Source: a bacterium
Lineage (GTDB): Bacteria; Actinomycetota; Thermoleophilia; Solirubrobacterales; Solirubrobacteraceae
Reading direction: 5' to 3'
Assembly: GCA_021323635.1 (NCBI GenBank)
Contig: JAJPKQ010000028.1
Span: 1-64,000, forward strand
Length of the DNA stretch: 64,000 nucleotides
Below the pieces are notes generated by a model, which saw only the letters and a program-made list of their open reading frames with translations, was not told the origin of the DNA and searched no databases. Below, piece by piece: positions 1 to 64,000 of the stretch (positions are counted from its first letter, which is position 1; each line of letters starts with the position of its first letter). A program made the translations under genes and the position numbers.

Positions 1-443
1 ACCGCCCCAAGCGCCTTGTCCGGTTCGCCGGGGTTGCGTGCCATCCCGCCCTAGCATCGCCGATCGCCGGCATCCTGTCCATGCAGCCGATCATGCATGC
101 CGTCCCGTCCATGGTCGGGCATGTGGCGGATTCGGCGGCTGTGCCGCCGCACTTCGCCTCGCCGGGGAGGCGATCGATTGCCGCGATGCCCTCCGTCATT
201 GCGAGCGGCGATGCCACCTGCTGCGCCGGAGGCCAAGGCCCTGGCGCAACAAATCGTGCTTGGTTTGCAGTGCATGCGAAATCATGTATCGTATGGGCTG
301 CAACATTGGCTCATGCATGGCCGTGTGCCGCCCGCAAGCCGGCTAGCTTGTGGGCGGCGCCCACGGCCTGGAAACCCTCGCGACGGGGATCGTCAGGTAC
401 GCACAGACGCAAATGGGATCTCGAACAAGGCAAATGGGCGCAG
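1..443. other. Left-edge region without a supported gene
   Basis: No reading frame here shows a recognisable protein family on either strand. The stretch around 245-320 is less GC-rich than its surroundings and may hold the promoter of the small gene starting at 444, but no clear -35/-10 pair is visible. Confidence 0.4.
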
Positions 444-734
444 ATGGTCGGCAAGGACCTCAGAGCGCTTGAACGCGCGATCGTGCGCGAGCTGCTCGCG
501 GCCTCCCGCGCGGCACCGCTCTCCTGCTCGCAGCTGGCCGATCGCCTGGGCTGCAACGCTCCCGCGCTCGTGCTCCGCCATCTGCTCGGTGAGCTCCATC
601 GCGCGGCCGTGATCGAGATGGTCGGCGACCAGGTTGAGCTCTCGACGCCAGTTCAGCGGCTGGCGCTCCTGGGCATGGTCTCGGCGGGACGTGCGCGCTT
701 CGGCGACGACCGTCGGCGCGAAGCTCCCGGCTGA
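444..734 (+). CDS. Small winged-helix-like protein, function unknown
   Basis: This 96-residue protein is not assigned to a named family. Residues about 8-70 read like a winged-helix fold: an ARE-type helix (LERAIVRELLAAS), then a helix-turn-helix (CSQLADRLGCNAPALVLRHL) and a short wing ending in VELSTP. That suggests a small DNA-binding regulator, but this is inference from pattern only. The ATG at 444 is chosen because the same frame upstream to 81 has a composition unlike the downstream part. No strong ribosome binding site is seen. The gene is convergent with the aldose epimerase gene, 11 bases away. Confidence 0.5.
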   Translation: MVGKDLRALERAIVRELLAASRAAPLSCSQLADRLGCNAPALVLRHLLGELHRAAVIEMVGDQVELSTPVQRLALLGMVSAGRARFGDDRRREAPG

Positions 735-745
735 GCGCGAGAGCG

Positions 746-1720
746 TCATCCGCGCTGCGGCTCCGATCGGCCGGGATCGATGCCCCAGCGACCACGGAAG
801 CTCTCGCCGGGCTCAAGCACAGCCAGCCCCGCCCCGCTCTGGAATGCGTTCGGCGCACAGCTCATCGGCTCGACTGCCAGCCCGCGACGGCGCCGCTCAG
901 GCTGGGCCACGGTGTCGCCGCTGAAGAGCATCAGATAGGGGAAGCTCCGATCCTGCCAGAGGGTGAGCGTGGCGCCGCCCGCGGCGGCGATGAGCTGCAC
1001 ACGGGCCATCCCGTCCTCATCGCGCAAGAGGTCGGTGTAGGCGGTGTCGAGCCTGGCAGGGCCGATCTGCCGCGGCGAGCGGAAGTCGTACGCCGTCTGA
1101 TCGACCGCCTCGACGCCGGTCGGGATCCCACGCTGATCGGTGATGAGGCGCCTCTGGCCGGGAGCGCGCAGCAGGCAGCTGTCGATGAGCGGCGCGCCCA
1201 GAGCGAGGTAAGGGTGGGCACCGATCCCGAACGGGCAGCGCTCGCTGCCGACATTGGCTGCGCTCATTGCAACGCTGAGGCCTTCTGGGCCGAGGGCGTA
1301 CTCGACCGCGAGCGCAAGCGTGAAGGGATAGCCGGGCTGGGGATGCAGCAGAAGCTCAAGGCGCACGCGCTCGCGCTCCCTGACGGCGATCCGCCACGGG
1401 GCCCACCGCACCAGGCCGTGTATCGCGTTGCCGCGCTCAGGCTCGGTGAGCGGCAGCCGATGAGAGCGGCCGTCCAGCTCATAGGCTCCGTCACGCAGGC
1501 GGTTGGGCCAGGGCGCGAGGATCTGGCCGCGCCCGGCGCTGCACATCTCGTGCTTGCCGTAGCCATCGAGCAGCTCTCGCCCGCCGCTGCTGTATGAGCG
1601 CAGGCCACCGCCGACCTCGACCACGACGACGCGTTGATCGCCGTGCTCGATGGCGATCTGCTCGCCCGACGGCAGGATGGGCTGCCGTGGGCGCTCCGCT
1701 CTGGGACCCATGCGGCCCAT
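746..1720 (-). CDS. Aldose 1-epimerase family protein
   Basis: The 324-residue product matches the galactose mutarotase/aldose-1-epimerase beta-sandwich family, which interconverts the alpha and beta anomers of sugars in the cytoplasm. The catalytic residues can be read: His101 in GNAIHGL, His169 in FGIGAHPYL and Glu284 in LAVEPMSCAPNAF, in the order and spacing of GalM-type enzymes. Asn-Arg in APWPNRLRDG near residue 73 is the usual substrate-pocket motif. There is no signal peptide. It is monocistronic and stands next to no sugar operon, so the substrate is unknown. Related proteins act on phosphosugars or unidentified sugars, so galM should not be assigned. Confidence 0.9.
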   Translation of the reverse strand: MGRMGPRAERPRQPILPSGEQIAIEHGDQRVVVVEVGGGLRSYSSGGRELLDGYGKHEMCSAGRGQILAPWPNRLRDGAYELDGRSHRLPLTEPERGNAIHGLVRWAPWRIAVRERERVRLELLLHPQPGYPFTLALAVEYALGPEGLSVAMSAANVGSERCPFGIGAHPYLALGAPLIDSCLLRAPGQRRLITDQRGIPTGVEAVDQTAYDFRSPRQIGPARLDTAYTDLLRDEDGMARVQLIAAAGGATLTLWQDRSFPYLMLFSGDTVAQPERRRRGLAVEPMSCAPNAFQSGAGLAVLEPGESFRGRWGIDPGRSEPQRG

Positions 1721-1884
1721 TTCTATCGGCCCGATGCGATCGCGTGCGCCGGCGTGAGGCGGCAGGGCAAGCGAGCGCGCATCGCCCGGCCATGCCGCTG
1801 AGGCGCCCAGGCTCTATGCTGTGGCAATGCGTCTGGACGCCACCGGGATGCCTGGCGCTGATATCCCCGCATGAGCGGTTTTTT

Positions 1885-1957
<73 letters not shown>

Positions 1958-2123
1958 TGCGCCGGGTGGCAGGCAGACGCGCACCAAGCGCCTCCACCGG
2001 GCGATTGGGGCGCTTAGGCTGCGATCCGATCGGCCGCAGCCGTCTGACTGCTCATCGCGCGCGAGGGCCTCTGCTTTCGTGATGGAGGAGACATGGCTTG
2101 TGTCCACCAAGATTTGACTGTGG

Positions 2124-2129
2124 TACACT
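2124..2129 (+). promoter_or_regulatory. Probable -10 element (TACACT) of vapBC
   Basis: TACACT ends 6 bases before the vapB ATG, so transcription would begin at or next to the start codon and the mRNA would be essentially leaderless, which is common in actinobacteria. The short dyad GTG-GTA-CAC overlaps it and could bind the AbrB-type antitoxin. No convincing -35 is seen at 17 bases. Confidence 0.4.
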
Positions 2130-2135
2130 GACGAT

Positions 2136-2390
2136 ATGGCCGAGACAGTCATCACCCTGGGCGATCGTGGTCGCATGGTGCTGCCCTCGCCGGTGCGCCG
2201 CGAGCTTCACCTGGACGCCGGGACGCAGCTGCTCGTGCAGGCGCAGCCCGACGGGTCCGTGTGCCTGCTTCCGTTCCGTGCGGCGGCCGAGCACGGCGTC
2301 GGTCTGGCGGCGAAACTCGGCCCACGCAAGGGATCTGCCGTCGCGGCTCTCGCTGCCGAGCGCAGACGCGAAGCGCAGCAGGAAGGTTGA
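2136..2390 (+). CDS. vapB: AbrB/SpoVT-type antitoxin (VapB family)
   Basis: This 84-residue protein has an N-terminal swapped-hairpin AbrB domain (about residues 4-48: TVITLGDRGRMVLPSPVRRE, then LDAGTQLLV) and a flexible charged tail expected to wrap the toxin. Such antitoxins bind their own promoter and neutralise a PIN-domain RNase. The toxin gene starts 3 bases after the stop, as usual for type II modules. The mRNA is probably leaderless. Family assignment is firm; the VapB label rests on the VapC-type partner. Confidence 0.88.
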   Translation: MAETVITLGDRGRMVLPSPVRRELHLDAGTQLLVQAQPDGSVCLLPFRAAAEHGVGLAAKLGPRKGSAVAALAAERRREAQQEG

Positions 2391-2393
2391 GCG

Positions 2394-2795
2394 GTGGGGG
2401 TCCCGGTGCTCGACGCATCGGCGCTGCTCGCGTACATCCGCCAGGAGCCCGGCTACGAGCGCGTCCGCGATGCTATTGCCGAGGGCGCGGCCATATCGGT
2501 CGTCAACGTCGCCGAGGCACTGAGCGTGGAAGCCGCCGAAGGCATCGACCCCGCGCAGCTCACGGCCGAGCTGCGCCGTGTGGGTGTCCTGGGCGGCGCG
2601 CTCGCCGTACACGGCATGACCGAAGATGACGCCGTCGAGGCGGCGCGTCTGCGCCCACTGACCAAGGCGGCTGGCCTCTCTCTCGGGGATCGCATCTGCG
2701 TTGCCCTAACGCGGCGTCTGGACGGCGTGGCGCTGAGCGCGGATCGCCCATGGCAGAAGGCGAAGCTCGACGTCGCGGTCGAGCTGATTCGCTGA
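2394..2795 (+). CDS. vapC: PIN-domain ribonuclease toxin VapC
   Basis: The 133-residue product is a PIN-domain toxin, a Mg2+-dependent endoribonuclease that blocks translation when freed from its antitoxin. All four acidic metal ligands expected for the family can be placed: Asp7 (VLDASALL), Glu41 (NVAEAL), Asp99 (LSLGDRICVAL) and Asp117 (LSADRPW). It therefore looks intact. It starts with GTG 3 bases after vapB and is likely translationally coupled. The tRNA or other RNA target cannot be predicted. It lies downstream of tRNA-Arg, beside a decayed second toxin. Confidence 0.92.
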   Translation: MGVPVLDASALLAYIRQEPGYERVRDAIAEGAAISVVNVAEALSVEAAEGIDPAQLTAELRRVGVLGGALAVHGMTEDDAVEAARLRPLTKAAGLSLGDRICVALTRRLDGVALSADRPWQKAKLDVAVELIR

Positions 2796-2864
2796 TCTGG
2801 GCGGCATCGAGCAACAGCGATGCCATCGGCGCCCGGGCGCGCATGCGCGCTGGCCGCCAACTCT

Positions 2865-2987
2865 TCAAGTGAGCAGCTTCATCTCGCATCGCGGGCCGCT
2901 CGCATCGGCGAGCCGTCGATCGGCCGTGAGGAGCGGAGCCTCCAGCGCCTCGGCAATCAGCCGGCCACGCAGGTACTCCTGCTGCAA
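2865..2987 (-). pseudogene. Relic of a second vapC toxin (C-terminal part only)
   Basis: On the minus strand the frame ending at 2865 encodes a recognisable VapC C-terminus: AEALEAPLLTADRRLA followed by a proline/cysteine end typical of PIN toxins (LLTADRRLA carries the last acidic residue). The N-terminal half with the first catalytic Asp and Glu is absent; the sequence upstream on that strand no longer resembles a PIN domain in any frame. The rest of 2796-3167 holds no other supported gene. Confidence 0.6.
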
Positions 2988-3167
2988 CCGACCCGCAGCC
3001 GCAGCGCTCGCGCTTGGTGGTCGCCTCTCCGGGTCTGCTCGCCCGTGGCCAGATCGACTCGGCGCCGCCCTCTCTGACAACATCGCAGCGGAATCCGTGG
3101 CCTACGATGCAAGCGCCTCGGCGTCCGAGTTGCGGCGCCATCACGATCACCGCCAAGAGATCGCCCC

Positions 3168-4736
3168 TTGCAAGCACCCGAGCACCCTGCACCTGACCGG
3201 GCCGATCGGCCCGCCGAGCACCGCGAGGGCGCAAGGCCGATCCGTCGCTGGCTTGCGCTGGCGGTGCTCTGCCTGCCGCTGCTGATCGTCTCGCTGGACA
3301 ACACGGTGTTGAATGTCGCGCTGCCGACGCTCGTGCGCAAGCTTCACGCCTCCACCGCCGAGCTGCAGTGGATCGTCGACGCATACATCCTTGTCTTCGC
3401 CGGCCTGCTGCTTGTGGGCGGAAGCATCGCTGATCGCCTCGGCCGCAAGCGCATCTTCCTGATCGGTCTGCTCCTCTTTGGCGCCGGCTCGACCTGGGCC
3501 GCCTTCTCGGGATCTGTTGCACACCTGATCGCAGCGCGCGCCAGCATGGGCCTGGGCGGGGCGCTGATCATCCCCTCAACGCTCGCGATCATCACGGCGA
3601 TATTCACCGACGCGCGCGAGCGCCAGCGCGCCTTCGGCCTCTGGGCTGCCACCAACGGCGCCGGGGTCGCGCTCGGCCCGATCGTGGGCGGCGCCCTGCT
3701 TGCGCACCTCTTCTGGGGGTCGATCTTCCTGATCAACGTGCCGATCGCGATCGGCACCGTGTTCGCCGCGCTGCGGTGGCTTCCCGAATCGCGCTCCCCC
3801 GAGCACCCGGCGCCCGACCTGGCGGGAGCAGCGCTCTCGATCTCAGCCCTCGCGCTGCTGCTCTTCGGGATCATCGAAGCGCCCCTTGACGGCTGGGACT
3901 CCGTGCTTGCGCTGGCTGCGATCTGCGGCGGCTGCGCTCTGATCGCCCTCTTCAGCCTCTGGGAGCGGGCGCGACCGGCGCCGATGCTGCATCTGGAGCT
4001 CTTCCGGGATCGCCGCTTCTCGATTCCGATGCTCTCGGACGCGCTTGCGATGTTCGGCCTCTACGGCGCGCTCTTCGTGCTGACCCAGTTCCTGCAGTTC
4101 TACCTCGGCTTCTCGCCGCTGGGCGCCGGCCTGAGAACGCTGCCGGCTGCCGGTGCGATCCTGGTCGCCTCCCCCCTGTCGGCGCCCGTCGTGCGCACCT
4201 TCGGCACACGTACGACAGTGGTCGCCGGCCTGCTGGCGATCGCAGGCGGCCTCTATCAGGTCTCAGGCTCCTCGGCCACGACAGGCTTCGCAGAGATCCT
4301 GCCTGGGCTGATCCTGCTTGGGGCGGGCGCAGGCCTCGTCATCCCGGCAGTGGTCGGGTCGGTGATGGGCTCGCTTCCAGAGGCACACACAGGCGTGGGC
4401 TCGGCGACGAACAGCACCTTCCTGCAGGTCGGCGGCGCGCTCGGCGTCGCCGTGATCGGCAGCCTGCTCTCCTCACGCTTTCGCGCCCGCCTGACCTCGT
4501 CGCCGCGAATGCACGAGCTGCCTGCGCGCCTTGTCCATGAGGCCGCCGGCTCACTGGGGGCAGCGCTCAGAGTTGCCCGACAGGCCGGCCCCGCCGGCCC
4601 GACGCTGGCAAACGGCGCGCGGGCGGCGTTCATCTCTGGGATGGACCTCGCCTTGGCGGCAGGCGCGGCTGTCGCCGTGCTTGCCGCGCTGCTCTCTGCG
4701 CTTGCCCTGCCAAATCGCCCACCGCGCAAACACTGA
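3168..4736 (+). CDS. MFS drug-efflux transporter, DHA2 (EmrB/QacA) family
   Basis: The 522-residue protein has about 14 hydrophobic helices, as in the proton-driven DHA2 multidrug exporters. Signatures are visible: the TM1 motif LDNTVLNVALP, cytoplasmic motif A (GGSIADRLGRKR, near residue 85), an R in TM4 (RASMGLGGALIIPSTLAI) and motif C (GAGVALGPIVGG). It is expected in the cytoplasmic membrane, exporting hydrophobic compounds. TTG at 3168 is the first usable start, giving a 25-residue polar N-terminus. The substrate is unknown. The K+ channel gene follows after 6 bases, so the two are probably cotranscribed. Confidence 0.9.
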   Translation: MQAPEHPAPDRADRPAEHREGARPIRRWLALAVLCLPLLIVSLDNTVLNVALPTLVRKLHASTAELQWIVDAYILVFAGLLLVGGSIADRLGRKRIFLIGLLLFGAGSTWAAFSGSVAHLIAARASMGLGGALIIPSTLAIITAIFTDARERQRAFGLWAATNGAGVALGPIVGGALLAHLFWGSIFLINVPIAIGTVFAALRWLPESRSPEHPAPDLAGAALSISALALLLFGIIEAPLDGWDSVLALAAICGGCALIALFSLWERARPAPMLHLELFRDRRFSIPMLSDALAMFGLYGALFVLTQFLQFYLGFSPLGAGLRTLPAAGAILVASPLSAPVVRTFGTRTTVVAGLLAIAGGLYQVSGSSATTGFAEILPGLILLGAGAGLVIPAVVGSVMGSLPEAHTGVGSATNSTFLQVGGALGVAVIGSLLSSRFRARLTSSPRMHELPARLVHEAAGSLGAALRVARQAGPAGPTLANGARAAFISGMDLALAAGAAVAVLAALLSALALPNRPPRKH

Positions 4737-4742
4737 GAGCAC

Positions 4743-5810
4743 GTGGCGATCGATCTCAACCGACAGTCGCACAGTCAGGCTCACGCCCTTGCCGCGCGTG
4801 AGCTGCGGCGCTTCTCCCGCCGTGGCGCGGCGCTGATCGCCTCGGTGCTCACGCTGCTCCTGCTCGGCGCCGCGGGCTATGCGACAAGCGAAGGGGTTGG
4901 CTTCTGGTATGCGTTCCGCTGGTCGCTCGACACCGCCGCGACGGTCGGGGGATTCCCGCAGCCGCACAGCACCGCGGGCCAGGTAGTCCAGGTGGCGCTG
5001 GTGCTGGTGGGCGTGGGCGCGCTCTTCTACGCCCTGGCGACCGTGGCCGAGCTCTTCGCCGGCGGCCGGCTGACCGAGTACCTTGCAGCTCGACGGAGCG
5101 AGCGAGTGATCAGATCACTGTCCGGCCACCACATCATCTGCGGCTTCGGACGCGTCGGCCGCCAGGTCGCGCGCGACCTGCGCGCCGCGCGCGCCGCCTA
5201 CGTCGTCGTCGACCCCAACCCCGAGAATCGCGCACGCGCGGAGGCGCTGGAGATCCCGTTCATCGAAGGCGATGCCACCGATGACGACGTGCTTGGCGAA
5301 GCCGGCATCGAGCGGGCGCGCTCGATCGTCGTCTGCGCCGACTCCGACGCCAACAACGTCTTCATCACGCTCACCGCCCGCGAGCTGCGCTCTGACATCC
5401 TGATCGTTGCCCGAGCGGCGGCCGAGGACACCGAGAAGAAGCTGATCCGCGCCGGCGCCGACCGGGTCATCTCCCCCTACAAGTCCAGCGGCACCGAGAT
5501 GGCGAGGCTGGCGTTGCACCGTCAGCTGAGCGGCGTGGTCGACGTCAATGTGCAGTATCGGCTCGAGGAGATCGAGGTCGGTCGCCGTTGCGGCGCACTG
5601 GGAAAGACCATCGAGGACATCCGCGGCGGCACGATCATCCTGGCGTTGCGGCGCGGCAAGACGTTCGAGCCGCAGCCCGCAGGCGCAACCGTGCTCCGCG
5701 AGGGCGACGTGCTGATCGCCATCGGCTCGCCGCAGGCGCTCGCGCGGCTCGAGGGCCAGCTCGAAGAGCCCGCCAGCGAACGAGAGCTGCGGGACGGAGC
5801 CGATCGCTAG
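4743..5810 (+). CDS. Two-TM potassium-channel-like protein with RCK (TrkA) domains
   Basis: The 355-residue protein has the layout of MthK-type channels: TM1 (about 29-47), pore helix and filter (about 58-73), TM2 (about 80-105), an RCK/TrkA-N Rossmann domain beginning GFGRVGRQVA (134) with acidic VVDPNPEN, and a TrkA-C domain from about 260. Such channels pass K+ and are gated by ligands bound to the RCK ring. The filter, however, reads TAATVGGFPQP instead of TVGYGD-P, so selectivity may differ (see findings). GTG at 4743 is the start, 6 bases after the MFS stop. Confidence 0.85.
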   Translation: MAIDLNRQSHSQAHALAARELRRFSRRGAALIASVLTLLLLGAAGYATSEGVGFWYAFRWSLDTAATVGGFPQPHSTAGQVVQVALVLVGVGALFYALATVAELFAGGRLTEYLAARRSERVIRSLSGHHIICGFGRVGRQVARDLRAARAAYVVVDPNPENRARAEALEIPFIEGDATDDDVLGEAGIERARSIVVCADSDANNVFITLTARELRSDILIVARAAAEDTEKKLIRAGADRVISPYKSSGTEMARLALHRQLSGVVDVNVQYRLEEIEVGRRCGALGKTIEDIRGGTIILALRRGKTFEPQPAGATVLREGDVLIAIGSPQALARLEGQLEEPASERELRDGADR

Positions 5811-5853
5811 GCTCTATGCTCGCTGCCAACCGCATGCCGTCCACCGAGAAGCC

Positions 5854-6252
5854 ATGAGCACGATCGCTCCCCCGCCCGTGGAGGTGGCAGCTGACGCTGA
5901 CGCGATGGCACAGCTTGTGGCGCAGGTCTTTGCAAGCGCCAGCAAGCAGGAGCCGCGCCTGGCGGCAAAGCTGCGCGGAGCGCTGGCGATGCGGCTGGGA
6001 GCAAGCGGCCCGGCCTTCACGGTGCGCTTCGAGCGATCCCGCATCCGCGTCGAGTCAGGCGCTGCCGCCGACGCCCAGCTGAGGCTCGAGGCCGCGCTGG
6101 ATGCGCTGCCGATGCTGACCTCCCCTCGTCAGGCGCTGCGGCCGCTGCTGCGCCGCCAGATACGCCTGCGCGGCCTGGTGCGCCATCCGATCGTGGCGCT
6201 TCGCCTGCGGCGTCTGCTTGCAGCTCTGCGCACGACGCCGGGCAGCGGCTGA
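5854..6252 (+). CDS. SCP2-like sterol/lipid-binding domain protein
   Basis: This 132-residue protein resembles stand-alone SCP2-type domains: a helix (LRGALAMRLG), a beta-hairpin (AFTVRFERSRIRVESG), an acidic turn (AADAQLRLEAALDALPML) and the closing segment LRGLVRHPIVALRLRRLL, which matches the usual G-x-L-x-x-x-G-D/H end. Such domains bind lipids or acyl-CoA in the cytoplasm. The match is one of overall pattern and length, not of catalytic residues. It starts 43 bases after the K+ channel gene on the same strand. Confidence 0.6.
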   Translation: MSTIAPPPVEVAADADAMAQLVAQVFASASKQEPRLAAKLRGALAMRLGASGPAFTVRFERSRIRVESGAAADAQLRLEAALDALPMLTSPRQALRPLLRRQIRLRGLVRHPIVALRLRRLLAALRTTPGSG

Positions 6253-6284
6253 TTTACAACTCTCAGTGTTAAAATCTTCGGCGG
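6253..6284 (+). promoter_or_regulatory. AT-rich promoter-like patch before the hemerythrin gene
   Basis: This patch (TTTACAACTCTCAGTGTTAA and following AAATC) is strikingly AT-rich against its surroundings and lies just upstream of a small ORF and the hemerythrin gene. It has an imperfect dyad (ATTT...AAAT ends). It probably holds the promoter and perhaps a regulator site, but no exact hexamers can be fixed. Confidence 0.35.
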
Positions 6285-6368
6285 ATGACCGAGATCGCCG
6301 AGGCCGCCATCAGCAACCGGGCGCTGCGACGGCGGCCTGCGGATGTGCGAATGCGGCGGGGCAGATGA
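6285..6368 (+). CDS. Possible 27-residue leader ORF coupled to the hemerythrin gene
   Basis: An ATG just after the AT-rich patch opens a 27-codon frame (MTEIAEAAISNRALRRRPAD and seven more residues) whose stop overlaps the hemerythrin start as ATGA. That overlap and its position suggest a translated leader that couples the two, or simply a short 5' UTR artefact. The peptide is basic and matches no family known to me. Confidence 0.3.
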   Translation: MTEIAEAAISNRALRRRPADVRMRRGR

Positions 6369-6790
6369 AGCGCCACCCGGCGCTGGCGCCGCTCTCGCGC
6401 GACCATCACCACACGCTCGTGGTCTCGCGCATGCTGCGCGAAGCCGGGGTGCAGCAGGCGCCAGCCGCGACCGAGCGCTGGCGCTCGCTGTGGCAGGAGC
6501 GCGAGCGCGAGCATTTCCGCAAGGAGGAGGAGGTGCTTGCGCCGGCGCTTGCCGCGCACCCCTCAGGCGCGCCGCTGCGAGAGCGCATGCTCGCTGAGCA
6601 CCGCCAGATCCGTGCTCGCAGCGATGCCCTCCTCAGCTCCCCAGACCCGGCGCGACAGACTGCGGCGCTCGCTGCGCTGGGCGAGCTGCTCAGGCGCCAC
6701 GTGCGCTTTGAGGAGAACGAGCTCTTTCCGCTGCTGGAAGCGTCGCTGGACGCCGAGCAGCTTGAGGAGATCGGCAGGCGGCTCGCCTGA
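6365..6790 (+). CDS. Hemerythrin HHE cation-binding domain protein
   Basis: The 141-residue protein is a four-helix hemerythrin-like domain that would hold a di-iron site. Candidate ligands are in the expected order: His15 in LSRDHHHTLV, His50 and Glu54/55 in EHFRKEEEVL, His79 in AEHRQI, and His112 with Glu116 in RRHVRFEENELFP. Family members bind O2 or NO, or serve in oxidative and nitrosative stress. ATG 6365 is chosen because homology begins at KRHPALAPLSRDHH; the frame is open further upstream but shows no family resemblance. The MarR regulator gene follows after 27 bases, so it may control this gene. Confidence 0.85.
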   Translation: MKRHPALAPLSRDHHHTLVVSRMLREAGVQQAPAATERWRSLWQEREREHFRKEEEVLAPALAAHPSGAPLRERMLAEHRQIRARSDALLSSPDPARQTAALAALGELLRRHVRFEENELFPLLEASLDAEQLEEIGRRLA

Positions 6791-6805
6791 GCCGCTGCAC
6801 ATAAG

Positions 6806-6818
6806 TGCAATAATTGCA
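6806..6818. promoter_or_regulatory. 13-bp palindrome at the marR start codon (probable operator)
   Basis: TGCAAT-A-ATTGCA is a perfect dyad around a central base, in a local AT-rich patch. It ends on the A of the marR ATG. Size, symmetry and position fit a MarR-family operator, suggesting autorepression. This is inference. Confidence 0.5.
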
Positions 6819-7330
6819 TGATGGCAGCGGCCAGAGCGGCCTCGGCTTGCAATCCCACTGAGCCCGCGCCGGCGAGCGCGGATGTGGTTGAAGCCGTGCT
6901 CGGCGCCAGTCGAGCGCTGCTGGCGCTTGCGGCGCGCTCGCTGGCGGGAATCGCCGAGGAGGTGACCCTGCCCCAGTACCGGGCGCTGGTGGTGATCGCC
7001 TCGCGTGGACCGCAGCGCGTCGCCGACCTCGCTCAGGCGCTTGGCGTGAACCCCTCGACCGCGACGCGGATGTGCGACCGGCTTGTGCGCAAGAGGCTGG
7101 TGCGAAGGCGCGCCCTGCCTGCCGATCGCCGGGTGGTGCGATTGCACCTGACCGCGGCGGGCAGGCGGCTGGTCGAGGAGGTGACAGGCGTGCGCAGGGC
7201 CGAGATCGCCCAGATCCTCGGCAAGCTGCCCGCTGCCGAGCGCGCGCAGATGGTTGAGCTCTTCAGCCGCTTCTCAGCCGCTGCCGGCGAGGTTCCCGAT
7301 CGCGACTGGCAGCTGGATCTGAGCCTTTGA
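6818..7330 (+). CDS. MarR-family transcriptional regulator
   Basis: The 170-residue protein has the MarR winged helix: helices LPQYRALVVIASRGPQRVAD, the recognition part QALGVNPSTATRMCDRLVRK, and the wing RRRALPADRRVVRLHLTAAG with the conserved D-R-R. Dimerisation helices flank it on both sides. These dimers repress nearby genes and are released by phenolic or oxidant ligands. The tandem ATG ATG at 6818/6821 leaves two possible starts. The perfect palindrome over the start codon suggests autoregulation; hemerythrin upstream is the likely co-target. Its 3' end overlaps the convergent ClC gene by 68 bases. Confidence 0.9.
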   Translation: MMAAARAASACNPTEPAPASADVVEAVLGASRALLALAARSLAGIAEEVTLPQYRALVVIASRGPQRVADLAQALGVNPSTATRMCDRLVRKRLVRRRALPADRRVVRLHLTAAGRRLVEEVTGVRRAEIAQILGKLPAAERAQMVELFSRFSAAAGEVPDRDWQLDLSL

Positions 7331-8701
7331 GGGCACGCCCCTCTCGGTCACCTCGTGGTGCGCTGCGGTCGTGCAGCTGCGCGACATAGATCGTCTGGTC
7401 GGCGGCGCTGACGATGAGGGTGCAGATCGCGACCGCGATCATCGCCGGAGCCAGCAGCGTCGAGGAGCCGGTCATCTGCGCGACCATCAGCATCACCGCC
7501 AGCGGCGCCCGCGATATGCCGCCGAAGAGCGCCATCATGCCGACGACCACAAATGCGGTCGGCGAGTGGCCGACGCCGGGTGCGATCGGCTCGAGCAGTC
7601 GCCACAGCGCCAGGCCGGCGAAGGCGCCGATGACGATGCCCGGGCCAAAGACGCCACCGGATCCGCCGCTGCCGATCGAGAGCGAGGTCGCGAGTATGCG
7701 GGCGAAGGCAAGCAGCAGGATCACGTAGGGCGGTGCGCGTGCAAGCGAGCCGCCCAGCGCTTTCTGGATCCAGCCGTAGCCTGTGCCGAGCACCTCGGGC
7801 AGCGCCAGGGCGATCAGAGCGACAAGCAGGCCGCCAAGCGCTGGTCGCAGGATGCGCGCCACCGGCAGCCTGCGCGAGATCGCAACGGTGGCGTAGCAGG
7901 CGCGAGCGTAGAGCAGGCCAAGCAGCCCGGCAGCTACGCCGATCAGGGCAAACCAGAGCAGCTGGTAGGCAGAGAGGCTGTAGCTGCCCGCGATCGCAAA
8001 GAGCAGGCGGCAGCCAAGCAGGCGCCGAGGATCGCGTAGGCGATGAGCGCCGCAAGCAGCGCTGGCAGGAGCGCTGAGCATTCGAAGCCCTCGCGGCAGA
8101 GGACGTCTGCCGCGAGCACCGCGCCACCGAGCGGAGCAGAGAGGATCGCGCCGATGCCCGAGCCGATGCCCACTAAGACCGCGATCCGCCCGTCGGCGTC
8201 TGAGAGCGCCAGCCAGCGTCTGACAAGCGAGCCAAAGCCCGCGCTGATCTGCGCCGTGGGCCCCTCGCGGCCGCCAGAGCCGCCCGAGCCGATCGTGAGC
8301 GCCGATGCCACGATCTTGACGACGATCGCACGCACCCGGATCGCGCCCGGGGCGTGATGGACTGCGAAGATCGCAGCATCCGTCCCGTGGCCCTCCGCCT
8401 CGGGGGCGACGCCGAAGGCCAGGGACCCCGCCAATAGGCCACCGAGCGTGAGCACCAGCGGGATCGCCCAGGGGCGCAAGAAGCCGGCGCTGCCGGCCGC
8501 ACGGCCTTCACCGGCAGCACTTGGGATGTGATATCCGCCGATCAACCCGAGCAGGAGGTCCGTGGCCCGGCGCAGCGTCTCGCAGAAGGCGGTCGTGCCA
8601 AGGCCGGCAATGATGCCGATCGCAGGAGCGCGCACCAGCCGGCGACGCTGCCTGCCAAGCGCCCTGTTCCATGCGCCGATCTCCTCGCCCCCGCGCGTCA
8701 A
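7263..8701 (-). pseudogene. ClC-family chloride channel/transporter, frameshifted
   Basis: Two overlapping minus-strand frames together encode one ClC protein. The first (8701 to about 8020) carries the gating signature SGGREGPTAQ; the second (about 8020 to 7263) continues with SLSAYQLLWFALIG and the late filter motif GSGGSGGVFGPG. The join needs a -1 shift (equivalent to loss of one base) near 8005-8030, inside the loop before ALIGVAAGLLGLLYARA. Neither half alone would make a channel. It could be a real mutation, a sequencing error or recoding. The first start is TTG 8701. There is no CBS domain at the end. Confidence 0.8.
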
Positions 8702-8814
8702 GTGCGCCCCGCGGAGACCCCGCGCTTGACGCAGGCGGCAAGCAGGCCGCCGGCAAGCCGGCGTCAGCGTGCGAAGCTCCCGGAGGCGGCAGCGCGGCCG
8801 GCGCGGCCGATGAC

Positions 8815-8886
8815 TGTCTTAAGACATGAATGTGGCATGCAATGACTGGTAGGAGCGGTGATTGCCTAGGACAAACATATGCCACA
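8815..8886. promoter_or_regulatory. AT-rich intergenic patch with two dyads
   Basis: Between the acyltransferase 3' end and the ClC start, a perfect 12-base palindrome TGTCTTAAGACA lies at 8815-8826. Just after it, TGTGGCAT (8831-8838) is mirrored by ATGCCACA (8879-8886). The patch is much less GC-rich than its surroundings. It may be the ClC regulatory region; no gene is seen in 8702-8986. Confidence 0.4.
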
Positions 8887-8986
8887 CCATGCAAGCAGCC
8901 CACGGCCACTCGCCGCACCACCTGGCAGGCCGGCAGATGCAAGGCGCCAGGCGCCGGCGATCGACCACCTGGCGGCGGCGCGCGCC

Positions 8987-10375
8987 CTAGTTGCTCTTCT
9001 TGCGCACGGCGAGCAGCGCCTGCGCATCCTCATGCAGCTCGTCGAGCGAGCGCTCGATCGATGCGGCAACGGCGCGCGCCCGGGGGCTTGCGGCGCGATC
9101 GGAGTGGATCGAGTAGGCGATCGAGCCGTTGATGCGCGTGAGCGCAACCGAGAGCTCGTGGCCCGCCGTCAGCGGCGCGATCGGGTGAAAGTGCATCAGC
9201 GGGCAGCCGAGCACCGCAGCGCTGCGCTCGGGGCCGGGAAGCTCGACGACAAGCACCTCTGCCGGCCTTGCACCTGCGACCACGCTCTCCTGCCCCGGTC
9301 TCAGCGGCGGGGGCAGCAGCGCTGCGATCTTCAGCAGCAGCGATTCTGCCTCCAGCCGCGACCAGCGCGCGTAGCGGCTCATCTGCTCGCGCACGCGGTA
9401 GAGGCGCGCGAGCGCATGAGCCTCGTCCGTCGGAAGCTCGAGCACGGTGGCGCGCGTGCGCAAGGCAGCGCGCGAGGGGCCTCTGCGCTCTGGTCGCTCG
9501 CTTACCAGCAGGGCCTCCAGAGGATGCGCATCAGCGCGCGGGGTCTGCCTGTGGAGCGCCCCGGCAAGGGCCGCCAGGAACACCTCCGTCTCGGTCGTTC
9601 CGCAGGCACGGGCAACTGTCTCCAAGTCGCCACGCGAGCGCTCGCCCACCAGCAGGCTGCGCAGCGATGAGCGGATGCGCGGCGCTTTGCCGCGACGCCC
9701 GCTCTCGATCAGCCCCCGCGCCCCCCTCAGCCCGCCGCGCAGCGCCAGCGCGCCCCCGCGCGCGCTCTTCAGCGGCGAGCGCAGCGCGCCAAGCGAGCGA
9801 CGCGCCAAGCGCAGGTTCTCATCGGCGAGGTCGCGCAGCCCGCTCAAGAGCAGGCGCTCGGCCGATGCCTCGCTGCCAACTGCGCCGCCCTTGCCGCGGG
9901 CGCGCCCGCGCGCCCTGGCGTTGTCGAGCACGACCGCCCGCAGCTGCTCTGCGCCGGAGCCGGCGAGAACGCAGCGATGGACCTTGCCGATCAGCGCGAA
10001 GCGCCCGTGCTCGGGCTCCTCGCAGAGCCACAGCTCCCAGAGCGGCCGATCGCGGCGCAGCGGGATCGAGAAGATCTCGTCGATCATCGGCGCAAGCGCT
10101 CCCGGCGCGCGAAAGAGATGGCGCTCGACAGAGAAATGGGCGTCCTCAACCCACTGCGCGCGCTGCAGCCCGAGCGGCACCGTCGCGAGCTTCCAGCGCA
10201 GCTGCGGCGCGCGCTCGATGCGCTCGCCGATGCGCTTGGCAAGCGCCTCGAAGAGGCCCTGCGGAACTCCGTCGGGCGCGGAGAAGACAGCAACCCAGCC
10301 CAGATGGGCATAGTCGCCGTGCTGCTCGGCTGAGAGCAGCAGCGAGTCGAGCGTGGAGATGCGCGCGCTGCTCAT
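8987..10375 (-). CDS. WS/DGAT-family acyltransferase with degenerate active site
   Basis: The 462-residue protein has the full layout of wax ester synthase/diacylglycerol acyltransferases: N-terminal LDSLLLSAEQ, PLRRDRPLWELWLCEE, and the C-terminal region PIAPLTAGHELSVALTRING. These enzymes join acyl-CoA to alcohols or diglycerides at the membrane surface. The catalytic HHxxxDG, however, reads HRCVLAG (133-139): the second His is Arg and the Asp is Ala. The frame is otherwise uninterrupted, so it may be a pseudoenzyme or use another mechanism. It starts in an ATGA overlap with the acyl-CoA reductase gene, so the two are coupled. Confidence 0.85.
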   Translation of the reverse strand: MSSARISTLDSLLLSAEQHGDYAHLGWVAVFSAPDGVPQGLFEALAKRIGERIERAPQLRWKLATVPLGLQRAQWVEDAHFSVERHLFRAPGALAPMIDEIFSIPLRRDRPLWELWLCEEPEHGRFALIGKVHRCVLAGSGAEQLRAVVLDNARARGRARGKGGAVGSEASAERLLLSGLRDLADENLRLARRSLGALRSPLKSARGGALALRGGLRGARGLIESGRRGKAPRIRSSLRSLLVGERSRGDLETVARACGTTETEVFLAALAGALHRQTPRADAHPLEALLVSERPERRGPSRAALRTRATVLELPTDEAHALARLYRVREQMSRYARWSRLEAESLLLKIAALLPPPLRPGQESVVAGARPAEVLVVELPGPERSAAVLGCPLMHFHPIAPLTAGHELSVALTRINGSIAYSIHSDRAASPRARAVAASIERSLDELHEDAQALLAVRKKSN

Positions 10376-11733
10376 GCGCGCGCTCTCCGGCGACGTGCGC
10401 GCCCGCGCGCCCGGGCGCGCACAAAGGTGCCAGGCTGCGGGCGCGCCAGCTCCCGTCGCCCCCAGTCGGCGGCGATCGCAAAGCGCATCAGCGCATCGAA
10501 GTAGTCGCGCAGCGGCGCCAGCTCGATCCCAGCCGGCTTGAGCGCCACGCGCGCCCGTCGATTATCGAAGCGAACATCCGCGTTGAAATAGGGAAAGAAG
10601 AGCTCGGAGCGCTTCAGCGCGCGCCGCATGCGTCGGTCGGGGATGACACGCGTCAGCAGCGGGTGCAACGCGTGCTTGTAGATCGCAGGCTCCACGAAGC
10701 GCGGCGGTGGGCGTTCGAAGAAGCTGCTTGCAAGCTCGGCGATCTCGCCCGCGGTGGTCGTGTGCGGGGCAGCGGTGAGGTGAAACGTAGCTCCCTCGGC
10801 CTCCGGCAGCATCGCCAGATGCACGACGCCCGCGGAGACGTAGTCCACGGGGACTATGTCCACCGGCGCCTGCGCGCGGGACGGAATGATCGCGTAGGCG
10901 CCGTTGGCGAACGCGCGCAGCGGCCAGTAGAGGACGTTGAAGGCGACCGTCCAGCCCGTTGCGCGCTCGCCGACGATGATGCTCGGGCGCAGGACCGTGA
11001 TCGGCAGACGATCCCGCCAGGCGGCGATCAGGCGCTCGGACTCGAACTTCGAGCGCTCATAGGCGTTGCGGAATCGCTGGCCGACGCAGAGGTCGTCCTC
11101 GCTGAAGATGCCGCTGTGCGCGCCGGCGACATACGCGGTGGAGACATGCGCAAGCCGTCGCAGGCCGCCGCGCTCCTCGCAGAGCTCCGCAAAGCGCAGC
11201 ATGTTCCGCGTTCCCTCGACATTGATCGCGCGCGTGGCGACGATGTCGGTGTCGAAGGCGACGGTCGCCGCCGAGTGAATGATCGTCTGGGTGCGCTCGG
11301 CGACGTATGAGCGGCGGCGGCCGAGACCGAGGTCAGGAAGCGTCACATCGCCGCGAATCGCCCGCACGCGCCCGGCGAAGCCGCGCCTGCTCCCGAGCAC
11401 CATCTCCAGCTTGTGCGCGATGCGAGCGGACGCCTCGCGGTCGTCGGCGGCGCGCACGAGCGCAAGCACGCGCACATCGGTGTGCGCGAGCAGATCGGCA
11501 AGGATCTTCATCCCTAAGAACCCGGTCGCGCCGGTCAGCAGCACCGTCTCGCCCTTGCCCACCGGCGCCGAGGATGCAGGGCGCCGCGCGGGCGCCGTGG
11601 CGGCTCCGCCCTCCCACGCGGCGACGCCGTTGGCGGAGCCGCCGACCGCAGGGGCAACCTCAGCGAGCGAGGGGGGCAAGCTCTGCCCTTCCCACCCGCG
11701 GCACGCCTGGCTCGTGGCTCCCGGAACCGCCAT
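10372..11733 (-). CDS. NAD(P)H-dependent fatty acyl-CoA reductase / thioester reductase-like protein
   Basis: The 453-residue product is an extended SDR of the NAD-binding-4 (male-sterility/thioester reductase) type. The Rossmann motif GATGFLG is at 68-74 after a low-complexity, Ala/Gly-rich leader of about 60 residues. IIHSAATVAFD and the catalytic pair in YERSK (YxxxK) follow. Such proteins reduce acyl-CoA or acyl thioesters to aldehyde or alcohol, the first half of wax-ester synthesis. ATG 11733 is chosen because the same open frame further upstream has no homology. Its stop overlaps the acyltransferase start. An operator-like dyad lies just upstream. Confidence 0.82.
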   Translation of the reverse strand: MAVPGATSQACRGWEGQSLPPSLAEVAPAVGGSANGVAAWEGGAATAPARRPASSAPVGKGETVLLTGATGFLGMKILADLLAHTDVRVLALVRAADDREASARIAHKLEMVLGSRRGFAGRVRAIRGDVTLPDLGLGRRRSYVAERTQTIIHSAATVAFDTDIVATRAINVEGTRNMLRFAELCEERGGLRRLAHVSTAYVAGAHSGIFSEDDLCVGQRFRNAYERSKFESERLIAAWRDRLPITVLRPSIIVGERATGWTVAFNVLYWPLRAFANGAYAIIPSRAQAPVDIVPVDYVSAGVVHLAMLPEAEGATFHLTAAPHTTTAGEIAELASSFFERPPPRFVEPAIYKHALHPLLTRVIPDRRMRRALKRSELFFPYFNADVRFDNRRARVALKPAGIELAPLRDYFDALMRFAIAADWGRRELARPQPGTFVRARARGRARRRRARA

Positions 11734-11740
11734 CAACCAT

Positions 11741-11782
11741 GAGTTATATAGGTCTTGGCAAGAGCGCAGCGTCCGTTCGGAC
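11741..11782 (-). promoter_or_regulatory. Promoter/operator of the acyl-CoA reductase gene
   Basis: On the minus strand TATATAACT sits 8-16 bases before the ATG at 11733 and could be a -10 or close leader element. About 20 bases upstream is the inverted repeat GTCCG-AA-CGGAC (11771-11782), the size expected of a TetR-type site. No regulator gene is adjacent. Confidence 0.4.
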
Positions 11783-11849
11783 AAACCTCGTAGACATCGG
11801 CCCCGAACGGGCAGCGACGAGCCCAAGCAGGGCCGCGAGGGCCGCGCGC

Positions 11850-13166
11850 TCAGCCTGCCGCGGGAGGCGCCGCTGGAATCGCCGCGCCAGGTGCGCTGCG
11901 CAGCAGCGCGGCGGCGGGCAGGCCCACAACAAGACACGCACCGCAGGCAAAGAGCAGCGCGTGGTGGACCGCCTGCGCATCGGTGCCCGCCGAGAGCGCA
12001 AGACCGGCCAACCCCGCGCCCAGCGCCGCTCCGAGCAGCCGTCCGGCCGAGAGGATCGCCGAGGTGCGTCCATGCAGGGTGGTGGGCATCGAGTTGAGCG
12101 CAGCGCGCGATGTCGGCACAAAAAGCAAGCCGAGGCCGATCCCGACCGGGACGAGCAGCAGGATCGCGAGCGGGCCGGTGAGGGAGACCCCTGGCAGCGC
12201 CAGCACGCCCAGGCCGAGCGCGGCGGCCATGAAGCCGGCAACCAGCGGCGCGCGCTCGCCGGTGCGGTCGCTCAGGCGACCGGCCAGCGGCGCCGCGGCG
12301 CCTACGAGCACGGCGACGAGGATCAGAGCGCCGGCTGCGGCAAGGGCGCTGTAGTGCGCGCTGTGCTGGAGGTACTGCTCGGCAAGGAAGAAGCAGCCGA
12401 TCATGACTGCGAAGGTGAGCGCGGCAAGCACCGCTGCGGCTCCCACATTGCGGTTGCGAAGCACGCCTCCGCCGCTGCGCAGCGCCTCCTCGTGGGCCCG
12501 CGGTGGCAGGAGCCGTGCGACGGAAAGCGCGGCAAGCGCCGCAAGCGGGACAAGACCCCACCAGTCCGCCCGCCAGCCGAGCGTCACCGTCAGCGCTCCG
12601 CCGAGCAGCGGCCCGGCGAGGTTCGATACTCCGGAGGCTGCGCCCCAGATGCCGAGCGCCGCGCCGCGTCGCTCCGGTGGGAAGCCGCTGACCGCGCCCG
12701 CGAGCGCCGCGGGGCTGACCAGGCCCGCGCCCACGCCCTGCAGCCCTCGCGCGAGCAGCAGCACGGCGATATCGCCGGCGAGCGCGCCGGCGGCAGCTCC
12801 CACGGCAAAGAGCGCCAGGCCGAGCAGCGCCAGGCGGCGAGAGCCAAAGCGATCGACGAGCATCCCGCCGGGGAGCAGCGCGATGCCGTAGGCGACGAAG
12901 TAGACGCTCAGCACGGAGGACGTGGCTGCGCTGCTGACGTGCAGGCCGCGCGCAACCGAGGGCAGCGCGACTGTGATCAGCGTCCCGTCGAGCTGGAGCA
13001 GCGCTGCGGCGCCGGTGCAGGCGCCGAGGGCAAGCCACGCAGCGCGTCCTGGCGCCGGCTCGGTCGAGGCGCTTGCATGCGGGCTGTGGGCGCCGCGAGC
13101 GCGCAACAGCAGCGCGCGTGGCCCTGCGCGCGAGGGCGAGACATCCGCTTTGATCTCCGCGCTCAC
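11850..13166 (-). CDS. MFS transporter (drug-resistance type)
   Basis: The 438-residue membrane protein has about 12 helices. Motifs of the DHA-type exporters are visible: LDGTLITVALPSVARGL in TM1, GGMLVDRFGSRR (motif A variant) after TM2, ARGLQGVGAGLVSPAAL in TM4 and SNLAGPLLGGAL (motif C) in TM5. It would export small molecules by proton antiport. The first 40 residues are polar and rich in Arg/Ala/Ser, so a later start cannot be excluded. It lies 6 bases after the DedA gene on the same strand, likely in one transcript. Confidence 0.87.
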   Translation of the reverse strand: MSAEIKADVSPSRAGPRALLLRARGAHSPHASASTEPAPGRAAWLALGACTGAAALLQLDGTLITVALPSVARGLHVSSAATSSVLSVYFVAYGIALLPGGMLVDRFGSRRLALLGLALFAVGAAAGALAGDIAVLLLARGLQGVGAGLVSPAALAGAVSGFPPERRGAALGIWGAASGVSNLAGPLLGGALTVTLGWRADWWGLVPLAALAALSVARLLPPRAHEEALRSGGGVLRNRNVGAAAVLAALTFAVMIGCFFLAEQYLQHSAHYSALAAAGALILVAVLVGAAAPLAGRLSDRTGERAPLVAGFMAAALGLGVLALPGVSLTGPLAILLLVPVGIGLGLLFVPTSRAALNSMPTTLHGRTSAILSAGRLLGAALGAGLAGLALSAGTDAQAVHHALLFACGACLVVGLPAAALLRSAPGAAIPAAPPAAG

Positions 13167-13172
13167 CTGCAG

Positions 13173-13736
13173 TCAGTATGGCGAAGGACCGCGCTGGCGG
13201 CCTCGGCGGCGCGCCAGGCTTGCGATCATGATCGCCACGCCGACCACAAGCAGAATGCGCCCGAGCAGCGAGCTGACGGCGCTCCAGGCGCCGCCGGCCG
13301 CCAGCCCGACGAGGATGAAGCCGACCGCCCAGAGCGCGCTGCCAACGATCGTCAGCGCGACGAAGGGCGCGATCGGCACGCTGCGGCTGCCGGCAGGGAG
13401 CGACACGAACGTGCGCGCGAGCGGCAGCAGCCGCGCGATCAGCACCGCGGATGTGCCGCGGCGATCGATCAGCTCCCCCCAGCGCTCGGTCACAGCGTCG
13501 AGGCAAGACACCCGGCAGAGCACGCCCGAGCGGCCGATCCCGTAGGCGATCAGCGAGCCGATCAGGTTGCCGCCGGTCGCGGCGGTCACCGCCAGCGGGA
13601 AGCTCATCCAGCCCGCCCCGACCGCGACGCCGGAGAAGATCAGCGTCACCTCGCTGGGAATCGGGATGCATGCGCTCTCGGGCACCATCAGCAGAAAGAC
13701 GCCCCACGCGCCGTAGCTTGTGATCAGCGCTGTCAT
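13173..13736 (-). CDS. DedA-family (VTT domain) membrane protein
   Basis: The 187-residue protein matches the DedA/SNARE-associated family of proton-coupled lipid scramblases or transporters, including those that recycle undecaprenyl phosphate. Diagnostic segments are PESACIPIPSEVTLIFSG, GGNLIGSLIAYGIGRSG (the G-x-x-x-G region) and ARLLPLARTFVSLPAG with the conserved arginines. Four to five hydrophobic helices can be drawn. It begins 4 bases inside the end of the recombinase-like gene (ATGA overlap), so it is translated from the same message. Confidence 0.88.
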   Translation of the reverse strand: MTALITSYGAWGVFLLMVPESACIPIPSEVTLIFSGVAVGAGWMSFPLAVTAATGGNLIGSLIAYGIGRSGVLCRVSCLDAVTERWGELIDRRGTSAVLIARLLPLARTFVSLPAGSRSVPIAPFVALTIVGSALWAVGFILVGLAAGGAWSAVSSLLGRILLVVGVAIMIASLARRRGRQRGPSPY

Positions 13737-14395
13737 CGTGGCGGCCGTGGCGGCCGTGGCGGCTTGGGCGCCGGTCCGCGAGCTCTCGCCGCCGGGTCGT
13801 GCGGCGGTGGTGGCAGCGGTGGCGCTCCGCGCAGCAGCGGCTCAGGGCGGCGGTAGCCGAGGGCCGCCTGCACGCTCGATGGGCGCCAGCGCTTGCCCCC
13901 GCGCGGTGTCGGGATGCCCGCCTCATTGAGCTGGCGCGCGATCGCCTGTGGTCCCATGCCGCGCGCCTGAAGCTCGCCGATCAGCGCGTGCAGCTGGGGG
14001 TTGCGCTCCGCAAGCCCCGGACGTCCCGGCCCTCTGCGCGCGCCCGGGCGCTCGCGCTCCCAGGCGGCCAGCCGGCAGAGCAGCGAAGCCGCAAGCGCCC
14101 CGCCGGCCTCGCGCGTGTCAAGCCCGCTGTCGGCCACAAGCAGGTGCGCGCCCGCCTGCTCCAGCCACTGCAGGAGCGCCGCAAGCTCACGCAAGCTGCC
14201 GACGATCAGCTCGAGGCGCTCGGCCCCCAGCAGCTGCGCCTCCCCGCTGCCGATTAGCTGCAGCGCGCGCGCCAGCACCGACGCGTGCTCGGCTGAGCTG
14301 ATCAGCGCAATAACATCAAGCTGATGGCGCTCCTGCAAGGCGGGCAGCGCCTCGCGAGCGGGAAGCTCTGAGACCCAGACGGCAGCGGTTGCCAT
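13733..14395 (-). CDS. Serine-recombinase-like protein with eroded catalytic motifs
   Basis: The 220-residue protein aligns by eye with serine recombinases. Residues about 60-115 mirror the block that ends in helix E (LLVADSGLDTREAGG then RLAAWERE). Residues about 125-180 read as the Recombinase DNA-binding domain (HALIGELQARGMGPQAIARQ, then GIPTPRGGKRWRPSSVQAAL). Ser9 in AVWVSEL could be the nucleophile, but the usual YxRVS arginine and the D-R-L-x-R active-site block are not present. It is more likely a DNA-binding protein derived from a recombinase than an active enzyme. The C-terminus is a Pro/Arg run made by a 9-base tandem repeat. Confidence 0.6.
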   Translation of the reverse strand: MATAAVWVSELPAREALPALQERHQLDVIALISSAEHASVLARALQLIGSGEAQLLGAERLELIVGSLRELAALLQWLEQAGAHLLVADSGLDTREAGGALAASLLCRLAAWERERPGARRGPGRPGLAERNPQLHALIGELQARGMGPQAIARQLNEAGIPTPRGGKRWRPSSVQAALGYRRPEPLLRGAPPLPPPPHDPAARARGPAPKPPRPPRPPR

Positions 14396-14401
14396 GATCA
14401 G

Positions 14402-14425
14402 ATTATACGCAAATAGTTTGCGTAT
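14402..14425 (-). promoter_or_regulatory. Perfect 21-bp palindrome overlapping a consensus -10 (TATAAT)
   Basis: ATACGCAAA-TAG-TTTGCGTAT (14405-14425) has perfect 9-base arms. On the minus strand its end runs into TATAAT (14407-14402), which stands 6 bases before the ATG of the recombinase-like gene. Transcription would therefore start at about the initiation codon and the mRNA would be leaderless. A protein bound to the palindrome would block the promoter; the adjacent DNA-binding protein is the obvious candidate. Confidence 0.65.
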
Positions 14426-14550
14426 GGCGGAGTATGCTGCCTGCTCCCGCCGACCGCTCGCTCTGCGAGACTGCAGGTCGTGAGCGCAATCGAGTCAGGC
14501 TGCCTTGCGGGGCTGTGCGGCCCCGCCGCAGAGAGCGGCGGCGGAGCCTG

Positions 14551-15408
14551 ATGGCAGCGGCGACGATCGAACCCGGCGCAGCGGCGATCGTGGTTGCCGC
14601 GGGCCTGCCGTGCGCGCTGCGCTACAGGCGCACGCCGCAGCTCCCGCATGAGCGCGCTCGGCGCGGTGCGCACCTGCGTATGCTGCTTTTCGCTGCCGGC
14701 GCGGCTGCCTACCTGGCCGCCTACTTCGGCCTCGCTCAGGCGGCACGCTCCTCACTGGTGATGCACGAAGCGAGGCTTTTGATCGGCGGCGAACTTGCCG
14801 GCGCGCTGCTTGCGCTCGCCCTCGTGGCGCCGCCGGCGGCAGGCCGCAAGCGCGCTGGGCTGCTGCGCTTTCCCACCGGCCCGGCGCCGGCGGTGGCGCT
14901 GTGGGTCGCAAACCTCTGCATCTGGCACCTGCAGGCGGCGCTCGAGGGGTCAATCCACCACCCTGCGATCGGCGCGATCGAGTACGTCTGCTTCGCTGCC
15001 GCAGCGACGAACATGTGGCTGGCGCTCGCGCGCCGGTGGGGCGACAATCGCGGGCGTGAGCTGGGCGCCGTGCTCTATACCGCCGCCATTCGCATACCTG
15101 GCGTGGCGCTCGCCAACCTCCTGCTGTGGTCGGGAACGGTCTTCTACCCGTGGTACATCCACCCGAGCGTCGTCCGCCAGACTTCGCCGCTGGTCGACCA
15201 GAATGTCGCTGGGGCGGTGCTGCTGTTCGCAAACGTCCTGCTCGCCCTGGCGGTGCTGGGCGGCGCCTATCTCAGCGCGCGCTCGCGCCTGGCAGTGCTT
15301 GCCTCCGGCCACAGCCGGGCGGCGCACGCGCCCGAGCCCGTGCTCGACGGCGCGATTCAGGCCGCGCGCAGCTTGGTGGAGGGCTCCGCCTCGGGTGCGG
15401 GCTCCTGA
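14551..15408 (+). CDS. Cytochrome c oxidase assembly factor CtaG-like membrane protein
   Basis: The 285-residue protein has about 7 hydrophobic helices. It resembles the caa3-type CtaG family of copper-delivery and assembly factors for haem-copper oxidases: SLVMHEARLLIGGELAGALL, WHLQAALEGSIHHPAIGAIE and NLLLWSGTVFYPWYI carry the conserved His and aromatic residues. ATG 14551 is preferred over the frame opening at 14434, because the earlier part is Arg-rich and non-homologous. No oxidase genes are nearby. The last 52 bases overlap the convergent GGDEF-EAL gene. Confidence 0.7.
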   Translation: MAAATIEPGAAAIVVAAGLPCALRYRRTPQLPHERARRGAHLRMLLFAAGAAAYLAAYFGLAQAARSSLVMHEARLLIGGELAGALLALALVAPPAAGRKRAGLLRFPTGPAPAVALWVANLCIWHLQAALEGSIHHPAIGAIEYVCFAAAATNMWLALARRWGDNRGRELGAVLYTAAIRIPGVALANLLLWSGTVFYPWYIHPSVVRQTSPLVDQNVAGAVLLFANVLLALAVLGGAYLSARSRLAVLASGHSRAAHAPEPVLDGAIQAARSLVEGSASGAGS

Positions 15409-17273
15409 TCGCTGCCGGGCGCCTGCTCGCCTTCCGCGGCTGCTGCCGCCTCCGTTGCGCTCGCCAGCGCGGAGAGCGCATCCTCGTCGAGCTCTGGCCA
15501 GGGGGCGCCCGGGCGGCTGAAGAAGAAGCCCTGGGCGAGCGGCACGCCGAGCTCGACCAGCGCCGCGAGCTCGCCCTCGGTCTCGATGCCCTCGGCAACC
15601 AACAGGCTTCCCACGCGCTCGGCGTAGGTCACGAGCGCACCGACCAGCGCGCTGCGCTCGGGATCGGCGTCGATGCCTGCGATCAGCGAGCGGTCGAGCT
15701 TCAGATAGCTCGGATGGACGGTCGTCACCTGACGCAGCCCCGAGTAGCCCGCTCCCATGTCGTCGACAGCCAGGCGCGCCCCGCGCTCGCGCAGCGGCGC
15801 AACCGCGGCTGAGAGCGCGGAGTCGCTGTGCACCAGCGCCTCCTCGGTCACCTCGATGATCAGCCCTGAGAGGTCCGGCAGCTCGGCGAGCAGCGCGAGC
15901 GTGCGTCGGTCGAGCAGCACGGGCGCAGAGACGTTGACCGCGAGGCTCGCCAGGCGCGGGCGCCCTGCAAGCAGCTCCAGCGCCGCTCGCACGCACGCCC
16001 GCTCGAGCGCATCGCGCTCGCCGAGCTCATCGGCAAGCGAGAACCAGTGCAGCGGGCTGCCCTTGCTGCCGGCGCCAAAGCGCGCCAGCGCCTCATAGGC
16101 GTGAACTGCGCCGGTGCGCAGGTCGACGATCGGCTGCACCGCCATCGCGAGCCCCTCCCCGCCGATGATTCGCGCCAGCTCTGCGCGTGCGTTCTGCATG
16201 CCGTGCCCCGACAGCGAGCTGCCAGCGTACTCCGACACCTGGCCGCCGCCGTTGATCCGCTTGGCGACGCGCAGGGCGATGTCGGCTGCACGCAGCAGCG
16301 AGTCGGTGTCGGAGCCGTCGCGCGGCGCGCTGGCTATGCCGATCGAGCCCGTGACTCCTTTCCCCTCTTGATCCAGTCTCGGCAGCTGCGCAAGCAGCCA
16401 GCGCGCAGCCTCATCGCTCGCACGACCTGGCACGATCAGCGCGAACTCATCGCCGCCAAGGCGACCCGCCAGCTCCCCGACCTCGCGCTCCTCGACACCC
16501 GCCCGTGCTGCGGCGGAGCGCAGCAGCTCGGCGACGCCGATCAGCAGCGCGTCCCCGGCCGCGTGTCCTGCCGTCTTGTTGACGACCTCGAAGCCGTCGA
16601 GGTCGAGCAGCAGCAGGCTGAAGGGCGCCTCCTCGCCGGCCTCCTTCGCCATCGAGCCGAGCGTGCTGCGGAAGGAGGCGCGCGAGAGCAGTCCGGTCAG
16701 ATCGTCGTGAGCGGCGTCATAGCGCGCCTTCTCGAGCAGGAAGCTGAGCTCGCGGGTGAGACGCCCGCTGACAAGCATCAGCCCGAAGGCTGCGCAGATC
16801 AGCCCGATCTGGTCGTTCGCGATGCCCCCTTCGCGTGCGATCGGCAGCAGCAGCGCGATCGTCACCACGATCCGCCCGAGCCAGTGCACGCGCCCGCCAC
16901 GGGCGAGGATGCCGCAGACCAGAGCGCCCAGCCAGAGCATCGTGAGCGCGTTGACATCCTGCGCCTGCACGCCGACGATCAGCAGGCCGGCGGCGCCGGC
17001 GAGCGATTCCTCGATCTTCAGATGGCGATGCTCGCCTGAGAGGAGCTGCACGAGCGCGGTGGCGATGATCAGCGAGAAGCCGGCCGCCGCCAAGGTCGGG
17101 TGCTCGATCACATTGCGCTGGCCGAAGGCCAGGCCGATGCCGGCTGCACCGAGCGCAGCGCGCGTCATTGCAGCGGTCTGCTGCGCCTTGCGCACGTGGT
17201 AGTCGGAGTCCAGCGCAACCACGTGGTTTTCGTCGGTGCGATCGCCGCTCGGCTTGATCGCACCAGGCGCCAA
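15357..17273 (-). CDS. Membrane-anchored GGDEF-EAL cyclic-di-GMP protein
   Basis: The 638-residue protein has about five N-terminal membrane helices (residues 35-170), a GGDEF domain with an intact active-site loop RLGGDEFAL (273-277), and an EAL domain (EAL at 394-396). The EAL domain carries NVSA, EVTEE, VDDMGAGYSGL, LKLDRSLI and AEGIETEGE. Both the diguanylate cyclase and phosphodiesterase motifs look usable. No inhibitory RxxD site precedes GGDEF. It would make and/or degrade c-di-GMP at the membrane. There is no PAS or HAMP domain, so any sensing would be by the membrane part. The tail is a Glu/Ala/Pro-rich linker. Confidence 0.92.
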   Translation of the reverse strand: MAPGAIKPSGDRTDENHVVALDSDYHVRKAQQTAAMTRAALGAAGIGLAFGQRNVIEHPTLAAAGFSLIIATALVQLLSGEHRHLKIEESLAGAAGLLIVGVQAQDVNALTMLWLGALVCGILARGGRVHWLGRIVVTIALLLPIAREGGIANDQIGLICAAFGLMLVSGRLTRELSFLLEKARYDAAHDDLTGLLSRASFRSTLGSMAKEAGEEAPFSLLLLDLDGFEVVNKTAGHAAGDALLIGVAELLRSAAARAGVEEREVGELAGRLGGDEFALIVPGRASDEAARWLLAQLPRLDQEGKGVTGSIGIASAPRDGSDTDSLLRAADIALRVAKRINGGGQVSEYAGSSLSGHGMQNARAELARIIGGEGLAMAVQPIVDLRTGAVHAYEALARFGAGSKGSPLHWFSLADELGERDALERACVRAALELLAGRPRLASLAVNVSAPVLLDRRTLALLAELPDLSGLIIEVTEEALVHSDSALSAAVAPLRERGARLAVDDMGAGYSGLRQVTTVHPSYLKLDRSLIAGIDADPERSALVGALVTYAERVGSLLVAEGIETEGELAALVELGVPLAQGFFFSRPGAPWPELDEDALSALASATEAAAAAEGEQAPGSDQEPAPEAEPSTKLRAA

Positions 17274-17364
17274 GCGGCCGATTCACCGATCGGTGGCCTC
17301 CTGAGCTTCTGGCGCCGTGGTGGACGAACGTACGAGCGGCGAGCGGAGCGCGGGCGCGCTGCGC

Positions 17365-19389
17365 TCAGGCGGGGGCGCCGGCGCTGCGCTCACGCAGCGC
17401 CCGCTGCAGCTCGCGCAGCTCATCGCGCAGAGCGGCTGCCTGCTCGAAGCGCAGGTCCTCGGCGGCGGCGAGCATCTCCGCCTCCACGCTGACCACGAGC
17501 GCCGCAAGCTGATCGCTGTCGAGCTCGCTCGCCGCTGTTGAGGACGCGCGCGCACGGGAGCGCTTGCGTGGCGTCGTCTGGGCGGGACGCAGCAGGTCGG
17601 TGATGTCAGAGACGCCCTTCACGATCGTCTCGGGGGTGATGCCGTGCTGCTTGTTGTAGGCGATCTGGATGGCGCGCCTGCGGTCGGTCTCGGCAATTGC
17701 GCCGCGCATCGCGGCGGTCTCGCTGTCGGCGTACATGATCACCTCGCCTGCGGCGTTGCGCGCTGCGCGCCCGATCGTCTGGATGAGGGCGGTCTCGCCG
17801 CGCAGGAAGCCCTCCTTGTCGGCATCGAGGATCGCCACCAGCGAGACCTCGGGCAGGTCGAGCCCCTCGCGCAGCAGGTTGACGCCGACAAGCACGTCGA
17901 ACTCGCCCAGGCGCAGCTCGCGGATGATCTGAATTCTTTCAAGGGTGTCGATCTCCGAGTGCAGGTAGCGGACGCGGACGCCCATCTCAAGCAGGTACTG
18001 CGCGAGGTCCTCGGCCATCTTCTTGGTCAGCGTCGTCACGAGCACGCGCTCTTGGCGCTCAGCGCGCGCCCGGATCTCGCTCATCAGGTCATCGATCTGA
18101 TTGCGCGTCGGCCGCACTGTCACCTGCGGGTCGACGATGCCGGTGGGCCGCACGATCTGCTCGACCACGCGGCCTGAGCGGGAGCGCTCGAAGGAGCCGG
18201 GGGTTGCGGAGACGAACACCAGCTGCGGCGTTATCGAGAGCAGCTCGTCGAAGCGCTGGGGTCGGTTGTCGAGCGCGGAGGGAAGCCGAAAGCCGTAGTC
18301 GACGAGCGTCTGCTTGCGCGAGCGGTCCCCCTCGTACATCCCGCCCAGCTGGGGGATCGTCTGATGCGACTCGTCGATCAGGCAGATGAAGTCGTCCGGG
18401 AAATAGTCGATCAGGCAGTAGGGCCGCTCGCCGGGAGCGCGACCGTCGAGGATGCGCGCGTAGTTCTCGATCCCCGAGCAGAAGCCGACCTCGCGCAGCA
18501 TCTCGATGTCATAGAGCGTGCGCTGGCGCAGTCGGTGCGCCTCGAGGTGACACCCTGTGCGCTCGAGCTCCGCGCAGCGCGCCTCAAGCTCGGCGCGAAT
18601 CTCCTCGCAGGCGGCCTCGAGCGTCCCCTCGCGGATGTTGTAGTGGGTGGCGGGCCAGACGCCCGCGTGCTGCAGCGCAGGGCCGACCAGCTCACCGGTC
18701 AGCGGGTCGAAGCGCTCGATCCGCTCGACCTCGTCGCCGAAGAAGCGCACCCGCAGCGCGAGCTCGGAGTCGGCGGGCACCAGCTCGAGGACCTCGCCCT
18801 TGACGCGAAAGGTGCCGCGCTGCAGGACCGTGTCGTTGCGCGTGTACTGCATGCTCACCAGCTGCGCCAGCAGCTGCTCCCGCGCGACCTCCTCTCCGAC
18901 CCGCAGGATCGCCGTGCGTTCCCGGTAGGTCTCGGGCGAGCCCAGGCCGTAGATGCAGGAGACGGAGGCGACGATCACGACATCACGCCGTGCCAGCAGC
19001 GCCGCGGTCGCCGAATGGCGCAGACGCTCGATCTCGGCGTTGATGGCGGAGTCCTTCTCGATGTAGAGATCGCGCGCGGGCACGTAGGCCTCGGGCTGGT
19101 AGTAGTCGTAGTAGGAGACGAAGTACTCGACCGCATTGTGCGGGAAGAACGTGCGCAGCTCGTTGCAGAGCTGGGCTGCGAGCGTCTTGTTGTGCGCGAT
19201 CACGAGCGCTGGGCGCTGGACGGCCTCGATTACCCCGGCCATCGTCATCGTCTTGCCGGTGCCGGTGGCCCCCAGCAGCGTCTGAAAGCGTTCGCCCGCG
19301 CGCAGTCCCTCCGCAAGCTGCTCGATCGCCCGCGGCTGGTCAGCAGCTGGCACAAATGCGCGATCAAGCTCGAATGCGGGCATCTTCAC
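17365..19389 (-). CDS. uvrB: UvrABC excinuclease subunit B
   Basis: The 674-residue product is UvrB, the damage-verifying helicase-like subunit of nucleotide excision repair. It has Walker A GATGTGKT (40-47), the beta-hairpin region [18 protein letters not shown], helicase motifs [20 protein letters not shown] and IGRAARN, and a C-terminal UVR motif that contacts UvrC. Length is normal. uvrA and uvrC are not in the window. A lytic transglycosylase gene follows 19 bases upstream on the same strand. Confidence 0.98.
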
Positions 19390-19408
19390 CGATCACCGTA
19401 GCGGCGCC

Positions 19409-20017
19409 TCAGCGATGCCGGCGCAGACCCAGTTCAAGGGCGTAGGTTTCACGATATTCGCGTTGGGCGGCAAGCACCCGTTCGACATAGGCGCGCGTCT
19501 GCGGGTAGGGGATCCTCGCGATGCCGAAGGGCCTCCCCGCAGCGCGCGCTTCGCCAAGCCAGCGGTCGACGTTGCCGACCCCCGCGTTGTAGGCCGCAAG
19601 CGCCGGCACCTCGGCGCCCGCGTAGTGGCGCAGCAGGAAGCCCAGGTACCAGGAGCCATAGGCGATGTTCGTCGCCGGGTCTGCTAGCTCCTCGGCGCGA
19701 AAGGCGCGCTGTCCGAGGCTGGAGGCGATGAAGGCGGCGGTCTCCGGCTCGATCTGCATCAGCCCTCGCGCTCCTGTGGCGGAGGTGCGCGCGTCGAACT
19801 TGGTCTCGGCGTAGATGACCGCGGCGATCAGCGCCGGGTCGAGGTGATCGGCCGCTGCCTGGAGACGGATCGTGCGGGCGTCTTCAAGCGGCAGCGCGAG
19901 ACGCCGCAGCGCGCCATTGAGGCCGGGGCCAAGCAGCGCGACGAGCAGCGCCAGCGCGAGGAAGCCAAGCAGCAGCGCAAGCGTCCGTCGGCGCCGACGG
20001 CGCCTGCGCTCACTCAC
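19409..20017 (-). CDS. Membrane-anchored lytic transglycosylase (SLT domain)
   Basis: The 202-residue protein starts with an Arg-rich cytoplasmic stub, one membrane helix (TLALLLGFLALALLVALLG) and a soluble lytic transglycosylase domain. The catalytic Glu is in IYAETKFD, followed by ATGARGLMQI, YGSWYLGFLLRHY and LAAYNAGVGNVDRWL. It would cleave peptidoglycan between MurNAc and GlcNAc outside the membrane. GTG 20017 is chosen because it overlaps the coaE stop (GTGAGTGA) and directly precedes the basic-membrane segment; the frame upstream is coaE in another register. Confidence 0.9.
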   Translation of the reverse strand: MSERRRRRRRRTLALLLGFLALALLVALLGPGLNGALRRLALPLEDARTIRLQAAADHLDPALIAAVIYAETKFDARTSATGARGLMQIEPETAAFIASSLGQRAFRAEELADPATNIAYGSWYLGFLLRHYAGAEVPALAAYNAGVGNVDRWLGEARAAGRPFGIARIPYPQTRAYVERVLAAQREYRETYALELGLRRHR

Positions 20018-20654
20018 CGTGAAGTCTGGCGAGCACCTGCGCGAGCTCTGCGCGCAGCTCGGCGACGGAGCCGTCGTTGTGAACGACGAAGGTCGCCTGG
20101 CGGGCCTTCTCCTCTGCCGAGAGCTGGCGCTCCTCCCGCTTCGAGCGTGCGACATGCTTGCGATCGCCGGTGCGCTCGGCGACCAGCTCAGGCTGTGTGA
20201 GGATCGCGATCGTCGCGTCACAGGCCTTGTCCATGCCGGACTCAAACAGCAGCGGCGTCTCGACGATGGCGGCCACAGGCGGCGGCTCCTGCTCGCGCAC
20301 AAGCGCATACCAGACGGCTATGCGCTCGCCAACCAGCGGCCAGATCGTGCTCTCCAGCCAGGAGCGCTCGGCGGGATCGGAGAAGATGCGCGCGGCGACC
20401 GCATCGCGGTTGACGACGCCGCCCGGAGCGACCTCCTCGCCCCAGCGCTCCACCAGCAGATCGCGCAGGCGGTCGCAGTTGTATAGCTCATGGACGACGC
20501 GATCGGTGCAAAGCGTCTTCGCGCCCAGCTGTGCGAGGATCTCAAGCGCGGTGGACTTGCCCGCGCCCATCGTCCCGGTGAGCCCGATCAGCGGTACGCC
20601 GGGCTCTGCGCCGCGCGAGAAGGAGCTGTCTGCGGTGCTGGTCGCTGCGGCCAT
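20010..20654 (-). CDS. coaE: Dephospho-CoA kinase
   Basis: The 214-residue protein catalyses the last step of coenzyme A synthesis, ATP-dependent 3'-phosphorylation of dephospho-CoA. The P-loop reads GLTGTMGAGKS (24-34, usually GGIGSGKS), followed by LGAKTLCTDRVVHEL, ETPLLFESGMDKACD and the lid/arginine region SKREERQLS. Length is normal after a short Ser-rich N-terminal extension. It overlaps the lytic transglycosylase gene by 8 bases and lies 18 bases after the S1 gene, suggesting one transcript. Confidence 0.95.
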   Translation of the reverse strand: MAAATSTADSSFSRGAEPGVPLIGLTGTMGAGKSTALEILAQLGAKTLCTDRVVHELYNCDRLRDLLVERWGEEVAPGGVVNRDAVAARIFSDPAERSWLESTIWPLVGERIAVWYALVREQEPPPVAAIVETPLLFESGMDKACDATIAILTQPELVAERTGDRKHVARSKREERQLSAEEKARQATFVVHNDGSVAELRAELAQVLARLHGE

Positions 20655-20672
20655 CGCATGTGCTCCCGGTGC

Positions 20673-22181
20673 TCAGTCCTCACCCTGCCCGCCTGCGGTC
20701 TGCAGCAGCCCGGGCACCTGCTCGCCCTGCTCACCGTCGTCTGGCTGCTCGCAGGAGGCGCCCGCCTCGCTGGCAAGCGAGGTCGCATCCTGCCCCTCGG
20801 CCGATTGCGCCTCACCGGCGCCCGGGTCCCCCCCGGGGGGATGGCGCAGCTCGTCGCCGAGGGCGCCACCGGCGTGAGGATCTGAGCTCGTGGCAGCAGC
20901 GGCGGCCTCATGGGAGGGCATCCCGGCCTCCACCTGCTCCGGGGCGATGGCCTCTGCCGCGGCCTCTTGGGCGCCCTCGGTGCCCGCCTGCTCGCCCTCC
21001 GCCTCCTGCTCGGCCTCGGACTCCCCTGCACGCAGCGCGGGCAGCGTCTGCTCCTCGACGCGCTTGGCCGAGAGCGAGAGGCGCCTGCGCTCGGAGTCGA
21101 TCTCGAGGATCTTCACGCGCACGTCATCACCTGGGCGCACCACCTCGCGCGGGTTCTCGACGTGTCGGGGGGCCAGCTCGGAGACGTGCACCAGGCCCTC
21201 GACGCCGTCGAGCACCTCGACGAAGGCACCGAAGGGAACGACCTTCGTGACCTTTCCCTCCAGCTCGTCGCCGACGTTGTAGGTCTTTACCATCCGCTCC
21301 CAGGGGTCTTCCTGGGTCTGCTTGAGGCCCAGCGATATCCGCTGCCGCTCACGGTCGATGTCGAGCACCTTGACCTGCACCGGGTCGCCGATCGCCAGCA
21401 CCTCGCTGGGATGGCGGATGTGCGTCCAGGAGAGCTCGGAGATGTGGATCAGGCCGTCGATTCCGTCCAGGTCGACAAAGGCGCCGAAGTCCACGACGTT
21501 GGAGATGCGCCCGTCGACGACCATCCCGGGCTCCAGCCGGTCGATGATGCGCTGGCGGACCTCCTTGCGCTCCTCCTCCAGCACCGCGCGGCGCGAGAGC
21601 ACGACGTTGTTGCGCGCCCGGTTGAGCTCGATCACCTTGGCCTGCATCTGCGTGCCCAGGTACTGGTCGAGGTTGGGCACGCGGCGGATGTCGACAAGTG
21701 ATGCCGGCAGGAAGCCACGGATGCCCAGATCGATGATCAGCCCGCCCTTGACGACCTCGATCACCGTGCCCTCGACGGTTGCGCCGGTGCGAGCAGCTTC
21801 CTCGACGTGGCGCCATGCGCGCTCGAAGCGGGCGCGCTTCTTGGAGACGATCATGCGGCCGTCCTGATCCTCCTTGGTCAGGACGATCGCTTCGATCTCC
21901 TCGCCGAGCGCAACCTCCTCGTCGGGGTTCACGGTGCGGCGGATCGAGAGCTCGCCGGCCGGGATCACGCCCTCGGACTTGTAGCCGATGTCCACAAGCA
22001 CCTCGTCCTTGTCGATGCGGACCACCTTGCCCGTGACGACTTCGCCCTCCTCGATCGGCTTCAGCGTCGCGTCGTAGTTGGGCACGATCCGCCCATCTAT
22101 CTCCAGCAGAAGTCCTCCCGAGCCGGCTACGACTTGGCCTGCGGCCGGCTCCGCTGTCTGCTCGATCAGTGCTTGCACCAC
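20673..22181 (-). CDS. rpsA: Ribosomal protein S1 (four S1 domains)
   Basis: The product (about 502 residues from GTG 22181) contains four S1 RNA-binding domains, each opening with a G-x-V segment: GEVVTGKVVRIDKDEVLVDI, GATVEGTVIEVVKGGLIIDL, GMVVDGRISNVVDFGAFVDL and GDELEGKVTKVVPFGAFVEV. A Glu/Ala/Gly-rich acidic tail of about 130 residues follows, as in actinobacterial S1. It binds mRNA on the 30S subunit. Tandem GTG codons at 22181 and 22178 are the most likely starts; the open frame further upstream would overlap the divergent oxidoreductase promoter. Confidence 0.95.
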   Translation of the reverse strand: MVQALIEQTAEPAAGQVVAGSGGLLLEIDGRIVPNYDATLKPIEEGEVVTGKVVRIDKDEVLVDIGYKSEGVIPAGELSIRRTVNPDEEVALGEEIEAIVLTKEDQDGRMIVSKKRARFERAWRHVEEAARTGATVEGTVIEVVKGGLIIDLGIRGFLPASLVDIRRVPNLDQYLGTQMQAKVIELNRARNNVVLSRRAVLEEERKEVRQRIIDRLEPGMVVDGRISNVVDFGAFVDLDGIDGLIHISELSWTHIRHPSEVLAIGDPVQVKVLDIDRERQRISLGLKQTQEDPWERMVKTYNVGDELEGKVTKVVPFGAFVEVLDGVEGLVHVSELAPRHVENPREVVRPGDDVRVKILEIDSERRRLSLSAKRVEEQTLPALRAGESEAEQEAEGEQAGTEGAQEAAAEAIAPEQVEAGMPSHEAAAAATSSDPHAGGALGDELRHPPGGDPGAGEAQSAEGQDATSLASEAGASCEQPDDGEQGEQVPGLLQTAGGQGED

Positions 22182-22242
22182 GGGAAGCGTAGCGCAGGTT
22201 CGCCGCCGGCCGTAGCCAGGGAGGAAGGTGCGCGGCATATGA

Positions 22243-23424
22243 TTGGCGATCATGGCGCAGAGGGCGACAAAGCGGGGTGCGGCGCGCACCCGCCTGAACG
22301 TCGACTGCGAGGTGCTGATCTGCGGCGCCTCCTTTGCGGGCTTGGCGGTCGCCCGCGAGCTGGCGGGCAGCGGAGCGAAGGTGATGGTGATCGACCGCTA
22401 CGAGGTCGGCGAGCGCCAGACCTCCGCCTGTGCCGCCCCCACTGTCTGGCTCAACGCGCTCGGGCTGGGGAGCACAGCTGTGCAGAGCTTTTCGGAGATC
22501 ATCGTCCACACCCGCCACGCCAGGACGCGCTGGCGGCTGCCGTTCAGCTTCTCGACCTTCGACTACAGAGAGCTCTGCGCGCAGCTGTTTGCCCAGTGCG
22601 AGCTCCCTGAGGGAGCCTTTGAGACCGCGACCGTGACGGGGCGCGACGGCGATCTGGTGCAGACCGACCGCGGGCAGCTGCGAGCGGGGCTGATCGTCGA
22701 TGCGCTCGGCTGGCGCCGCGTGCTCAGCGGCGGCAAGCCGATCCAGCCGCCGCGGGCGCGCCTCTCGCGGGGGCTGGAGGTCCACCCTGCCGGGCGCCGC
22801 ACGGAGATGGAGCTGTGGATCGACGATCGCTGCATCCGCGCGGGCTACGGCTGGTCCTTCCCCGCCGGCGATGAGGTGCGGGTGGGCGTGGGCTCGTTTC
22901 GCCCTGCCGATCATGTGCGCGAGCCCACGGTGCGCCTCGCCGGCAGCCTCGATCTGCCGCCTTCAGGCTTTCAGGGCAACTGGATCCCCCACGCGCTGCG
23001 CCCTGCGGTGGAGGATGGGGTCTTCTTTGTCGGGGACTCCGCCGGCCACTGCCTGCCGCTGACCGCAGAGGGCATCCGCACCGCCCTCTACTTCGGAATC
23101 GCCTGTGGTCGAGAGCTGCGCGCGGTGCTCGAGGGCCGCTACGAGCGCGAGCAGGCGCTCGGGCGCTATGGCGCCTTCTCCGATCGCCATGCCTGGAAGT
23201 ACAGGTCACTGCTGCGCACCCAGCAGCTGGTCGGCGCGCTGACGCCCAGTCGCCTCGTCAGCTGGCTGGTGCGCTCGCATGGGCAGCGCGCCATCTGCAA
23301 CTGGTCCTTCGGCCACTACTACCGGATCGCGCGCCCCCAGACGCTCGGCATCCCCGAGCCGCCGGATGTGCCGCCGCGGGGGCGCGCCCGCGTGCCCGCG
23401 CTTGCGCACAGCCATCCTGCATAG
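22243..23424 (+). CDS. FAD-dependent oxidoreductase, geranylgeranyl-reductase-like
   Basis: The 393-residue flavoprotein has the GR2 dinucleotide-binding motif (CEVLICGASFAGLAVARELA, near residue 20), an acidic VIDRYEVG, and the second FAD motif GVFFVGDSAGHCLPLTAEGI near residue 265. That layout is shared by geranylgeranyl reductases and related lipid or quinone oxidoreductases of the p-hydroxybenzoate-hydroxylase fold. The substrate is not evident. The start is TTG 22243 or ATG 22252; a GGAGGAAGG lies at 22220-22228. It is divergent from rpsA with 61 bases between. Confidence 0.85.
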   Translation: MAIMAQRATKRGAARTRLNVDCEVLICGASFAGLAVARELAGSGAKVMVIDRYEVGERQTSACAAPTVWLNALGLGSTAVQSFSEIIVHTRHARTRWRLPFSFSTFDYRELCAQLFAQCELPEGAFETATVTGRDGDLVQTDRGQLRAGLIVDALGWRRVLSGGKPIQPPRARLSRGLEVHPAGRRTEMELWIDDRCIRAGYGWSFPAGDEVRVGVGSFRPADHVREPTVRLAGSLDLPPSGFQGNWIPHALRPAVEDGVFFVGDSAGHCLPLTAEGIRTALYFGIACGRELRAVLEGRYEREQALGRYGAFSDRHAWKYRSLLRTQQLVGALTPSRLVSWLVRSHGQRAICNWSFGHYYRIARPQTLGIPEPPDVPPRGRARVPALAHSHPA

Positions 23425-23463
23425 CTGGCGCGCACACAGCGACAGGGACCGCGCGCAGTCCGC

Positions 23464-24849
23464 TCACAGTCGCGCCAGCACGCCGGCAAGAGCGCGGATG
23501 CCAAGCTCGATCTCTGACGCGGTGAGGTTGCCGTAGCCGAGCGCCACCGCATCGGTGCTTGGCGGCTGCTCGATGAGATGCATGCTCAGCGGATACACGC
23601 GCACTCCCGCCTGCTCGCAGCTGAAGAGGAGCTCCTCTGCGTCGACGGCACCGGGCAGGTGCAGGAGCGCATGGAGCCCGGCGTCGGCTCCGGAGAGGGA
23701 GCAACCTGACAGATGCCTTGCCACCGCATCAGCCAGCGCTGCGCGCCGCAGGCGGTAGCGTCTGCGCAACGCGCGCAGGTGCCGGTCGTATTCGGCATGC
23801 TCGAGCAGGTGCGCGAGAGCCAGCTGCGGCAGGGCCGCGCTGCCCAGGTCGTCCACGAGCCTTGCCTGGATGAAGGGCGCGCGCAGCTGCTCGGGCAGCA
23901 CCACCCAGCCGATGCGCAGCGCGGGCGAGAGCGTCTTCGAGGCGCTGCCAACGTAGATGACGCGGTCGGGCGCGAGCCCCTGGAGCGCCGCGAGCGGCCG
24001 GCGGTCGTAGCGCAGCTCGGCGTCGTAGTCGTCCTCGATCAGCAAGCCGCCCTGCCGCACCCACGCCAGCAGCGCGCCGCGCCGCCGCGGCGATAGCACC
24101 ACGCCGGTCGGCAGCTGGTGGGCAGGAGCGCACAGCAGAACCGGCGCCGAGAGCTTCTCGACCTGCGCTCCCTGCTCATCGACCGCCACCCCGACGACGC
24201 GCAGGCCGGCGGCGGCAAAGAGCGCACGGTGAGCGGGCAGACAGGGATCCTCGACGGCTATCTCGCGGTGACCAAGCTGGACGAGCGCGCGCGCCAGGAG
24301 CGCCAGCGCCTGTGTCGCGCCGGAGCTCACCATGACCGACTCCCCGCTTGCGATCACTGCGCGCGCGCGGCGCAGATAGTCGGCAAGCGCGAAGCGCAGC
24401 TCCGGCAGGCCGCGCACGTCGGGGTAGGCGAAGATCGAGGGCGGCGCCGTGCGCAGCACATCGCGCAGCGCACGCAGCCAGCGGGCGCGCGGAAAGGCGG
24501 CGAGATCGGGCGCGCCCGGGAAAAAGTCATAGCGCGGCGCCGCAGGCGCGGCGGCGCGTGGCTCGTCAAGCCGCTGTCTCAAGGCATGGGCGACAAATGT
24601 CCCCGCTCCGCGCCGAGCGGTGAGGTAGCCCTCGGCGAGCAGCTGCTCATAGGCCTGGACGACAAGGGAGCGCGAGAGGCCCAGATCGGCGGCGAGCGCG
24701 CGGCTAGAGGGCATCCGCGCACCCGGCGCCAAGCGGCCTTCACGGATCGCCTCGCGCAAGCCCGACTCCAGCTGCGCGCGCAGCGGCCGGGAGCGGCTGC
24801 CGACAAGCGCCAGCAAGAGCTCCGGGCCGAGCGGTGAAGTGGATCTCAT
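23464..24849 (-). CDS. MocR/PdxR-type regulator (GntR HTH + aminotransferase fold)
   Basis: The 461-residue protein joins an N-terminal GntR winged helix (LESGLREAIREGRLAPGARM ... LSRSLVVQAYEQLLAEGYL, about 25-85) to a fold-type-I aminotransferase domain. The PLP lysine is in YVGSASKTLSPALRIGW and the Asp in IEDDYDAELRYDRRP. MocR proteins sense PLP or amino-acid-like ligands and act as activators or repressors of neighbours. It is divergently placed from the CMD-family gene with a dyad between them, so that gene is the likely target. Confidence 0.93.
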   Translation of the reverse strand: MRSTSPLGPELLLALVGSRSRPLRAQLESGLREAIREGRLAPGARMPSSRALAADLGLSRSLVVQAYEQLLAEGYLTARRGAGTFVAHALRQRLDEPRAAAPAAPRYDFFPGAPDLAAFPRARWLRALRDVLRTAPPSIFAYPDVRGLPELRFALADYLRRARAVIASGESVMVSSGATQALALLARALVQLGHREIAVEDPCLPAHRALFAAAGLRVVGVAVDEQGAQVEKLSAPVLLCAPAHQLPTGVVLSPRRRGALLAWVRQGGLLIEDDYDAELRYDRRPLAALQGLAPDRVIYVGSASKTLSPALRIGWVVLPEQLRAPFIQARLVDDLGSAALPQLALAHLLEHAEYDRHLRALRRRYRLRRAALADAVARHLSGCSLSGADAGLHALLHLPGAVDAEELLFSCEQAGVRVYPLSMHLIEQPPSTDAVALGYGNLTASEIELGIRALAGVLARL

Positions 24850-24861
24850 AATTCGTCCGCA

Positions 24862-24898
24862 AGTGGTCCTTGCCGGTGAGCCACTGCTCTCCTAACCT
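24862..24898 (+). promoter_or_regulatory. Promoter with overlapping dyad before the CMD gene
   Basis: TTGCCG (24870-24875) and TAACCT (24893-24898) are 17 bases apart and form a reasonable sigma-70-type promoter for the plus-strand gene. The inverted repeat AGTGG (24862-24866) / CCACT (24881-24885) overlaps it. The position between a MocR gene and its divergent neighbour makes it a plausible MocR site. Confidence 0.45.
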
Positions 24899-24970
24899 AG
24901 CGTCATCGCTGTAGCGCAACGCGCCTGCCGCGCGCGCAGCGGCAAGTAGCTCGTTTGAAAGGAGCAGAAG

Positions 24971-25573
24971 ATGGCATACATCACCGCAGTTGCACCCCGG
25001 CGCAGGAGCCTGCTTTTGCGCGCCGTCTACTGGATGGGCAGGCGCCGGATGAGACAGGTCACCGGCAGGAGCCTGAAGCGCACGCCGGAGCAGATCGGGA
25101 TCATGGCGCACGCTCCGATCCTGCTTTTTGGCTACGGGATGTTGGAGCAGGCGATGGCCTCGCGCCCCAGGGTGGACGCGCACCTGCGCTCGCTCGCCGA
25201 GCTGAAGGCCGCAGCGCTGATCGGCTGCGAGTTCTGCCTTGACATCGGCTCGCCGGCCGCGCGGATGTCCGGCATATCAGACGATCAGCTGCGCGAGCTG
25301 CACCGCTACAGCGACAGCGATTACTTCGATGAGCGCGAGTGCCTGGTGCTCGATCTCACGGTCGCGATGTCCCATACTCCCCCGCATGTCGAGCCGGGGC
25401 TGATCGAAGCGCTGCGCGAGCATTTCGACGAGCGCCAGCTGGTGGAGCTGACCGCGCTGATCGCGCTCGAGAACCTGCGCTCGCGCTTCAACGCGGCCTT
25501 CGGGATCGGCCCGACCGGCTACAGCGAGGGCTCGTTCTGCGCCAGCGCGGAGCGAGCCGCAACGCAGCTCTGA
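24971..25573 (+). CDS. Carboxymuconolactone decarboxylase (AhpD-like) family protein
   Basis: This 200-residue all-helical protein belongs to the CMD/AhpD family. The redox CxxC (Cys86-Glu-Phe-Cys89, in AALIGCEFCLDIGS) is intact, suggesting an alkylhydroperoxidase-like disulfide activity; the His that often follows CxxC by three residues is missing. ENLRSRFNAAFGIGPTGYSE is the conserved C-terminal helix. A GAAAGGAGC binding site precedes ATG 24971. It is the likely target of the divergent MocR regulator. Confidence 0.88.
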   Translation: MAYITAVAPRRRSLLLRAVYWMGRRRMRQVTGRSLKRTPEQIGIMAHAPILLFGYGMLEQAMASRPRVDAHLRSLAELKAAALIGCEFCLDIGSPAARMSGISDDQLRELHRYSDSDYFDERECLVLDLTVAMSHTPPHVEPGLIEALREHFDERQLVELTALIALENLRSRFNAAFGIGPTGYSEGSFCASAERAATQL

Positions 25574-25592
25574 AAGGCTCAGGCGCGCGCGA

Positions 25593-26039
25593 CTAACGAC
25601 GCACGACCAGCACGACGCCCGCCACGAGCAGCGCCAGGCCGATGATGCGCGTGGCTGAAACCGGGGCACGCGGCAGGCCCAGCAGGCCAAAGCGATCGAT
25701 CGCCACCGAGATCGCTAGCTGCCCCGTGATCACCGCCGCCGAGAGACCGGTCGCTCCCAGGGTACGGACCGTGATCAGCGCGACGGCGACGTAGACGGCG
25801 CCGAAGAGGCCCCCGATCAGGGCCCAGGCGGGGGCGCGCGTGAGTCCCCCGAGGGCGCCAAGGCCGCCGTGCGCGAAGACGCCAGCGATCAGAACGAGGG
25901 CGAGCGTCCCGACCAGGAAGGAGACGGTCGCGGCCTGCAGCGAGCCCACCGAGCGCGCCAGCCGCGAGTTGACAGGCGCCTGCATCCCGACCAGCGTCCC
26001 TGCAGCCAGCGCGGCGAAGAGCGCGATCGTCTTGCTCAT
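25593..26039 (-). CDS. DMT-superfamily small membrane transporter (DUF606/YdcZ type)
   Basis: The 148-residue protein has five hydrophobic helices and the start typical of the DUF606 half-size transporters: AALAAGTLVGMQAPVNSRLA, then FLVGTLALVLIAG, GGLFGAVYVAVALI and LGATGLSAAVITGQLAISVA. These proteins form dimers and move small metabolites. The substrate is unknown. It ends 58 bases from polA on the same strand and is convergent with the CMD gene. Confidence 0.85.
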   Translation of the reverse strand: MSKTIALFAALAAGTLVGMQAPVNSRLARSVGSLQAATVSFLVGTLALVLIAGVFAHGGLGALGGLTRAPAWALIGGLFGAVYVAVALITVRTLGATGLSAAVITGQLAISVAIDRFGLLGLPRAPVSATRIIGLALLVAGVVLVVRR

Positions 26040-26097
26040 CGCAGCCTCCCCACACGTGTCTCAGCTGCCCGCTGCGCACGCGCACGGCGAGTTGCCC

Positions 26098-28794
26098 TCA
26101 CTTTGCCTCCAGCCAGTTGTTGCCCACGCCGATGTCGACCACCAGCGCTGGCTCCCGCTCCCAGAAGGAGGTCATCGCAGAGCGCACGAGCTCGCTGGCC
26201 TGCTCGACCTCCTCAGGCGGCGCCTCGAAGAGCAGCTCGTCGTGAATGGTCAGGATCAGCCGCGTCCGCAGCGCCTCGCGGCGCAGCGCCTGCTCGGCGG
26301 CGATCATCGCGATCTTGATGATGTCCGCAGCACTGCCCTGGATGATCGAGTTCACGGCCAGGCGCTCGCCCGCCGATCGCTCCTGGTGCTTGGAGGAGGC
26401 AAGCTCAGGAAGCGTCCGGCGCCGCCCCCAAAGCGTACGCACCTCGCCGCTCTCGCGCGCGCGCTCGACGGTCTGGCGCATGAAGAGCGCCACCTGCGAG
26501 AAGCGCTCCAGGTAGGCGCTGATGAACTCGTGCGCCTCCTCGCGGCTGATGTTGAGGCGGTCGGCCAAGCCGTAGTCCGAGAGCCCGTAGACGATGCCGT
26601 AGTTGACCATCTTCGCCTTCGAGCGCATCAGCGGATCGACCGCCTCGGGATCGACCGAGAAGACCTGCGCGGCCGTCGCCGTGTGCACGTCCTCGCCGCG
26701 CGCGAAGATCTCCTTGAGCGCAGGCTCGTCGGCGACGTGCGCGAGCACGCGCAGCTCGATCTGGGAGTAGTCGGCGGCGATCATGCGCCAGCCCTCTCTG
26801 GCGCAGAAGCAGGCGCGGATCTCGCGCCCGGATTCGCGCCGGATCGGGATGTTCTGGAGATTGGGGTTGGTCGAGGAGAGGCGGCCGGTCTGGGCGACGG
26901 TCTGCAGGAAGGTCGTGTGCAGGCGCGACTCGGCGTCGACCATGCCCGGCAGCACGTCGATGTAGGTCTTCAGCAGCGTCTGCAGCTCGCGAAAGCGCTC
27001 GATCAGCGGCACGATCTCGTGCTCGCCCCGCAACGACTGCAGGACGCGCGCATCGGTCGAGTAGCCCGTCTTCCCCCGCCGCCGGCGCGGCAGGCCGAGC
27101 TTCTCAAAGAGAATCCGCGAGAGCTGCGCCGGGGAGGTGATCAGGAACTCCTCGCCGGCGAGCGCCTGGATGCGCCCTTCCAGCTCGGCCATCTCCGCGC
27201 GGGTGCGCTCGCCGATCTCCCGCAGCAGCGCGACGTCGATGCGCACGCCGCGAAGCTCGATCGCGCGCAGCACCCCCACCAGGGGCAGCTCGATTCCCTC
27301 CAAGAGCGCGCTCAGCTCCAGGCGCTCGAGCTCCTCACGCTGGAGCGCGGTGAGCGCGCGCACCAGCAGCGCGTCGCGCTCCGGGCCCTCCTCCACGGCG
27401 ACCTCCAGCTCGCGCTCGGCGCAGAGCTCGTGCAGGCGGTAGCGCTGACGGGAGGGCTCGATCAGATAGGCGGCGATCATCGTGTCGTGCGCCAGGCGCT
27501 CGGGCACCGCTCCGAGCGACTTGGCATCGTGAAGCGCAAGGGGCCGCTCGGCGCAGGCCGCGATCACCTCGGCCGCCTCGGCGCAGCTGCCGCTGAGCAG
27601 CAGATCTGCTCGCCGACCCGCTCCCTTGGCGGGCAGCTCCCCGGCGATGGCGAAGCTCAGCGGGGGGCCTCCCCGCTCGTCCGCAAAGAGCTCGCCCTGG
27701 CGTGGCTCGCACACTTGGAAGGCGAGGAACAGCGTCCCCTCCGCAAGCGCGCCAAGCTGCTCGCCGAGCTCCGCTAGCGCAACCTCGCGCACCCGGGGCC
27801 GGCGCTGTGAGCGCCGCCGGCGAGGGCGCCCCCGGGCGGGCGCGGCGCCTGCCGCCGCGCTGTCGACCCCTTTATCTGCGCCAAGCGCCGCTTCGAGACG
27901 GCCCGGAAGGCTGTTGAGCTCATAGGCCGAGAAGAGCTCGCGGACGCGCTCCCAGTCGGGCGCGATCGGCTCAAGCGCGCCCGGATCGAGCGTGAGCGGC
28001 AAATCGCGCTTGGCGCGCGCAAGCTCCCGCGAGAGTCGGGCCTGATCGGCGAGCTCCTTCAGGCTCTGCCGGCGCTTTGTGCCGCTCACCTCATCGGCGT
28101 GCGCGAGGACCTGCTCGAGCGAGCCGAAGCGGGCGAGCAGCTCCGCGGCGGTCTTCTCGCCGATGCCCGGCACGCCCGGGATGTTGTCGGATCTGTCGCC
28201 CTTCAAGCCGTAGAAGTCCGGGATCAGCTCCGGAGGCACGCCGAAGCGCTCGATCACCGCGCTGCGGTCGTAGCGCTTGGTGTCGGTCACGCCCCGTGTG
28301 GTTGCGAGCACGTCGATCAGGCCCTGCTCGTCCACCAGCTGCAGGACATCGCGATCGCCGGTGAGGATGCTCACCGCCAGCGGCGGTTGCCGGCGCCTGG
28401 CGCTCTCGGCAAGCGTCGCGATGATGTCGTCGGCCTCATATCCAGGCAGGGCGACGGTGGCGAAGCCGAGCGCGGCCGCGAGCTCTTCGGCCGCCTCCCA
28501 CTGGCGCGAGAGCTCCGGCGGGCGCTCGCGCCTCGTTGCCTTGTAGGGCTTGTAGAGCTCTGTTCGGCCGGAGGTTCCGCGGTCCCAGGCGACGACACCG
28601 CGCACGCGCCCGTGCTCGCCGATCACGCGCACGAGCATAATCGCGAAGCCGTAGATCGCGTTGGTCGGCTCTCCCGCCTCGGTCGCCATGTCCCCAGGCA
28701 CCGCATAGTAGGCGCGGTAGAGGAGGCTCGGACCGTCGATCAGGAAGATGCGTCCCTCCCGCCCTGCCGTCGCGTGACTGTCCTTTGACGCCAT
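26098..28794 (-). CDS. polA: DNA polymerase I
   Basis: The 898-residue protein carries the 5'-3' flap nuclease domain (LIDGPSLLYRAYYA, ILTGDRDVLQLV, YGLKGDRSDNIPGVPGIGEK) and a family A polymerase domain with RLSSTNPNLQNIP, motif A DYSQIELR, motif B RSKAKMVNYGIVYG and motif C HDELLFE. The central 3'-5' exonuclease region has lost its DEDD acids (FLAFQVCE in place of a D-x-E motif), so proofreading is not expected. It fills gaps in repair and Okazaki processing. ATG 28794 follows from the conserved start; the frame stays open upstream but runs antisense to the malic enzyme gene. Confidence 0.97.
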   Translation of the reverse strand: MASKDSHATAGREGRIFLIDGPSLLYRAYYAVPGDMATEAGEPTNAIYGFAIMLVRVIGEHGRVRGVVAWDRGTSGRTELYKPYKATRRERPPELSRQWEAAEELAAALGFATVALPGYEADDIIATLAESARRRQPPLAVSILTGDRDVLQLVDEQGLIDVLATTRGVTDTKRYDRSAVIERFGVPPELIPDFYGLKGDRSDNIPGVPGIGEKTAAELLARFGSLEQVLAHADEVSGTKRRQSLKELADQARLSRELARAKRDLPLTLDPGALEPIAPDWERVRELFSAYELNSLPGRLEAALGADKGVDSAAAGAAPARGRPRRRRSQRRPRVREVALAELGEQLGALAEGTLFLAFQVCEPRQGELFADERGGPPLSFAIAGELPAKGAGRRADLLLSGSCAEAAEVIAACAERPLALHDAKSLGAVPERLAHDTMIAAYLIEPSRQRYRLHELCAERELEVAVEEGPERDALLVRALTALQREELERLELSALLEGIELPLVGVLRAIELRGVRIDVALLREIGERTRAEMAELEGRIQALAGEEFLITSPAQLSRILFEKLGLPRRRRGKTGYSTDARVLQSLRGEHEIVPLIERFRELQTLLKTYIDVLPGMVDAESRLHTTFLQTVAQTGRLSSTNPNLQNIPIRRESGREIRACFCAREGWRMIAADYSQIELRVLAHVADEPALKEIFARGEDVHTATAAQVFSVDPEAVDPLMRSKAKMVNYGIVYGLSDYGLADRLNISREEAHEFISAYLERFSQVALFMRQTVERARESGEVRTLWGRRRTLPELASSKHQERSAGERLAVNSIIQGSAADIIKIAMIAAEQALRREALRTRLILTIHDELLFEAPPEEVEQASELVRSAMTSFWEREPALVVDIGVGNNWLEAK

Positions 28795-28803
28795 TATCTG
28801 GTC

Positions 28804-28821
28804 CGGCACTTTAGAGTGCCG
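28804..28821. promoter_or_regulatory. 18-bp perfect inverted repeat between polA and the malic enzyme gene
   Basis: CGGCACT-TTAG-AGTGCCG has perfect 7-base arms and nearly fills the 30-base spacer of the divergent pair. It ends 3 bases before the malic-enzyme ATG and starts 9 bases before the polA ATG. It could be a shared operator or an RNA hairpin at both 5' ends. Confidence 0.5.
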
Positions 28822-28824
28822 CAC

Positions 28825-30306
28825 ATGAGCGCAACGCCCAGCGCACAGTTCCGACTGACGATCCGCGTGCGGATCGACGAGCATGAGACCGCGCTGGCGG
28901 AGATCGCCGAGGCGATCGCAGGCGCCGGCGGCGCAGTCAGCGCGCTGGACTTGGTCGAGTCCGAGGGCGGCGAGTCGATCCGCGACATCGTTGTCGACGC
29001 GGCGGGCCAGGAGCAGTGGCAGGAGATCCTCGCCGCGCTGCATTCGCTTGCGGGCGTCGCGGTCATCGAGACCACCGATCGCACCTTCCTGCTGCACGTC
29101 GGGGGCAAGATCGAACAGCGCAACAAGCATCCGATCGCATCGCGCGAGGACCTCTCGATGGTCTACACCCCGGGCGTCGCGCGCGTCTGCCTGGCGATCC
29201 ACGAGGAGCCCGAGCGCGCCTTCCAGTACACGATCAAGCGCAACACGGTCGCCGTGGTCTCGGACGGGACCGCGGTGCTCGGCCTGGGCGACATCGGGCC
29301 GGCGGCGGCGATGCCGGTGATGGAGGGCAAGGCCTGCCTGTTCAAGGAGTTCGCGGGCGTCGACGCCTTTCCGATCTGCCTTGACACAAAGGATCCCGAC
29401 GAGATCGTGCAGAGCATCGTGAACATCGCGCCGACCTTCGGCGGGATCAACCTCGAGGACATCTCCGCGCCACGCTGCTTTGAGATCGAGGAGCGTCTCC
29501 AGGCGGCACTGCCGATCCCGGTCTTCCACGACGACCAGCACGGCACCGCTGTGGTGGTGATGGCGGCGCTGCTCAACGCGCTCAAGCTGACGGGCCGCTC
29601 GCTGCAGCAGCTGCGAGTGCTGATCATCGGGCTGGGCGCGGCCGGGATCGCGGTGACCAAGATCATGCGCTCAGCGGGCGTGCGCGAGATCATCGGCACC
29701 GACTCGCGCGGCGCCCTGCACGTGCGGCGCGAGGACTACCTCGACGGCACCATGTCGGCCGTCAAGCGCTGGTTTGCGGAGGTGACAAACCCCGAGTGCC
29801 GCGAGGGCTCCCCGGCGGAGGTGATCGAGGGCACAGACCTGCTGATCGGCGTCTCCGGCGCGCGCGCCCTGCCGGCGGAGGCGCTGGCGAAGATGAACGA
29901 CGACGCGATGGTCTTCGCGATGGCAAACCCGACGCCAGAGGTCGTGCCTGAGGAGGCCGCCCCGTACGTTCGCATCATGGCGACGGGGCGCTCGGACTAC
30001 CCCAACCAGATCAACAACGTGCTCTGCTTCCCCGGCGTCTTCCGCGGCGCGCTCGATGTGCGCGCGCAGCGGATCACCGAGCAGATGAAGATGGCCGCGG
30101 CGCATGCGATCGCGGCGATCATCCCCGAGGAGGAGCTGCGCGAGGACTACATCATCCCGTCGGTCTTCAACCGCGAGGTCGCCCCTGCGGTGGCGGCCGC
30201 GGTCGCTGAGGAGGCGCGCCGCAGCGGCGAGGCGCTGGCAGATGGCAAGGTCGGCTTCGCCCCCGGGGACTACGCGCACGGCGAGAGCGGGACCAGCCGT
30301 GCCTGA
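28825..30306 (+). CDS. NAD(P)-dependent malic enzyme with N-terminal ACT domain
   Basis: The 493-residue protein has an ACT-like regulatory domain (about 1-80: RLTIRVRIDEHETALAEIAE) and then a malic enzyme: YTPGVARVCLAI, the general-base region CLFKEFAGVDAFPICLDT, metal-binding FHDDQHGTAVV and the Rossmann motif IGLGAAGIAVTK. It decarboxylates malate to pyruvate. The ACT domain implies allosteric control by an amino acid or similar ligand. ATG 28825 is chosen; a GTG at 28816 lies within the inverted repeat. The next gene overlaps its stop by 8 bases. Confidence 0.95.
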   Translation: MSATPSAQFRLTIRVRIDEHETALAEIAEAIAGAGGAVSALDLVESEGGESIRDIVVDAAGQEQWQEILAALHSLAGVAVIETTDRTFLLHVGGKIEQRNKHPIASREDLSMVYTPGVARVCLAIHEEPERAFQYTIKRNTVAVVSDGTAVLGLGDIGPAAAMPVMEGKACLFKEFAGVDAFPICLDTKDPDEIVQSIVNIAPTFGGINLEDISAPRCFEIEERLQAALPIPVFHDDQHGTAVVVMAALLNALKLTGRSLQQLRVLIIGLGAAGIAVTKIMRSAGVREIIGTDSRGALHVRREDYLDGTMSAVKRWFAEVTNPECREGSPAEVIEGTDLLIGVSGARALPAEALAKMNDDAMVFAMANPTPEVVPEEAAPYVRIMATGRSDYPNQINNVLCFPGVFRGALDVRAQRITEQMKMAAAHAIAAIIPEEELREDYIIPSVFNREVAPAVAAAVAEEARRSGEALADGKVGFAPGDYAHGESGTSRA

Positions 30307-31246
30307 GAGCAGGCCGATCGCGATCAGCGGCGCAAGCGGCCTGATCGGGCGGGCGATCACGGCGGCGCTGCTCGAGCGCGGCACAAGCGTCAGCGTGCTG
30401 AGCCGCTCGCCGGAGCGCGCCCGCGAGGCGCTCGGCGCGCTTGCGCAGGAGCGGATCTCCTACTACGCCTGGGATGGCGCCGGGCCGGCGCCCGCGCAGG
30501 CGCTTGCGGGCGCGCGCGCGGTGATCCACCTGGCGGGCGAACGCATCGACCAGCGCTGGAGCTCGGCCGCCAAGCGGCGCATCCACGACAGCCGCGTGCA
30601 GGGAACGCGCAACCTGGTCGAGGGGATCCGCGCGCTCAGCGCAGAGCAGCGGCCAGAGACGCTGCTCTGCGCCTCGGCGATCGGCTACTACGGCGCACGC
30701 GGCAGCGAGCCGCTTGACGAGGAGGCGGCGCCGGGCGAGGGGTTCTTGGCTGAGGTCTGCCGTGCCTGGGAGGAGTCGGCGCTCTCAGCCCGCGAGCTCG
30801 GCCTGCGCGTCGTCTGCCTGCGAACCGGGGTCGTGCTGGACGCCCGCGAAGGCGCGCTGGCGCGGATGCTCACGCCCTTCCGCGCCGGCCTTGGCGGCCC
30901 GATCGGCTCCGGCCGCCAGTACATCTCCTGGATCCATCGCGAGGACGTCGCAGGTCTCTACCTGAGCGCGCTCGAGGATCAGCAGCTCGCGGGCGCGCTC
31001 AACGCCACCGCCCCCCACCCGGCCACCAACGCGCAGTTCACGCGCGCGCTGGCGCGCGCCCTGCACCGGCCCGCGCTGCTGCCGATCCCGCCGCCGGCGC
31101 TGCGCCTCCTCTACGGCGAGATGGCGACGCTGCTGACAACCGGCGCGCGCGTGGTGCCGGCGCGCGCGCTTGTGGCAGGCTTCGAGTTCCGCCACCCCGA
31201 GCTGCCGGGGGCGCTTGCTGCCGCGCTCAGCCGCCAGGAGCGCTGA
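30299..31246 (+). CDS. TIGR01777-type SDR epimerase (YfcH-like)
   Basis: The 315-residue protein is an atypical extended SDR. It has IAISGASGLIGRAITAALLE with the NAD(P) glycine motif, LAGERIDQRWSSAAKRRIHD, SRVQGTRNLV, CASAIGYYGARG with the active-site Tyr, and QYISWIHREDVAGL. The family (E. coli YfcH) is a nucleotide-sugar-epimerase-like oxidoreductase of unknown substrate. GTG 30299 is the start, overlapping the malic-enzyme stop (GTGCCTGA), so the two are coupled. Its 3' end overlaps the convergent binding-protein gene by 20 bases. Confidence 0.9.
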   Translation: MPESRPIAISGASGLIGRAITAALLERGTSVSVLSRSPERAREALGALAQERISYYAWDGAGPAPAQALAGARAVIHLAGERIDQRWSSAAKRRIHDSRVQGTRNLVEGIRALSAEQRPETLLCASAIGYYGARGSEPLDEEAAPGEGFLAEVCRAWEESALSARELGLRVVCLRTGVVLDAREGALARMLTPFRAGLGGPIGSGRQYISWIHREDVAGLYLSALEDQQLAGALNATAPHPATNAQFTRALARALHRPALLPIPPPALRLLYGEMATLLTTGARVVPARALVAGFEFRHPELPGALAAALSRQER

Positions 31247-32468
31247 GCAGCATCAACGGCACGGTCTCGCCGTGCGCGACCGCTTCGATCTCGTAGCGCG
31301 AGAGGGTGGTTTCGCCGTCAGGCTCGATCGCATAGCGCCCCAGCAGCGAGTGGCGCGTGCTGAGCGCGTAGAGGCTCTTGGTGACCGCGCTGCGCTGGTT
31401 GTCGTGCGCTCCGGCCTTCACCAGCGCGTCCAGCACCAGCTGCATCGCTTCGTAGCCGTAGAGCGCATACACCTTTCCTTCTTCGTGGAAGGCTTCGGTG
31501 TAGCGCACGAGCAGCGCGCGCGCCGCAGGCGGGTAGGCGGCAGGGGTCAGCCAGGGCGATCCGAAGTAGCTGCTTGCCCCCGCCGGGCCGATGCGCGCGG
31601 CAAAGCGATCGTTTGCCAGCTGGTGGGACCCCAGCAGCAGCAGCCTCGGGTCGCGCGCATAGAGGGCGCGAAAGAGCGCAACCGTGCCACCTTCGTCAGG
31701 CCCGCTGAAGAACACCGCCTGCGCGCCGCTGTCAGCGACCTTTTCCGCCAGCGAGGCGAATTCCGCCGGTTCGCCGCCGGCGCCGATGTGCACCCGTTCG
31801 CTCGCCGCGACGGCGATCCCGGCCGCGGCGGCATCTTCGCGCAGCAGCTCTGCCAGCGAGATGTTGAAGGAGTCTTCGTTGCTCAGCACGTAGAGGCTGT
31901 GGATGCCCCGCGTGCGCAGGAAGGCGACGTCTGCGCGCGCCTCGACCGGATCGGCCGGGAACAGGCGCAGGAAGGTCATCTTGCCGCTCGGATAGAAGCG
32001 CTGCGGGTCATACTGCCCTGCGTCCTCGCTCGAGGTGAGGCCGATGTAGGGGCTGCCCGGAGCGATCTGCGGGATGCTTGCGCCGTTGGTCAGCGGCAGC
32101 GCGACCGCGCTTGCGCCAGACGCCAGGTCGCCGATGTAGGCGATCGCGTCGTTGTCCTGGGCGGCGAGGCGCGCGTTGGAGGCCGCAAGGCCCGGATCCC
32201 ACTGGCCGCTCTGTGGATTGGCGTCGTTGAGGACCACGAGGCTCACCTTCATCGGCCCCGCGCGACCGCCGGCGGCATCCAGCGCAAGCTGCTCGCCGCG
32301 CACGATCTGGCGCGCGACCGGGGCTTCGAGGCCCTCCAGGGGAACGCTCGTGTAGACGCTGACGTGGTTGCCCGGAACGTCCGGGTTCGCGCTGACGGCG
32401 ATCGTCCCGCAGCCGCAGAGCGCTAGCGCGAGCAGCAGCAGCGCCGGATGGCTCAGCCGCAGCCGCAC
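31227..32468 (-). CDS. Branched-chain-amino-acid-type ABC substrate-binding lipoprotein
   Basis: The 413-residue protein begins with a lipoprotein signal (LLLALALCGCGT; the lipidated Cys is 18 or 20) and continues as a type I periplasmic-binding fold: VSVYTSVPLEG, IAYIGDLASGASAVALPLTN, IPQIAPGSPYIGLTS, SLYVLSNEDSFN and FFSGPDEGGTVALF. It would bind an amino acid or related ligand outside the membrane for an ABC importer or a sensor. No permease or ATPase genes are near. It lies 4 bases after a 60-residue membrane protein, at the end of the trp run. Confidence 0.88.
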   Translation of the reverse strand: MRLRLSHPALLLLALALCGCGTIAVSANPDVPGNHVSVYTSVPLEGLEAPVARQIVRGEQLALDAAGGRAGPMKVSLVVLNDANPQSGQWDPGLAASNARLAAQDNDAIAYIGDLASGASAVALPLTNGASIPQIAPGSPYIGLTSSEDAGQYDPQRFYPSGKMTFLRLFPADPVEARADVAFLRTRGIHSLYVLSNEDSFNISLAELLREDAAAAGIAVAASERVHIGAGGEPAEFASLAEKVADSGAQAVFFSGPDEGGTVALFRALYARDPRLLLLGSHQLANDRFAARIGPAGASSYFGSPWLTPAAYPPAARALLVRYTEAFHEEGKVYALYGYEAMQLVLDALVKAGAHDNQRSAVTKSLYALSTRHSLLGRYAIEPDGETTLSRYEIEAVAHGETVPLMLLSAPGG

Positions 32469-32472
32469 CGCT

Positions 32473-32655
32473 CTAGCGGCGACGGCCTGGCAGGTAGCGC
32501 ACTAGCGCCCTGCTCATCACGCCTAGAAGCATCACGGTCACCGCGATCATGAACGAGTCAAAGCTCGTCAGGTTGACGGTGGTCTGAATGCTCCAGAGGA
32601 TGACCCAGAGCGCGAGGCTGAAGGTGACGGTTACGATCAGGCCCATCGGCGCCAA
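32473..32655 (-). CDS. Small two-helix membrane protein, function unknown
   Basis: This 60-residue protein has two hydrophobic segments (MGLIVTVTFSLALWVILWSI and SFMIAVTVMLLGVMSRALV) joined by a short polar loop and ending in a basic tail (RYLPGRRR). It matches no family I can name. Coding is supported by its position in a tight same-strand run: 54 bases after trpA and 4 bases before the binding lipoprotein. It could be a partner or anchor of that lipoprotein; this is a guess from context. Confidence 0.6.
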   Translation of the reverse strand: MAPMGLIVTVTFSLALWVILWSIQTTVNLTSFDSFMIAVTVMLLGVMSRALVRYLPGRRR

Positions 32656-32709
32656 TCCTACATGCCCGCCCCGCGCGATGCCCCGGCGCGATGGCGGCGC
32701 CCACGCGCC

Positions 32710-33512
32710 TCAGCGCACAAGGCCCTCGGCGATCCGGGCCAGCACCTCCGCGACCGCCTCCGCCGGTCGCTCTGCCGCCTCCGCCGCCCGCACCAGCCGT
32801 GAGCCGATGACCACGCCCTCGGCGCCCGCCTGCACGGCGGCGCGCGCGTGCTCGGCGGAGGCGATGCCGAAGCCCAGCGCCAGCGGCAGCTGCGTGTGGG
32901 GGCGGGCGGCGGCGATCAGCTCGGCGTAGCGGAGCTCCTCCAGCGAGCGCTCGCCGGTCGTTCCGGTGACGGAGACCAGGTAGAGGAAGCCGCGCGCGCA
33001 AGCGGCGATCTGCGCTAGTCGCCGCTGAGGCGTGGTGGGCGCGATCAGCGGCACCAGCGCGATCCCGAGCGCATCGGCGATCGCGCGCAGCCGGCCGGAC
33101 TCCTCGAGCGGCAGGTCGGGCACGATCAGCCCGCTTGCGCCCGCGATGCGCAACCGCTCGAGAAAGCGCTGCGCGCCGGGCGCGAGCACCATGTTGGCGT
33201 AGGCCATCACCACCACCGGGACCTCAGGGGCGATCGCGCGCGCGACCTCCAGGACGCCGGCCAGATCGGCTCCGCCCGCCAGCGCGCGCGCGCCGGCGGC
33301 CTGAATCACGGGGCCGTCAGCAAGCGGATCGGAGTAGGGAACCCCCAGCTCGATCACATCTGCGCCGACCTCGATGCAGGCGCGAGCGATCGCAAGCGAG
33401 TCTGCGAGCGTCGGGAAGCCTCCCATCACATAGGGCATCAGCGCGGCGGGGCGCCGGCGGGCCGCGAAGGCCTCTGCGAGGCGCGCGACCCCGCTCTGCG
33501 GGGTGGTCGCGC

Positions 33513-33516
<4 letters not shown>
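32710..33516 (-). CDS. trpA: Tryptophan synthase alpha subunit
   Basis: The 268-residue TIM barrel cleaves indole-3-glycerol phosphate to indole, which is channelled to TrpB. The signature [20 protein letters not shown] holds the first catalytic acid. [16 protein letters not shown] contains the second (Asp in VPDLP), and [13 protein letters not shown] is the phosphate region. Length is normal. Its ATG overlaps the trpB stop by 4 bases (translational coupling), ensuring equal synthesis of the two subunits. Confidence 0.97.
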
Positions 33517-34721
<1,205 letters not shown>

Positions 34722-34730
34722 CGGCTGAGC

Positions 34731-35474
34731 CTACCCTGCCCGCTGACCTGCGGAGACTGCTGCGAAGAAGGCGCGCAGTCGCTCGGGATCCTTGCGCCCA
34801 GGCGCAGCCTCGGTGCCGGAGGCCGTGTCCACGGCGCAGAGGCCGTGATCGGCGGCGGCAGCGATCCCATCGGCGACGTTCCCCGCGTGGAGGCCGCCGG
34901 AGAGGATCAGCGGCACGCGCGCGCGGCGCCCGCCGAGCAGCGACCAGTCGAAGCTCTCGCCGCTGCCGCCGCGCACGCTCGCGCTCCGGCAGCGCGAGTC
35001 GAGCAGGTGAAAGTCGACGTGATAGCGCTCGGCGTCGTGCAGGTCGCCGGCCGCGCCGATCCGGAAGGCCTTGATCACACGGGCGCCGGTGCGCCTGGCG
35101 ACCTCTGCGCAGAAGGCCGGCCCCTCGTCGCCGTGCAGTTGAACGAGGTCGAGCGCCAGCAGCTCGGCGTGCCACACGACCTCCGCCAGCGTCGCGTTGA
35201 CGAACACGCCGCAGAGCAGGGCGCGCCGGCGCAGCTGTTCGCTGATCGCAAGCGCGGCGGCCTGCGAGCAGCGCCGCGGGCTTGCCTCGTAGAAGACCAT
35301 GCCCAGCGCCCACGCGCCGAGCCTGACCGCCAGCAGGGCATCGTCGGGCTGCGTCAGGCCACAGACCTTCACACGCACCTGCGCCCCAGGGCGGCGCTCG
35401 GCGCGTGGGCGATCGTGATCGGCTGGCTCGGAGGGCGGGCCCGGATCGGTGGCTGGGGTGGAGGCGTTCACCAA
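34731..35474 (-). CDS. trpF: Phosphoribosylanthranilate isomerase
   Basis: This TIM-barrel enzyme performs the Amadori rearrangement of N-(5-phosphoribosyl)anthranilate. The general base Cys is in VKVCGLTQPDD; the acid Asp is in AVDTASGTE; LVQLHGDEGP and PLILSGGLHAGNV are further family blocks. ATG 35474 gives 247 residues with a Pro-rich N-terminal tail of 32 residues. GTG 35378, directly before the conserved strand, would give 215 residues, nearer the usual length, and may be the true start. The 42-base gap to htrA shows no terminator. Confidence 0.95.
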   Translation of the reverse strand: MVNASTPATDPGPPSEPADHDRPRAERRPGAQVRVKVCGLTQPDDALLAVRLGAWALGMVFYEASPRRCSQAAALAISEQLRRRALLCGVFVNATLAEVVWHAELLALDLVQLHGDEGPAFCAEVARRTGARVIKAFRIGAAGDLHDAERYHVDFHLLDSRCRSASVRGGSGESFDWSLLGGRRARVPLILSGGLHAGNVADGIAAAADHGLCAVDTASGTEAAPGRKDPERLRAFFAAVSAGQRAG

Positions 35475-35516
35475 GCCAACGCTAGCGAGTCGCCGGGCGC
35501 ACCCTGGCCTTTCGCC

Positions 35517-36809
35517 CTACCCTTCGCCTTCGCCGCTGCCGCCTTCGCTGCTGCCTTCGCTGCTGCCGCCTTCAACGCCTTCGCCGCTGCTCTTGGGCTT
35601 TGCGGAGGGGCGGGTGGTGAGCGTCGCCCTGACGGTCTTCTTGGTGTAGCCGTGGCCGCCGGAGTTGGGCGCATACATTTCGATGCTCACCGTTTCGCCC
35701 GGGTGCTTGGAGGTGATCGCGCTCGCGAGGTCTTCGGAGCTTCTGATCGCCTGGCCGTCGACGCCGACGATGATGTCGCCGCCGATCTTCACGGCGGCGC
35801 CGCCGATGTTGGTTTCCACGTCGCCGCCGCGGATGCCTGCCTTTTCAGCCGGGGTGCCGGCGTATACGCTCTGCACGAGAGCGCCTTCATGAACGGGGAA
35901 TTCGATCCCCGGCACGTTCAGCGCGCCGTCGAGGGTGAGCGTGAGCACGCCGAGATAGGCTTCGCGCACGGTGCCGCCCTTCTCCAGTTCGGGCAGCTCC
36001 TGCTTGGCGGTGTTGATCGGGATCGCAAAGCCGATGCCGATGTTGCCGTTGGTGCCGGCGGTCTCGATCTGGGAGTTGATGCCGATCACTTCGCCGCGTG
36101 CGTTGAGCAGTGGGCCGCCCGAGTTGCCCGGGTTGATCGGGGCGTCGGTCTGGATCACGTTGGTGATCGCAAAGCCGTTGGGCGCCTGGATTTCGCGCTG
36201 CAGGGCGGAGACCACGCCGGTCGTCAGCGTTCGCTCCAGATCGAAGGGGTTGCCGATCGCAAACACCGGTTCGCCTACCTGGACTGCGGCGGAGTTGCCG
36301 AGCTTGAGCGGGTGCAGGGTCAGCCCTTCGGTGGGCACGTGCAGGACGGCAAGATCCTTGGATGGATCCTTGCCGACTATCTGCGCGTTGACGGCCTTGC
36401 CGTGTTCGCTGAAGGAGACCGTCACCTTGACGGCGTTCTCAACGACGTGCCAGTTGGTCAAGATCGTCCCGTTGGAGGAGATCACGATCCCCGAGCCGGT
36501 GTCGAGGCTGCGCTGGGTCCCTTCGCCGCGGAAGAATTCAAAGGGCGATTCGGAGTGGTGCACGACGGTCGCGCTGACGAAGACAACGCCGGGCGCATCC
36601 ATCTCGTAGATCTGGTGGGCGTTGAGCACGCCGCTGTTGGATGCGTTGGCGGTGCTCGTCGGGATCACCGGCGTCGATTCGACGCGCGTGAGGACCTTCT
36701 TGGTGCCGAGGTCGCCGAGCGCGGCCACCACCGCGATCACAATGCCCGCGCCGGCCAGCGCCGCCAGGAAGGGAATCAGAAACAATCGTTTGCCGTTGAT
36801 TGAGCTCAT
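35517..36809 (-). CDS. Membrane-anchored HtrA/DegP-type serine protease with PDZ domain
   Basis: The 430-residue protein has one N-terminal membrane helix (10-31), a trypsin-like domain with complete triad His121 (TNWHVVENA), Asp152 (KDLAVLHV) and Ser230 (NPGNSGGPLL), and one PDZ domain (about 300-385: PAEKAGIRGGDVET). A Gly/Ser/Glu-rich tail encoded by short repeats follows. It should degrade or refold misfolded proteins outside the membrane. It stands between trpC (55 bases) and trpF (42 bases), an unexpected place for envelope quality control. Its Glu and Phe codon choice (more GAA) differs slightly from the trp genes. Confidence 0.95.
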   Translation of the reverse strand: MSSINGKRLFLIPFLAALAGAGIVIAVVAALGDLGTKKVLTRVESTPVIPTSTANASNSGVLNAHQIYEMDAPGVVFVSATVVHHSESPFEFFRGEGTQRSLDTGSGIVISSNGTILTNWHVVENAVKVTVSFSEHGKAVNAQIVGKDPSKDLAVLHVPTEGLTLHPLKLGNSAAVQVGEPVFAIGNPFDLERTLTTGVVSALQREIQAPNGFAITNVIQTDAPINPGNSGGPLLNARGEVIGINSQIETAGTNGNIGIGFAIPINTAKQELPELEKGGTVREAYLGVLTLTLDGALNVPGIEFPVHEGALVQSVYAGTPAEKAGIRGGDVETNIGGAAVKIGGDIIVGVDGQAIRSSEDLASAITSKHPGETVSIEMYAPNSGGHGYTKKTVRATLTTRPSAKPKSSGEGVEGGSSEGSSEGGSGEGEG

Positions 36810-36864
36810 CGCCAGCCAATGATTGCGAATGCCGATGAAGCGCGCCTTAAGGGCGACGGCGGGC

Positions 36865-37719
36865 TCATAAAGATCTGGGCTGAGCGCCGGGCGCAGGCGT
36901 TCGCTCCAGCGCCGCGACCAGCTGCGCCAGCGCGCGCGCAGGGTCTCCGGCGCGCATGAGGGCGGAGCCGATCAGCGCCCCGTGCACCCCTGCCTCGCGC
37001 AGCTCGAGCAGCTGCTGGGCGCTTTCGATGCCCGACTCCGAGACGATCAGCGCTTGAGCGGGAACCGCGCTGAGCAGCTGGTGGGTGCGCGTGAGATCGA
37101 CGCTGAAGTCGCGCAGGTCGCGGTTGTTGATGCCGATGATCGCGGCGCCCGCGCAGAGCGCTCGATCGAGCTGGGCACGGTCGTGCACCTCGACCAGCGC
37201 ATCGAGTCCGAGCGCGCGCGCCTCCTCCAGCAGCGCGCAAAGCTCGCGGTCGGAGAGCGCTGCGACGATCAGCAGCACCGCATCGGCTCCGGCCACGCGC
37301 GCCTCGAGCAGCTGATAGGGGTCGATGATGAAGTCCTTGCGCAGCAGCGGTAGGGCGCATGCGCCCCGCGCAGCCTCCAGGTCGGCTAGCGAGCCGCCGA
37401 AGTGCGCGCGCTCGGTCAGCACCGAGAGCGCGCTCGCCCCGCTGCGGGCGTAAGCGGCCGCCAGCGCGCCCGCATCAAGCTCGCTGCGCAACGCTCCGGC
37501 GGAGGGCGCGCGGCGCTTGATCTCCGCGATCAGTGCCAGCTGCCCGGCTGCCAGCGCGCTGCGGAGGGCACCGTGCGGAGGGCGAGCGTCCGGGCGCTGC
37601 CCGGCCTCCGCGAGCCGCTTGGCAAGGGCGCCTTCTGAGAGCTCGCGCTTGCGCGCCGAGAGCTCCTCGCGCGTGAGCGCGATGATCTGGCCGAGGATCC
37701 CCTCCGGGGCGCCGCTCAC
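36865..37719 (-). CDS. trpC: Indole-3-glycerol phosphate synthase
   Basis: The 284-residue TIM-barrel enzyme closes the indole ring. Catalytic blocks are visible: ALIAEIKRRAPSAG (Lys), LSVLTERAHFGGSLADLEAA, LPLLRKDFIIDPYQLLEA (Lys-Asp), GINNRDLRDFSVDL and VSESGIESAQQLLEL. The first two residues overlap the trpD stop (4 bases). Downstream the next gene is htrA rather than trpF, after a 55-base gap without a visible terminator. Confidence 0.97.
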   Translation of the reverse strand: MSGAPEGILGQIIALTREELSARKRELSEGALAKRLAEAGQRPDARPPHGALRSALAAGQLALIAEIKRRAPSAGALRSELDAGALAAAYARSGASALSVLTERAHFGGSLADLEAARGACALPLLRKDFIIDPYQLLEARVAGADAVLLIVAALSDRELCALLEEARALGLDALVEVHDRAQLDRALCAGAAIIGINNRDLRDFSVDLTRTHQLLSAVPAQALIVSESGIESAQQLLELREAGVHGALIGSALMRAGDPARALAQLVAALERTPAPGAQPRSL

Positions 37720-38846
37720 GGCCTGTGCTCCTGCCGCGAGGGTTCAGCGCCCCCAGCGGAGCGCTGACCGGCATGGCTGGCGCTGACATAGGCCTCAAGG
37801 ACGGCCGCGGCCGCCCCCTCGGCAAGGCTTGCGCGCGCCGCCTGGACGCCCTCGGCGATGCTCTGCGCGCGCCCGGCGACATAGATCGCCGCGCCGGCAT
37901 TGATCAGCGCGAGCGCCCGCGCCGGGCCGGGATGACCGGCGAGGATCGCACGCGTGAGCGCCGCGTTGTGCTCGGGGCTCCCACCGGCGGGCGCCTCCCA
38001 GCTCGCGGGCGGGCCCTGATCGTCGCGATCGCTGCGCTCCGCCGCGTCCGCGGGGACGTCTGCCGCGGGCGTCACCCCCGCCTGCGCCGGATCGAGCAGA
38101 TGGGCGCGCAGGCGTCCTTCACGCACCTCGACCATCTGCGTGGGCGCAAAGGCCGAGATCTCATCGAGCCCGTCCTGCGCGGAGACGACAAGCGCATGCT
38201 CGGTGCCCAGCAGCGCAAGCGCGCCGGCGATCAGCTCAAGCAGGTCAGGGTCGGCGACGCCGATCAGCTGGCGCTCGGCGCCGGCGGGGTTTGTGAGCGG
38301 CCCCAGCAGGTTGAAGACGGTGCGCACCGCAAGCTCGCGACGGACGGGAACGACATAGCGCGTCGCACGGTGGTGGACGGGCGCGAACATGAAGCCGAAG
38401 CCGACGGCCTCGATCGTGCGCGCCACATCCTCCGCGTCGAGGTCGATGCGCGCGCCAAGGGCCTCGAGCAGGTCGGCCGACCCCGAGAGGCTGGTCGCCG
38501 AGCGGTTGCCGTGCTTGGCGACCGCGCAGCCGGCGCCGGCGGCGATCAGCGCTGCCGTGGTGGAGACGTTGAAGGTGCTGCGCCCGCCTCCCGTCCCGGC
38601 GGTGTCGAGCAGGTGCTCGGCGCGCACGTCCACCCTGGCTGCAAAGTCGCGCATCGTGCGCGCGAGCCCCGCAACCTCCTCGACCGTCTCCCCCTTCGTG
38701 CGCAGGGCGATCAGGAAGGCCGCGATCTCGACCTCGGAGGCGTTGCCGTCCATGATCTCCGCAAGCACCGCAGCTGCGCGCTCCTGGCCCAGATCCTGGC
38801 GGCGCGCGAGCCGGTCCACGGCATCCTTGACAAGCGCGTTAGCCAC
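37716..38846 (-). CDS. trpD: Anthranilate phosphoribosyltransferase
   Basis: The 376-residue protein transfers phosphoribose from PRPP to anthranilate. It has the PRPP loop DTAGTGGGRSTFNVST, the KHGNRSATSLSGSADLLEAL region, FMFAPVHHRAT, RTVFNLLGPLTNPA and VVSAQDGLDEIS. The last 30 or so residues form a polar extension. It is coupled on both sides: 8-base overlap with trpG upstream and 4-base overlap with trpC downstream. Confidence 0.97.
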   Translation of the reverse strand: MANALVKDAVDRLARRQDLGQERAAAVLAEIMDGNASEVEIAAFLIALRTKGETVEEVAGLARTMRDFAARVDVRAEHLLDTAGTGGGRSTFNVSTTAALIAAGAGCAVAKHGNRSATSLSGSADLLEALGARIDLDAEDVARTIEAVGFGFMFAPVHHRATRYVVPVRRELAVRTVFNLLGPLTNPAGAERQLIGVADPDLLELIAGALALLGTEHALVVSAQDGLDEISAFAPTQMVEVREGRLRAHLLDPAQAGVTPAADVPADAAERSDRDDQGPPASWEAPAGGSPEHNAALTRAILAGHPGPARALALINAGAAIYVAGRAQSIAEGVQAARASLAEGAAAAVLEAYVSASHAGQRSAGGAEPSRQEHRP

Positions 38847-39414
38847 CGCGCCCTCGGTCGGCCAGGAAGTTCGCCAGCAGCCGCTTGCCCTCAGGCGTGA
38901 GCACCGACTCGGGGTGAAACTGCACGCCCTCGGCAGGCAGCTCGCGGTGGCGCAGTGCCATCAGCACGCCGTCGCCGTGAGCGGAGGCTTCCAGGCAGTC
39001 GGGCAGCTCGGAGGCGACGATCAGCGAGTGATAGCGCCCCACCACGAGGGGGCTTGGCAGGCCGGCGAAGATCGTGCGCCCGTCGTGCTCGATCGTGCTT
39101 GCCTTGCCGTGGACCGGGCTGTGCAGCAGATAGCGCCCGCCGAAGGCCGCCGCCAGCGCCTGGTGGCCGAGGCAGACCCCGAGCGTGGGCACCGCCGCCT
39201 GGGGCAGGCGGCTGGCGACCTCGCATGAGATCCCCGCCTCCGCGGGCGTGCAGGGGCCGGGAGAGATCACGCAGCGGTCGTACGAGCGCGCGAGCAGCTG
39301 ATCGACGCTTGCGGCATCGTTGCGCACCACATCTACCTCCGCCCCCAGCTCTGATAGATACTGGACGAGGTTGTAGGTGAAGGAGTCGTAGTTGTCGATC
39401 ATCAGCACCCTCAC
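38839..39414 (-). CDS. trpG: Anthranilate synthase glutamine amidotransferase subunit
   Basis: The 191-residue class I glutaminase supplies ammonia to TrpE. Seen are MIDNYDSFTYNLVQYL, the oxyanion SPGPCTPAEAG, nucleophile Cys in LGVCLGHQALA and the catalytic His-Glu in VQFHPESVLTPEG. PabA-type glutaminases look alike, and in many bacteria one protein serves both tryptophan and folate synthesis. It overlaps trpE by 4 and trpD by 8 bases. Confidence 0.96.
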   Translation of the reverse strand: MRVLMIDNYDSFTYNLVQYLSELGAEVDVVRNDAASVDQLLARSYDRCVISPGPCTPAEAGISCEVASRLPQAAVPTLGVCLGHQALAAAFGGRYLLHSPVHGKASTIEHDGRTIFAGLPSPLVVGRYHSLIVASELPDCLEASAHGDGVLMALRHRELPAEGVQFHPESVLTPEGKRLLANFLADRGRGG

Positions 39415-40835
39415 TCCCAGCCCTCCTGCTCGCAGGCAAGCTCGATCGCGTGTATCATCGCGCTCGCCTTCGCCTCCGACTCCGCGCGCTCGCGCTCGGG
39501 GCGCGCGTCCGCGACGGTGCCGCCGCCGGCCTGGATATGCGCGTGCCCGTCCTTGATCAGGACGGTGCGGATGTGGATGCAGGTGTCGAGGTCGCCGTTG
39601 TAGGAGAGGTAGCCGATCGCGCCGCCGTAGCCGCCGCGCTTGTGCGGCTCGAGCTCGTCGATGATCTGCATCGCCCGCACCTTGGGGGCGCCGGAGAGCG
39701 TTCCGGCCGGCAGCGTCGCGCGCAGCGCCTCCATCGCATCCATGTCCTCGCGTAGACGACCGCTGACCGCGGAGACGATGTGCATGACATGCGAGTAGCG
39801 CTCGATGCTCATCAGCGAGTCGACGCTGACGCTGCCGGCCCGGCAGACGCGCCCCAGGTCGTTGCGCGCCAGATCGACAAGCATCACGTGCTCGGCGCGC
39901 TCCTTCTCGTCGGCCAAGAGCTCCGCTGCGATGCGCTCGTCCGCGGCCGGGGTCTCCCCGCGCGGGCGGGTCCCGGCGACCGGGCGCGTGCTTGCCAGCG
40001 TGCCGCTGACGCGCAGATGCGGCTCCGGGCTGGCGCCGGCAAGCTGAAAGTCGCCGAAGTCCAGGTAGTACATATAGGGGCTGGGATTGACCGCGCGCAG
40101 ACCGCGGTAGACGGAGAAGGGCGCGACGGGCAGCGCCGCCGAGAAGCGCTGGGAGGGAACGACCTGAAAGGCGTCTCCGGCGTGGATGTACTCGATGATG
40201 CGAGCAACCATCGCTTCGAAGCGCTCAGGGCTGACGTTGGAGGAGAAGCGCGGCGGGGGGACTGCTGCGCCGCGGGCCAGCTGCGGCAGCGGCCCCGCAA
40301 GCGCGGCGCGGACGGAGGCGATCGTCTCCGCGGCGCGCCGCCGCGCCTGCTCCTCGCCGGCGCCCGTCACCTCGCCGTTGGCGATCACGGTGATCGTGTG
40401 CTTCAGATGGTCGAAGGCGACGATCACATCGGTCGTCATCAGCGCCATGTCCGGGATCCCGAGCGGGTCGGGATTGGGCTCCCCCAGCGGCTCGACCGTG
40501 CGCACGAGGTCATAGCCGAAGTAGCCGACCGCCCCGCCCGTGAAGGGCGGCGGATCATCCAGCTCCATTTGCGCGTTGTGCGCGATCAGGTCGCCGGCGA
40601 GCCGAAAGGGGTCGCCTCCGTCATCGAGCGACCAGCGCAGCACGGCGCGCGGCTTGATGCCGATGAACGACCAGCGCCCCACCTGGATGCCCTGCTCGGC
40701 CGACTCCAGCAGGAAGGCGGGCTCCTCGGGCGCCAGCCTGCGCAGCTTCAGGAAGGCTGAGACCGGGGTGAGCGTGTCGTCGATGAAGCGCTCAGCGACC
40801 GGCAGCAGCAGGTGGCCGCTAGCGACGCCGCTCAT
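39411..40835 (-). CDS. trpE: Anthranilate synthase component I
   Basis: The 474-residue chorismate-utilising enzyme makes anthranilate. The N-terminal part has the tryptophan feedback motif LLES ([10 protein letters not shown]). The C-terminal domain has [51 protein letters not shown] and [18 protein letters not shown]. Feedback inhibition by tryptophan is therefore expected. ATG 40835 lies inside the end of hisIE (17-base overlap), so translation is coupled to it. Confidence 0.97.
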
Positions 40836-41451
40836 CGAGCACCCCCACGACGTCAAGCAGGCTGCGCCCGCGCGTGCGCAGGAGGACAAGCAGGTGGTAG
40901 AGAAGGTCGGCGCCCTCTTCATCGACGCGCCGGTCGGACTCGCCCGCGGCGGCGCGCACCACCTCCTCCGCCTCCTCGGCGACCTTCTCGCCGGCGCGTG
41001 CGGGGTGCTCGAGCAGCTCTGTCGTGTAGGACCCTTGCGGCCGCGCGCGGGAGCGCTCGGAGAGCACCCGCTCAAGCGCGGGCAGCACCTCGTGGGGCGC
41101 TGCCGGCTGGCGCTCGCCACGGTGAAAGCAGGTGCGCTCGCCGGTGTGGCAGGCGGGGCCGGCAGGCTCCACCAGCGCCAGCAGCGCATCGCCGTCGCAG
41201 TCGACGCGCAGCGCCTTCACCCGCTGCGTGTTCCCGCTCGTTTCGCCCTTGTGCCAAAGCGCCTGCCGTGAGCGGCTGTAGAGGTGAAGCTCGCCGCTCG
41301 CACGGGTGCGCGCAAGCGCCTCCGCGTTCATGTAGGCGAGGGTCAGCACCTCGCCGCTTGACCAGTCCTGCACCACGCAGGGCACCAGCCCGCTCTGATT
41401 GAAGCGCACCAGCTCCTCGATGTCACCCTGCTCCAGCGCCGAGGAGCTCAT
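40819..41451 (-). CDS. hisI: Bifunctional phosphoribosyl-AMP cyclohydrolase / phosphoribosyl-ATP pyrophosphatase
   Basis: The 210-residue protein joins a HisI domain ([20 protein letters not shown], zinc/Mg ligands in VDCDGDALL and [12 protein letters not shown]) to a HisE domain (about 120-205: [18 protein letters not shown] and [15 protein letters not shown]). It performs two early steps of histidine synthesis and heads the trp run. ATG 41451 has GGAGAG 3-8 bases upstream. No other his gene is nearby. The trpE start lies within its last codons. Confidence 0.96.
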
Positions 41452-41484
41452 CCGCTCTCCATCACATTCATGCTCACCGGGTCG

Positions 41485-41490
41485 ATTCTA
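41485..41490 (-). promoter_or_regulatory. Probable -10 (TAGAAT) of the his-trp operon
   Basis: On the minus strand TAGAAT stands 34 bases before the hisIE ATG in the divergent spacer. A good -35 is not seen. A seven-codon ORF (MNVMESG) between it and hisIE ends in the hisIE start (ATGA) but has no Trp or His codons, so it is not a classical attenuator leader. No trp terminator/antiterminator pair was found. Confidence 0.45.
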
Positions 41491-41552
41491 GGTGCAGCGA
41501 TCGCGCACGGCGGCCCTCCGCCCTGCTGGACGCTCCCCCTACACTGCTGCCG

Positions 41553-42485
41553 ATGGGGATGCAGGCCCTCATCGAGCGCAGGCTCCTCTTTGTGACCGGG
41601 AAAGGCGGGACCGGCAGGAGCACGATCGCGCAGGCGCTTGCGGCAACAGCCTCAGCACGCGGCGGACGAACGCTCCTGGTCGAGCTTGCAGGCGCCCGGC
41701 TGGAGGGTCAGGCAGCACCGGCGCAGCAGCGGGCGGAGGGCGCTCGCAAGAGCGCGCGAGGCGATCCTGGCGAGCACCCGCGCGCCTTCGAGCGGGCGCT
41801 CGTCGATCCGGACCGCACGCTGATCGACTGGCTGGCCGCGCTGGGCGGCCGGCTGCCCGCGCGCATGCTCGCCGCGCGTGCGAGCTTCCGCTTCTTTGCC
41901 GCCGCAGCGCCCGGCGCGCGCGAGCTGCTGAGCCTCGTGCGCATTCTTGAGCTCTGCTCGGGGGAAGGCCCTGAGGCTTATGCGACGGTGATCGTCGATG
42001 GGCCTGCCAGCGGCCATGCGCTGGCGCTCCTGCGAGCGCCGGGCACCTACGCCGCGATCGCCCGTGTGGGCCCGATCGCAGCACGTGCCGCAGAGGTGCA
42101 GGCGCTGCTGAAGGATCCCGCGCGCAGTGCGCTGATCGCGGTCGCGCGCCCCGTCGAGATGGCCGTCACGGAGACGATCGAGCTTGCGCACGGACTGCGC
42201 CGCGACCTGGGGCGAAGCCTCGATGCGGTGCTTGTCAACGGCGTGCTTGATGAGCGCTTCACCGCCGCGGAGCTGGCTGCTCTACGCCGGCTACAGGGAC
42301 CGCCGCCGCTTGAGGCGGCCGTGCATGCAGCCGCGCTCGCTCGCGAGCGCACGGTGCGCGAGCACCATCAGATCGCACGCCTGCGCAAGGCGCGTCTGTG
42401 CGCCCACGAGCTGCCGTATCTGTTCAGCAACAGGATCGGCAGCGACGAGCTTGACCTGCTCAGCGCGGCGCTTGCCGACCTCTGA
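41553..42485 (+). CDS. ArsA/Get3-type ATPase homologue
   Basis: The 310-residue protein starts with the deviant Walker motif of ArsA-family ATPases, LLFVTGKGGTGRST (16-24), in which the canonical second Lys is Arg. Switch region VIVDGPASGHALALLRAPGT follows, and VARPVEMAVTETIELAHGL matches the family's A-loop area. Actinobacterial members occur in pairs and may act in membrane-protein or anion handling; only one copy is present here. TACACT at 41540 could be its -10. It is divergent from hisIE and convergent with era. Confidence 0.8.
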   Translation: MGMQALIERRLLFVTGKGGTGRSTIAQALAATASARGGRTLLVELAGARLEGQAAPAQQRAEGARKSARGDPGEHPRAFERALVDPDRTLIDWLAALGGRLPARMLAARASFRFFAAAAPGARELLSLVRILELCSGEGPEAYATVIVDGPASGHALALLRAPGTYAAIARVGPIAARAAEVQALLKDPARSALIAVARPVEMAVTETIELAHGLRRDLGRSLDAVLVNGVLDERFTAAELAALRRLQGPPPLEAAVHAAALARERTVREHHQIARLRKARLCAHELPYLFSNRIGSDELDLLSAALADL

Positions 42486-42513
42486 GCGGTCGGACGCTGC
42501 GCTGCTGGGGCGC

Positions 42514-43398
42514 TCACTCGATCTGCAGCCGCGCAAGCGCGCTTGGCTCGCTGCGCCAGCCGCGACGCGTGCGCACCGTCAGCTCAAGATGCACATGGCT
42601 GCCGAGCTCCCCTTCAAGGGTGCGGCGCGCGGCGCTGCCGATCGCCTTCACCATGCGTCCGCGGGCGCCGACCACGATCGCCCGCTGGGAGTCGGTCTCC
42701 ACCCAGATCAGCGCGCGCACCAGCAGCGCCCCGGAGGGCAGCGGCGCAATCTCCTCCACGATCACCTCGGCGGCGTGAGGGAGCTCGTCGTAGACGCGCC
42801 GCAGCAGCGCCTCGCGGATCAGCTCCGCAAGGTGCAGCGCCATGGGCTGGTCGGATTCGGTCGAGGACGCAAAGAGGTGCTCCCCCTCGGGCATGCTCGC
42901 GCAGAGGTGCGCGGTCAGGGCATCCAGCCCTGCCCCGGTGCGCGCGGAGATCGGGAAGATCTCCTCCCCCACGCCGAGCCCCTCGGCGTCAAGCAGCGCC
43001 TGCGCGGTTCGCTGCGGCGAGGTGCGGTCGATCTTGTTGACCGCGATGCTCACCCGCGCGTGCGCCGCAGCGAGCGCCGCGGCGATGAAGCGGTCGCCGC
43101 CGCCGATGCGCTGGTCTGCGGCAAGCACCAGCAGCACCCGATCGGCCTCCTCAAGCTCGCGCCCCACGCGCGCTGCCATGCGCTGCGTGAGCAGATCGCG
43201 GGGGCGCTGAACGCCGGGCAGATCGACGAAGATCAGCTGCGTGGCGGCTAGCGTCAGCACGCCCCTGATCGCCCGGCGCGTGGTCTGGGGCCGATCGGAG
43301 ACCGCCGCGACATGCCCCCCGACAAGCGCGTTGAGTAGCGTCGACTTGCCGACATTTGGCCGCCCGGCGAGCGCGATGAAGCCGCAGCGGGCGCTCAG
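42514..43398 (-). CDS. era: GTPase Era
   Basis: The 294-residue protein has a GTPase domain (G1 GRPNVGKST at 12-20, G2 PQTTRRAI, G3 DLPGVQ, G4 NKID) and a C-terminal KH domain (IVVGARGRMVKAIGSAARR). It binds 16S rRNA 3' ends in 30S assembly. No ATG, GTG or TTG lies near the homology start. CTG 43398 overlaps the ybeY stop (CTGA) and has GGAGG 8 bases upstream; it yields the expected N-terminus (M)SARCGFIALAGRPN. A longer frame upstream is antisense or ybeY in another register. Confidence 0.93.
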   Translation of the reverse strand: MSARCGFIALAGRPNVGKSTLLNALVGGHVAAVSDRPQTTRRAIRGVLTLAATQLIFVDLPGVQRPRDLLTQRMAARVGRELEEADRVLLVLAADQRIGGGDRFIAAALAAAHARVSIAVNKIDRTSPQRTAQALLDAEGLGVGEEIFPISARTGAGLDALTAHLCASMPEGEHLFASSTESDQPMALHLAELIREALLRRVYDELPHAAEVIVEEIAPLPSGALLVRALIWVETDSQRAIVVGARGRMVKAIGSAARRTLEGELGSHVHLELTVRTRRGWRSEPSALARLQIE

Positions 43399-43895
43399 CG
43401 CCGAGACCTCCGGCGGGAGAGCGCAAAGAGCAGCTGATCCTGCAGCGCCAGCATCTCGCCGCCGTCGCGCTCGTGGTCCATCCCGCAGAGATGCAGCACG
43501 CCGTGCACGAGCGCCTCGAGAAGGTCCGAGGCAAACTGCGGACAGATGAACACATCGCCGAGCTCGGGCGGCGGTGTGCCGCTCGCCCATCCCCGGCTGG
43601 CCTCGATGCCGTCGATCGGGAAGGCGAGCACGTCTGTCGGGCGCCGCCTGCCGCGGTGATCGCCGTTGAGCTGCGCAATCCGATCAGCCTCGACTAGGTG
43701 AACCGCCAGGTGGCCGCAGCGCAGGCCACAGGCGCCGGCCGCCGCCCGGGCGTAGCGTCGGATGGTCGCAGGGGCGGGTGCGCCCGCAGCGAGCGCGGCA
43801 CGACCGAGCACATCGACCGCGATCGCCTCCGGCGCTGCGATCGGATGGCGCACGCTAGCTCCCACGTCCACCGTTTGCAGAGCTCCGCTGCGCAT
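43395..43895 (-). CDS. ybeY: Endoribonuclease YbeY (rRNA maturation)
   Basis: The protein (166 residues from ATG 43895) is YbeY, a zinc-dependent endoribonuclease for 16S rRNA 3' maturation and 70S quality control. The signature ALVHGVLHLCGMDHERDG gives the three zinc histidines, and RRPTDVLAFPID is the conserved strand. It overlaps phoH at its start and era at its stop. Two GTG codons a few residues downstream are also possible starts; the AGGAGG next to ATG 43895 is too close to be ideal. Confidence 0.93.
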   Translation of the reverse strand: MRSGALQTVDVGASVRHPIAAPEAIAVDVLGRAALAAGAPAPATIRRYARAAAGACGLRCGHLAVHLVEADRIAQLNGDHRGRRRPTDVLAFPIDGIEASRGWASGTPPPELGDVFICPQFASDLLEALVHGVLHLCGMDHERDGGEMLALQDQLLFALSRRRSRR

Positions 43896-44832
43896 CCTCC
43901 TGAGCATGCCTGTCGTATGCCTCGACGATACGCTGCACCAGACGGTGGCGGACAACGTCGGCGCCGCTGAAGCGCACGAAGGCGATGTCCTCGATCGCCC
44001 CCAGCACCTCCCCCACGACAACGAGCCCCGAGCGCAGCTCGCGCGGCAGATCGACCTGCGTGATGTCGCCCGTGACAACCATCTTGGAGCGGAAGCCGAG
44101 GCGGGTCAGAAACATCTTCATCTGCTCGGGCGTCGTGTTCTGCGCCTCGTCGAGGATCACGAAGGAGTCGTTGAGCGTGCGCCCGCGCATGAAGGCGAGC
44201 GGGGCGATCTCGATCACGCCGCGCTCGATGTGTGCGGCGACCCGCTCTGGGTCGAGCATGTCGTGGAGCGCGTCAAAGAGCGGCCGCAGGTAGGGATCGA
44301 CCTTGGCCATGATGTCCCCGGGCAGAAAGCCCAGGCGCTCGCCCGCCTCGACGGCGGGGCGAGTGAGGATGATGCGATTGACCTCGTGGCGCGAGAGCGC
44401 CGCCACCGCGAGGGCGACAGCGAGGAAGGTCTTGCCGGTGCCGGCAGGCCCGACGCCGAAGGTCACGGTGTTGCGGCGAATCGAGTCCACGTAGCGCTTC
44501 TGGTTGACCGTCTTGGGCGCGACCGTGAGCTGGCGATGGCGCCAGAGGACGTCTTCGAGGACCGCTGCCGGGGACTCCTCGGCTTCGAGGGTGTGCCGCA
44601 CCGCAGCGACCGTCGCGGGGCTGACCTCTGCGCCGCGCTCGATCATCGCGACCAGCTCGGCAACCACGCGCAGGGCAAGCTCGTGCTCGTGCTCCTCGCC
44701 CTCGAGCGTGAGCAGGTTGCCGCGCAGGAAGATCGCGCAGTCAAGATCTCCCTGCAGGGCGCGCAGCACCGCATCGTGGCTGCCGGCAAGCTCGGCTGCG
44801 GCGTCTTGGGAGAGCTCGATCTGCGTTCTCAT
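43855..44832 (-). CDS. phoH: PhoH-like ATPase
   Basis: The 325-residue protein has an N-terminal region (1-110) and the PhoH ATPase core with Walker A GPAGTGKT, RPAVEAGERLGFLPGD, PLAFMRGRTLNDSFVILDEA (Walker B) and VVTGDITQVDLP. It is a cytoplasmic RNA-related ATPase/helicase-like protein next to ybeY and era, consistent with a role in RNA metabolism. It overlaps yqeY by 4 bases and ybeY by 41. Confidence 0.95.
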   Translation of the reverse strand: MRTQIELSQDAAAELAGSHDAVLRALQGDLDCAIFLRGNLLTLEGEEHEHELALRVVAELVAMIERGAEVSPATVAAVRHTLEAEESPAAVLEDVLWRHRQLTVAPKTVNQKRYVDSIRRNTVTFGVGPAGTGKTFLAVALAVAALSRHEVNRIILTRPAVEAGERLGFLPGDIMAKVDPYLRPLFDALHDMLDPERVAAHIERGVIEIAPLAFMRGRTLNDSFVILDEAQNTTPEQMKMFLTRLGFRSKMVVTGDITQVDLPRELRSGLVVVGEVLGAIEDIAFVRFSGADVVRHRLVQRIVEAYDRHAQEDAQRSSANGGRGS

Positions 44833-45260
44833 CCCTGCAGCGCTGCACGCACCGCCGCGGCCAGGCGGGATCCCTCGGCACGCCCCTGCGCGGCGGCCAC
44901 CGCGTGCTTCATCACTCGCCCCATGTCAGCCGGCGAGGCTGCCCCGGTGGCGGCGATCGCCTCGCGCACCAGCTCCGCAAGCTCGCCGTCGGAGAGCTCG
45001 CTGGGCAGATAGGCCGCCAGCAGCTGCGCTTCGCCCTCCTCCCGCTCGGCAAGATCGCTGCGCCCGGCCGCCCGATAGGCGGCCGCGGCATCGGCACGGC
45101 GCTTGCGCTCACGGCGCAGGACGGCCAGCTCGTCGCCGTCGCCCTCCTTGTGGGCCTTGCGCAGCTCCGCCAGGAGCAGGCGCAGCGCGCTCGTGCGCTC
45201 ACGGTCGCCGGCGCGCAGCGCGCTCTTCATGTCCGACTCCACCTGATCGACTATCGCCAT
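44829..45260 (-). CDS. GatB/YqeY domain-containing protein
   Basis: The 143-residue protein is a stand-alone YqeY domain: MAIVDQVESDMKSALRAGDR, LRLLLAELRKAHKEG, EEGEAQLLAAYLPSELSDGE and GAASPADMGRVMKHAVA. The fold resembles the tRNA-binding tail of GatB and may take part in tRNA-linked amidation or binding, but the role is not established. ATG 45260 directly abuts the divergent amidohydrolase frame. It forms one transcript with phoH-ybeY-era. Confidence 0.9.
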   Translation of the reverse strand: MAIVDQVESDMKSALRAGDRERTSALRLLLAELRKAHKEGDGDELAVLRRERKRRADAAAAYRAAGRSDLAEREEGEAQLLAAYLPSELSDGELAELVREAIAATGAASPADMGRVMKHAVAAAQGRAEGSRLAAAVRAALQG

Positions 45261-45324
45261 GGTGACATTATGCTTGGCCGCGGCGCTGCCCTCCCTGGCA
45301 GCCCCCGACCGCACGGAGAGCTGG

Positions 45325-46476
45325 TTGCAGCAGAGCACCCAAGATGACCGCTACGGCGCCCTGCGCGCGCGTCTGGCAGCGCAGTTGCGAGCGCTGCTCC
45401 CCGAGGGCGCTGAGCTGATCGATGCCCACACCCATCTGGGCCGCGACGAGGACGGGCGCGAGCTTGCGCCTGAGCGCCTGATCGAGATGCTGGAGCGCGC
45501 GGGCATCGGGCGCGCGTGCACCTTTCCACTCCATGACCCCGAGCGCCGACCGGCCTTTCGCGTGCCCAACGACCGCGTGCTCACCTGGGCGGCGCAAAGC
45601 GGTGGCCGTCTGATCCCCTTCTGCCGCCTCGACCCGGCCGAAGAGCCGCTTGCCGAGGCAAGGCGCTGCCTGGCCGCAGGGGCGCGCGGCATCAAGCTAC
45701 ATCCGCGCGCGCAGGCGTTCACCCTTGCAAGCGATGGCGAAGGGGCAGCGCTGGAGGGCATCTTTGCGCTGGCCGGTGAGGCGGGCGTGCCGATCCTGAT
45801 CCACGCCGGGCGCGGGCTGCCGCCGATCGCCGAGGACCTGGCGGCGCTGGCGCTGCGTCACCCGGACACCACGCTGATCCTGGCGCATGCGGCAATCTGC
45901 GATCAGGGTCGCCTGAGCACGCTGCTTGCCGAGCACCCGCGCGTGCTCTACGACACCTCCTGCTTTCATCCGCTCGATGTGCTCAGCTTGCTTGCGCGCG
46001 TTCCCGCCGAGCGCATCGTGCTGGGCTCAGACCCCCCGTACGGCGACCCCTCCGGCGGGCTGCTGCTGGCGAGCAGGTGCGCCCTGCGCATGGGCCTTTC
46101 AGATGCGCAGCTGCGCCTGCTGCTCGGCGGCACGATGGCGGCGCTGCTTGCAGGAGCGCCGCTGCCTGCGCCGAGCGCGCCGCGCCCGGCAGCGCAGCTG
46201 CAGGTCGACCTCACCGCCGCACGCCTCTACGGCTACCTGGCAACGGCGGCGGGGGCGCTCTTCGCGCAGCAGAGCGACCGTGCGGTGGAGTCGATCGAGC
46301 TGGCGCTGACGCTCTGCGAAGATCCCCAGCCGGGTGCGCTGGCAGCGGCGTTGGAGCTCGGCCGCGAGGCGCTCGAGCTGGCGCGAGCAGCGCTCGGAGA
46401 GGATCCTCAGCCGCGGCGGGCGATCGCGCTGATCCACCTGCTGATGGTGATCGCGGCAACGGACCCGCTGCCGTGA
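45325..46476 (+). CDS. Amidohydrolase-family metal-dependent hydrolase
   Basis: The protein (383 residues from TTG 45325) is a TIM-barrel amidohydrolase of the amidohydrolase-2/TatD-like type. Metal ligands fit: DAHTHLGRD (HxH), IKLHPRAQAF, LIHAGRG, LILAHAAI and LGSDPPYG (the Asp). It may hydrolyse or decarboxylate an organic acid; the substrate is unknown. An open frame reaches ATG 45259, but that would overlap the divergent yqeY start; GGAGAG at 45315-45320 favours TTG 45325. The C-terminal 100 residues form an extra helical region. Confidence 0.8.
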   Translation: MQQSTQDDRYGALRARLAAQLRALLPEGAELIDAHTHLGRDEDGRELAPERLIEMLERAGIGRACTFPLHDPERRPAFRVPNDRVLTWAAQSGGRLIPFCRLDPAEEPLAEARRCLAAGARGIKLHPRAQAFTLASDGEGAALEGIFALAGEAGVPILIHAGRGLPPIAEDLAALALRHPDTTLILAHAAICDQGRLSTLLAEHPRVLYDTSCFHPLDVLSLLARVPAERIVLGSDPPYGDPSGGLLLASRCALRMGLSDAQLRLLLGGTMAALLAGAPLPAPSAPRPAAQLQVDLTAARLYGYLATAAGALFAQQSDRAVESIELALTLCEDPQPGALAAALELGREALELARAALGEDPQPRRAIALIHLLMVIAATDPLP

Positions 46477-46492
46477 GGCGCCTGAGGGACGC

Positions 46493-47377
46493 TCAAGGCA
46501 CCGTGAGCAGCAGCGCGCTCCAGCCATCGGCGCTGCTTCGCTCGCGCAGCGACGCACCCAGGCGCGCTGCATAGCGCTCGGCCACCTCATCGGCCTCCTC
46601 GTCGAGCAGGCCGGAGAGGATCAGCGTCGCCGCGCGCAGCTCGATGCGCTCCACGAGCTCAAGCAGCAGCGGGCGCAGGAGGTTGGCGAGGATCAGCAGC
46701 GAGCCCTCCCGGCTCTCGGGCAGCGGCAGCTGCTCGCTGCGAATGTCGCAGCGCTCAAGCTCGATCGCGACGCCTGAGCGCGCTGCGTTGGCGGCCGCCG
46801 CTGCAAGCGCGCGCGGGTCGTTGTCGATCGCCAGCACCGGTGCACGGCCGAGCGCGCGCGCGGCGATCGCAAGCACGCCCGACCCTGTGCCGATGTCAAG
46901 CGCCGCGCCCTTCTGCGCCTGATTGCAGGCCGCCAGCAGGAGCTCGAGCGCGAGGCGCGTGGTGGGATGCGCGCCGGTGCCGAAGGCCTGCCCGGGGTCG
47001 ATCACCAGCTCGATCCTCCCCGCCTGCGCGCCGGTGGCCTGCTCCCAGGGCGGGCGCACGTAGAGCGAACGACCGCTCCACGCCGCGCCGGCGGCCTCGG
47101 TGGGCGGCGTCCTGATCAGCACCGGACGGTGAAACTGACGCCAGCGCTCGGCCCAGTCCTCGCGCACCTCGCTGCTTGAGACCGACACCAGGGCGGAGCC
47201 CACGGCGGCCTGCAGCGGGGGCAGCGCAGGCAGCTCGCCGGGCGCTCCATAGAGGGCCAGCTCAACCGTCTCGGCATCGACATCGCGCTCTTCGCAGCCC
47301 GCCGGGGCAAGCGCAAGCAGCTCTGCGAGCACAAGCTCAGCATCGGCCCGCCGCACACGCAGGGCGAGGCGTATCAA
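46493..47377 (-). CDS. prmA: Ribosomal protein L11 methyltransferase
   Basis: The 294-residue SAM-dependent enzyme trimethylates L11. N-terminal substrate domain includes EDWAERWRQFHRPVLI. The catalytic domain has IDPGQAFGTGAHPTTRLALE, SAM motif ALDIGTGSGVLAIAAR, DNDPRALAAAAANA and LLILANLLRPLL (the NPPY-like position). It lies 15 bases after dnaJ in the order hrcA-dnaJ-prmA known from Gram-positives. A related non-ribosomal methyltransferase cannot be wholly excluded. Confidence 0.92.
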   Translation of the reverse strand: MIRLALRVRRADAELVLAELLALAPAGCEERDVDAETVELALYGAPGELPALPPLQAAVGSALVSVSSSEVREDWAERWRQFHRPVLIRTPPTEAAGAAWSGRSLYVRPPWEQATGAQAGRIELVIDPGQAFGTGAHPTTRLALELLLAACNQAQKGAALDIGTGSGVLAIAARALGRAPVLAIDNDPRALAAAAANAARSGVAIELERCDIRSEQLPLPESREGSLLILANLLRPLLLELVERIELRAATLILSGLLDEEADEVAERYAARLGASLRERSSADGWSALLLTVP

Positions 47378-47392
47378 GCGAGCGTCCCTCGC

Positions 47393-48556
47393 TCAGTCGG
47401 CATGGTGGCGCAGCAGCCGCCGCAGCCGCAGCAGCACAGACTCGCCGCCGTGGGCGTGATTGTCCGCGCTGAGCGTCGCGTGCAGCCGCTCGAGCAGCTC
47501 GCGCTGCTCGCCGCTCAGATGCCGCGGGATCAGCACGTTGACGAAGACGCGCAGGTCGCCTCGGCGCGAGCGCCCCAGCTCGGGCAGCCCGGCGCCGCGA
47601 GCCCGCAGCTCCTCCCCGGCCTGGGTTCCAGGGGCAAGCTTGAGCGTGGTGGCGCCCTCGAGCGTCTGGACCTCGACCTCGCCGCCGAGCGCGGCAAGCG
47701 TCACGGGTACGTCGACGACCGTGACGAGATCGCGGCCGTCGCGCACGAAGCGCTCGTCACCGCGCACATGCACCTGGACATAGAGATCGCCGGGCGCTCC
47801 CCCGCCGGCGGCAGCATTGCCGCGACCGGCAACGCGGATGCGCTGCCCATCATCGATCCCGGGCGGGATCCTAACCTCGAGCACCTGAGGCGTGCGCCGC
47901 AGCCCGGCGCCGGAGCAGCCCGCACAGGGCTGGCGCGCAACGCGGCCCTCGCCGTGGCAGCGGTCGCAGACCACGGTCTGCAGCACCTGGCCGAAGGGCG
48001 TGCGTGCGACCGCCTCCAGGCGCCCGGCGCCGGAGCAGCGCGGGCAGGCGACTATCGGCGTCCCGGGCTCGGCGCCGTTGCCGTGACAGCGCTCGCAGCG
48101 GGAGATCGCCTCATAGGAGACGCTGACCGTGCTCCCGGCAAGCACCTCCGCGAGACCGATCTCAACAGCGATGGCGATGTCACCGCCGCGCGCGGGCCGA
48201 GCGCCGCCAAATGCTTCGCCGCCAAACACCCCGCCCTCGCCGAAGAAGGCGTTGAAGAGGTCCCCGAGCGATCCGAAGGCCTCAGAGCTAGGGCGATAGC
48301 CGCCCGAGCGCAGGCCCTCGTGGCCGTAGCGGTCGTATGTGGCGCGGCGCTCGGGGTCGGAGAGGATCTCGTAGGCCTCGGCGGCCTCCTTGAACTTCTC
48401 CGCCGCCTCCGGGTCCTCGCTGTTGACGTCCGGGTGCAGCTCGCGCGCCAGCCGCCGGAACGCCTTCTTGATCTGCTGCTCGTCAGCATCACGGGCGAGC
48501 CCGAGAACCTCATATGCGTCTCGTGGCATGCGCTGGTCAGCTCGTGGCGTAGGCAT
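47393..48556 (-). CDS. dnaJ: Chaperone DnaJ (zinc-finger type)
   Basis: The protein (387 residues; 378 from MPRDAYEVLG) has a J domain with HPD (RRLARELHPDV), a short Gly/Phe linker, and four CxxCxGxG zinc repeats (CERCHGNG, CPRCSGAG, CDRCHGEG, CAGCSGAG). The two C-terminal substrate domains follow. It stimulates DnaK ATPase and holds unfolded proteins. dnaK and grpE are absent from the window. The longer start overlaps hrcA by 20 bases. Confidence 0.95.
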   Translation of the reverse strand: MPTPRADQRMPRDAYEVLGLARDADEQQIKKAFRRLARELHPDVNSEDPEAAEKFKEAAEAYEILSDPERRATYDRYGHEGLRSGGYRPSSEAFGSLGDLFNAFFGEGGVFGGEAFGGARPARGGDIAIAVEIGLAEVLAGSTVSVSYEAISRCERCHGNGAEPGTPIVACPRCSGAGRLEAVARTPFGQVLQTVVCDRCHGEGRVARQPCAGCSGAGLRRTPQVLEVRIPPGIDDGQRIRVAGRGNAAAGGGAPGDLYVQVHVRGDERFVRDGRDLVTVVDVPVTLAALGGEVEVQTLEGATTLKLAPGTQAGEELRARGAGLPELGRSRRGDLRVFVNVLIPRHLSGEQRELLERLHATLSADNHAHGGESVLLRLRRLLRHHAD

Positions 48557-49565
48557 CTTCTATGTAGCTTGACAGCGCATCGGCGAAGCCACGCACCGAT
48601 TCGATCGCCCGCGGGTAGTTCATGCTGATCGGCCCGATCACGGAGACGGTGCCCAGCCGCCGGTGCGAGAGGCCGTAGGCGCCGGCGACAAGCGCCCAGG
48701 AGCGCATCGCCGGCTCGCTGTTCTCCTGTCCGATGCGCACGTAGACGTCGGGCTCCGAGAGCGCTGCGCAGAGCATCTGCAAGAGCGCGACGCGGCGCTC
48801 CAGAAGACCCATCAGGACTTCGATCTCGCCGATCGCGACACTCCTGCCGGCGACAAAGAGATGCGCTGTGCCCTCGATGTAGATGGCGTCCTGGCCGTCG
48901 CTTGGGATGTTGGCAAATGCCTGAGCGAGGCGGTCGAGAAAGGCTCGCTCGACCGCGCCGAGCTCCGGGTCGCAGAGGCGCTGGGCAACCATCCGCGCAC
49001 CGAGCTCGAGGCCCTCGAGGCGCTCGCCGAGATAGGCGCCCGCCCAGCTGACCAGACCGGGGTCGACCGGCGCATCGAAGGGGACGAGCGTCTTGGAGAC
49101 CCCGCCGGTCGAGGTGATGATCACCACAGCAACGACCGTGGGCTGCAGCGCAAGCACCTCGATGTGGCGGATCTCCGCCGACTGCGGCGAGGGAGCGGTC
49201 ACGACCGCGACGAGGTTGGTCACCTCGGCGAGCGCCGCGGTTGCGCGATGCATCGCCTGCTCGACCTCGGAGCGCATCAGCGAGAGCTCGGCGGGGCGAG
49301 CGGCGCTGGCGCGGCGCGGCGCGGCGAGCAGCCCGTCGACGAAGAAGCGCTGGCCGCTCTCGGTGGGCACGCGGCCGGCCGAGGTGTGCGGGTGATCGAG
49401 CAGCCCGAGCTCCTCCAGCCGCGCAAGCTCGTTGCGGATCGTCGAAGCGCTGCAGGAGAGCTCGGCCGTCTGGGCAAGCGCCTTGGAGGAGACCGGTTGG
49501 CCGGTGCGCGTGTAGGTCTCGACAACGTGGCGGAGAATCACCTGCTGTCGGCTGGTCAGCAACAT
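48537..49565 (-). CDS. hrcA: Heat-inducible transcription repressor HrcA
   Basis: The 342-residue protein has the HrcA winged helix (LTSRQQVILRHVVETYTRTG, then SKALAQTAELSCSASTIRNE with RVPTESGQRFFVD) and a GAF-like dimer core ending in VSVIGPISMNYPRAIESVR. It normally represses chaperone genes at CIRCE (TTAGCACTC-N9-GAGTGCTAA), but no such element is found in the 80 bases upstream or elsewhere near. It is followed directly by dnaJ with a 20-base overlap. Confidence 0.95.
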   Translation of the reverse strand: MLLTSRQQVILRHVVETYTRTGQPVSSKALAQTAELSCSASTIRNELARLEELGLLDHPHTSAGRVPTESGQRFFVDGLLAAPRRASAARPAELSLMRSEVEQAMHRATAALAEVTNLVAVVTAPSPQSAEIRHIEVLALQPTVVAVVIITSTGGVSKTLVPFDAPVDPGLVSWAGAYLGERLEGLELGARMVAQRLCDPELGAVERAFLDRLAQAFANIPSDGQDAIYIEGTAHLFVAGRSVAIGEIEVLMGLLERRVALLQMLCAALSEPDVYVRIGQENSEPAMRSWALVAGAYGLSHRRLGTVSVIGPISMNYPRAIESVRGFADALSSYIEDAYATS

Positions 49566-49645
49566 GGCCGAATTGTAAGGCGCCCGCGCGGTCGCGCCGC
49601 ACGGGCGATCACCACACCTCGCTCAGAGGAGGCCCACTGAGGCTC

Positions 49646-50083
49646 TCAGCCGCCGCCTAGGGAGCCGATCACGAGCTCGGCGCGCGCATTGCGGATGATC
49701 CGCTTTCCGCCCTGCTCGACCACGGGCTCGACGATCACGCGATCGCCTTCGCGCTCGAGCACGGTCGCGTGCACGACGATCTCCTGCTCGGGCACGCCCA
49801 TGCCGCGGAACTGCACGGAGAGGCGCTTGAGGTGCTCGGGCCCGCCGGCCGCCTCGGTGAGCGCACGCGCGGCCTGGGCCATCGTCCAGAGCCCATGCAG
49901 GATCCGTCCCGGCAGGCCGACTGACTTTGCGAACTCCTCGTCGATGTGGATCGGGTTGAAGTCTCCGGAGGCTCCCGCATAGCGCACCGTCAGGTAGCGG
50001 TCCGGGGTCACGCGCAGCTCGGGCAGCTCAGCGCCCGGCTCCCAGCGAATCTCGCTTGAAGTTGACTGGCTCATCCTCTTCAC
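49646..50083 (-). CDS. MaoC-type hot-dog dehydratase (HadB-like)
   Basis: The 145-residue protein is a single hot-dog domain with the hydratase-2 motif: YAGASGDFNPIHIDEEFAKS (Asp and His catalytic), then LPGRILHGLWTMAQAARAL. Such proteins dehydrate 3-hydroxyacyl-ACP or -CoA. The paired upstream gene has the complementary half, as in mycobacterial HadA/HadB heterodimers. GTG 50083 overlaps that gene's stop (GTGA); ATG 50074 is a second option. Confidence 0.85.
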   Translation of the reverse strand: MKRMSQSTSSEIRWEPGAELPELRVTPDRYLTVRYAGASGDFNPIHIDEEFAKSVGLPGRILHGLWTMAQAARALTEAAGGPEHLKRLSVQFRGMGVPEQEIVVHATVLEREGDRVIVEPVVEQGGKRIIRNARAELVIGSLGGG

Positions 50084-50547
50084 GCTCCTCTCACGATGTG
50101 TGTCCAGGTGCCGCGCACTACCTCGGCCCCACGCTGATTGCGTGATATGGACTCATAGATGTAGAAGCCGCGACCCTCCTGCTCGTAGATCTCCTTGACC
50201 GTGACCTCGGTCATGATCTCGTCGCCTGCGACCACCAGCTCGCCCCAGGAGAGCTCCTGGCCGCCGTGGACCATCAGCGCGAAGTTGATCCCGACCTCGG
50301 GATCGAAGAGCGCGGGCGCCATCGAGCGAGCGGCGAAGACAACCGCGAACATCGGCGGCGCGACCACATCGGCGTAGCCCGCCGCTCTTGCCGCCTCCAC
50401 GTCGAGGTGCAGCGGATTGCGCTCGCCGACGGCGAGCGCATACTCGATCACCTTCTCCCTGCCGACCGCATAGCGCGTCGGCTCGTAGCGCTTCCCGACC
50501 GCCTGTGTGTTGACTGCCAACCTGCCATCTCCTTTGTGACCAAGCAT
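50080..50547 (-). CDS. MaoC N-terminal-type dehydratase subunit (HadA-like)
   Basis: The 155-residue hot-dog protein is of the FAS1-dehydratase/HadA type: YAVGREKVIEYALAVGERNP, HLDVEAARAAGYADVVAPPM (substrate-side) and FALMVHGGQELSWGELVVAG. It likely forms a heterodimer with the next gene product, acting in fatty-acid or long-acyl chain elongation. ATG 50547 has CAAAGGAG in the leader region; GTG 11 codons later is also possible. Confidence 0.82.
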   Translation of the reverse strand: MLGHKGDGRLAVNTQAVGKRYEPTRYAVGREKVIEYALAVGERNPLHLDVEAARAAGYADVVAPPMFAVVFAARSMAPALFDPEVGINFALMVHGGQELSWGELVVAGDEIMTEVTVKEIYEQEGRGFYIYESISRNQRGAEVVRGTWTHIVRGA

Positions 50548-50553
50548 TGCCCG

Positions 50554-50612
50554 CCCGCTGAGGCGCGTGCCCGCTCAGCGGGAACCAACCGCTCCCACCG
50601 GCGGCGGGAGCG
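50554..50612. promoter_or_regulatory. Two adjacent hairpins upstream of the HadA-like gene
   Basis: CCCGCTGAG (50554-50562) pairs with CTCAGCGGG (50574-50582), and CGCTCCC (50590-50596) with GGGAGCG (50606-50612). Neither has a T-tract. They lie at the 5' end of the hot-dog operon. The rest of 50548-50872 shows no gene. Confidence 0.35.
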
Positions 50613-50872
50613 ATGCGCGCACGCGAGCGCGGGGGGCAGTCTATTCAAGGTGGCGCAGCGGCGGCGCCCGACGTCTCAGCGGCGGCCGCTTTGCAAGCGC
50701 AACCGCGGCGCTCTGCTGGAGGACGCCTGGCGTGCGGTCAGCTGAGGGTGAGGGCCTCTGCCGGGCGCTGCCGGGGCACGAGCGCGCTCAGCGCGGCAGC
50801 CGAGCTGACGCGCCGACAAACCCGGGCGAGCATCAGATCGCCGCTGGCAAGGCCGGTCGAGGCCGCCGGCGA

Positions 50873-50956
50873 TGCCCGGGGTGGGGATCGAACCCACAAG
50901 CCCTCGCGGGCGGCGGATTTTAAGTCCGCTGACTTTGCCAGTTTGTCTACCCGGGC
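50873..50956 (-). tRNA. tRNA-Leu (anticodon TAA)
   Basis: An 84-base class II tRNA. The acceptor GCCCGGG pairs with CCCGGGC, the anticodon stem GCGGA with TCCGC around the loop CTTAAAA (anticodon TAA), then a long variable arm and the T arm GTGGG-TTCGATC-CCCAC. CCA is not encoded. Its 3' end faces away from the conjugation-like block, so it is not an obvious attachment site for it. Confidence 0.96.
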
Positions 50957-51005
50957 CAGCACGGCGATCATATCCGCCGCGCGCGCCCGGATAGGCTCTC
51001 TTGCC

Positions 51006-51947
51006 GTGATCGACGACCAAGCCCAGATCCCAACGACGACGCGGCTGCGCCTGCGCGAGCACAGCTTCCGGCTCGAGGTCGGGAATCCGCTCCTGATGGG
51101 CATCGTCAACGTCGGCGATGACTCCGTCGCCGACCCGCTGCATCTGCAGGAGACCGATCAGGCGATCGCCTTTGCGCGCGCCCAGGCGGCCGCTGGCGCG
51201 CAGATCATCGACGTCGGCTTCCTCTCCGGGCGCACCGACACAGCGCCGGCGCCCGCTGAGCTTGAGCGCAAGCGCCTGCTCCCGGTAGTGGAGGCGCTCG
51301 CAGCAGAGGGGCTCTGCGTCTCAGTCGACACCTATCGCGCCTCCGTCGCAGGCGCCGCGCTTGCTGCCGGCGCTGCGCTGATCAACGACGTCAGCGGGCT
51401 TGCGGACGTGCAGATCGCGCGGCTCTGCGCGGAGGCGGGCGCCGGCCTGGTTGTGATGCATACCCGCGCGGCGCCCAAGCAGGAGCGCTTCCCTCACTAC
51501 CGCGATCCGCTGGCGGACGTGCTCGAGCTGCTCGGCGAGCGCACGGCGCTCGCCCGCAGCGAGGGGCTCTCAGCGGAGCAGATCCTGATCGATCCCGGCC
51601 TTGACTTCGCCAAGACGCCCGAGGAGTCGGTGCAGATCCTGCGCGAGCTCGGCACGCTCGCACAGATCGGAGCGCCGATCCTGCTTGCCGCCTCACGCAA
51701 GTACTTCATCGGGATGCTCACCGGATCGCCGCCGCTGGCGCGTCTGCCGGGGACGCTCGCCGCAGTCGCACATGGCGTCGCGCAGGGGGCCAGCGTGCTG
51801 CGGGTGCACGATGTGCGCGCCGTGGCCGACTTCCTGGCCGTGCGCCACGCGCTGCGCTCGACCGACGCGGCCCCCATGCGCGGCGACCCCGAGGATGCGA
51901 GCCTGAAGTGGATCGCACCCAAGGGACCGCACGCATCCGCCCCCTAG
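51006..51947 (+). CDS. Divergent dihydropteroate-synthase-like protein
   Basis: The 313-residue TIM barrel clearly belongs to the pterin-binding (DHPS) family: AQAAAGAQIIDVGF, VSVDTYRASVAGAALAAGAALINDVSGL, IDPGLDFAKTPEESVQILRE and LLAASRKYFIGM. The canonical substrate blocks are changed, however: GIVNVGDDSVADP replaces GILNVTPDSFSDGG, and the STRPG loop reads SGRTDTAP. It may be a FolP2-like paralogue without synthase activity, or an enzyme with another substrate. No other folate gene is near. It starts with GTG 51006 and its end overlaps ssb by 4 bases. Confidence 0.82.
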   Translation: MIDDQAQIPTTTRLRLREHSFRLEVGNPLLMGIVNVGDDSVADPLHLQETDQAIAFARAQAAAGAQIIDVGFLSGRTDTAPAPAELERKRLLPVVEALAAEGLCVSVDTYRASVAGAALAAGAALINDVSGLADVQIARLCAEAGAGLVVMHTRAAPKQERFPHYRDPLADVLELLGERTALARSEGLSAEQILIDPGLDFAKTPEESVQILRELGTLAQIGAPILLAASRKYFIGMLTGSPPLARLPGTLAAVAHGVAQGASVLRVHDVRAVADFLAVRHALRSTDAAPMRGDPEDASLKWIAPKGPHASAP

Positions 51948-52378
51948 GCGGGCACCTGCACGGCGCGCGACTCCGCCCCGCTCTTATCACCAGCCAGCGG
52001 ATCCTCGGGCGAGCGGCCGAGTGCGCCCTCCGCCTCCGCTCCACGGCCACGCAGGAACTGAACCTCGCTGGCGACGATGCCCACCGCCTGCCGGCGCTTG
52101 CCGTCGACGCCCTCCCACGAGCTCCACTCCAGGCGCCCGTCGACTGCCACCGGCGAGCCCTTCTGCAGGTAGCGGTGCGCTGACTCGCCAGGCGGGCCGA
52201 AGACGCTCACGTCAAAGTAGTTGGGCTTTGCCTCATAGTCGCCATCATCGGTTCGCCGTCGCGATGTGCACGCGACCCGCAGGTGGCAGACGCGTCTGCC
52301 CGAGGGCAGCTCGCGCAGCTCAGGATCGTGCGTGAGGTTGCCCACCAGGGTAACGCGGTTGATCGAGGTGTAGGGCAT
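51944..52378 (-). CDS. ssb: Single-stranded DNA-binding protein
   Basis: The 144-residue protein is an OB-fold SSB: INRVTLVGNLTHDPELRELP, RVACTSRRRTDDGDYEAKPN, FDVSVFGPPGES, LQKGSPVAVDGRLEWSSWEG and a basic VDGKRRQAVGIVAS. It binds ssDNA during replication or transfer. It lacks the acidic DDDIPF-type tail used to recruit repair partners, suggesting an accessory, element-borne SSB. GAGGAG precedes the ATG. It heads left from the TraG-like gene, 204 bases away. Confidence 0.92.
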   Translation of the reverse strand: MPYTSINRVTLVGNLTHDPELRELPSGRRVCHLRVACTSRRRTDDGDYEAKPNYFDVSVFGPPGESAHRYLQKGSPVAVDGRLEWSSWEGVDGKRRQAVGIVASEVQFLRGRGAEAEGALGRSPEDPLAGDKSGAESRAVQVPA

Positions 52379-52514
52379 TGTGCGCTCCTCTCTTGATGGT
52401 TGACGAGCGTCGAAGATAGGCGCAGCCCCCGCTGACAGCTGCTGCGCGCGGCCCTCTGCAGCGTGGCTCTGAGGCGCCCGACCCTTCAGCGCGTTGGCAG
52501 CTCTCGCCTGGCAC

Positions 52515-52582
52515 CGCCAGAAACCTGGCGCTTAAATGCCAAAGGCGCACCTGCCTCAGGGGGGCGGGCGCGCCGTTGGCAT
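52515..52582. repeat. Inverted repeats between ssb and the TraG-like gene
   Basis: A short hairpin CGCCAG-AAAC-CTGGCG (52515-52530) is followed by ATGCCAA (52536-52542) mirrored by TTGGCAT (52576-52582) just after the TraG-like stop. They may terminate or process the message upstream of ssb. Confidence 0.4.
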
Positions 52583-54343
52583 CTACCTTGGCCTTATGGC
52601 GACGGGCTTCGGCTTGCAGCCGCGAGCCTGGACGTAGGCGATGCCCGTCTGAAGTGCCATAAGCTCGCGCGCAGCCACGTTCTCTACCACGCCCTCGCTG
52701 CGGGTCGCGCGTCCGCTCGGGCGCCATCCGCTGAGGCTGCCCTCAAGCTGCTCATGGAAGACGGGCTGCCGATGGTCCCCGAGCTCGCGTGCCGCACGGG
52801 CGGCGGAGTCAAACCCGGGCAGCCGGTGCACGATCAGGTTGGCGCGGTTGTCAAGGATCTGGCCCGCCACCCTGCGGGCGCTACCGAGCTCCAGGTCCGC
52901 GAGCGACTGCGTCCCGAGGAACACGCTCAGCCCCGCTGAGCGACCACGCGCGAACAGGCTCGCCAGCGCGCCCATCGCGGCGTCGCTGGCAAACGCCTGA
53001 ACGTCGTCGAAGAGCAGCATCGTCGGCGAGCACGCATGCGCTCTCTGCAGATGAGCGGCGACGCTGAGCAGATCGACGATGATCGCTGCGCCAAGCATCC
53101 GTGCAAGCTCAGGACGAGCATCAGCGTTGAGGTTGAAGTAGACGACCTCGCCACGCTCCGCTGCTGTAAGCAGGTCGATGCTCGGCCTGCCCTCGCCTGG
53201 CGCCAGCAGCGCTCCGACGTCAGACTCAGCAAGCGTCGCCAGACGGTGCTGAGTGCCAGCGAGCGCCTCGCGCTCGCGACCCTGCAGGCGTGGCAGCGTG
53301 CCGGCGAGCGCCGCCCAAGACCCGGGCGCTCGCGCCTCCATCTCGGGTGCCAGCGCCTCCAGCATCGCCGGGTCGGCGAAGCGCGCCAGGTCCGCTAGCG
53401 TCACCTCGCGCCCTGCGGCCTGCAGCGCGCGCACGGCAAAGCCCAGAAAGCGCTGGCCGATCCGCAGGTAGTAGGTGTCGCCGAAGCTCTCCGCCGCGAG
53501 CGCCTTGTCGACGATCTCGGTCTCTGATCCGCGGGCGAGCGGATTGTACGTCGTCTGCTGCCAGGGGCTCCACTGGCGCAACGTGCGCCCCTCGCGCAGG
53601 GCGGCGCGCGCGAGCGCATCGGCAAGGGCCGGATCGCCCTTGCCGTCGACCGCGATCACCCCGTGGCTGAGCGCGCCTGCGGAGAGCAGCGTGCGCAGTG
53701 TCACCGTCTTGCCGGCGCCGGTCGCGCCGATCACCACCGTGTGCGCGATCGGGATGCGCAGGCGCCGGCCGCTGCGCAGCTCGCGCCCGAGCTCAAGCTC
53801 GTGCGCCCCAGAGCCGAGGAGGCCTCCCCTCGGCGCCCTGCGCCCGCGCGCGATCTGCGCCGGCGCTAGCGCGGAGCCGGCGCTGCCGAGAGTGGCCTCG
53901 CCGATGGCAAGGATGCGCGCCAGCGCGCGGCCAAGGGCGCGCCGGCCGCAGTCACGCAGCCTCAGGCCGGCGGCGGGCGCAGCTGCCGCGACCCCTTCCC
54001 GATGCTCGCCGCGCGCGGGCAGACAGGTCACAAGCGCACCAAGGATCGCCCCCACGCTGCCGGTGCGCGCGAGCAGCGGCACGAGCGCGAGGGCGCCGGT
54101 GGGCGCCAGCGCAAGCGCAAGCAGGAGCGCCAGCGCCAGACGCCCGCGCGAGTGCCCGCCATCGAGCCACGCGCGTGCCGCGAGCCTCCCCACCAGCCAG
54201 CCGCCGAGCGCCTGGGCGGCCGCTCGGGCCAGCGCCGCAAGCAGGCGCAGCGGAGTGGAGAGCGCGCCTCCTGCGCCACCACCAGGCGCCACCAGCAGCG
54301 AGGCGGATGTGGCAATCAGCGCGTGCGAGAGGTACGTCAACAT
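52583..54343 (-). CDS. TraG/VirD4-like conjugation ATPase
   Basis: The 586-residue protein has two hydrophobic stretches in its first 110 residues and an FtsK/TraG-type ATPase domain: Walker A VVIGATGAGKT (206-213), VIAVDGKGDPALADALARAA, YFNLNADARPELARM, Walker B MLLFDDVQAFASDAAM, and LGTQSLADLELGS with an arginine-bearing tail. Such ATPases recruit and pump DNA in conjugation. It is shorter than the second ATPase in the block. The start ATG 54343 follows GAAAGGAGAAGATCG; a terminator-like hairpin ends 19 bases upstream. Confidence 0.82.
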   Translation of the reverse strand: MLTYLSHALIATSASLLVAPGGGAGGALSTPLRLLAALARAAAQALGGWLVGRLAARAWLDGGHSRGRLALALLLALALAPTGALALVPLLARTGSVGAILGALVTCLPARGEHREGVAAAAPAAGLRLRDCGRRALGRALARILAIGEATLGSAGSALAPAQIARGRRAPRGGLLGSGAHELELGRELRSGRRLRIPIAHTVVIGATGAGKTVTLRTLLSAGALSHGVIAVDGKGDPALADALARAALREGRTLRQWSPWQQTTYNPLARGSETEIVDKALAAESFGDTYYLRIGQRFLGFAVRALQAAGREVTLADLARFADPAMLEALAPEMEARAPGSWAALAGTLPRLQGREREALAGTQHRLATLAESDVGALLAPGEGRPSIDLLTAAERGEVVYFNLNADARPELARMLGAAIIVDLLSVAAHLQRAHACSPTMLLFDDVQAFASDAAMGALASLFARGRSAGLSVFLGTQSLADLELGSARRVAGQILDNRANLIVHRLPGFDSAARAARELGDHRQPVFHEQLEGSLSGWRPSGRATRSEGVVENVAARELMALQTGIAYVQARGCKPKPVAIRPR

Positions 54344-54361
54344 CGATCTTCTCCTTTCACG

Positions 54362-54398
54362 AAAAAGAGCCGCGGGGCCCGATCGGCCGCCACGGCTC
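54362..54398 (-). terminator. Intrinsic-terminator-like hairpin directly before the TraG-like gene (possible attenuator)
   Basis: On the minus strand the stem starts GAGCCG (54398-54393) and closes with CGGCTC (54372-54367), with a further inner stem around the loop GATC and then TTTTT (54366-54362). The ribosome binding site and ATG of the TraG-like gene follow within about 20 bases. There is no room for a promoter after it, so transcripts of that gene must read through it. Confidence 0.65.
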
Positions 54399-54533
54399 AG
54401 GTTGGATTGACTATGAGCTACGAGCTGCTGAGGGAAAGCTTCTAGGCGCCGACCTCAGGAGGGCCCACGCCGGGGCGGCCGGGTCAGGCGCCGCCTTTAG
54501 GAGCGCAAGGTCACGCCGGAGCGCAGGCGCCCG

Positions 54534-55319
54534 TCACTCGCCGCTGTAGCGGGCGTAGAGCTCGGGCAGCAGCGCCGCGAGGTTCGCGTACTCCGCCGCA
54601 CAGTGGCGCGCCATCGCCAGCGGCGCTTCTCGGGGGATCAGCGCTCGGCGCGCAAGTGGCGTTGCCAGCAGGCGGTTGATCGCGCCCGCCGGCCCCCGGC
54701 GCGTGTAGAGGCCAAGCGCGGAGCCGATCCAGAAGCGGCTGCGCAGCTCGACGCCCTCCGGGCGCTCAAGCGCGCAGTGGCAGATGCGCGTATGCCAGGC
54801 GCGCTTGCGGTCGTCGCCCACCAGGCCGCAGATGACCGTCGCCACCTCCGGACGCTCGAGCGCAGCTGCCGGGAAGCCGAACTCGAGCGGGTCGCAGAAG
54901 GCGATACGCAGATGCGCCCGGCCCAGCCCGATGTCCTCGACCGGGTGATGGATTGCGCCCCAATAGGGCTTGGCGCCAGGCGCCTCGGGCAGCTCGACGC
55001 TGATGTCGAAGTGCGCCCGCGGATACCAGATGCGATAGCGCAGCGGATGCAGCGCATGCCACTCAAACCACCAGTCGAGCATCCTGCCGCTCACGCCCGC
55101 CATCAGCGTCCGCACGGCGGTGTAGGCGCTGCCGTCGGCGAGCAGACACCAACCCGTCTGCGCCGCCTCATCGCCGCTCTCGATCACGCCCTCCGGTCGA
55201 TCGGCGCTGAGCGCCTGGCGGGGGTCGATCGGCCCTGACTCGATCGCGCCGGCCACCTCCGGCGCGACCGCTGCAAGCGGCCTGCTCAACAGCGCCTGAA
55301 GCTCGCTGTCGCTGCCCAT
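54534..55319 (-). CDS. DAPG-hydrolase (PhlG)-like protein
   Basis: The 261-residue protein resembles the DAPG hydrolase/phloretin hydrolase family, zinc enzymes that split a C-C bond next to a phloroglucinol ring. Seen are GRMLDWWFEWHALHPLRYRI, an Asp-His region WYPRAHF, HHPVEDIGLGRAHLRIAFCD (Glu128), CGLVGDDRKRAWHTRI and the HxxxE pair in ARHCAAEYANL (His239, Glu243). The first zinc His is uncertain among His88, His91 and His103. It would be a metabolic cargo gene in the element. The real substrate is unknown. Confidence 0.7.
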   Translation of the reverse strand: MGSDSELQALLSRPLAAVAPEVAGAIESGPIDPRQALSADRPEGVIESGDEAAQTGWCLLADGSAYTAVRTLMAGVSGRMLDWWFEWHALHPLRYRIWYPRAHFDISVELPEAPGAKPYWGAIHHPVEDIGLGRAHLRIAFCDPLEFGFPAAALERPEVATVICGLVGDDRKRAWHTRICHCALERPEGVELRSRFWIGSALGLYTRRGPAGAINRLLATPLARRALIPREAPLAMARHCAAEYANLAALLPELYARYSGE

Positions 55320-55355
55320 GGCAGGACCCTACAGAACCCTCTGAGAGCACGGCGC

Positions 55356-56306
55356 CTAGTGCGTCTCTACCTCGCGCGGGTCCACCCCCAGGCCGCAGCG
55401 CGCGATCAGCGCGAGCAGGTCGCTGTGGATCCACGGCGAGCGCCTGCCCCCCGCCCGTTCGGGCGCAAGCCCGATCCGTCGCGCAAGCCAGCTCGTCTCG
55501 CCGCCGGGCGCGCCGCCCAGCTCGCGCTTGACGTGCCCGCAGCGCAGCGCGATCTCGCCGAGCGTCAGCTCACCGCGCGCCACCGCACCAAGCACCGCCT
55601 CGCGCAGCGCGCGGTTGAGAACATAGGGCGAGCGCTCGATGCTTGCAAGCTCGCGCTGCAGGTAGCGCGCCGCCGGTTCACCCGCCCCCGCCGCTAACGC
55701 GACCGCGCTGCGCGTGTGCGCAAGCGCCGGCTCGTAGCTCTCCAGCGCCCCGAGCACCGCTCGCAGCGCGAGCGCCCGCGCCGGCGCGAAGCGGCCGCAC
55801 TCGCTCCTTGCCTGATGCGCCCAGCGCAGCTTCTGGCCACCGCGCGACTGAAAGAGCGCGATGCGATAGCGGTTGCCGGCGCAGTCGCTCAGCCCGCGTG
55901 CGATCGCGCTCGCGGGCACCTGCGCCTGGGAGCCCTGGGATACCTCGGCTGGCAGCACACGCAGATCCTTCGCGCGCATCCGCCGACAGCGGCCGCGGCT
56001 GGCATCGGCCAGATAGATCGCGCAGAGGATCTGCGCGTTCTCGGCCGGCTCGTCGGGGGCCAGGTGCGCGACTACACGCGGGTCTCCGTGGCTGAGCGCG
56101 TCGCGGTCGAGCACCAGACGTGAGCCCTGGAAGCCGGCGCGCACGAGCAGCTCGCGCAGCGCTCCGTCGGCGCGCAGGTAGCGCGCAAGCGTGCGCGGCC
56201 GCTCGCCTCGCTCGCGGGCGCCCTCAGCCTCATCGTGCGCAGTCCCTCTGCAGCTCAGCGGATGCTCGCCGAGTGCGCCCTCCAAAAGCTCCTGTGCCTG
56301 GCTCAT
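55356..56306 (-). CDS. Conserved-looking protein of unknown function
   Basis: I do not recognise a named family in this 316-residue protein. It is Arg/Ala-rich and mostly helical. A region near 95-150 (AKDLRVLPAEVSQGSQ) and a C-terminal block (about 240-316: LTLGEIALRCGHVKRELGGA, ETSWLARRIGL and a WIHSDLLALIARCGLGVDP end) look like compact domains. The latter resembles a helix-turn-helix used in control of element replication, but this is inference. It overlaps the next upstream gene by 77 bases; GGAGGAG precedes its ATG by 10 bases, so both are real frames. Confidence 0.6.
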   Translation of the reverse strand: MSQAQELLEGALGEHPLSCRGTAHDEAEGARERGERPRTLARYLRADGALRELLVRAGFQGSRLVLDRDALSHGDPRVVAHLAPDEPAENAQILCAIYLADASRGRCRRMRAKDLRVLPAEVSQGSQAQVPASAIARGLSDCAGNRYRIALFQSRGGQKLRWAHQARSECGRFAPARALALRAVLGALESYEPALAHTRSAVALAAGAGEPAARYLQRELASIERSPYVLNRALREAVLGAVARGELTLGEIALRCGHVKRELGGAPGGETSWLARRIGLAPERAGGRRSPWIHSDLLALIARCGLGVDPREVETH

Positions 56307-57222
56307 GTTCGATGTGCTCCTCCATCATTTGCTTTGCCCTTGCAGCCTTCTCCGACCGCACGCCGCCGGACGCGCGCTGATCTGCAGCGAGTGCGCAGCT
56401 TGCGCAGCGTGCACGCAGCTGTGCTGGGCAGAGCCGGCGGCGCAGGGCAGGCACATCCGCGGGCGGCAGCTCGAGCACCGTGATCCTTGCGGATGCCTTC
56501 GCTCGCGCGATCGCGCGAGAAAGCGCGCGCGCGGGCGCGGGAGCGGCGAGGTACAGCACGCCGCCGACCACCTCCGCCGCGCCCCAGGCCGCGCAGATCG
56601 CATAGAGGCGCGCTGGCGACTTGACGGACAGCTCGACCTCGACGGCGAGCGGCAGCCCCAACGACGCCTCGTGCGGGCGCAGAATCAGGTCCGGTCGCTT
56701 GCAGACGCTGCCACCGTGATGGACCGTGGGCGCGATCTGTGACCACCAGCGACCCGCATGCGCGCTCGCACGCAGCTCGCGCTCGGAGAGCACCGCGCAG
56801 GTGCTTGCATGCAGACGCTCAAGGGCGCTTGCTGTGCGCGCTACCACCCGCAGGTGCGCCTCAGCGCGCGGCTGCACGGGGCAGACGCTCAGAGAGGAGA
56901 GGCCGACTGCGCGCAGCCCGCGGGCGGTGGCGACGTAGAGCGGCTCTTCGCAGGGCCGTGCGCAGTGGCGGCGCAGCAGCCCGGCTTCGACCGCCTCTGC
57001 AAGCAGGGGAGCAAGCAGCGCGGGGGCAGCGCCGAAGCGCAGCTGCAGGTCACCGCAGCCTGCAACGCCATGACGCGCGATCCAGGTCAGCAGTGCGCCG
57101 CGGTCGAGCGCTGCGGGACGCTTCAGCTGACATGGGGTCGTGGCTGGGGGCGCGTTGCTTGGCGCATCGGGCGATTGGAAGGCAGCGCGCAGCTCGTGCG
57201 CGAGCGGGTGCTGATTCGACAT
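56230..57222 (-). CDS. Winged-helix protein with nuclease-like PD-(D/E)xK motif, replication-relaxation type
   Basis: This 330-residue protein has an N-terminal winged helix (about 40-110: GALLTWIARHGVAGCGDLQ, then LAEAVEAGLLRRH and a wing ending in TARG). A second domain holds KRPDLILRP (Asp178) followed by PLAVEVELSVKS (Glu195, Glu197, Lys201), which matches the PD-(D/E)xK nuclease pattern found in plasmid replication-relaxation proteins. It could nick or bind element DNA. ATG 57222 is chosen for its CAAAGGAGATCACA leader. Its last 77 bases overlap the start of the next gene. Confidence 0.65.
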   Translation of the reverse strand: MSNQHPLAHELRAAFQSPDAPSNAPPATTPCQLKRPAALDRGALLTWIARHGVAGCGDLQLRFGAAPALLAPLLAEAVEAGLLRRHCARPCEEPLYVATARGLRAVGLSSLSVCPVQPRAEAHLRVVARTASALERLHASTCAVLSERELRASAHAGRWWSQIAPTVHHGGSVCKRPDLILRPHEASLGLPLAVEVELSVKSPARLYAICAAWGAAEVVGGVLYLAAPAPARALSRAIARAKASARITVLELPPADVPALRRRLCPAQLRARCASCALAADQRASGGVRSEKAARAKQMMEEHIEHEPGTGAFGGRTRRASAELQRDCAR

Positions 57223-57264
57223 TGTGATCTCCTTTGGCTGGTGGCGACCCAACCGCGTCGGCGA

Positions 57265-57294
57265 CGCTTGTGATCAAGCGCGCAGGCTTGCGCG
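57265..57294. repeat. Two tandem perfect hairpins in the element intergenic region
   Basis: CGCTTG-TGAT-CAAGCG (57265-57280) and CGCGCA-GGCT-TGCGCG (57279-57294) share two bases and both have perfect 6-base arms and 4-base loops. They lie about 43 bases upstream of the winged-helix gene. They could be an operator, or part of a nic/origin region. Confidence 0.5.
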
Positions 57295-57672
57295 GAGGTG
57301 GGGCGTATCTGGCATTGGGTGCCGCAATGGGCGAGGAACAGGGAAAGGGATAGAGATTGAGCGCGTGAGCGTAGTCGCCGCAGGCAGCGCGGCAGCGAGC
57401 AGAGCGCCGATGCAGCGCAGTCGCCCTCGCCGCTCAGCTGGGAGGCTGCGCAGCTGCCCTGGCGAGCGGGGGCTGGTCGCTTCGGGACAGGCTCGCCGCA
57501 CCGCAGCTGAGCAGGGGGCAACTGCAGGCGCAGCCACCGCGGCTGCAGCGGACAGAGTGGCGGCCGCGTGCCGCCCGATGGCAGCGGCGTTGCGAAAACG
57601 CGCCAGCTTCTAGCCGCGCGGCGCGCTCATCCATTGGTCCACGCAGGCGGGAAGCGCGGCGGCGCTGCTCTA

Positions 57673-57689
57673 TAGAGACGTTGTCCCTA
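57673..57689 (+). promoter_or_regulatory. Dyad upstream of the small secreted protein gene
   Basis: TAGAGAC-GTT-GTCCCTA is an inverted repeat with 6 of 7 positions paired, lying 28 bases before the ATG at 57717 in a locally AT-richer patch. It is a plausible operator of the small exported protein. Confidence 0.45.
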
Positions 57690-57716
57690 TCTCTCACAGG
57701 CAAGGAGGCCACCTCA

Positions 57717-57965
57717 ATGAAAGAACGTAGTCACGAGCACACGGCAGTCGGTCGCAGGCGCGCGCTGCGCGCGCTGCTGGCGCTTGGCGCGGCGACGCTC
57801 AGCTTCGCCTCGCCGCTTGCCGCGACCAGCCTCGCCTCAAACGCCGGCGGCGCTGACAAGTTACGACCGGTGACCTTCGGCGACTGCAAGAACGCGAACG
57901 CGGGCGTCCACAACGGCTACGACTGCGAAGTGCGCGTGCCGCCGTCCGGCGGCAGCGCCGACTGA
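57717..57965 (+). CDS. Small exported protein with a two-cysteine C-terminus
   Basis: This 82-residue protein has a basic N-terminus with GRRRALRALLALGAATLSFA, a good signal-peptide core that may be Tat-type because of the twin arginines, and a likely cleavage near AATSLAS. The mature part is about 45 residues with two Cys (GDCKNANAGVHNGYDCEV), able to form one disulfide. It matches no family I know. AAGGAGG precedes the ATG. It is the only plus-strand gene in the element and has its own dyad, so it may be a surface factor or signalling peptide. Confidence 0.6.
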   Translation: MKERSHEHTAVGRRRALRALLALGAATLSFASPLAATSLASNAGGADKLRPVTFGDCKNANAGVHNGYDCEVRVPPSGGSAD

Positions 57966-58002
57966 AGCTGGCTGGCTGCGCACAGATACGTTGCGAGCAG
58001 CC

Positions 58003-58590
58003 TTAATGCGCGGGCGGGCAGCCGCCCGCCCGCGCGCCTCTTGCAATAGACAGCCCTGAGCGCTCGCCCGCTGTGCGGCGCGCACAGGCGGCGGGCGTGC
58101 GCTTGATCCTGAGCATCTCTACCGTCATTGCGCCTGGCGCTTCGTGCAGACGCGAGCGCAGCCGGGCGAGGTCCGCTTCGGCGCTGGCGCGCGATCCACG
58201 GTAGGTGAGCAGCAGGATCGGCCTGCCGTCGCGGAAGGCGCCGAGGAGCGAGAGGCCGATCGTGGCGTCGCTGTAGGGCAGCAGCTGCAGCAGCGGCTCG
58301 CTGAGGAGCAGGTCGCGCGCCCGGGCGGCTGCGCCTGAGCTGGTGCGAAAGGGGTTGATGTTCACGCGGCCGCGCATTGCCCGGCCGGGCGCGCGCCCAC
58401 CGATGTGCCGCTCGGGCAGAGGCATCCCGGGCGGGGGTCGCTCTTGCGCGGGCGCGCTGGAAGCGAGCCGCCCGGCCGGCAGGGGCGGGCGCTCGCCGCC
58501 GCGCTGCGGGGCCCCGATCAAGAGCGCAGCGATCAGGCCGGCCAGGAACGCCACGCCCTGCAGCACTCTCATCGCCGGCTTCCAGGTCAT
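58003..58590 (-). CDS. Membrane-anchored protein of unknown function in the conjugation-like block
   Basis: The 195-residue protein starts with a membrane helix (VLQGVAFLAGLIAALLIG), a Pro-rich linker, and a small alpha/beta domain (about 75-165: LLLSEPLLQLLPYSDATIGL, ILLLTYRGSRASAEADLARL). It is not recognised. Its ATG overlaps the stop of the CHAP gene (ATGA), so it is translated with it and probably works with the wall hydrolase in the transfer apparatus. The last codons form part of a strong hairpin. Confidence 0.6.
   Translation of the reverse strand: MTWKPAMRVLQGVAFLAGLIAALLIGAPQRGGERPPLPAGRLASSAPAQERPPPGMPLPERHIGGRAPGRAMRGRVNINPFRTSSGAAARARDLLLSEPLLQLLPYSDATIGLSLLGAFRDGRPILLLTYRGSRASAEADLARLRSRLHEAPGAMTVEMLRIKRTPAACARRTAGERSGLSIARGARAGGCPPAH
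58008..58035. terminator. Perfect 12-bp stem hairpin between convergent genes
   Basis: GCGCGGGCGGGC (58008-58019) and GCCCGCCCGCGC (58024-58035) pair perfectly around AGCC. It lies between the end of the small exported protein and the end of the minus-strand membrane protein, so it could stop transcription from both sides. There is no T-tract, as is common in high-GC genomes. Confidence 0.55.
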
Positions 58591-59750
58591 GGCCCCGGCG
58601 CTCCATAGCCGTAGATCGGGGCGGGCTCTGCACAGCCATCGGGCGGCGGCGCGCTTGCCGCAGCGGGCAGGCACGGCCCCGAGCGCCTCACCCCGCCCGC
58701 GTAGTTGCCGTTGATCAGGGTCATCTCGCCGTCAGAGGCAACCGCTTCGACGATCGCCACGTGCAGCGAGGTCTGCGGCGAGGAGGGCCCACTGCCGAAG
58801 AAGACCGTCCAGCCGGGTCGTGGATTGGCGCTGGCGGGCAGCGCGCGCGTGTGCGCCGCCGCCCATTCGTAGAGCGCGCCGGAGAAGGCAAGCGACGGCA
58901 CACGAACGCCTGCCTGGGACCAGACCCAGGAGGCAAACAGCGAGCACCAGGGCTCGCAGGGGCCATAGGGGTTGCATTCGGATCCGGGCGGTGATTCGCG
59001 CACGGCAAGCTGGCTGCGCGCGATGCGCACGATTCGCGCAGCAAGCGATGAGCCGGCGCGATCGGGAGCCGCACAGGCCGAGAGCAGCCGCGCCTGGCTC
59101 TGCCCGGCGCTCGCACCCGGCGCGGAGCCTGCGGCTTCCACTTCGAGCGCCTCCCCACGCGGCGCTTCGACACGCACCAACCCCGACCAGTCGGGCGGCA
59201 GATGCAGCGCTTCGCGCGTGGAGCGCCAGAGGTCGATCGCGCGCGGATGCCCGTCGATCGGCGGCCCGCCGGCGCCGATGTCACGCTTTTCGCCGACGAC
59301 CGAGCGCCCGTTGGGCGCGCGGATGACAAGGCGCGTGAAGGGCGCAAGCGGACCACCTACGCCGAGTGCCAGGCCAAGGCGATCGGCGTCCGCGCGATCG
59401 CTGTCGTATGCCGATTTCAGCCCGAGCTCCGCAAATGAGAGGTGACCGGCAAGCCCGGCGCCGTATGCGCCTGGCCCTTCCCCTTCATATACGGTCGCCG
59501 CAACCACGGCGCCCTGGCCGCTTGGCAGCGCAAGCGCGCCTTGGCCGCCGCAAGCGCTGGCGCCGGCAAGCGCCGATCCCAGCAGCGCCGCCAGCAGAGC
59601 GAGCGCGAGCGCCGAGATAATCGCCCAGGTGGCAAGCGCAGCAACCAATATCGCGCCCACTGGCAAGCCGCGGCAGCTGGCGGCGCCAGCCGCACGCAGG
59701 CGCGACTCGCGCAAGCGAGCGAGGGGCTCTCTGTCGGCGCTGGCTGCCAC
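58587..59750 (-). CDS. Cell-wall hydrolase with DPBB and CHAP domains
   Basis: The 387-residue protein has a membrane helix (31-62), a double-psi beta-barrel-like domain (about 80-175: ATVYEGEGPGAYGAGLAGHL, RDIGAGGPPIDGHPRAIDLW) and a C-terminal CHAP amidase domain with Cys269 (GPCEPWCSLFASWVW), His330 (SLHVAIVEAV) and Asn349 (GNYAGGV). It would open peptidoglycan for the transfer channel, as VirB1-like hydrolases do in Gram-positive T4SS. It starts with GTG 59750. The membrane protein downstream is coupled by an ATGA overlap. Confidence 0.85.
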   Translation of the reverse strand: MAASADREPLARLRESRLRAAGAASCRGLPVGAILVAALATWAIISALALALLAALLGSALAGASACGGQGALALPSGQGAVVAATVYEGEGPGAYGAGLAGHLSFAELGLKSAYDSDRADADRLGLALGVGGPLAPFTRLVIRAPNGRSVVGEKRDIGAGGPPIDGHPRAIDLWRSTREALHLPPDWSGLVRVEAPRGEALEVEAAGSAPGASAGQSQARLLSACAAPDRAGSSLAARIVRIARSQLAVRESPPGSECNPYGPCEPWCSLFASWVWSQAGVRVPSLAFSGALYEWAAAHTRALPASANPRPGWTVFFGSGPSSPQTSLHVAIVEAVASDGEMTLINGNYAGGVRRSGPCLPAAASAPPPDGCAEPAPIYGYGAPGP

Positions 59751-59873
59751 TCAACCCAGCTCCGACCACGCCTTGCCCGCGCGACCGCTCGCCCGAGCAG
59801 CGCACGCGATCGCAGAGCCACGGCGCGCCGGCCTGCCGCTTGGCGCTCGCGCCAATGCGCGGGCGGGTGCAGC

Positions 59874-62800
59874 TCACGCAGCGCCCGGAAGCGGACGGAC
59901 CTCCGCGACAGGCTGGCTGCCTGGGCATCGACCTTGCGCTTGGGCGCGCACAGCGGGTGGCAGCGCGGGCACCCCAAAGCCGGCGAGGGCTCCTTCGTGA
60001 AGATCGCGCTCGGCACAGAAGAGGATTCGCGAGCGCGCCGGGTAGGGCCACTCGGAGGGATGCTCGCCGGGATAGGCCTGCGCGGCGCAGAGGATCTCAT
60101 CGGCACGGCGTGCGCAATCGCGCGCACGCTCGCGATCGCGACAGACGAAGAGCACGAAGGGCACAACCCCTCCGCGCTCGCCGTAGCGGAGGGTGAGCAG
60201 CGACCAGCCGGCGAGGAAGTGCTCGTAGCGCTCGAGCTTCGCAAGCGCCCCCGCGCCCGCGCGACCTGCCACCGGCAGGCGGTCATCGCGCTCGATCAGC
60301 ACATCGCAGCGGCTTGGCAGCTCGATCACGCCATCCGGCCGGATCGTCTCAAAGCGCTCTGCGACCGCTCGCCGGCCGTCGGGCGCGGTGCGCAGCAGGT
60401 CGTGCGGCACCCGCCCCTGCGGCAGGCGCAGGTCGCGCAGGGCGAAGACCCTGCCCTCTGCCTCCCCGCCCCTGGCGGCACGGGGGGTGATCGCCGCTTC
60501 GCTCCTGCCACGCAGCGTAAGCGGGCCGAGCGCAAGCGCCCGCTCGTAGGCGAGCAGTGAGCTGCTGACGTGCAGCTCGTGGCGGATCGACGCCGCACCA
60601 CGGGCGCTCTCGCCGATCTGCTCATAGCTTGGCGCGCTGAGCGCGAGCGCCCCGGGCCAGCGCTCCGCGAGCAGGGCGAGCGCGCGCGGGGTCACCGCAT
60701 AGCAGAGCGGCACGCCGGCGCCGTCGCGGCGGTGAAACTGCAGCCGCGCCAGCAGCCCCGCGTCTGCCAAGCGCTTCAGGCGCCGCTGGGTTGTCGTCAG
60801 CGATCGTCCGGCGCCAAAGCGACGGTGCAGCTCGCTGCCGAGCACGTGGCGCAGGCGCGCGATCAGCTCGAGCAGCGCAAGATCGACAGCGTCCGGCCGA
60901 TGGGGCGTCGCTGCTGCCGATTGCGCAAGGACGCGCATGCGCACCGCCCGATCGAGATCGGCGAGCTCGGCGAAGCTCGCCGGCGGCGTGCCTGAGCGCG
61001 GCGGCAGCGTGCGCTCACTGTGCGCCCCGCCGTTGTCGCCCGCCGGAGATGAAGCGGCGGCACGCTCGCCCTGCTCCCAGGGCGCCTGGCGAAGGTCCGC
61101 CAGATAGCTTCCGCCGCGCTGCGCCTGGCGAGCGCTGTGGAGGGCAAGCCGCCGGCGATCGATGCGCACCGGATTGGTCTGCGCGATGAAGGGGGCAAGC
61201 CGTCCTGCGGGTGATGTGAAGGAGATGATCGCGTGGTGGCGGGGCAGATGCAGGCGCAGGTCGGGGCGCGCAAGGGACTGAAGCTCCGCGGTGCTTGGCC
61301 TGATCGAGTCCGAGTACTCGGCCATCAGCAGCGAGGACGCCGCGCGCGCCTCGGCGCTGGAGGCGGTTGCGAAGTAGGCGCGGCTCGCAAACAGCGCATC
61401 GAGCTGGTCGCGTACGCTGCGCTCGGTCCACTGCGAGTCGGCCTGCCAGCAGGCGACGGTCTCCAGCCCCGCCGAGCGCTTGAGCGCGATCGTCTCGGCG
61501 AAGCCGCGGTTGATCACCAGCGGCGCCTCGTCGATCTTCAGAGCAACAGCGACGCGCTCATCGGCGGCGATGTGGTCCTGCTGGCGCGCGAGCGCCGCAT
61601 CGAGCATCCCGATCAGCATCTGCATCAGCACGGAGGTGTTGCCGGCGCCCATCGCGCCGAGGGCGCCCTTGACGATCAGCACCTCGCAGCCTCCGATCAC
61701 CTGCTCGAGGTCGATCTTCAGGCTCTCGTTCAGCAGCACCCGCTTGATCGAGGGTGAGTTGAGCAGCCGCGCGAGCTTGTTGACGGGGGCATCAAGCTTC
61801 GCGGTGGTTGGAGCGCGGGCGTCGCGCAGCTGGGCGACCAGCTCGCTTGCGAAGAACTGGGCGATCTCCTTGAAGGCGGGCAGCGTCCGCACCTGCGCGC
61901 CCACGCGCTCGCGGTAGGCGTAGCCCTCCTCCCCGACTGAGAGCAGACGCGCGGCATCCCAGAGGCTGGCGTGCTCGTCGGCCGCCAGCACGGCGATTAT
62001 CGCGTTGCGCAGATAGCGATCCGACGAGGCCCTGATGTCGGCATCTGTAAACAAATTGCGGAGCGCGCCCACGACAAAGTCGGCGACGACATCTGCGGGC
62101 GCGCGCGCCGCAAGCGGGTTGAAGCCGCAGGTGGGGTGCGCGAAGTCAAGCAGCGTGCAGGTGCGGTCCTCGGGCACAAGCGAGACGGCGGCATCGGCGG
62201 CATCGCCCTTGGGGTCAAAGAGGATCACGCAGCAGCGCTCGCGGGCGAGGTCCTCGGCGACGCTTGCGACCAGCAGGCTCGTCTTGCCCTGCTCGACGGT
62301 GCCGGTGACGGCGAGGTTCTGGCGGCGGCTCTGCGGGTGGATCGATACTGGCCCGAGCGCGTCGTGCAGCAGGCCTTCCCCGGATTGGGGCCGGAAGGCG
62401 CCTGGAGGGGCGGGCGCAAGCGGCAGCGACGAGCGCTGAAAGGGCGTGCTGGTGTAGGTCGGCGCCGGCATGTGCCAGAGGGCGGGAAGCTCGCTTGCGG
62501 CAAAGACGCCGGTGTGGATGCCCGGCAGCGGGTTGCCCTCCCCCCGCGCCAGCCGGCCGCGGTAGGCGGAGCGGCGCGGCAGCGCGCGCGTGCCAAGCCG
62601 TTCGACCAGATGGCCCTCGCTGTGCTGGGCGCAGAGGTAGGAGGCCACGCGGCGGGCGTCGGACGCACTTGCGGCAAGCACTCTGACATCGCAGTAGAAG
62701 AGCGCGCTGCCAACGACGCCAAGCGATCCTTCAAGCAGCTTGCGGTCAAGCAGCGAGGGCGTCCCCCCTCTGGGTGCGCCGCGCCTATCTCGCTGCGCGC

Positions 62801-63575
62801 GGCGCTCGCTTGAGCGAAAGAGGTGGGCGGCGTAGACGGAGAGCAGGCGCGGCGTGGGCGTCAGCGCGAGCTGAACCAGCGCCTGACCGCTGCAGGAGGA
62901 GAGCACGCGCAGGAGCCCGTCGATCGGCGGCTCGCGCTCGAGGCGCTCGCGACTGATCCAGAGCGCGCGCTCGATGAAGCTCTCACGCTTGCGCAGGCGC
63001 ACGAGCGCGGCGTCCGTGCCGATCTGGATCGAGGTCGGGAGCAGCACGATGTTGGGATAGGCCTCCCGCAGCGCAACCGCGACCGTCTCCTGGTGCTCGC
63101 GCGGGCAGCACACGCCAAGCCAGGTGCCGGCGTGCGCGCCGGCACCGGCGCCGTGGAGCTCGAGCGCCAGCGAGGGCTGGCCGTGGCGCAGACGGCGCAG
63201 ACGGCGATGCAGCAGCAGCGCGTGCAGCGTCTCGAACATCGCCACCAGCTGCTCCACCCCGGCCTGGTCTGTGCGGTAGGGCAGCACGCGCATGCGCACG
63301 TACTCGCGCCGGCGGCGGGTGCGCATGCGCGCCAGCGCGAGCACAAGCCCCGCGAAAAGCAGTGGCCCAAGCAGCCAGGCCGACGCTTCAAGCGCCCCGC
63401 GCAGGAGCGCGAGGGCCGCTGAGGCAGCTGCCAGCAGGACGCTGCCGACGCCGCCGAGCGCCCTGCCGGCAAGCAGCTCGTGCAGGCCGCCGTGCAGCAG
63501 CCAGCCGGCGATGAGGAAGCAAGTGATCAGAGAGGCGAGCTGAAGCGCCCGCCAGATGAGAAGGCGCGAGAGCAA
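59874..63575 (-). CDS. VirD4-like coupling ATPase fused to a replication-relaxation-type domain
   Basis: The 1233-residue protein has two to three N-terminal membrane helices (12-32, 44-82), a long middle region, and an ATPase with Walker A GTVEQGKT (425-432), ILFDPKGDAADAAVS and Walker B-like VALKIDEAPLVINRG, as in VirD4/TraG proteins. After a linker at about 800-880 comes a second winged-helix unit (LLELIARLRHVLGSELHRRF ... ALLAERW) and a domain with RPDGVIELPSRCDVLIERDD and LERYEHFLAGW, typical of plasmid replication-relaxation proteins. The fusion links DNA recognition to DNA pumping. TTG 63575 follows GGGGAGG closely. Confidence 0.8.
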   Translation of the reverse strand: MLSRLLIWRALQLASLITCFLIAGWLLHGGLHELLAGRALGGVGSVLLAAASAALALLRGALEASAWLLGPLLFAGLVLALARMRTRRRREYVRMRVLPYRTDQAGVEQLVAMFETLHALLLHRRLRRLRHGQPSLALELHGAGAGAHAGTWLGVCCPREHQETVAVALREAYPNIVLLPTSIQIGTDAALVRLRKRESFIERALWISRERLEREPPIDGLLRVLSSCSGQALVQLALTPTPRLLSVYAAHLFRSSERRAQRDRRGAPRGGTPSLLDRKLLEGSLGVVGSALFYCDVRVLAASASDARRVASYLCAQHSEGHLVERLGTRALPRRSAYRGRLARGEGNPLPGIHTGVFAASELPALWHMPAPTYTSTPFQRSSLPLAPAPPGAFRPQSGEGLLHDALGPVSIHPQSRRQNLAVTGTVEQGKTSLLVASVAEDLARERCCVILFDPKGDAADAAVSLVPEDRTCTLLDFAHPTCGFNPLAARAPADVVADFVVGALRNLFTDADIRASSDRYLRNAIIAVLAADEHASLWDAARLLSVGEEGYAYRERVGAQVRTLPAFKEIAQFFASELVAQLRDARAPTTAKLDAPVNKLARLLNSPSIKRVLLNESLKIDLEQVIGGCEVLIVKGALGAMGAGNTSVLMQMLIGMLDAALARQQDHIAADERVAVALKIDEAPLVINRGFAETIALKRSAGLETVACWQADSQWTERSVRDQLDALFASRAYFATASSAEARAASSLLMAEYSDSIRPSTAELQSLARPDLRLHLPRHHAIISFTSPAGRLAPFIAQTNPVRIDRRRLALHSARQAQRGGSYLADLRQAPWEQGERAAASSPAGDNGGAHSERTLPPRSGTPPASFAELADLDRAVRMRVLAQSAAATPHRPDAVDLALLELIARLRHVLGSELHRRFGAGRSLTTTQRRLKRLADAGLLARLQFHRRDGAGVPLCYAVTPRALALLAERWPGALALSAPSYEQIGESARGAASIRHELHVSSSLLAYERALALGPLTLRGRSEAAITPRAARGGEAEGRVFALRDLRLPQGRVPHDLLRTAPDGRRAVAERFETIRPDGVIELPSRCDVLIERDDRLPVAGRAGAGALAKLERYEHFLAGWSLLTLRYGERGGVVPFVLFVCRDRERARDCARRADEILCAAQAYPGEHPSEWPYPARSRILFCAERDLHEGALAGFGVPALPPAVRAQAQGRCPGSQPVAEVRPLPGAA

Positions 63576-63655
63576 TCCCTCCCCTTCTCCGACGATTGCG
63601 GCACATGCTGGGCTGTATCAGCGAGGGCTCATGCCGGACGCCGCGTGCGCGGGCG

Positions 63656-63979
63656 CTACAACATCAAGCCCGTTGCGCGCCAACGTTGCTCGGCGCAATC
63701 CGATAGCGCCGCCTTCGTACCTGCGAGCACCGGATCGATGAAGGCCCTCACGGTCGCGACGGCACCTACGCGGTAGTGCTCGCGCAGGTCGGGCGCTTCG
63801 CGCGCCACTTCGGCGTAGCCGGCCGGCCAACCGCGAGCTTCCGCGCGGCTGCGCGCATTAGCGCAAGCCGAGTAGTGCGGTGCCCACCTATCGGCGCTGC
63901 GGAGAATGCTGGGCCGGCCGGACATGGTTGCCACCGGCATCTTGGCTCGCAGTTTCGCAGGGGTACTCGGGGAAACCAC
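63656..63979 (-). CDS. Possible hypothetical gene at the right edge
   Basis: A GTG-started frame of 107 codons (open to the edge, so it may begin outside) has mostly G/C third positions but no recognisable family. It ends 80 bases upstream of the VirD4-like gene. It is listed only because nothing else fills 63576-64000. Confidence 0.25.
   Translation of the reverse strand: MVSPSTPAKLRAKMPVATMSGRPSILRSADRWAPHYSACANARSRAEARGWPAGYAEVAREAPDLREHYRVGAVATVRAFIDPVLAGTKAALSDCAEQRWRATGLML
63673..63698. repeat. Nested dyad upstream of the VirD4-like gene
   Basis: TTGCGC (63673-63678) is mirrored by GCGCAA (63693-63698) around the perfect palindrome CAACGTTG (63681-63688). It is about 100 bases upstream of the VirD4-like start. 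It could be an operator or a recombination/nic site. Confidence 0.35.
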
Positions 63980-64000
63980 AGCGACCGAGCAACATGCGCC

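What the first reader, a model, noticed from the sequence alone, without database searches (positions are those of the whole stretch)
13733..14425. Recombinase-derived protein behind a perfect palindrome and leaderless promoter
The ATACGCAAA-TAG-TTTGCGTAT dyad ends in TATAAT, 6 bases before the ATG. The protein keeps the recombinase DNA-binding domain but lost most of the catalytic block. It may be a domesticated recombinase serving as a repressor of its own operon, including the DedA and MFS genes downstream.
Basis: partly seen in the sequence, partly recalled or inferred. Interest (0 to 1): 0.58.

Follow-up and report, generated by a model that had tools for sequence, protein, structure and literature searches.

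The report
Dead DNA recombinase turned gene switch
A soil-type actinobacterium appears to have turned a broken DNA-cutting recombinase into a small switch protein that controls its own operon through a perfect DNA palindrome, and in close relatives the same slot is filled by an ordinary MarR repressor.

Summary
The 21-bp dyad ATACGCAAA-N3-TTTGCGTAT (14405-14425) is real and unique in its genome at 3 or fewer mismatches. It overlaps a TATAAT that lies 6 nt before the ATG of ORF 14395..13733(-). The protein is a serine recombinase by fold. Its catalytic arginines R8, R68 and R71 are gone in all 4 readable orthologs, while the GRP hook and helix-turn-helix are kept.

Two new results point to a regulator. 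In relatives with the same DedA gene but no recombinase-like gene, a divergent MarR gene sits there instead, without this dyad. Five of 9 catalytically intact relatives carry 24-26-bp dyads with similar outer half-sites upstream; the dead orthologs have a linker about 10 residues shorter, a dyad 3-5 bp shorter, and no CGACCG-like core.

Best reading: a domesticated, catalytically dead serine recombinase that represses its own leaderless operon with DedA. Binding is untested.

The parts
14405..14425 (.). 21-bp dyad ATACGCAAA-N3-TTTGCGTAT, proposed operator
14402..14407 (-). TATAAT -10-like hexamer overlapping the right arm of the dyad, 6 nt before ATG (leaderless arrangement)
   Evidence: TANNNT kept in 4 of 4 orthologs; genome-wide peak at gap 6-7
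13733..14395 (-). degenerate serine recombinase, 220 aa, proposed repressor
14045..14395 (-). catalytic-domain fold (residues 1-117) without R8, R68, R71 equivalents
13844..14026 (-). GRP hook plus helix-turn-helix region (residues 124-184); 32 of residues 120-184 are invariant in 4 orthologs
13736..13843 (-). proline/arginine-rich C-terminal tail (residues 185-220)
13173..13736 (-). DedA/VTT-domain membrane protein, ATGA overlap with the recombinase gene
11850..13166 (-). MFS transporter, 6 bp after DedA; probable operon member in this genome only

Best explanation
The ORF is a domesticated, catalytically dead small serine recombinase that works as a dimeric transcription repressor. It binds the 21-bp dyad through its helix-turn-helix (outer TACGC letters, major groove) and its GRP hook (inner A/T tract, minor groove). 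The dyad covers the -10 region of a leaderless promoter, so binding shuts off its own gene and the co-transcribed DedA gene (and, in this genome, probably the MFS gene). Shown by computation: fold, loss of catalytic residues, conserved dyad, unique site, swap with MarR, related half-sites at intact relatives. Inferred: that this protein is what binds, that it is a dimer, that binding represses, and what relieves it.
For: (1) Pattern search without regard to genes: the 3 sites with 0-1 mismatch among 232 genomes of the order are all directly 5' of an ortholog (with 13, 14); the 4th ortholog with upstream DNA, G170, keeps the right arm and TATAAT with a damaged left arm. (2) Dyad position fixed at -29/-31 to -9/-11 of ATG; arms conserved, spacer and flanks not. 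(3) The site follows the recombinase gene, not DedA: G170 has gene and site but no DedA next to it; G039, G189, G010, G009 have the DedA (50-63% identity) but neither gene nor site. (4) In those 4 DedA loci a divergent MarR gene takes the regulator's place (Pfam MarR_2 7e-11 to 1e-14 for the 3 scanned). (5) AF2 pLDDT 87.4; serine recombinase fold. (6) R68 and R71 lost in 4 of 4, R8 lost in 4 of 4, S10 lost in 2 of 4 (R8 and S10 of G000 and G177 read by eye because they fall in an alignment gap). (7) DNA-binding region kept best: 32 invariant of residues 120-184 against 24 of 1-115 (counted). (8) Intact relatives: 5 of 9 have a 24-26-bp even-centred dyad with TAC..GTA ends upstream, 0 such in 484 kb background; linker 40 aa in all 5 dead orthologs against 47-52 in the 9 intact ones.
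Against: No binding or expression data. Only 5 orthologs in 2 genera of one family; none further in 399 class genomes. G170's left arm has 3 changes. The half-site of intact relatives (TACAGCAA, TACCGCA) is offset by one base from TACGCAAA in 3 of 5 cases, and the dyad criterion was chosen after seeing the first examples; L118 and L119 are related, so the tested loci are not independent. Four of 9 intact relatives lack such a dyad. MFS linkage is not seen elsewhere. No -35 box is conserved among the four upstream regions.
Confidence: 0.77

Rival explanations
1. The dyad is bound by another, unlinked repressor (TetR-, MarR- or PadR-like), and the recombinase-like gene is only its target.
For: Shape and position also suit such a repressor; binding by the encoded protein is not shown.
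Against: In the stretches read around the 4 orthologs, no regulator gene is shared other than the recombinase-like gene (only about 1.5 kb each side). The site is single-copy per genome apart from one 2-mismatch copy at the end of an unrelated ORF in G177, and is absent from genomes without the ortholog, bar one unrelated 2-mismatch copy in G207. Intact relatives of the same recombinase family carry related half-sites.
Confidence: 0.15
2. The protein is a still active or conditionally active recombinase and the dyad its recombination site.
For: S10 is kept in 2 of 4 orthologs; intact relatives have dyads in the same kind of place.
Against: R8, R68 and R71 are lost in 4 of 4; the window's own residue at S10 is proline by eye. 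The dyad has an odd 3-bp centre, lacks the CGACCG-like core of 4 of the 5 intact-relative dyads, and is single copy in its genome.
Confidence: 0.03
3. The gene is a decaying remnant without function and the dyad a leftover half of the ancestral element's recombination site.
For: Catalytic residues are lost; distribution is patchy.
Against: The frame is open in the orthologs at 42-49% identity, with conservation concentrated in the DNA-binding region; dyad arms are conserved while spacer and flanks have diverged; linkage with DedA is kept in 4 of 5.
Confidence: 0.05

Closest known systems
Tn3/gamma-delta resolvase (TnpR)
   Same: Same fold; binds dyads that overlap promoters and represses its own gene and tnpA (passages of PMC7157771)
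   Different: TnpR is an active recombinase on a transposon with a multi-part res site; here catalytic arginines are gone, the site is a single 21-bp dyad with an odd centre, and the gene sits in a chromosomal operon with DedA
Catalytically intact small serine recombinases of Solirubrobacterales and Egibacteraceae (L116, L118, L119, L121, L028)
   Same: Similar helix-turn-helix region and related TAC(N)GCA-type half-sites upstream
   Different: They keep the catalytic motifs and have 24-26-bp even-centred dyads and 49-51-residue linkers
MarR-family genes next to DedA (G039, G189, G010, G009)
   Same: Occupy the same regulatory position beside the same DedA gene
   Different: Unrelated fold, divergent orientation, different A+T-rich intergenic motif

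Membership tests
Small serine recombinases (resolvase/invertase) | Resolvase catalytic-domain fold | tested here: met
   AF2 pLDDT 87.4; VIA Z 14.8 to 3bvp_B, 13.0 to 3guv; Pfam Resolvase 2.1e-6
Small serine recombinases (resolvase/invertase) | Catalytic Ser10 and Arg8, Arg68, Arg71 (gamma-delta numbering, role recalled) | tested here: not met
   Window: P12, E10 (by eye), L, G; R8, R68, R71 lost in 4 of 4 orthologs, S10 in 2 of 4
Small serine recombinases (resolvase/invertase) | C-terminal helix-turn-helix with GRP hook | tested here: met
   Helices 133-144, 149-158, 172-178; GRPGL invariant in 4 orthologs
Small serine recombinases (resolvase/invertase) | Crossover site with a 2-bp centre (recalled) | tested here: not met
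   Dyad is 21 bp with an odd 3-bp spacer in 4 of 4 orthologs
Small serine recombinases (resolvase/invertase) | Recombination activity | not testable with these tools
   none
Autoregulatory DNA-binding repressors | Operator over own promoter, conserved in orthologs | tested here: met
   4 of 4 orthologs with readable upstream DNA, one with a damaged arm
Autoregulatory DNA-binding repressors | Specific binding and repression | not testable with these tools
   none

The most novel reading that the evidence does not exclude
Solirubrobacterales have built a whole family of transcription regulators from dead serine recombinases. Some are soluble autorepressors like this one, derived by losing catalysis, shortening the linker and compacting the ancestral recombination site by 3-5 bp while dropping its crossover core; others are membrane-anchored behind peptidoglycan-binding domains and could couple cell-wall state to DNA binding.
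Probability: 0.4. Interest if true: 0.78.

Novelty: new variant of a known kind. Interest (0 to 1): 0.63.

Why it matters
Autorepression by active resolvases is old knowledge (Tn3 TnpR; PMC7157771, passages). A chromosomal, catalytically dead serine recombinase that has become a dedicated repressor, interchangeable with MarR in front of the same gene, was not found in the searches made (listings; passages of the review PMC8987985, where the serine recombinases I saw are active resolvases, invertases and integration enzymes). The intact relatives give before-and-after versions of both protein and site, so the steps from recombinase to repressor can be tested directly. It would also give DedA genes of these bacteria a regulator.

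Tried and rejected
Search for relatives in IMG/VR viral contigs: 43 stretches matched a pattern, none confirmed, so no phage source was found. Inverted repeats in front of the other family members: apart from the orthologs and some intact relatives, what was found was mostly G+C-rich and not or barely above shuffles; the start codons there were chosen crudely. A conserved -35 box: none. Transcription terminator: the dyad has no T run and in the window the upstream gene is divergent. The two 2-mismatch sites G177:C389 and G207:C191 lie at the end of an unrelated ORF and just past the 3' end of a dehydrogenase-like ORF (naming by eye) and were treated as chance. DedA tree: recombinase-type and MarR-type loci interleave with low support, so neither number nor direction of regulator swaps can be told. 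Intact-relative test: of 14 loci, L116-L123 entered together with L028; L124, L126, L127 and L129 were not given to it (truncated, wrong frame or degenerate), and L125 and L128 were given but dropped out by its filter, so 9 of the 11 given were counted; one search shows no TAC..GTA dyad of 26 bp for L125 and L128. G009's MarR-like frame looks broken and was not scanned. PDB sequence search gave only weak matches (gamma-delta resolvase 2gm4 at E 0.49).

Full report
What is there. On the minus strand, ORF 14395..13733 (220 aa) starts 6 nt after a TATAAT (14402-14407) that overlaps the right arm of the dyad 14405-14425. The dyad occurs once in the 2.64-Mb genome at up to 3 mismatches. The stop codon overlaps the start of a DedA/VTT gene (13736..13173) as ATGA, and an MFS gene (GTG at 13166) starts 6 bp after DedA. 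No convincing terminator separates them (one weak match inside DedA, two inside MFS). Upstream lies a divergent CtaG-like gene.

The protein. Pfam sees part of Resolvase and part of Recombinase. AlphaFold2 with 29 aligned sequences gave mean pLDDT 87.4. The best solved folds are serine recombinase catalytic domains (TP901-1 Z 14.8, resolvase-family 3guv Z 13.0), and Tn3/gamma-delta complexes align up to about residue 182, in the DNA-binding domain, though with large rmsd over both domains. Using the intact member L011 to mark gamma-delta positions (residue numbers and their catalytic role are recalled), R68 and R71 are lost in all 4 readable orthologs and R8 in all 4, S10 in 2 of 4, R45 in 1 of 4 (for the window and G177, R8 and S10 fall in an alignment gap and were read by eye as the residues after the Y6 position). 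In the family alignment of 29 rows, 28 reach this region; 5 keep all of R8, S10, R68, R71 and 23 lack R8. So dead recombinases are common in this order, and the window protein is one of a small orthologous group.

Orthologs. A profile of the first three orthologs hit 58 of 232 genomes of the order at E 1e-3, but only G177, G018, G000 and G170 score above 230 bits; the next is 153 bits. G176 has a fifth copy cut by its contig start (L051). A class-wide search of 399 genomes, in which G170 and G176 gave no hit at E 1e-40 and may not have been drawn, added none.

The dyad is conserved. A search for the dyad alone, up to 2 mismatches, hit 4 of 232 genomes: the three sites with 0-1 mismatch lie directly before orthologs, the two with 2 mismatches (one in G177, one in G207) do not. 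A class-wide search (399 genomes, 1 mismatch to RTACGCAAANNNTTTGCGTAY) added nothing. G170 keeps TTTGCGTATAAT exactly but has 3 changes in the left arm. Anchored on the dyad, 14 of 18 arm columns are invariant in 4 of 4, and 7 of 74 flanking columns are; the spacer varies (Fisher 2e-8). The hexamers TATAAT, TATAAT, TATGCT, TACACT end 5-7 nt before ATG. In 411 kb of the own genome the same hexamer class peaks at 6-7 nt before candidate starts, so leaderless genes are probably frequent here.

The site goes with the recombinase gene, and MarR can replace it. DedA follows the gene in G000, G018, G177 and G176; in G170 an ArsB-like transporter (read by eye) follows. A DedA search of 146 family genomes gave 8 genomes with hits of 50% identity or more, own included. 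Four have the recombinase-like gene; the other four (G039, G189, G010, G009) have instead a divergent MarR gene (three confirmed by Pfam; G009 by eye and perhaps broken) and no copy of this dyad, but a different shared A+T-rich intergenic stretch. On a DedA tree the two types interleave with low support. That a known repressor family fills the same slot is the best indirect sign that the recombinase-like protein is a repressor.

Ancestral sites. Among 9 catalytically intact relatives counted, 5 have a 24- or 26-bp even-centred dyad ending TAC..GTA with at least 9 pairs within 200 bp upstream: L116 GTACGCTTGACGACCGTTTTGCGTAC, L118 GTACAGCAATCGACCGTTTGCTGTAT, L119 GTACAGCAATCGGTCGTTTGCTGTAC, L121 TTACGCATCCGACCCGTTGCGTAA, L028 TTACCGCAGCCCTTCGGTTGCGGTAA; none occurs in 484 kb of background. 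The criterion came from the first examples, and L118 and L119 are related, so the script's binomial value (1.6e-15) should not be taken at face value. Half-sites of L116 and L121 match the window's TACGC directly; the other three carry one extra base. Four of the five share a CGACCG-like core (in L119 on the other strand; CGACCC in L121). The dead orthologs' dyads keep the half-sites, lack that core, are 21 bp with an odd centre, and their linker from the helix-E tryptophan to the helix-turn-helix is 40 residues in 5 of 5, against 47-52 in the intact 9. A shorter arm with a shorter site is what a protein that binds but no longer cuts would be free to evolve; this step is inference.

Mechanism and literature. 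Tn3 TnpR represses from res sites that hold promoters (PMC7157771, passages), and in Tn3 resolvase the AT-hook motif between helix E and the DNA-binding domain docks in the minor groove (PMC9943657, passages). The same layout (GRP hook over AAA/TTT, helix-turn-helix over the outer TACGC) fits the window's dyad by inference. Searches for dead serine recombinases as regulators (listings, passages of the review PMC8987985) showed none.

Verdict. Observation confirmed; interpretation supported, with the catalytic point corrected and the MFS part limited to this genome. Not shown: binding, dimer, repression, inducer.

Noticed in passing
L013 (1477-3252 -), L042 (541-2118 +); also L007, L009, L010, L015, L029, L052: Degenerate recombinase domains fused behind peptidoglycan-binding domains and an apparent transmembrane stretch (PG_binding_1 and Resolvase both by Pfam for L013 and L042; the others by eye). 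They look like membrane-anchored DNA-binding proteins facing the cell wall.
   Followed up: partly
L006, L045 and relatives (genus g13): Degenerate recombinases with N-terminal hydrophobic segments and no PG-binding domain, often several copies per genome.
   Followed up: no
L004, L044: Proteins that by eye have two resolvase-like domains in tandem, the first without helix-turn-helix.
   Followed up: no
L064, L065, L068, L070 (MarR-DedA intergenic): Shared A+T-rich stretch like TTAGATAAGTAGACTTAACATCTAAG between divergent MarR and DedA genes, a likely MarR operator.
   Followed up: partly
window 13736-13843, and MarR tails in L064, L065, L068: Both the recombinase-like regulators and the MarR proteins beside DedA end in proline/arginine-rich tails; meaning unknown.
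   Followed up: no
own genome, L096-L115 and window: TATAAT-like hexamers peak 6-7 nt before candidate start codons (8 each against about 1), pointing to many leaderless genes.
   Followed up: partly
window 14542-15408 +: Divergent CtaG-like gene starts beyond the dyad; whether the dyad also affects it is open.
   Followed up: no

Follow-up and report, generated by a model that had tools for sequence, protein, structure and literature searches.

The window, i.e., the whole stretch of 64,000 nucleotides that was analysed, corresponds to bases 1-64000 of contig C32 (64,483 bases) in a source genome of 2.64 Mb that is 97.5% complete. One gene on its minus strand (63575..59874) joins a coupling-type ATPase and a relaxase-family domain in a single frame of 1233 codons, giving a protein of 1233 aa (Table 1). 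The gene starts with a TTG at 63575 and stops at 59876-59874, and the frame stays open for 14 codons upstream of the TTG. A purine-rich stretch precedes the start and could be a ribosome-binding site. Upstream of the gene, the contig continues for about 0.9 kb.

Table 1. The fusion gene, its parts and its neighbours, in window coordinates (all on the minus strand).
Feature	Position	Strand	Basis or remark
Fusion gene, 1233 aa	59874..63575	-	Order: hydrophobic N-terminus, N-terminal domain, VirD4/TrwB-type motor, linker, winged helix, Replic_Relax nuclease-like domain
aa 1-84, about 3 hydrophobic (membrane) segments	63324..63575	-	Hydropathy
aa 85-402, N-terminal domain	62370..63323	-	Without family match
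aa 403-830, VirD4/TrwB-type ATPase	61086..62369	-	Motif and profile evidence
Walker A GTVEQGKT, aa 425-432	62303-62280	-	
Walker B KIDEA, aa 680-684	61538-61524	-	
aa 891-978, MarR-like winged helix	60642..60905	-	Predicted model and profile matches to wHTH regulators
aa 1060-1200, PD-(D/E)XK-like half of Replic_Relax	59976..60398	-	PF13814 and motif spacing
D1081	60335-60333	-	Motif residue of fused Replic_Relax
E1095	60293-60291	-	Motif residue of fused Replic_Relax
K1113	60239-60237	-	Motif residue of fused Replic_Relax
CHAP-domain protein, 387 aa	58587..59750	-	PF05257, E 1.8e-11; directly downstream of the fusion
MobC/TraX-like protein, 340 aa	56230..57252	-	Winged helix and RPD..E-V-E-L-S-x-K (D188, E205, E207, K211)
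Conserved 316-aa protein	55356..56306	-	No family assigned; divergence tracks HrcA
DAPG-hydrolase-family enzyme	54534..55319	-	PF18089, E 1.9e-62
Second coupling ATPase, TraD/TrwB-like, 586 aa	52583..54343	-	PF10412 above cut-off, PF12696 just below; TIGR03743
Single-strand binding protein gene	51944..52378	-	PF00436; border to MaoC, hrcA, dnaJ

An earlier note, made from the letters of the window, had described this frame as uninterrupted, with membrane helices, a VirD4-like motor and a C-terminal winged helix tied to a replication-relaxation domain. The frame was recovered at exactly the coordinates of Table 1, and its strand, which the note had not given, is the minus one. The hydropathy profile has about three hydrophobic segments within aa 5-84, in agreement with the helices, and on hydropathy alone the protein has the N-terminal membrane anchor of VirD4/TrwB coupling proteins. 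The domain that follows the anchor is encoded by a gene of its own in three relatives (L046, L049 and L050). Profile searches placed both halves, the motor with TrwB/TraD and the C-terminal part in PF13814. The note had also named an assembly error as a way in which the fusion might prove spurious. We rejected such an artefact because many genomes carry this fusion as an unbroken reading frame: the complete protein is encoded in a single frame in at least 14 loci, including those of two single-contig chromosomes (G090 and G111).

Searched alone against Pfam profiles, the motor matched no family, and its match to the NCBIfam model SXT_TraD (E 1.6e-8) lies far under the cut-off of that model. 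A profile of 19 relatives matched a single protein among the PDB sequences, TrwB (1e9r/1gl6, E 2.7e-8). When profiles were compared with each other, the neighbouring TraD-like family (E 3.6e-15) fitted the motor better than VirB4 did (E 1.7e-8), and we thus rejected an identity as VirB4. The motor is RecA-like, with Walker A and B akin to those of TrwB/TraD; both motifs and the DPKGD at aa 454-458 are invariant in the chromosomal clade defined below. Profiles and motifs together place this half among the VirD4/TrwB-family type IV coupling ATPases, as the earlier note had it. The likeness to R388 TrwB/VirD4 is one of profile, the N-terminal domain of the fusion being larger. TrwB is not known to have a relaxase-family domain.

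The C-terminal half matches PF13814 (Replic_Relax) over aa 902-1121 with 38.3 bits, against a curated cut-off of 25.3, and the same family is matched by 19 of the 20 aligned relatives. Its predicted model contains a MarR-like winged helix (VIA-align Z up to 8.7 against MarR/MepR), and searches with the model in Foldseek and VIA-align returned mainly winged-helix proteins. On sequence grounds, this half thus belongs to Replic_Relax, the family of MOBC relaxases, and has the two domains proposed for it. Foldseek and VIA-align gave no PD-(D/E)XK structural match for the nuclease half, which is of low confidence in the model, so that the absent match is uninformative either way. The PD-(D/E)XK-like core is a putative one, assigned from PF13814 and the spacing of the motif.

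This motif consists of D1081, E1095 and D1097, with no lysine before K1113 (E-x-D...K). Standalone Replic_Relax proteins of actinobacteria have this same arrangement, with the PD, the E and the K kept in 15 of 15 cases. TraX-type proteins keep D152, E170, E172 and K176 (pAM373 numbering), residues that we take, in part after the review cited below, to have the roles implied by the MOBC catalytic pattern D...E-x-E-x3-K. Because the fused domain departs from this TraX-type pattern, we refer to it as a relaxase-family domain and do not file it as a MOBC relaxase. By profile, the fused domain is connected to TraX mostly through the winged helix. The replication-relaxation family protein of the enterococcal plasmid pAM373 (MOBC according to PLSDB) exceeds the PF13814 cut-off. 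The family therefore also covers the enterococcal TraX-type MOBC relaxases, and the gene is better described as a coupling-protein/relaxase-family fusion, which is more specific than the DNA-recognition module of the earlier note. Of that description, a DNA-handling module tethered to the pump can fairly be retained; since PF13814 holds MOBC/TraX relaxases, the partner of the motor is relaxase-like and more than a generic reader of DNA. MOBC relaxases have been placed in the PD-(D/E)XK superfamily, a winged helix is present in TraX, and no covalent relaxase-DNA intermediate has been observed for this class (PMC12857230, a 2025 review).

Relatives of the fusion were found in 20 of the 121 genomes of the order, and about 30 of the 146 genomes of the family have a Replic_Relax domain inside frames of roughly 980-1830 aa. 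Across the phylum, surveyed by an even sample of 198 genomes (fusions outside Solirubrobacterales being possible), PF13814 is present in 34 genomes, in frames of 129-725 aa except for that of the window (1247). At 7 of the 20 standalone Replic_Relax loci of other Actinobacteriota, the immediately preceding gene on the same strand encodes a homologue of the motor (E 2.5e-8 to 4.8e-56). The two genes abut or lie within about 140 bases of each other in the clear cases, the arrangement being looser in L102, which has a partial match. Among the relatives of the fusion itself, one (L044) has motor and Replic_Relax as two genes. The survey of domain co-occurrence proposed in the earlier note thus gives a fusion common to about 30 Solirubrobacterales genomes and modules that are adjacent yet separate elsewhere in the phylum. 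Since the two adjoin as separate genes in this way, the fusion is most simply read as the joining of a pre-existing and conserved two-gene unit. We found no description of a coupling-protein/MOBC-family fusion among the open-access papers that were searched. Both parts are of known kinds; what appears to be new is their fusion and its domesticated setting.

The fusion is carried by 21 of the 24 genomes of its genus. At most of the loci examined, the fusion comes first, followed by the conserved 316-aa gene, (an OmpR-like regulator), the TraD-like ATPase, the MobC-like gene, SSB, MaoC, hrcA and dnaJ. It differs in the window, where the MobC-like gene lies on the opposite side of the TraD-like gene, and four genomes of the genus (L079, L082-L084) have the fusion in other surroundings, which, like the nearby end of the contig, speaks against the explanation favoured below. 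Distances between fusion proteins track those between the HrcA proteins (rho 0.82, Mantel p 0.002, n=10), with identities to the window of 0.53 for the fusion and 0.57 for HrcA. A branch supported at 100/100 sets the chromosomal group apart as a monophyletic clade. An origin from a plasmid or a virus was rejected, as 72,556 plasmids yielded no match of nearly full length and no relative was found in viral contigs. The frequency and the divergence of the gene indicate that, in its genus, the fusion is a vertically inherited chromosomal gene. Because it is fixed and inherited in the chromosome, it suggests a built-in DNA-transfer machine and not a passing mobile element.

The neighbouring genes differ in their histories. 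The TraD-like and MobC-like genes diverge together (rho 0.86), with correlations to HrcA of 0.39 and 0.16, respectively. Because they track each other and not HrcA, they behave as a second pair of a coupling protein and a relaxase-like protein, and this pair is kept beside the fusion in most genomes. All nine members of the 340-aa MobC-like family keep the motif RPD...E-V-E-L-x-x-K, in which the E-E-K spacing is that of TraX. The nine also match NF041423, at best with 6e-5 and far below its 200-bit cut-off, and a direct hhalign comparison of the family with TraX is weak, though motif and spacing agree. The DAPG-hydrolase gene, which was not found at the same place in relatives, is probably a passenger. 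No relative of the CHAP-domain gene lies at the same place in other genomes; its product is possibly a wall hydrolase.

Candidate channel genes lie elsewhere in the genome. A second locus, on contig C33 of the source genome (G000), encodes VirB4 (AAA_10), TcpC, a TcpE-like protein (its assignment being below cut-off) and a multi-hydrophobic protein of 888 aa; VirB4, TcpC and TcpE-like thus share the genome of the fusion at a different locus. Loci of this type are common to the relatives, in G060 with an SLT transglycosylase, and in more distant relatives the fusion and genes for VirB4, TrbL-like and SLT/NlpC proteins form a single cluster. Relaxases of family PF03432 were absent from the 12 genomes searched, and TrwC relaxases from G081, G103, G130 and G135, which speaks for the explanation that we favour below. 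The source genome itself encodes a MOBF (TrwC) relaxase at G000:C44, which is possibly the real relaxase and counts against that explanation.

The fused nicking motif is conserved unevenly. In the chromosomal clade, D1081 is replaced in 8 of the 18 proteins (by C, Q, A, H, G or T), and of the 8 changes of this Asp needed on the whole tree about 7 fall inside the clade. The cluster-type proteins encoded beside VirB4 keep the Asp in eight of nine cases, the other having an Asn. Nearly all fused proteins keep E1095 and K1113, and the window copy itself retains the three residues. The pattern of substitutions indicates that the nicking centre is decaying in the chromosomal clade, where the fused domain can probably do without nicking. 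Because of this decay, the domain would act in the clade mainly as a tether or recognition module.

The reading that we favour, with moderate confidence and from sequence evidence, is that of a conjugation-type ATPase for DNA export that has been domesticated and to which a relaxase-family domain is tethered for DNA docking. The protein would sit in the membrane as a hexamer, at the base of a type IV secretion channel of the Tcp (monoderm) type, where its motor would pump DNA while the winged helix and the Replic_Relax core hold the substrate at the pump entrance. Docking would then require no relaxase with a lasting covalent bond to the DNA. Since a covalent pilot is not observed with MOBC-like chemistry, the link would come from the protein tether. 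In relatives with VirB4 beside the fusion, nicking is probably a further task of the fused domain, whereas in the chromosomal clade any nicking would be left to a separate protein, for which the MobC-like one is the best candidate. The cargo would be chromosomal or resident-plasmid DNA and not a particular element. More tentatively, it is possible that this lineage of Actinobacteriota has a conjugation-type DNA-export machine of its own as a core chromosomal trait, whose coupling ATPase bears a relaxase-family domain as a permanent tether in place of a covalent pilot relaxase. Two proposals of the earlier note do not sit well with these results. The fusion replacing a separate relaxosome-coupling step is doubtful here, with an intact-motif MobC-like protein nearby and a decaying fused motif, and the targeting of "the element's own DNA" is not supported, as this is a near-universal, vertically tracking chromosomal gene at a conserved locus, with no element visible around it and with channel genes on another contig.

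Other readings account for parts of the data. The fused domain could be a working MOBC-type relaxase, one polypeptide nicking the origin and pumping the strand with the loss of the Asp tolerated or compensated, and the complete D/E/K set of the window copy, the near-universal E1095 and K1113, the intact standalone relatives and the Asp kept in the contiguous VirB4 clusters all fit this. We nevertheless regard it as unlikely, given the varied replacements of the Asp in nearly half of the same clade and a separate MobC-like protein nearby with the complete TraX spacing. The same decay is in line with a machine that exports protein or has another role (e.g., in contact-dependent antagonism), with the relaxase-like domain as a regulatory DNA-binding remnant, but the winged helix and the E and K positions are still conserved and the MobC-like/TraD-like pair is kept alongside in most genomes, which makes this quite unlikely. 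An assignment to a conjugative element (an ICE or a plasmid) at an insertion hotspot is improbable. In other genomes, the family does have genes for VirB4, TrbL-like and SLT proteins as neighbours, and the DAPG-hydrolase and CHAP genes specific to the window resemble passengers; yet such an element should show sporadic presence, an integration module and movement, whereas the gene is near-universal in the genus, has a mostly conserved place and neighbours, diverges like HrcA and had neither a near full-length match in the plasmids nor a relative in the viral contigs searched.

The proposed domesticated export ATPase has partial parallels in known systems. Enterococcal plasmids of the pAD1/pAM373 type encode a T4CP and TraX (MOBC) in close proximity, and PF13814 covers both their relaxase and the fused domain. 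The gene for the TraM-recognition T4CP precedes that for the replication-relaxation protein by at most a few genes, and in pAM373 the two are three genes apart. There they are two separate proteins, and TraX has its D152, E170, E172 and K176, whereas the fused domain has E-x-D...K and is losing its Asp. MobB (T4CP) and MobC (MOBC relaxase) of CloDF13, which we liken to the fusion by description, also pair a coupling protein with a dedicated MOBC relaxase, as separate proteins of a mobilizable plasmid; MobB also assists DNA relaxation (PMC7431656). Patescibacteria have a chromosomal Tcp-type T4SS, a monoderm conjugation machinery that is likewise fixed across a lineage; it is mostly without relaxase genes, and the portion of that study drawn on here reports no T4CP/relaxase-family fusion (PMC12102498). 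The way in which DNA gets to the channel when the relaxase is of the MOBC class is listed as an open question (PMC12857230). A fusion of a coupling protein and a relaxase-family domain would be one physical answer to it, and one that offers a single gene to test. The genus-wide fixation of the fusion, together with the channel genes of the second locus, suggests that resident DNA transfer is a host trait in Solirubrobacterales.

Kept at the locus of the coupling ATPase–Replic_Relax fusion is a 316-aa protein whose divergence parallels that of HrcA (rho 0.84) and which is a predicted core partner there. The TraD-like ATPase of the window carries LFDD at the Walker B position. The DE form of this motif (IDEF) is found in nearly every relative, and the window copy may be impaired.

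Features at the fusion locus, in relatives and elsewhere in the window genome
Feature	Position	Strand	Remark
TraD-like ATPase	window 52583-54343	-	
DAPG-hydrolase-family gene	window 54534-55319	-	PF18089, E 1.9e-62
316-aa protein	window 55356-56306	-	without match to known family
CHAP-domain protein	window 58587-59750	-	directly 3' of fusion
TetR/MarR-like double regulator	L035 600-1634; L002 8956-9945		upstream of fusion
Tandem MobC-like homologues	L090 3-5461 (G081:C100)		near fusion locus
TrwC-type (MOBF) relaxase	L097 8446-11283 (G000:C44)		

The DAPG-hydrolase-family gene lies within the cluster in the window genome only, and no counterpart of the CHAP-domain protein was found at the same place in the relatives' loci. 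The window genome also encodes a TrwC-type relaxase on a separate contig, apparently with no VirB4 nearby.

In one relative (G081), the MobC-like homologues near the locus are large, diverged and arranged in tandem, which suggests duplication and decay. The protein upstream of the fusion in relatives is an unusual double regulator: its N-terminus is of TetR type, its C-terminus MarR-like.
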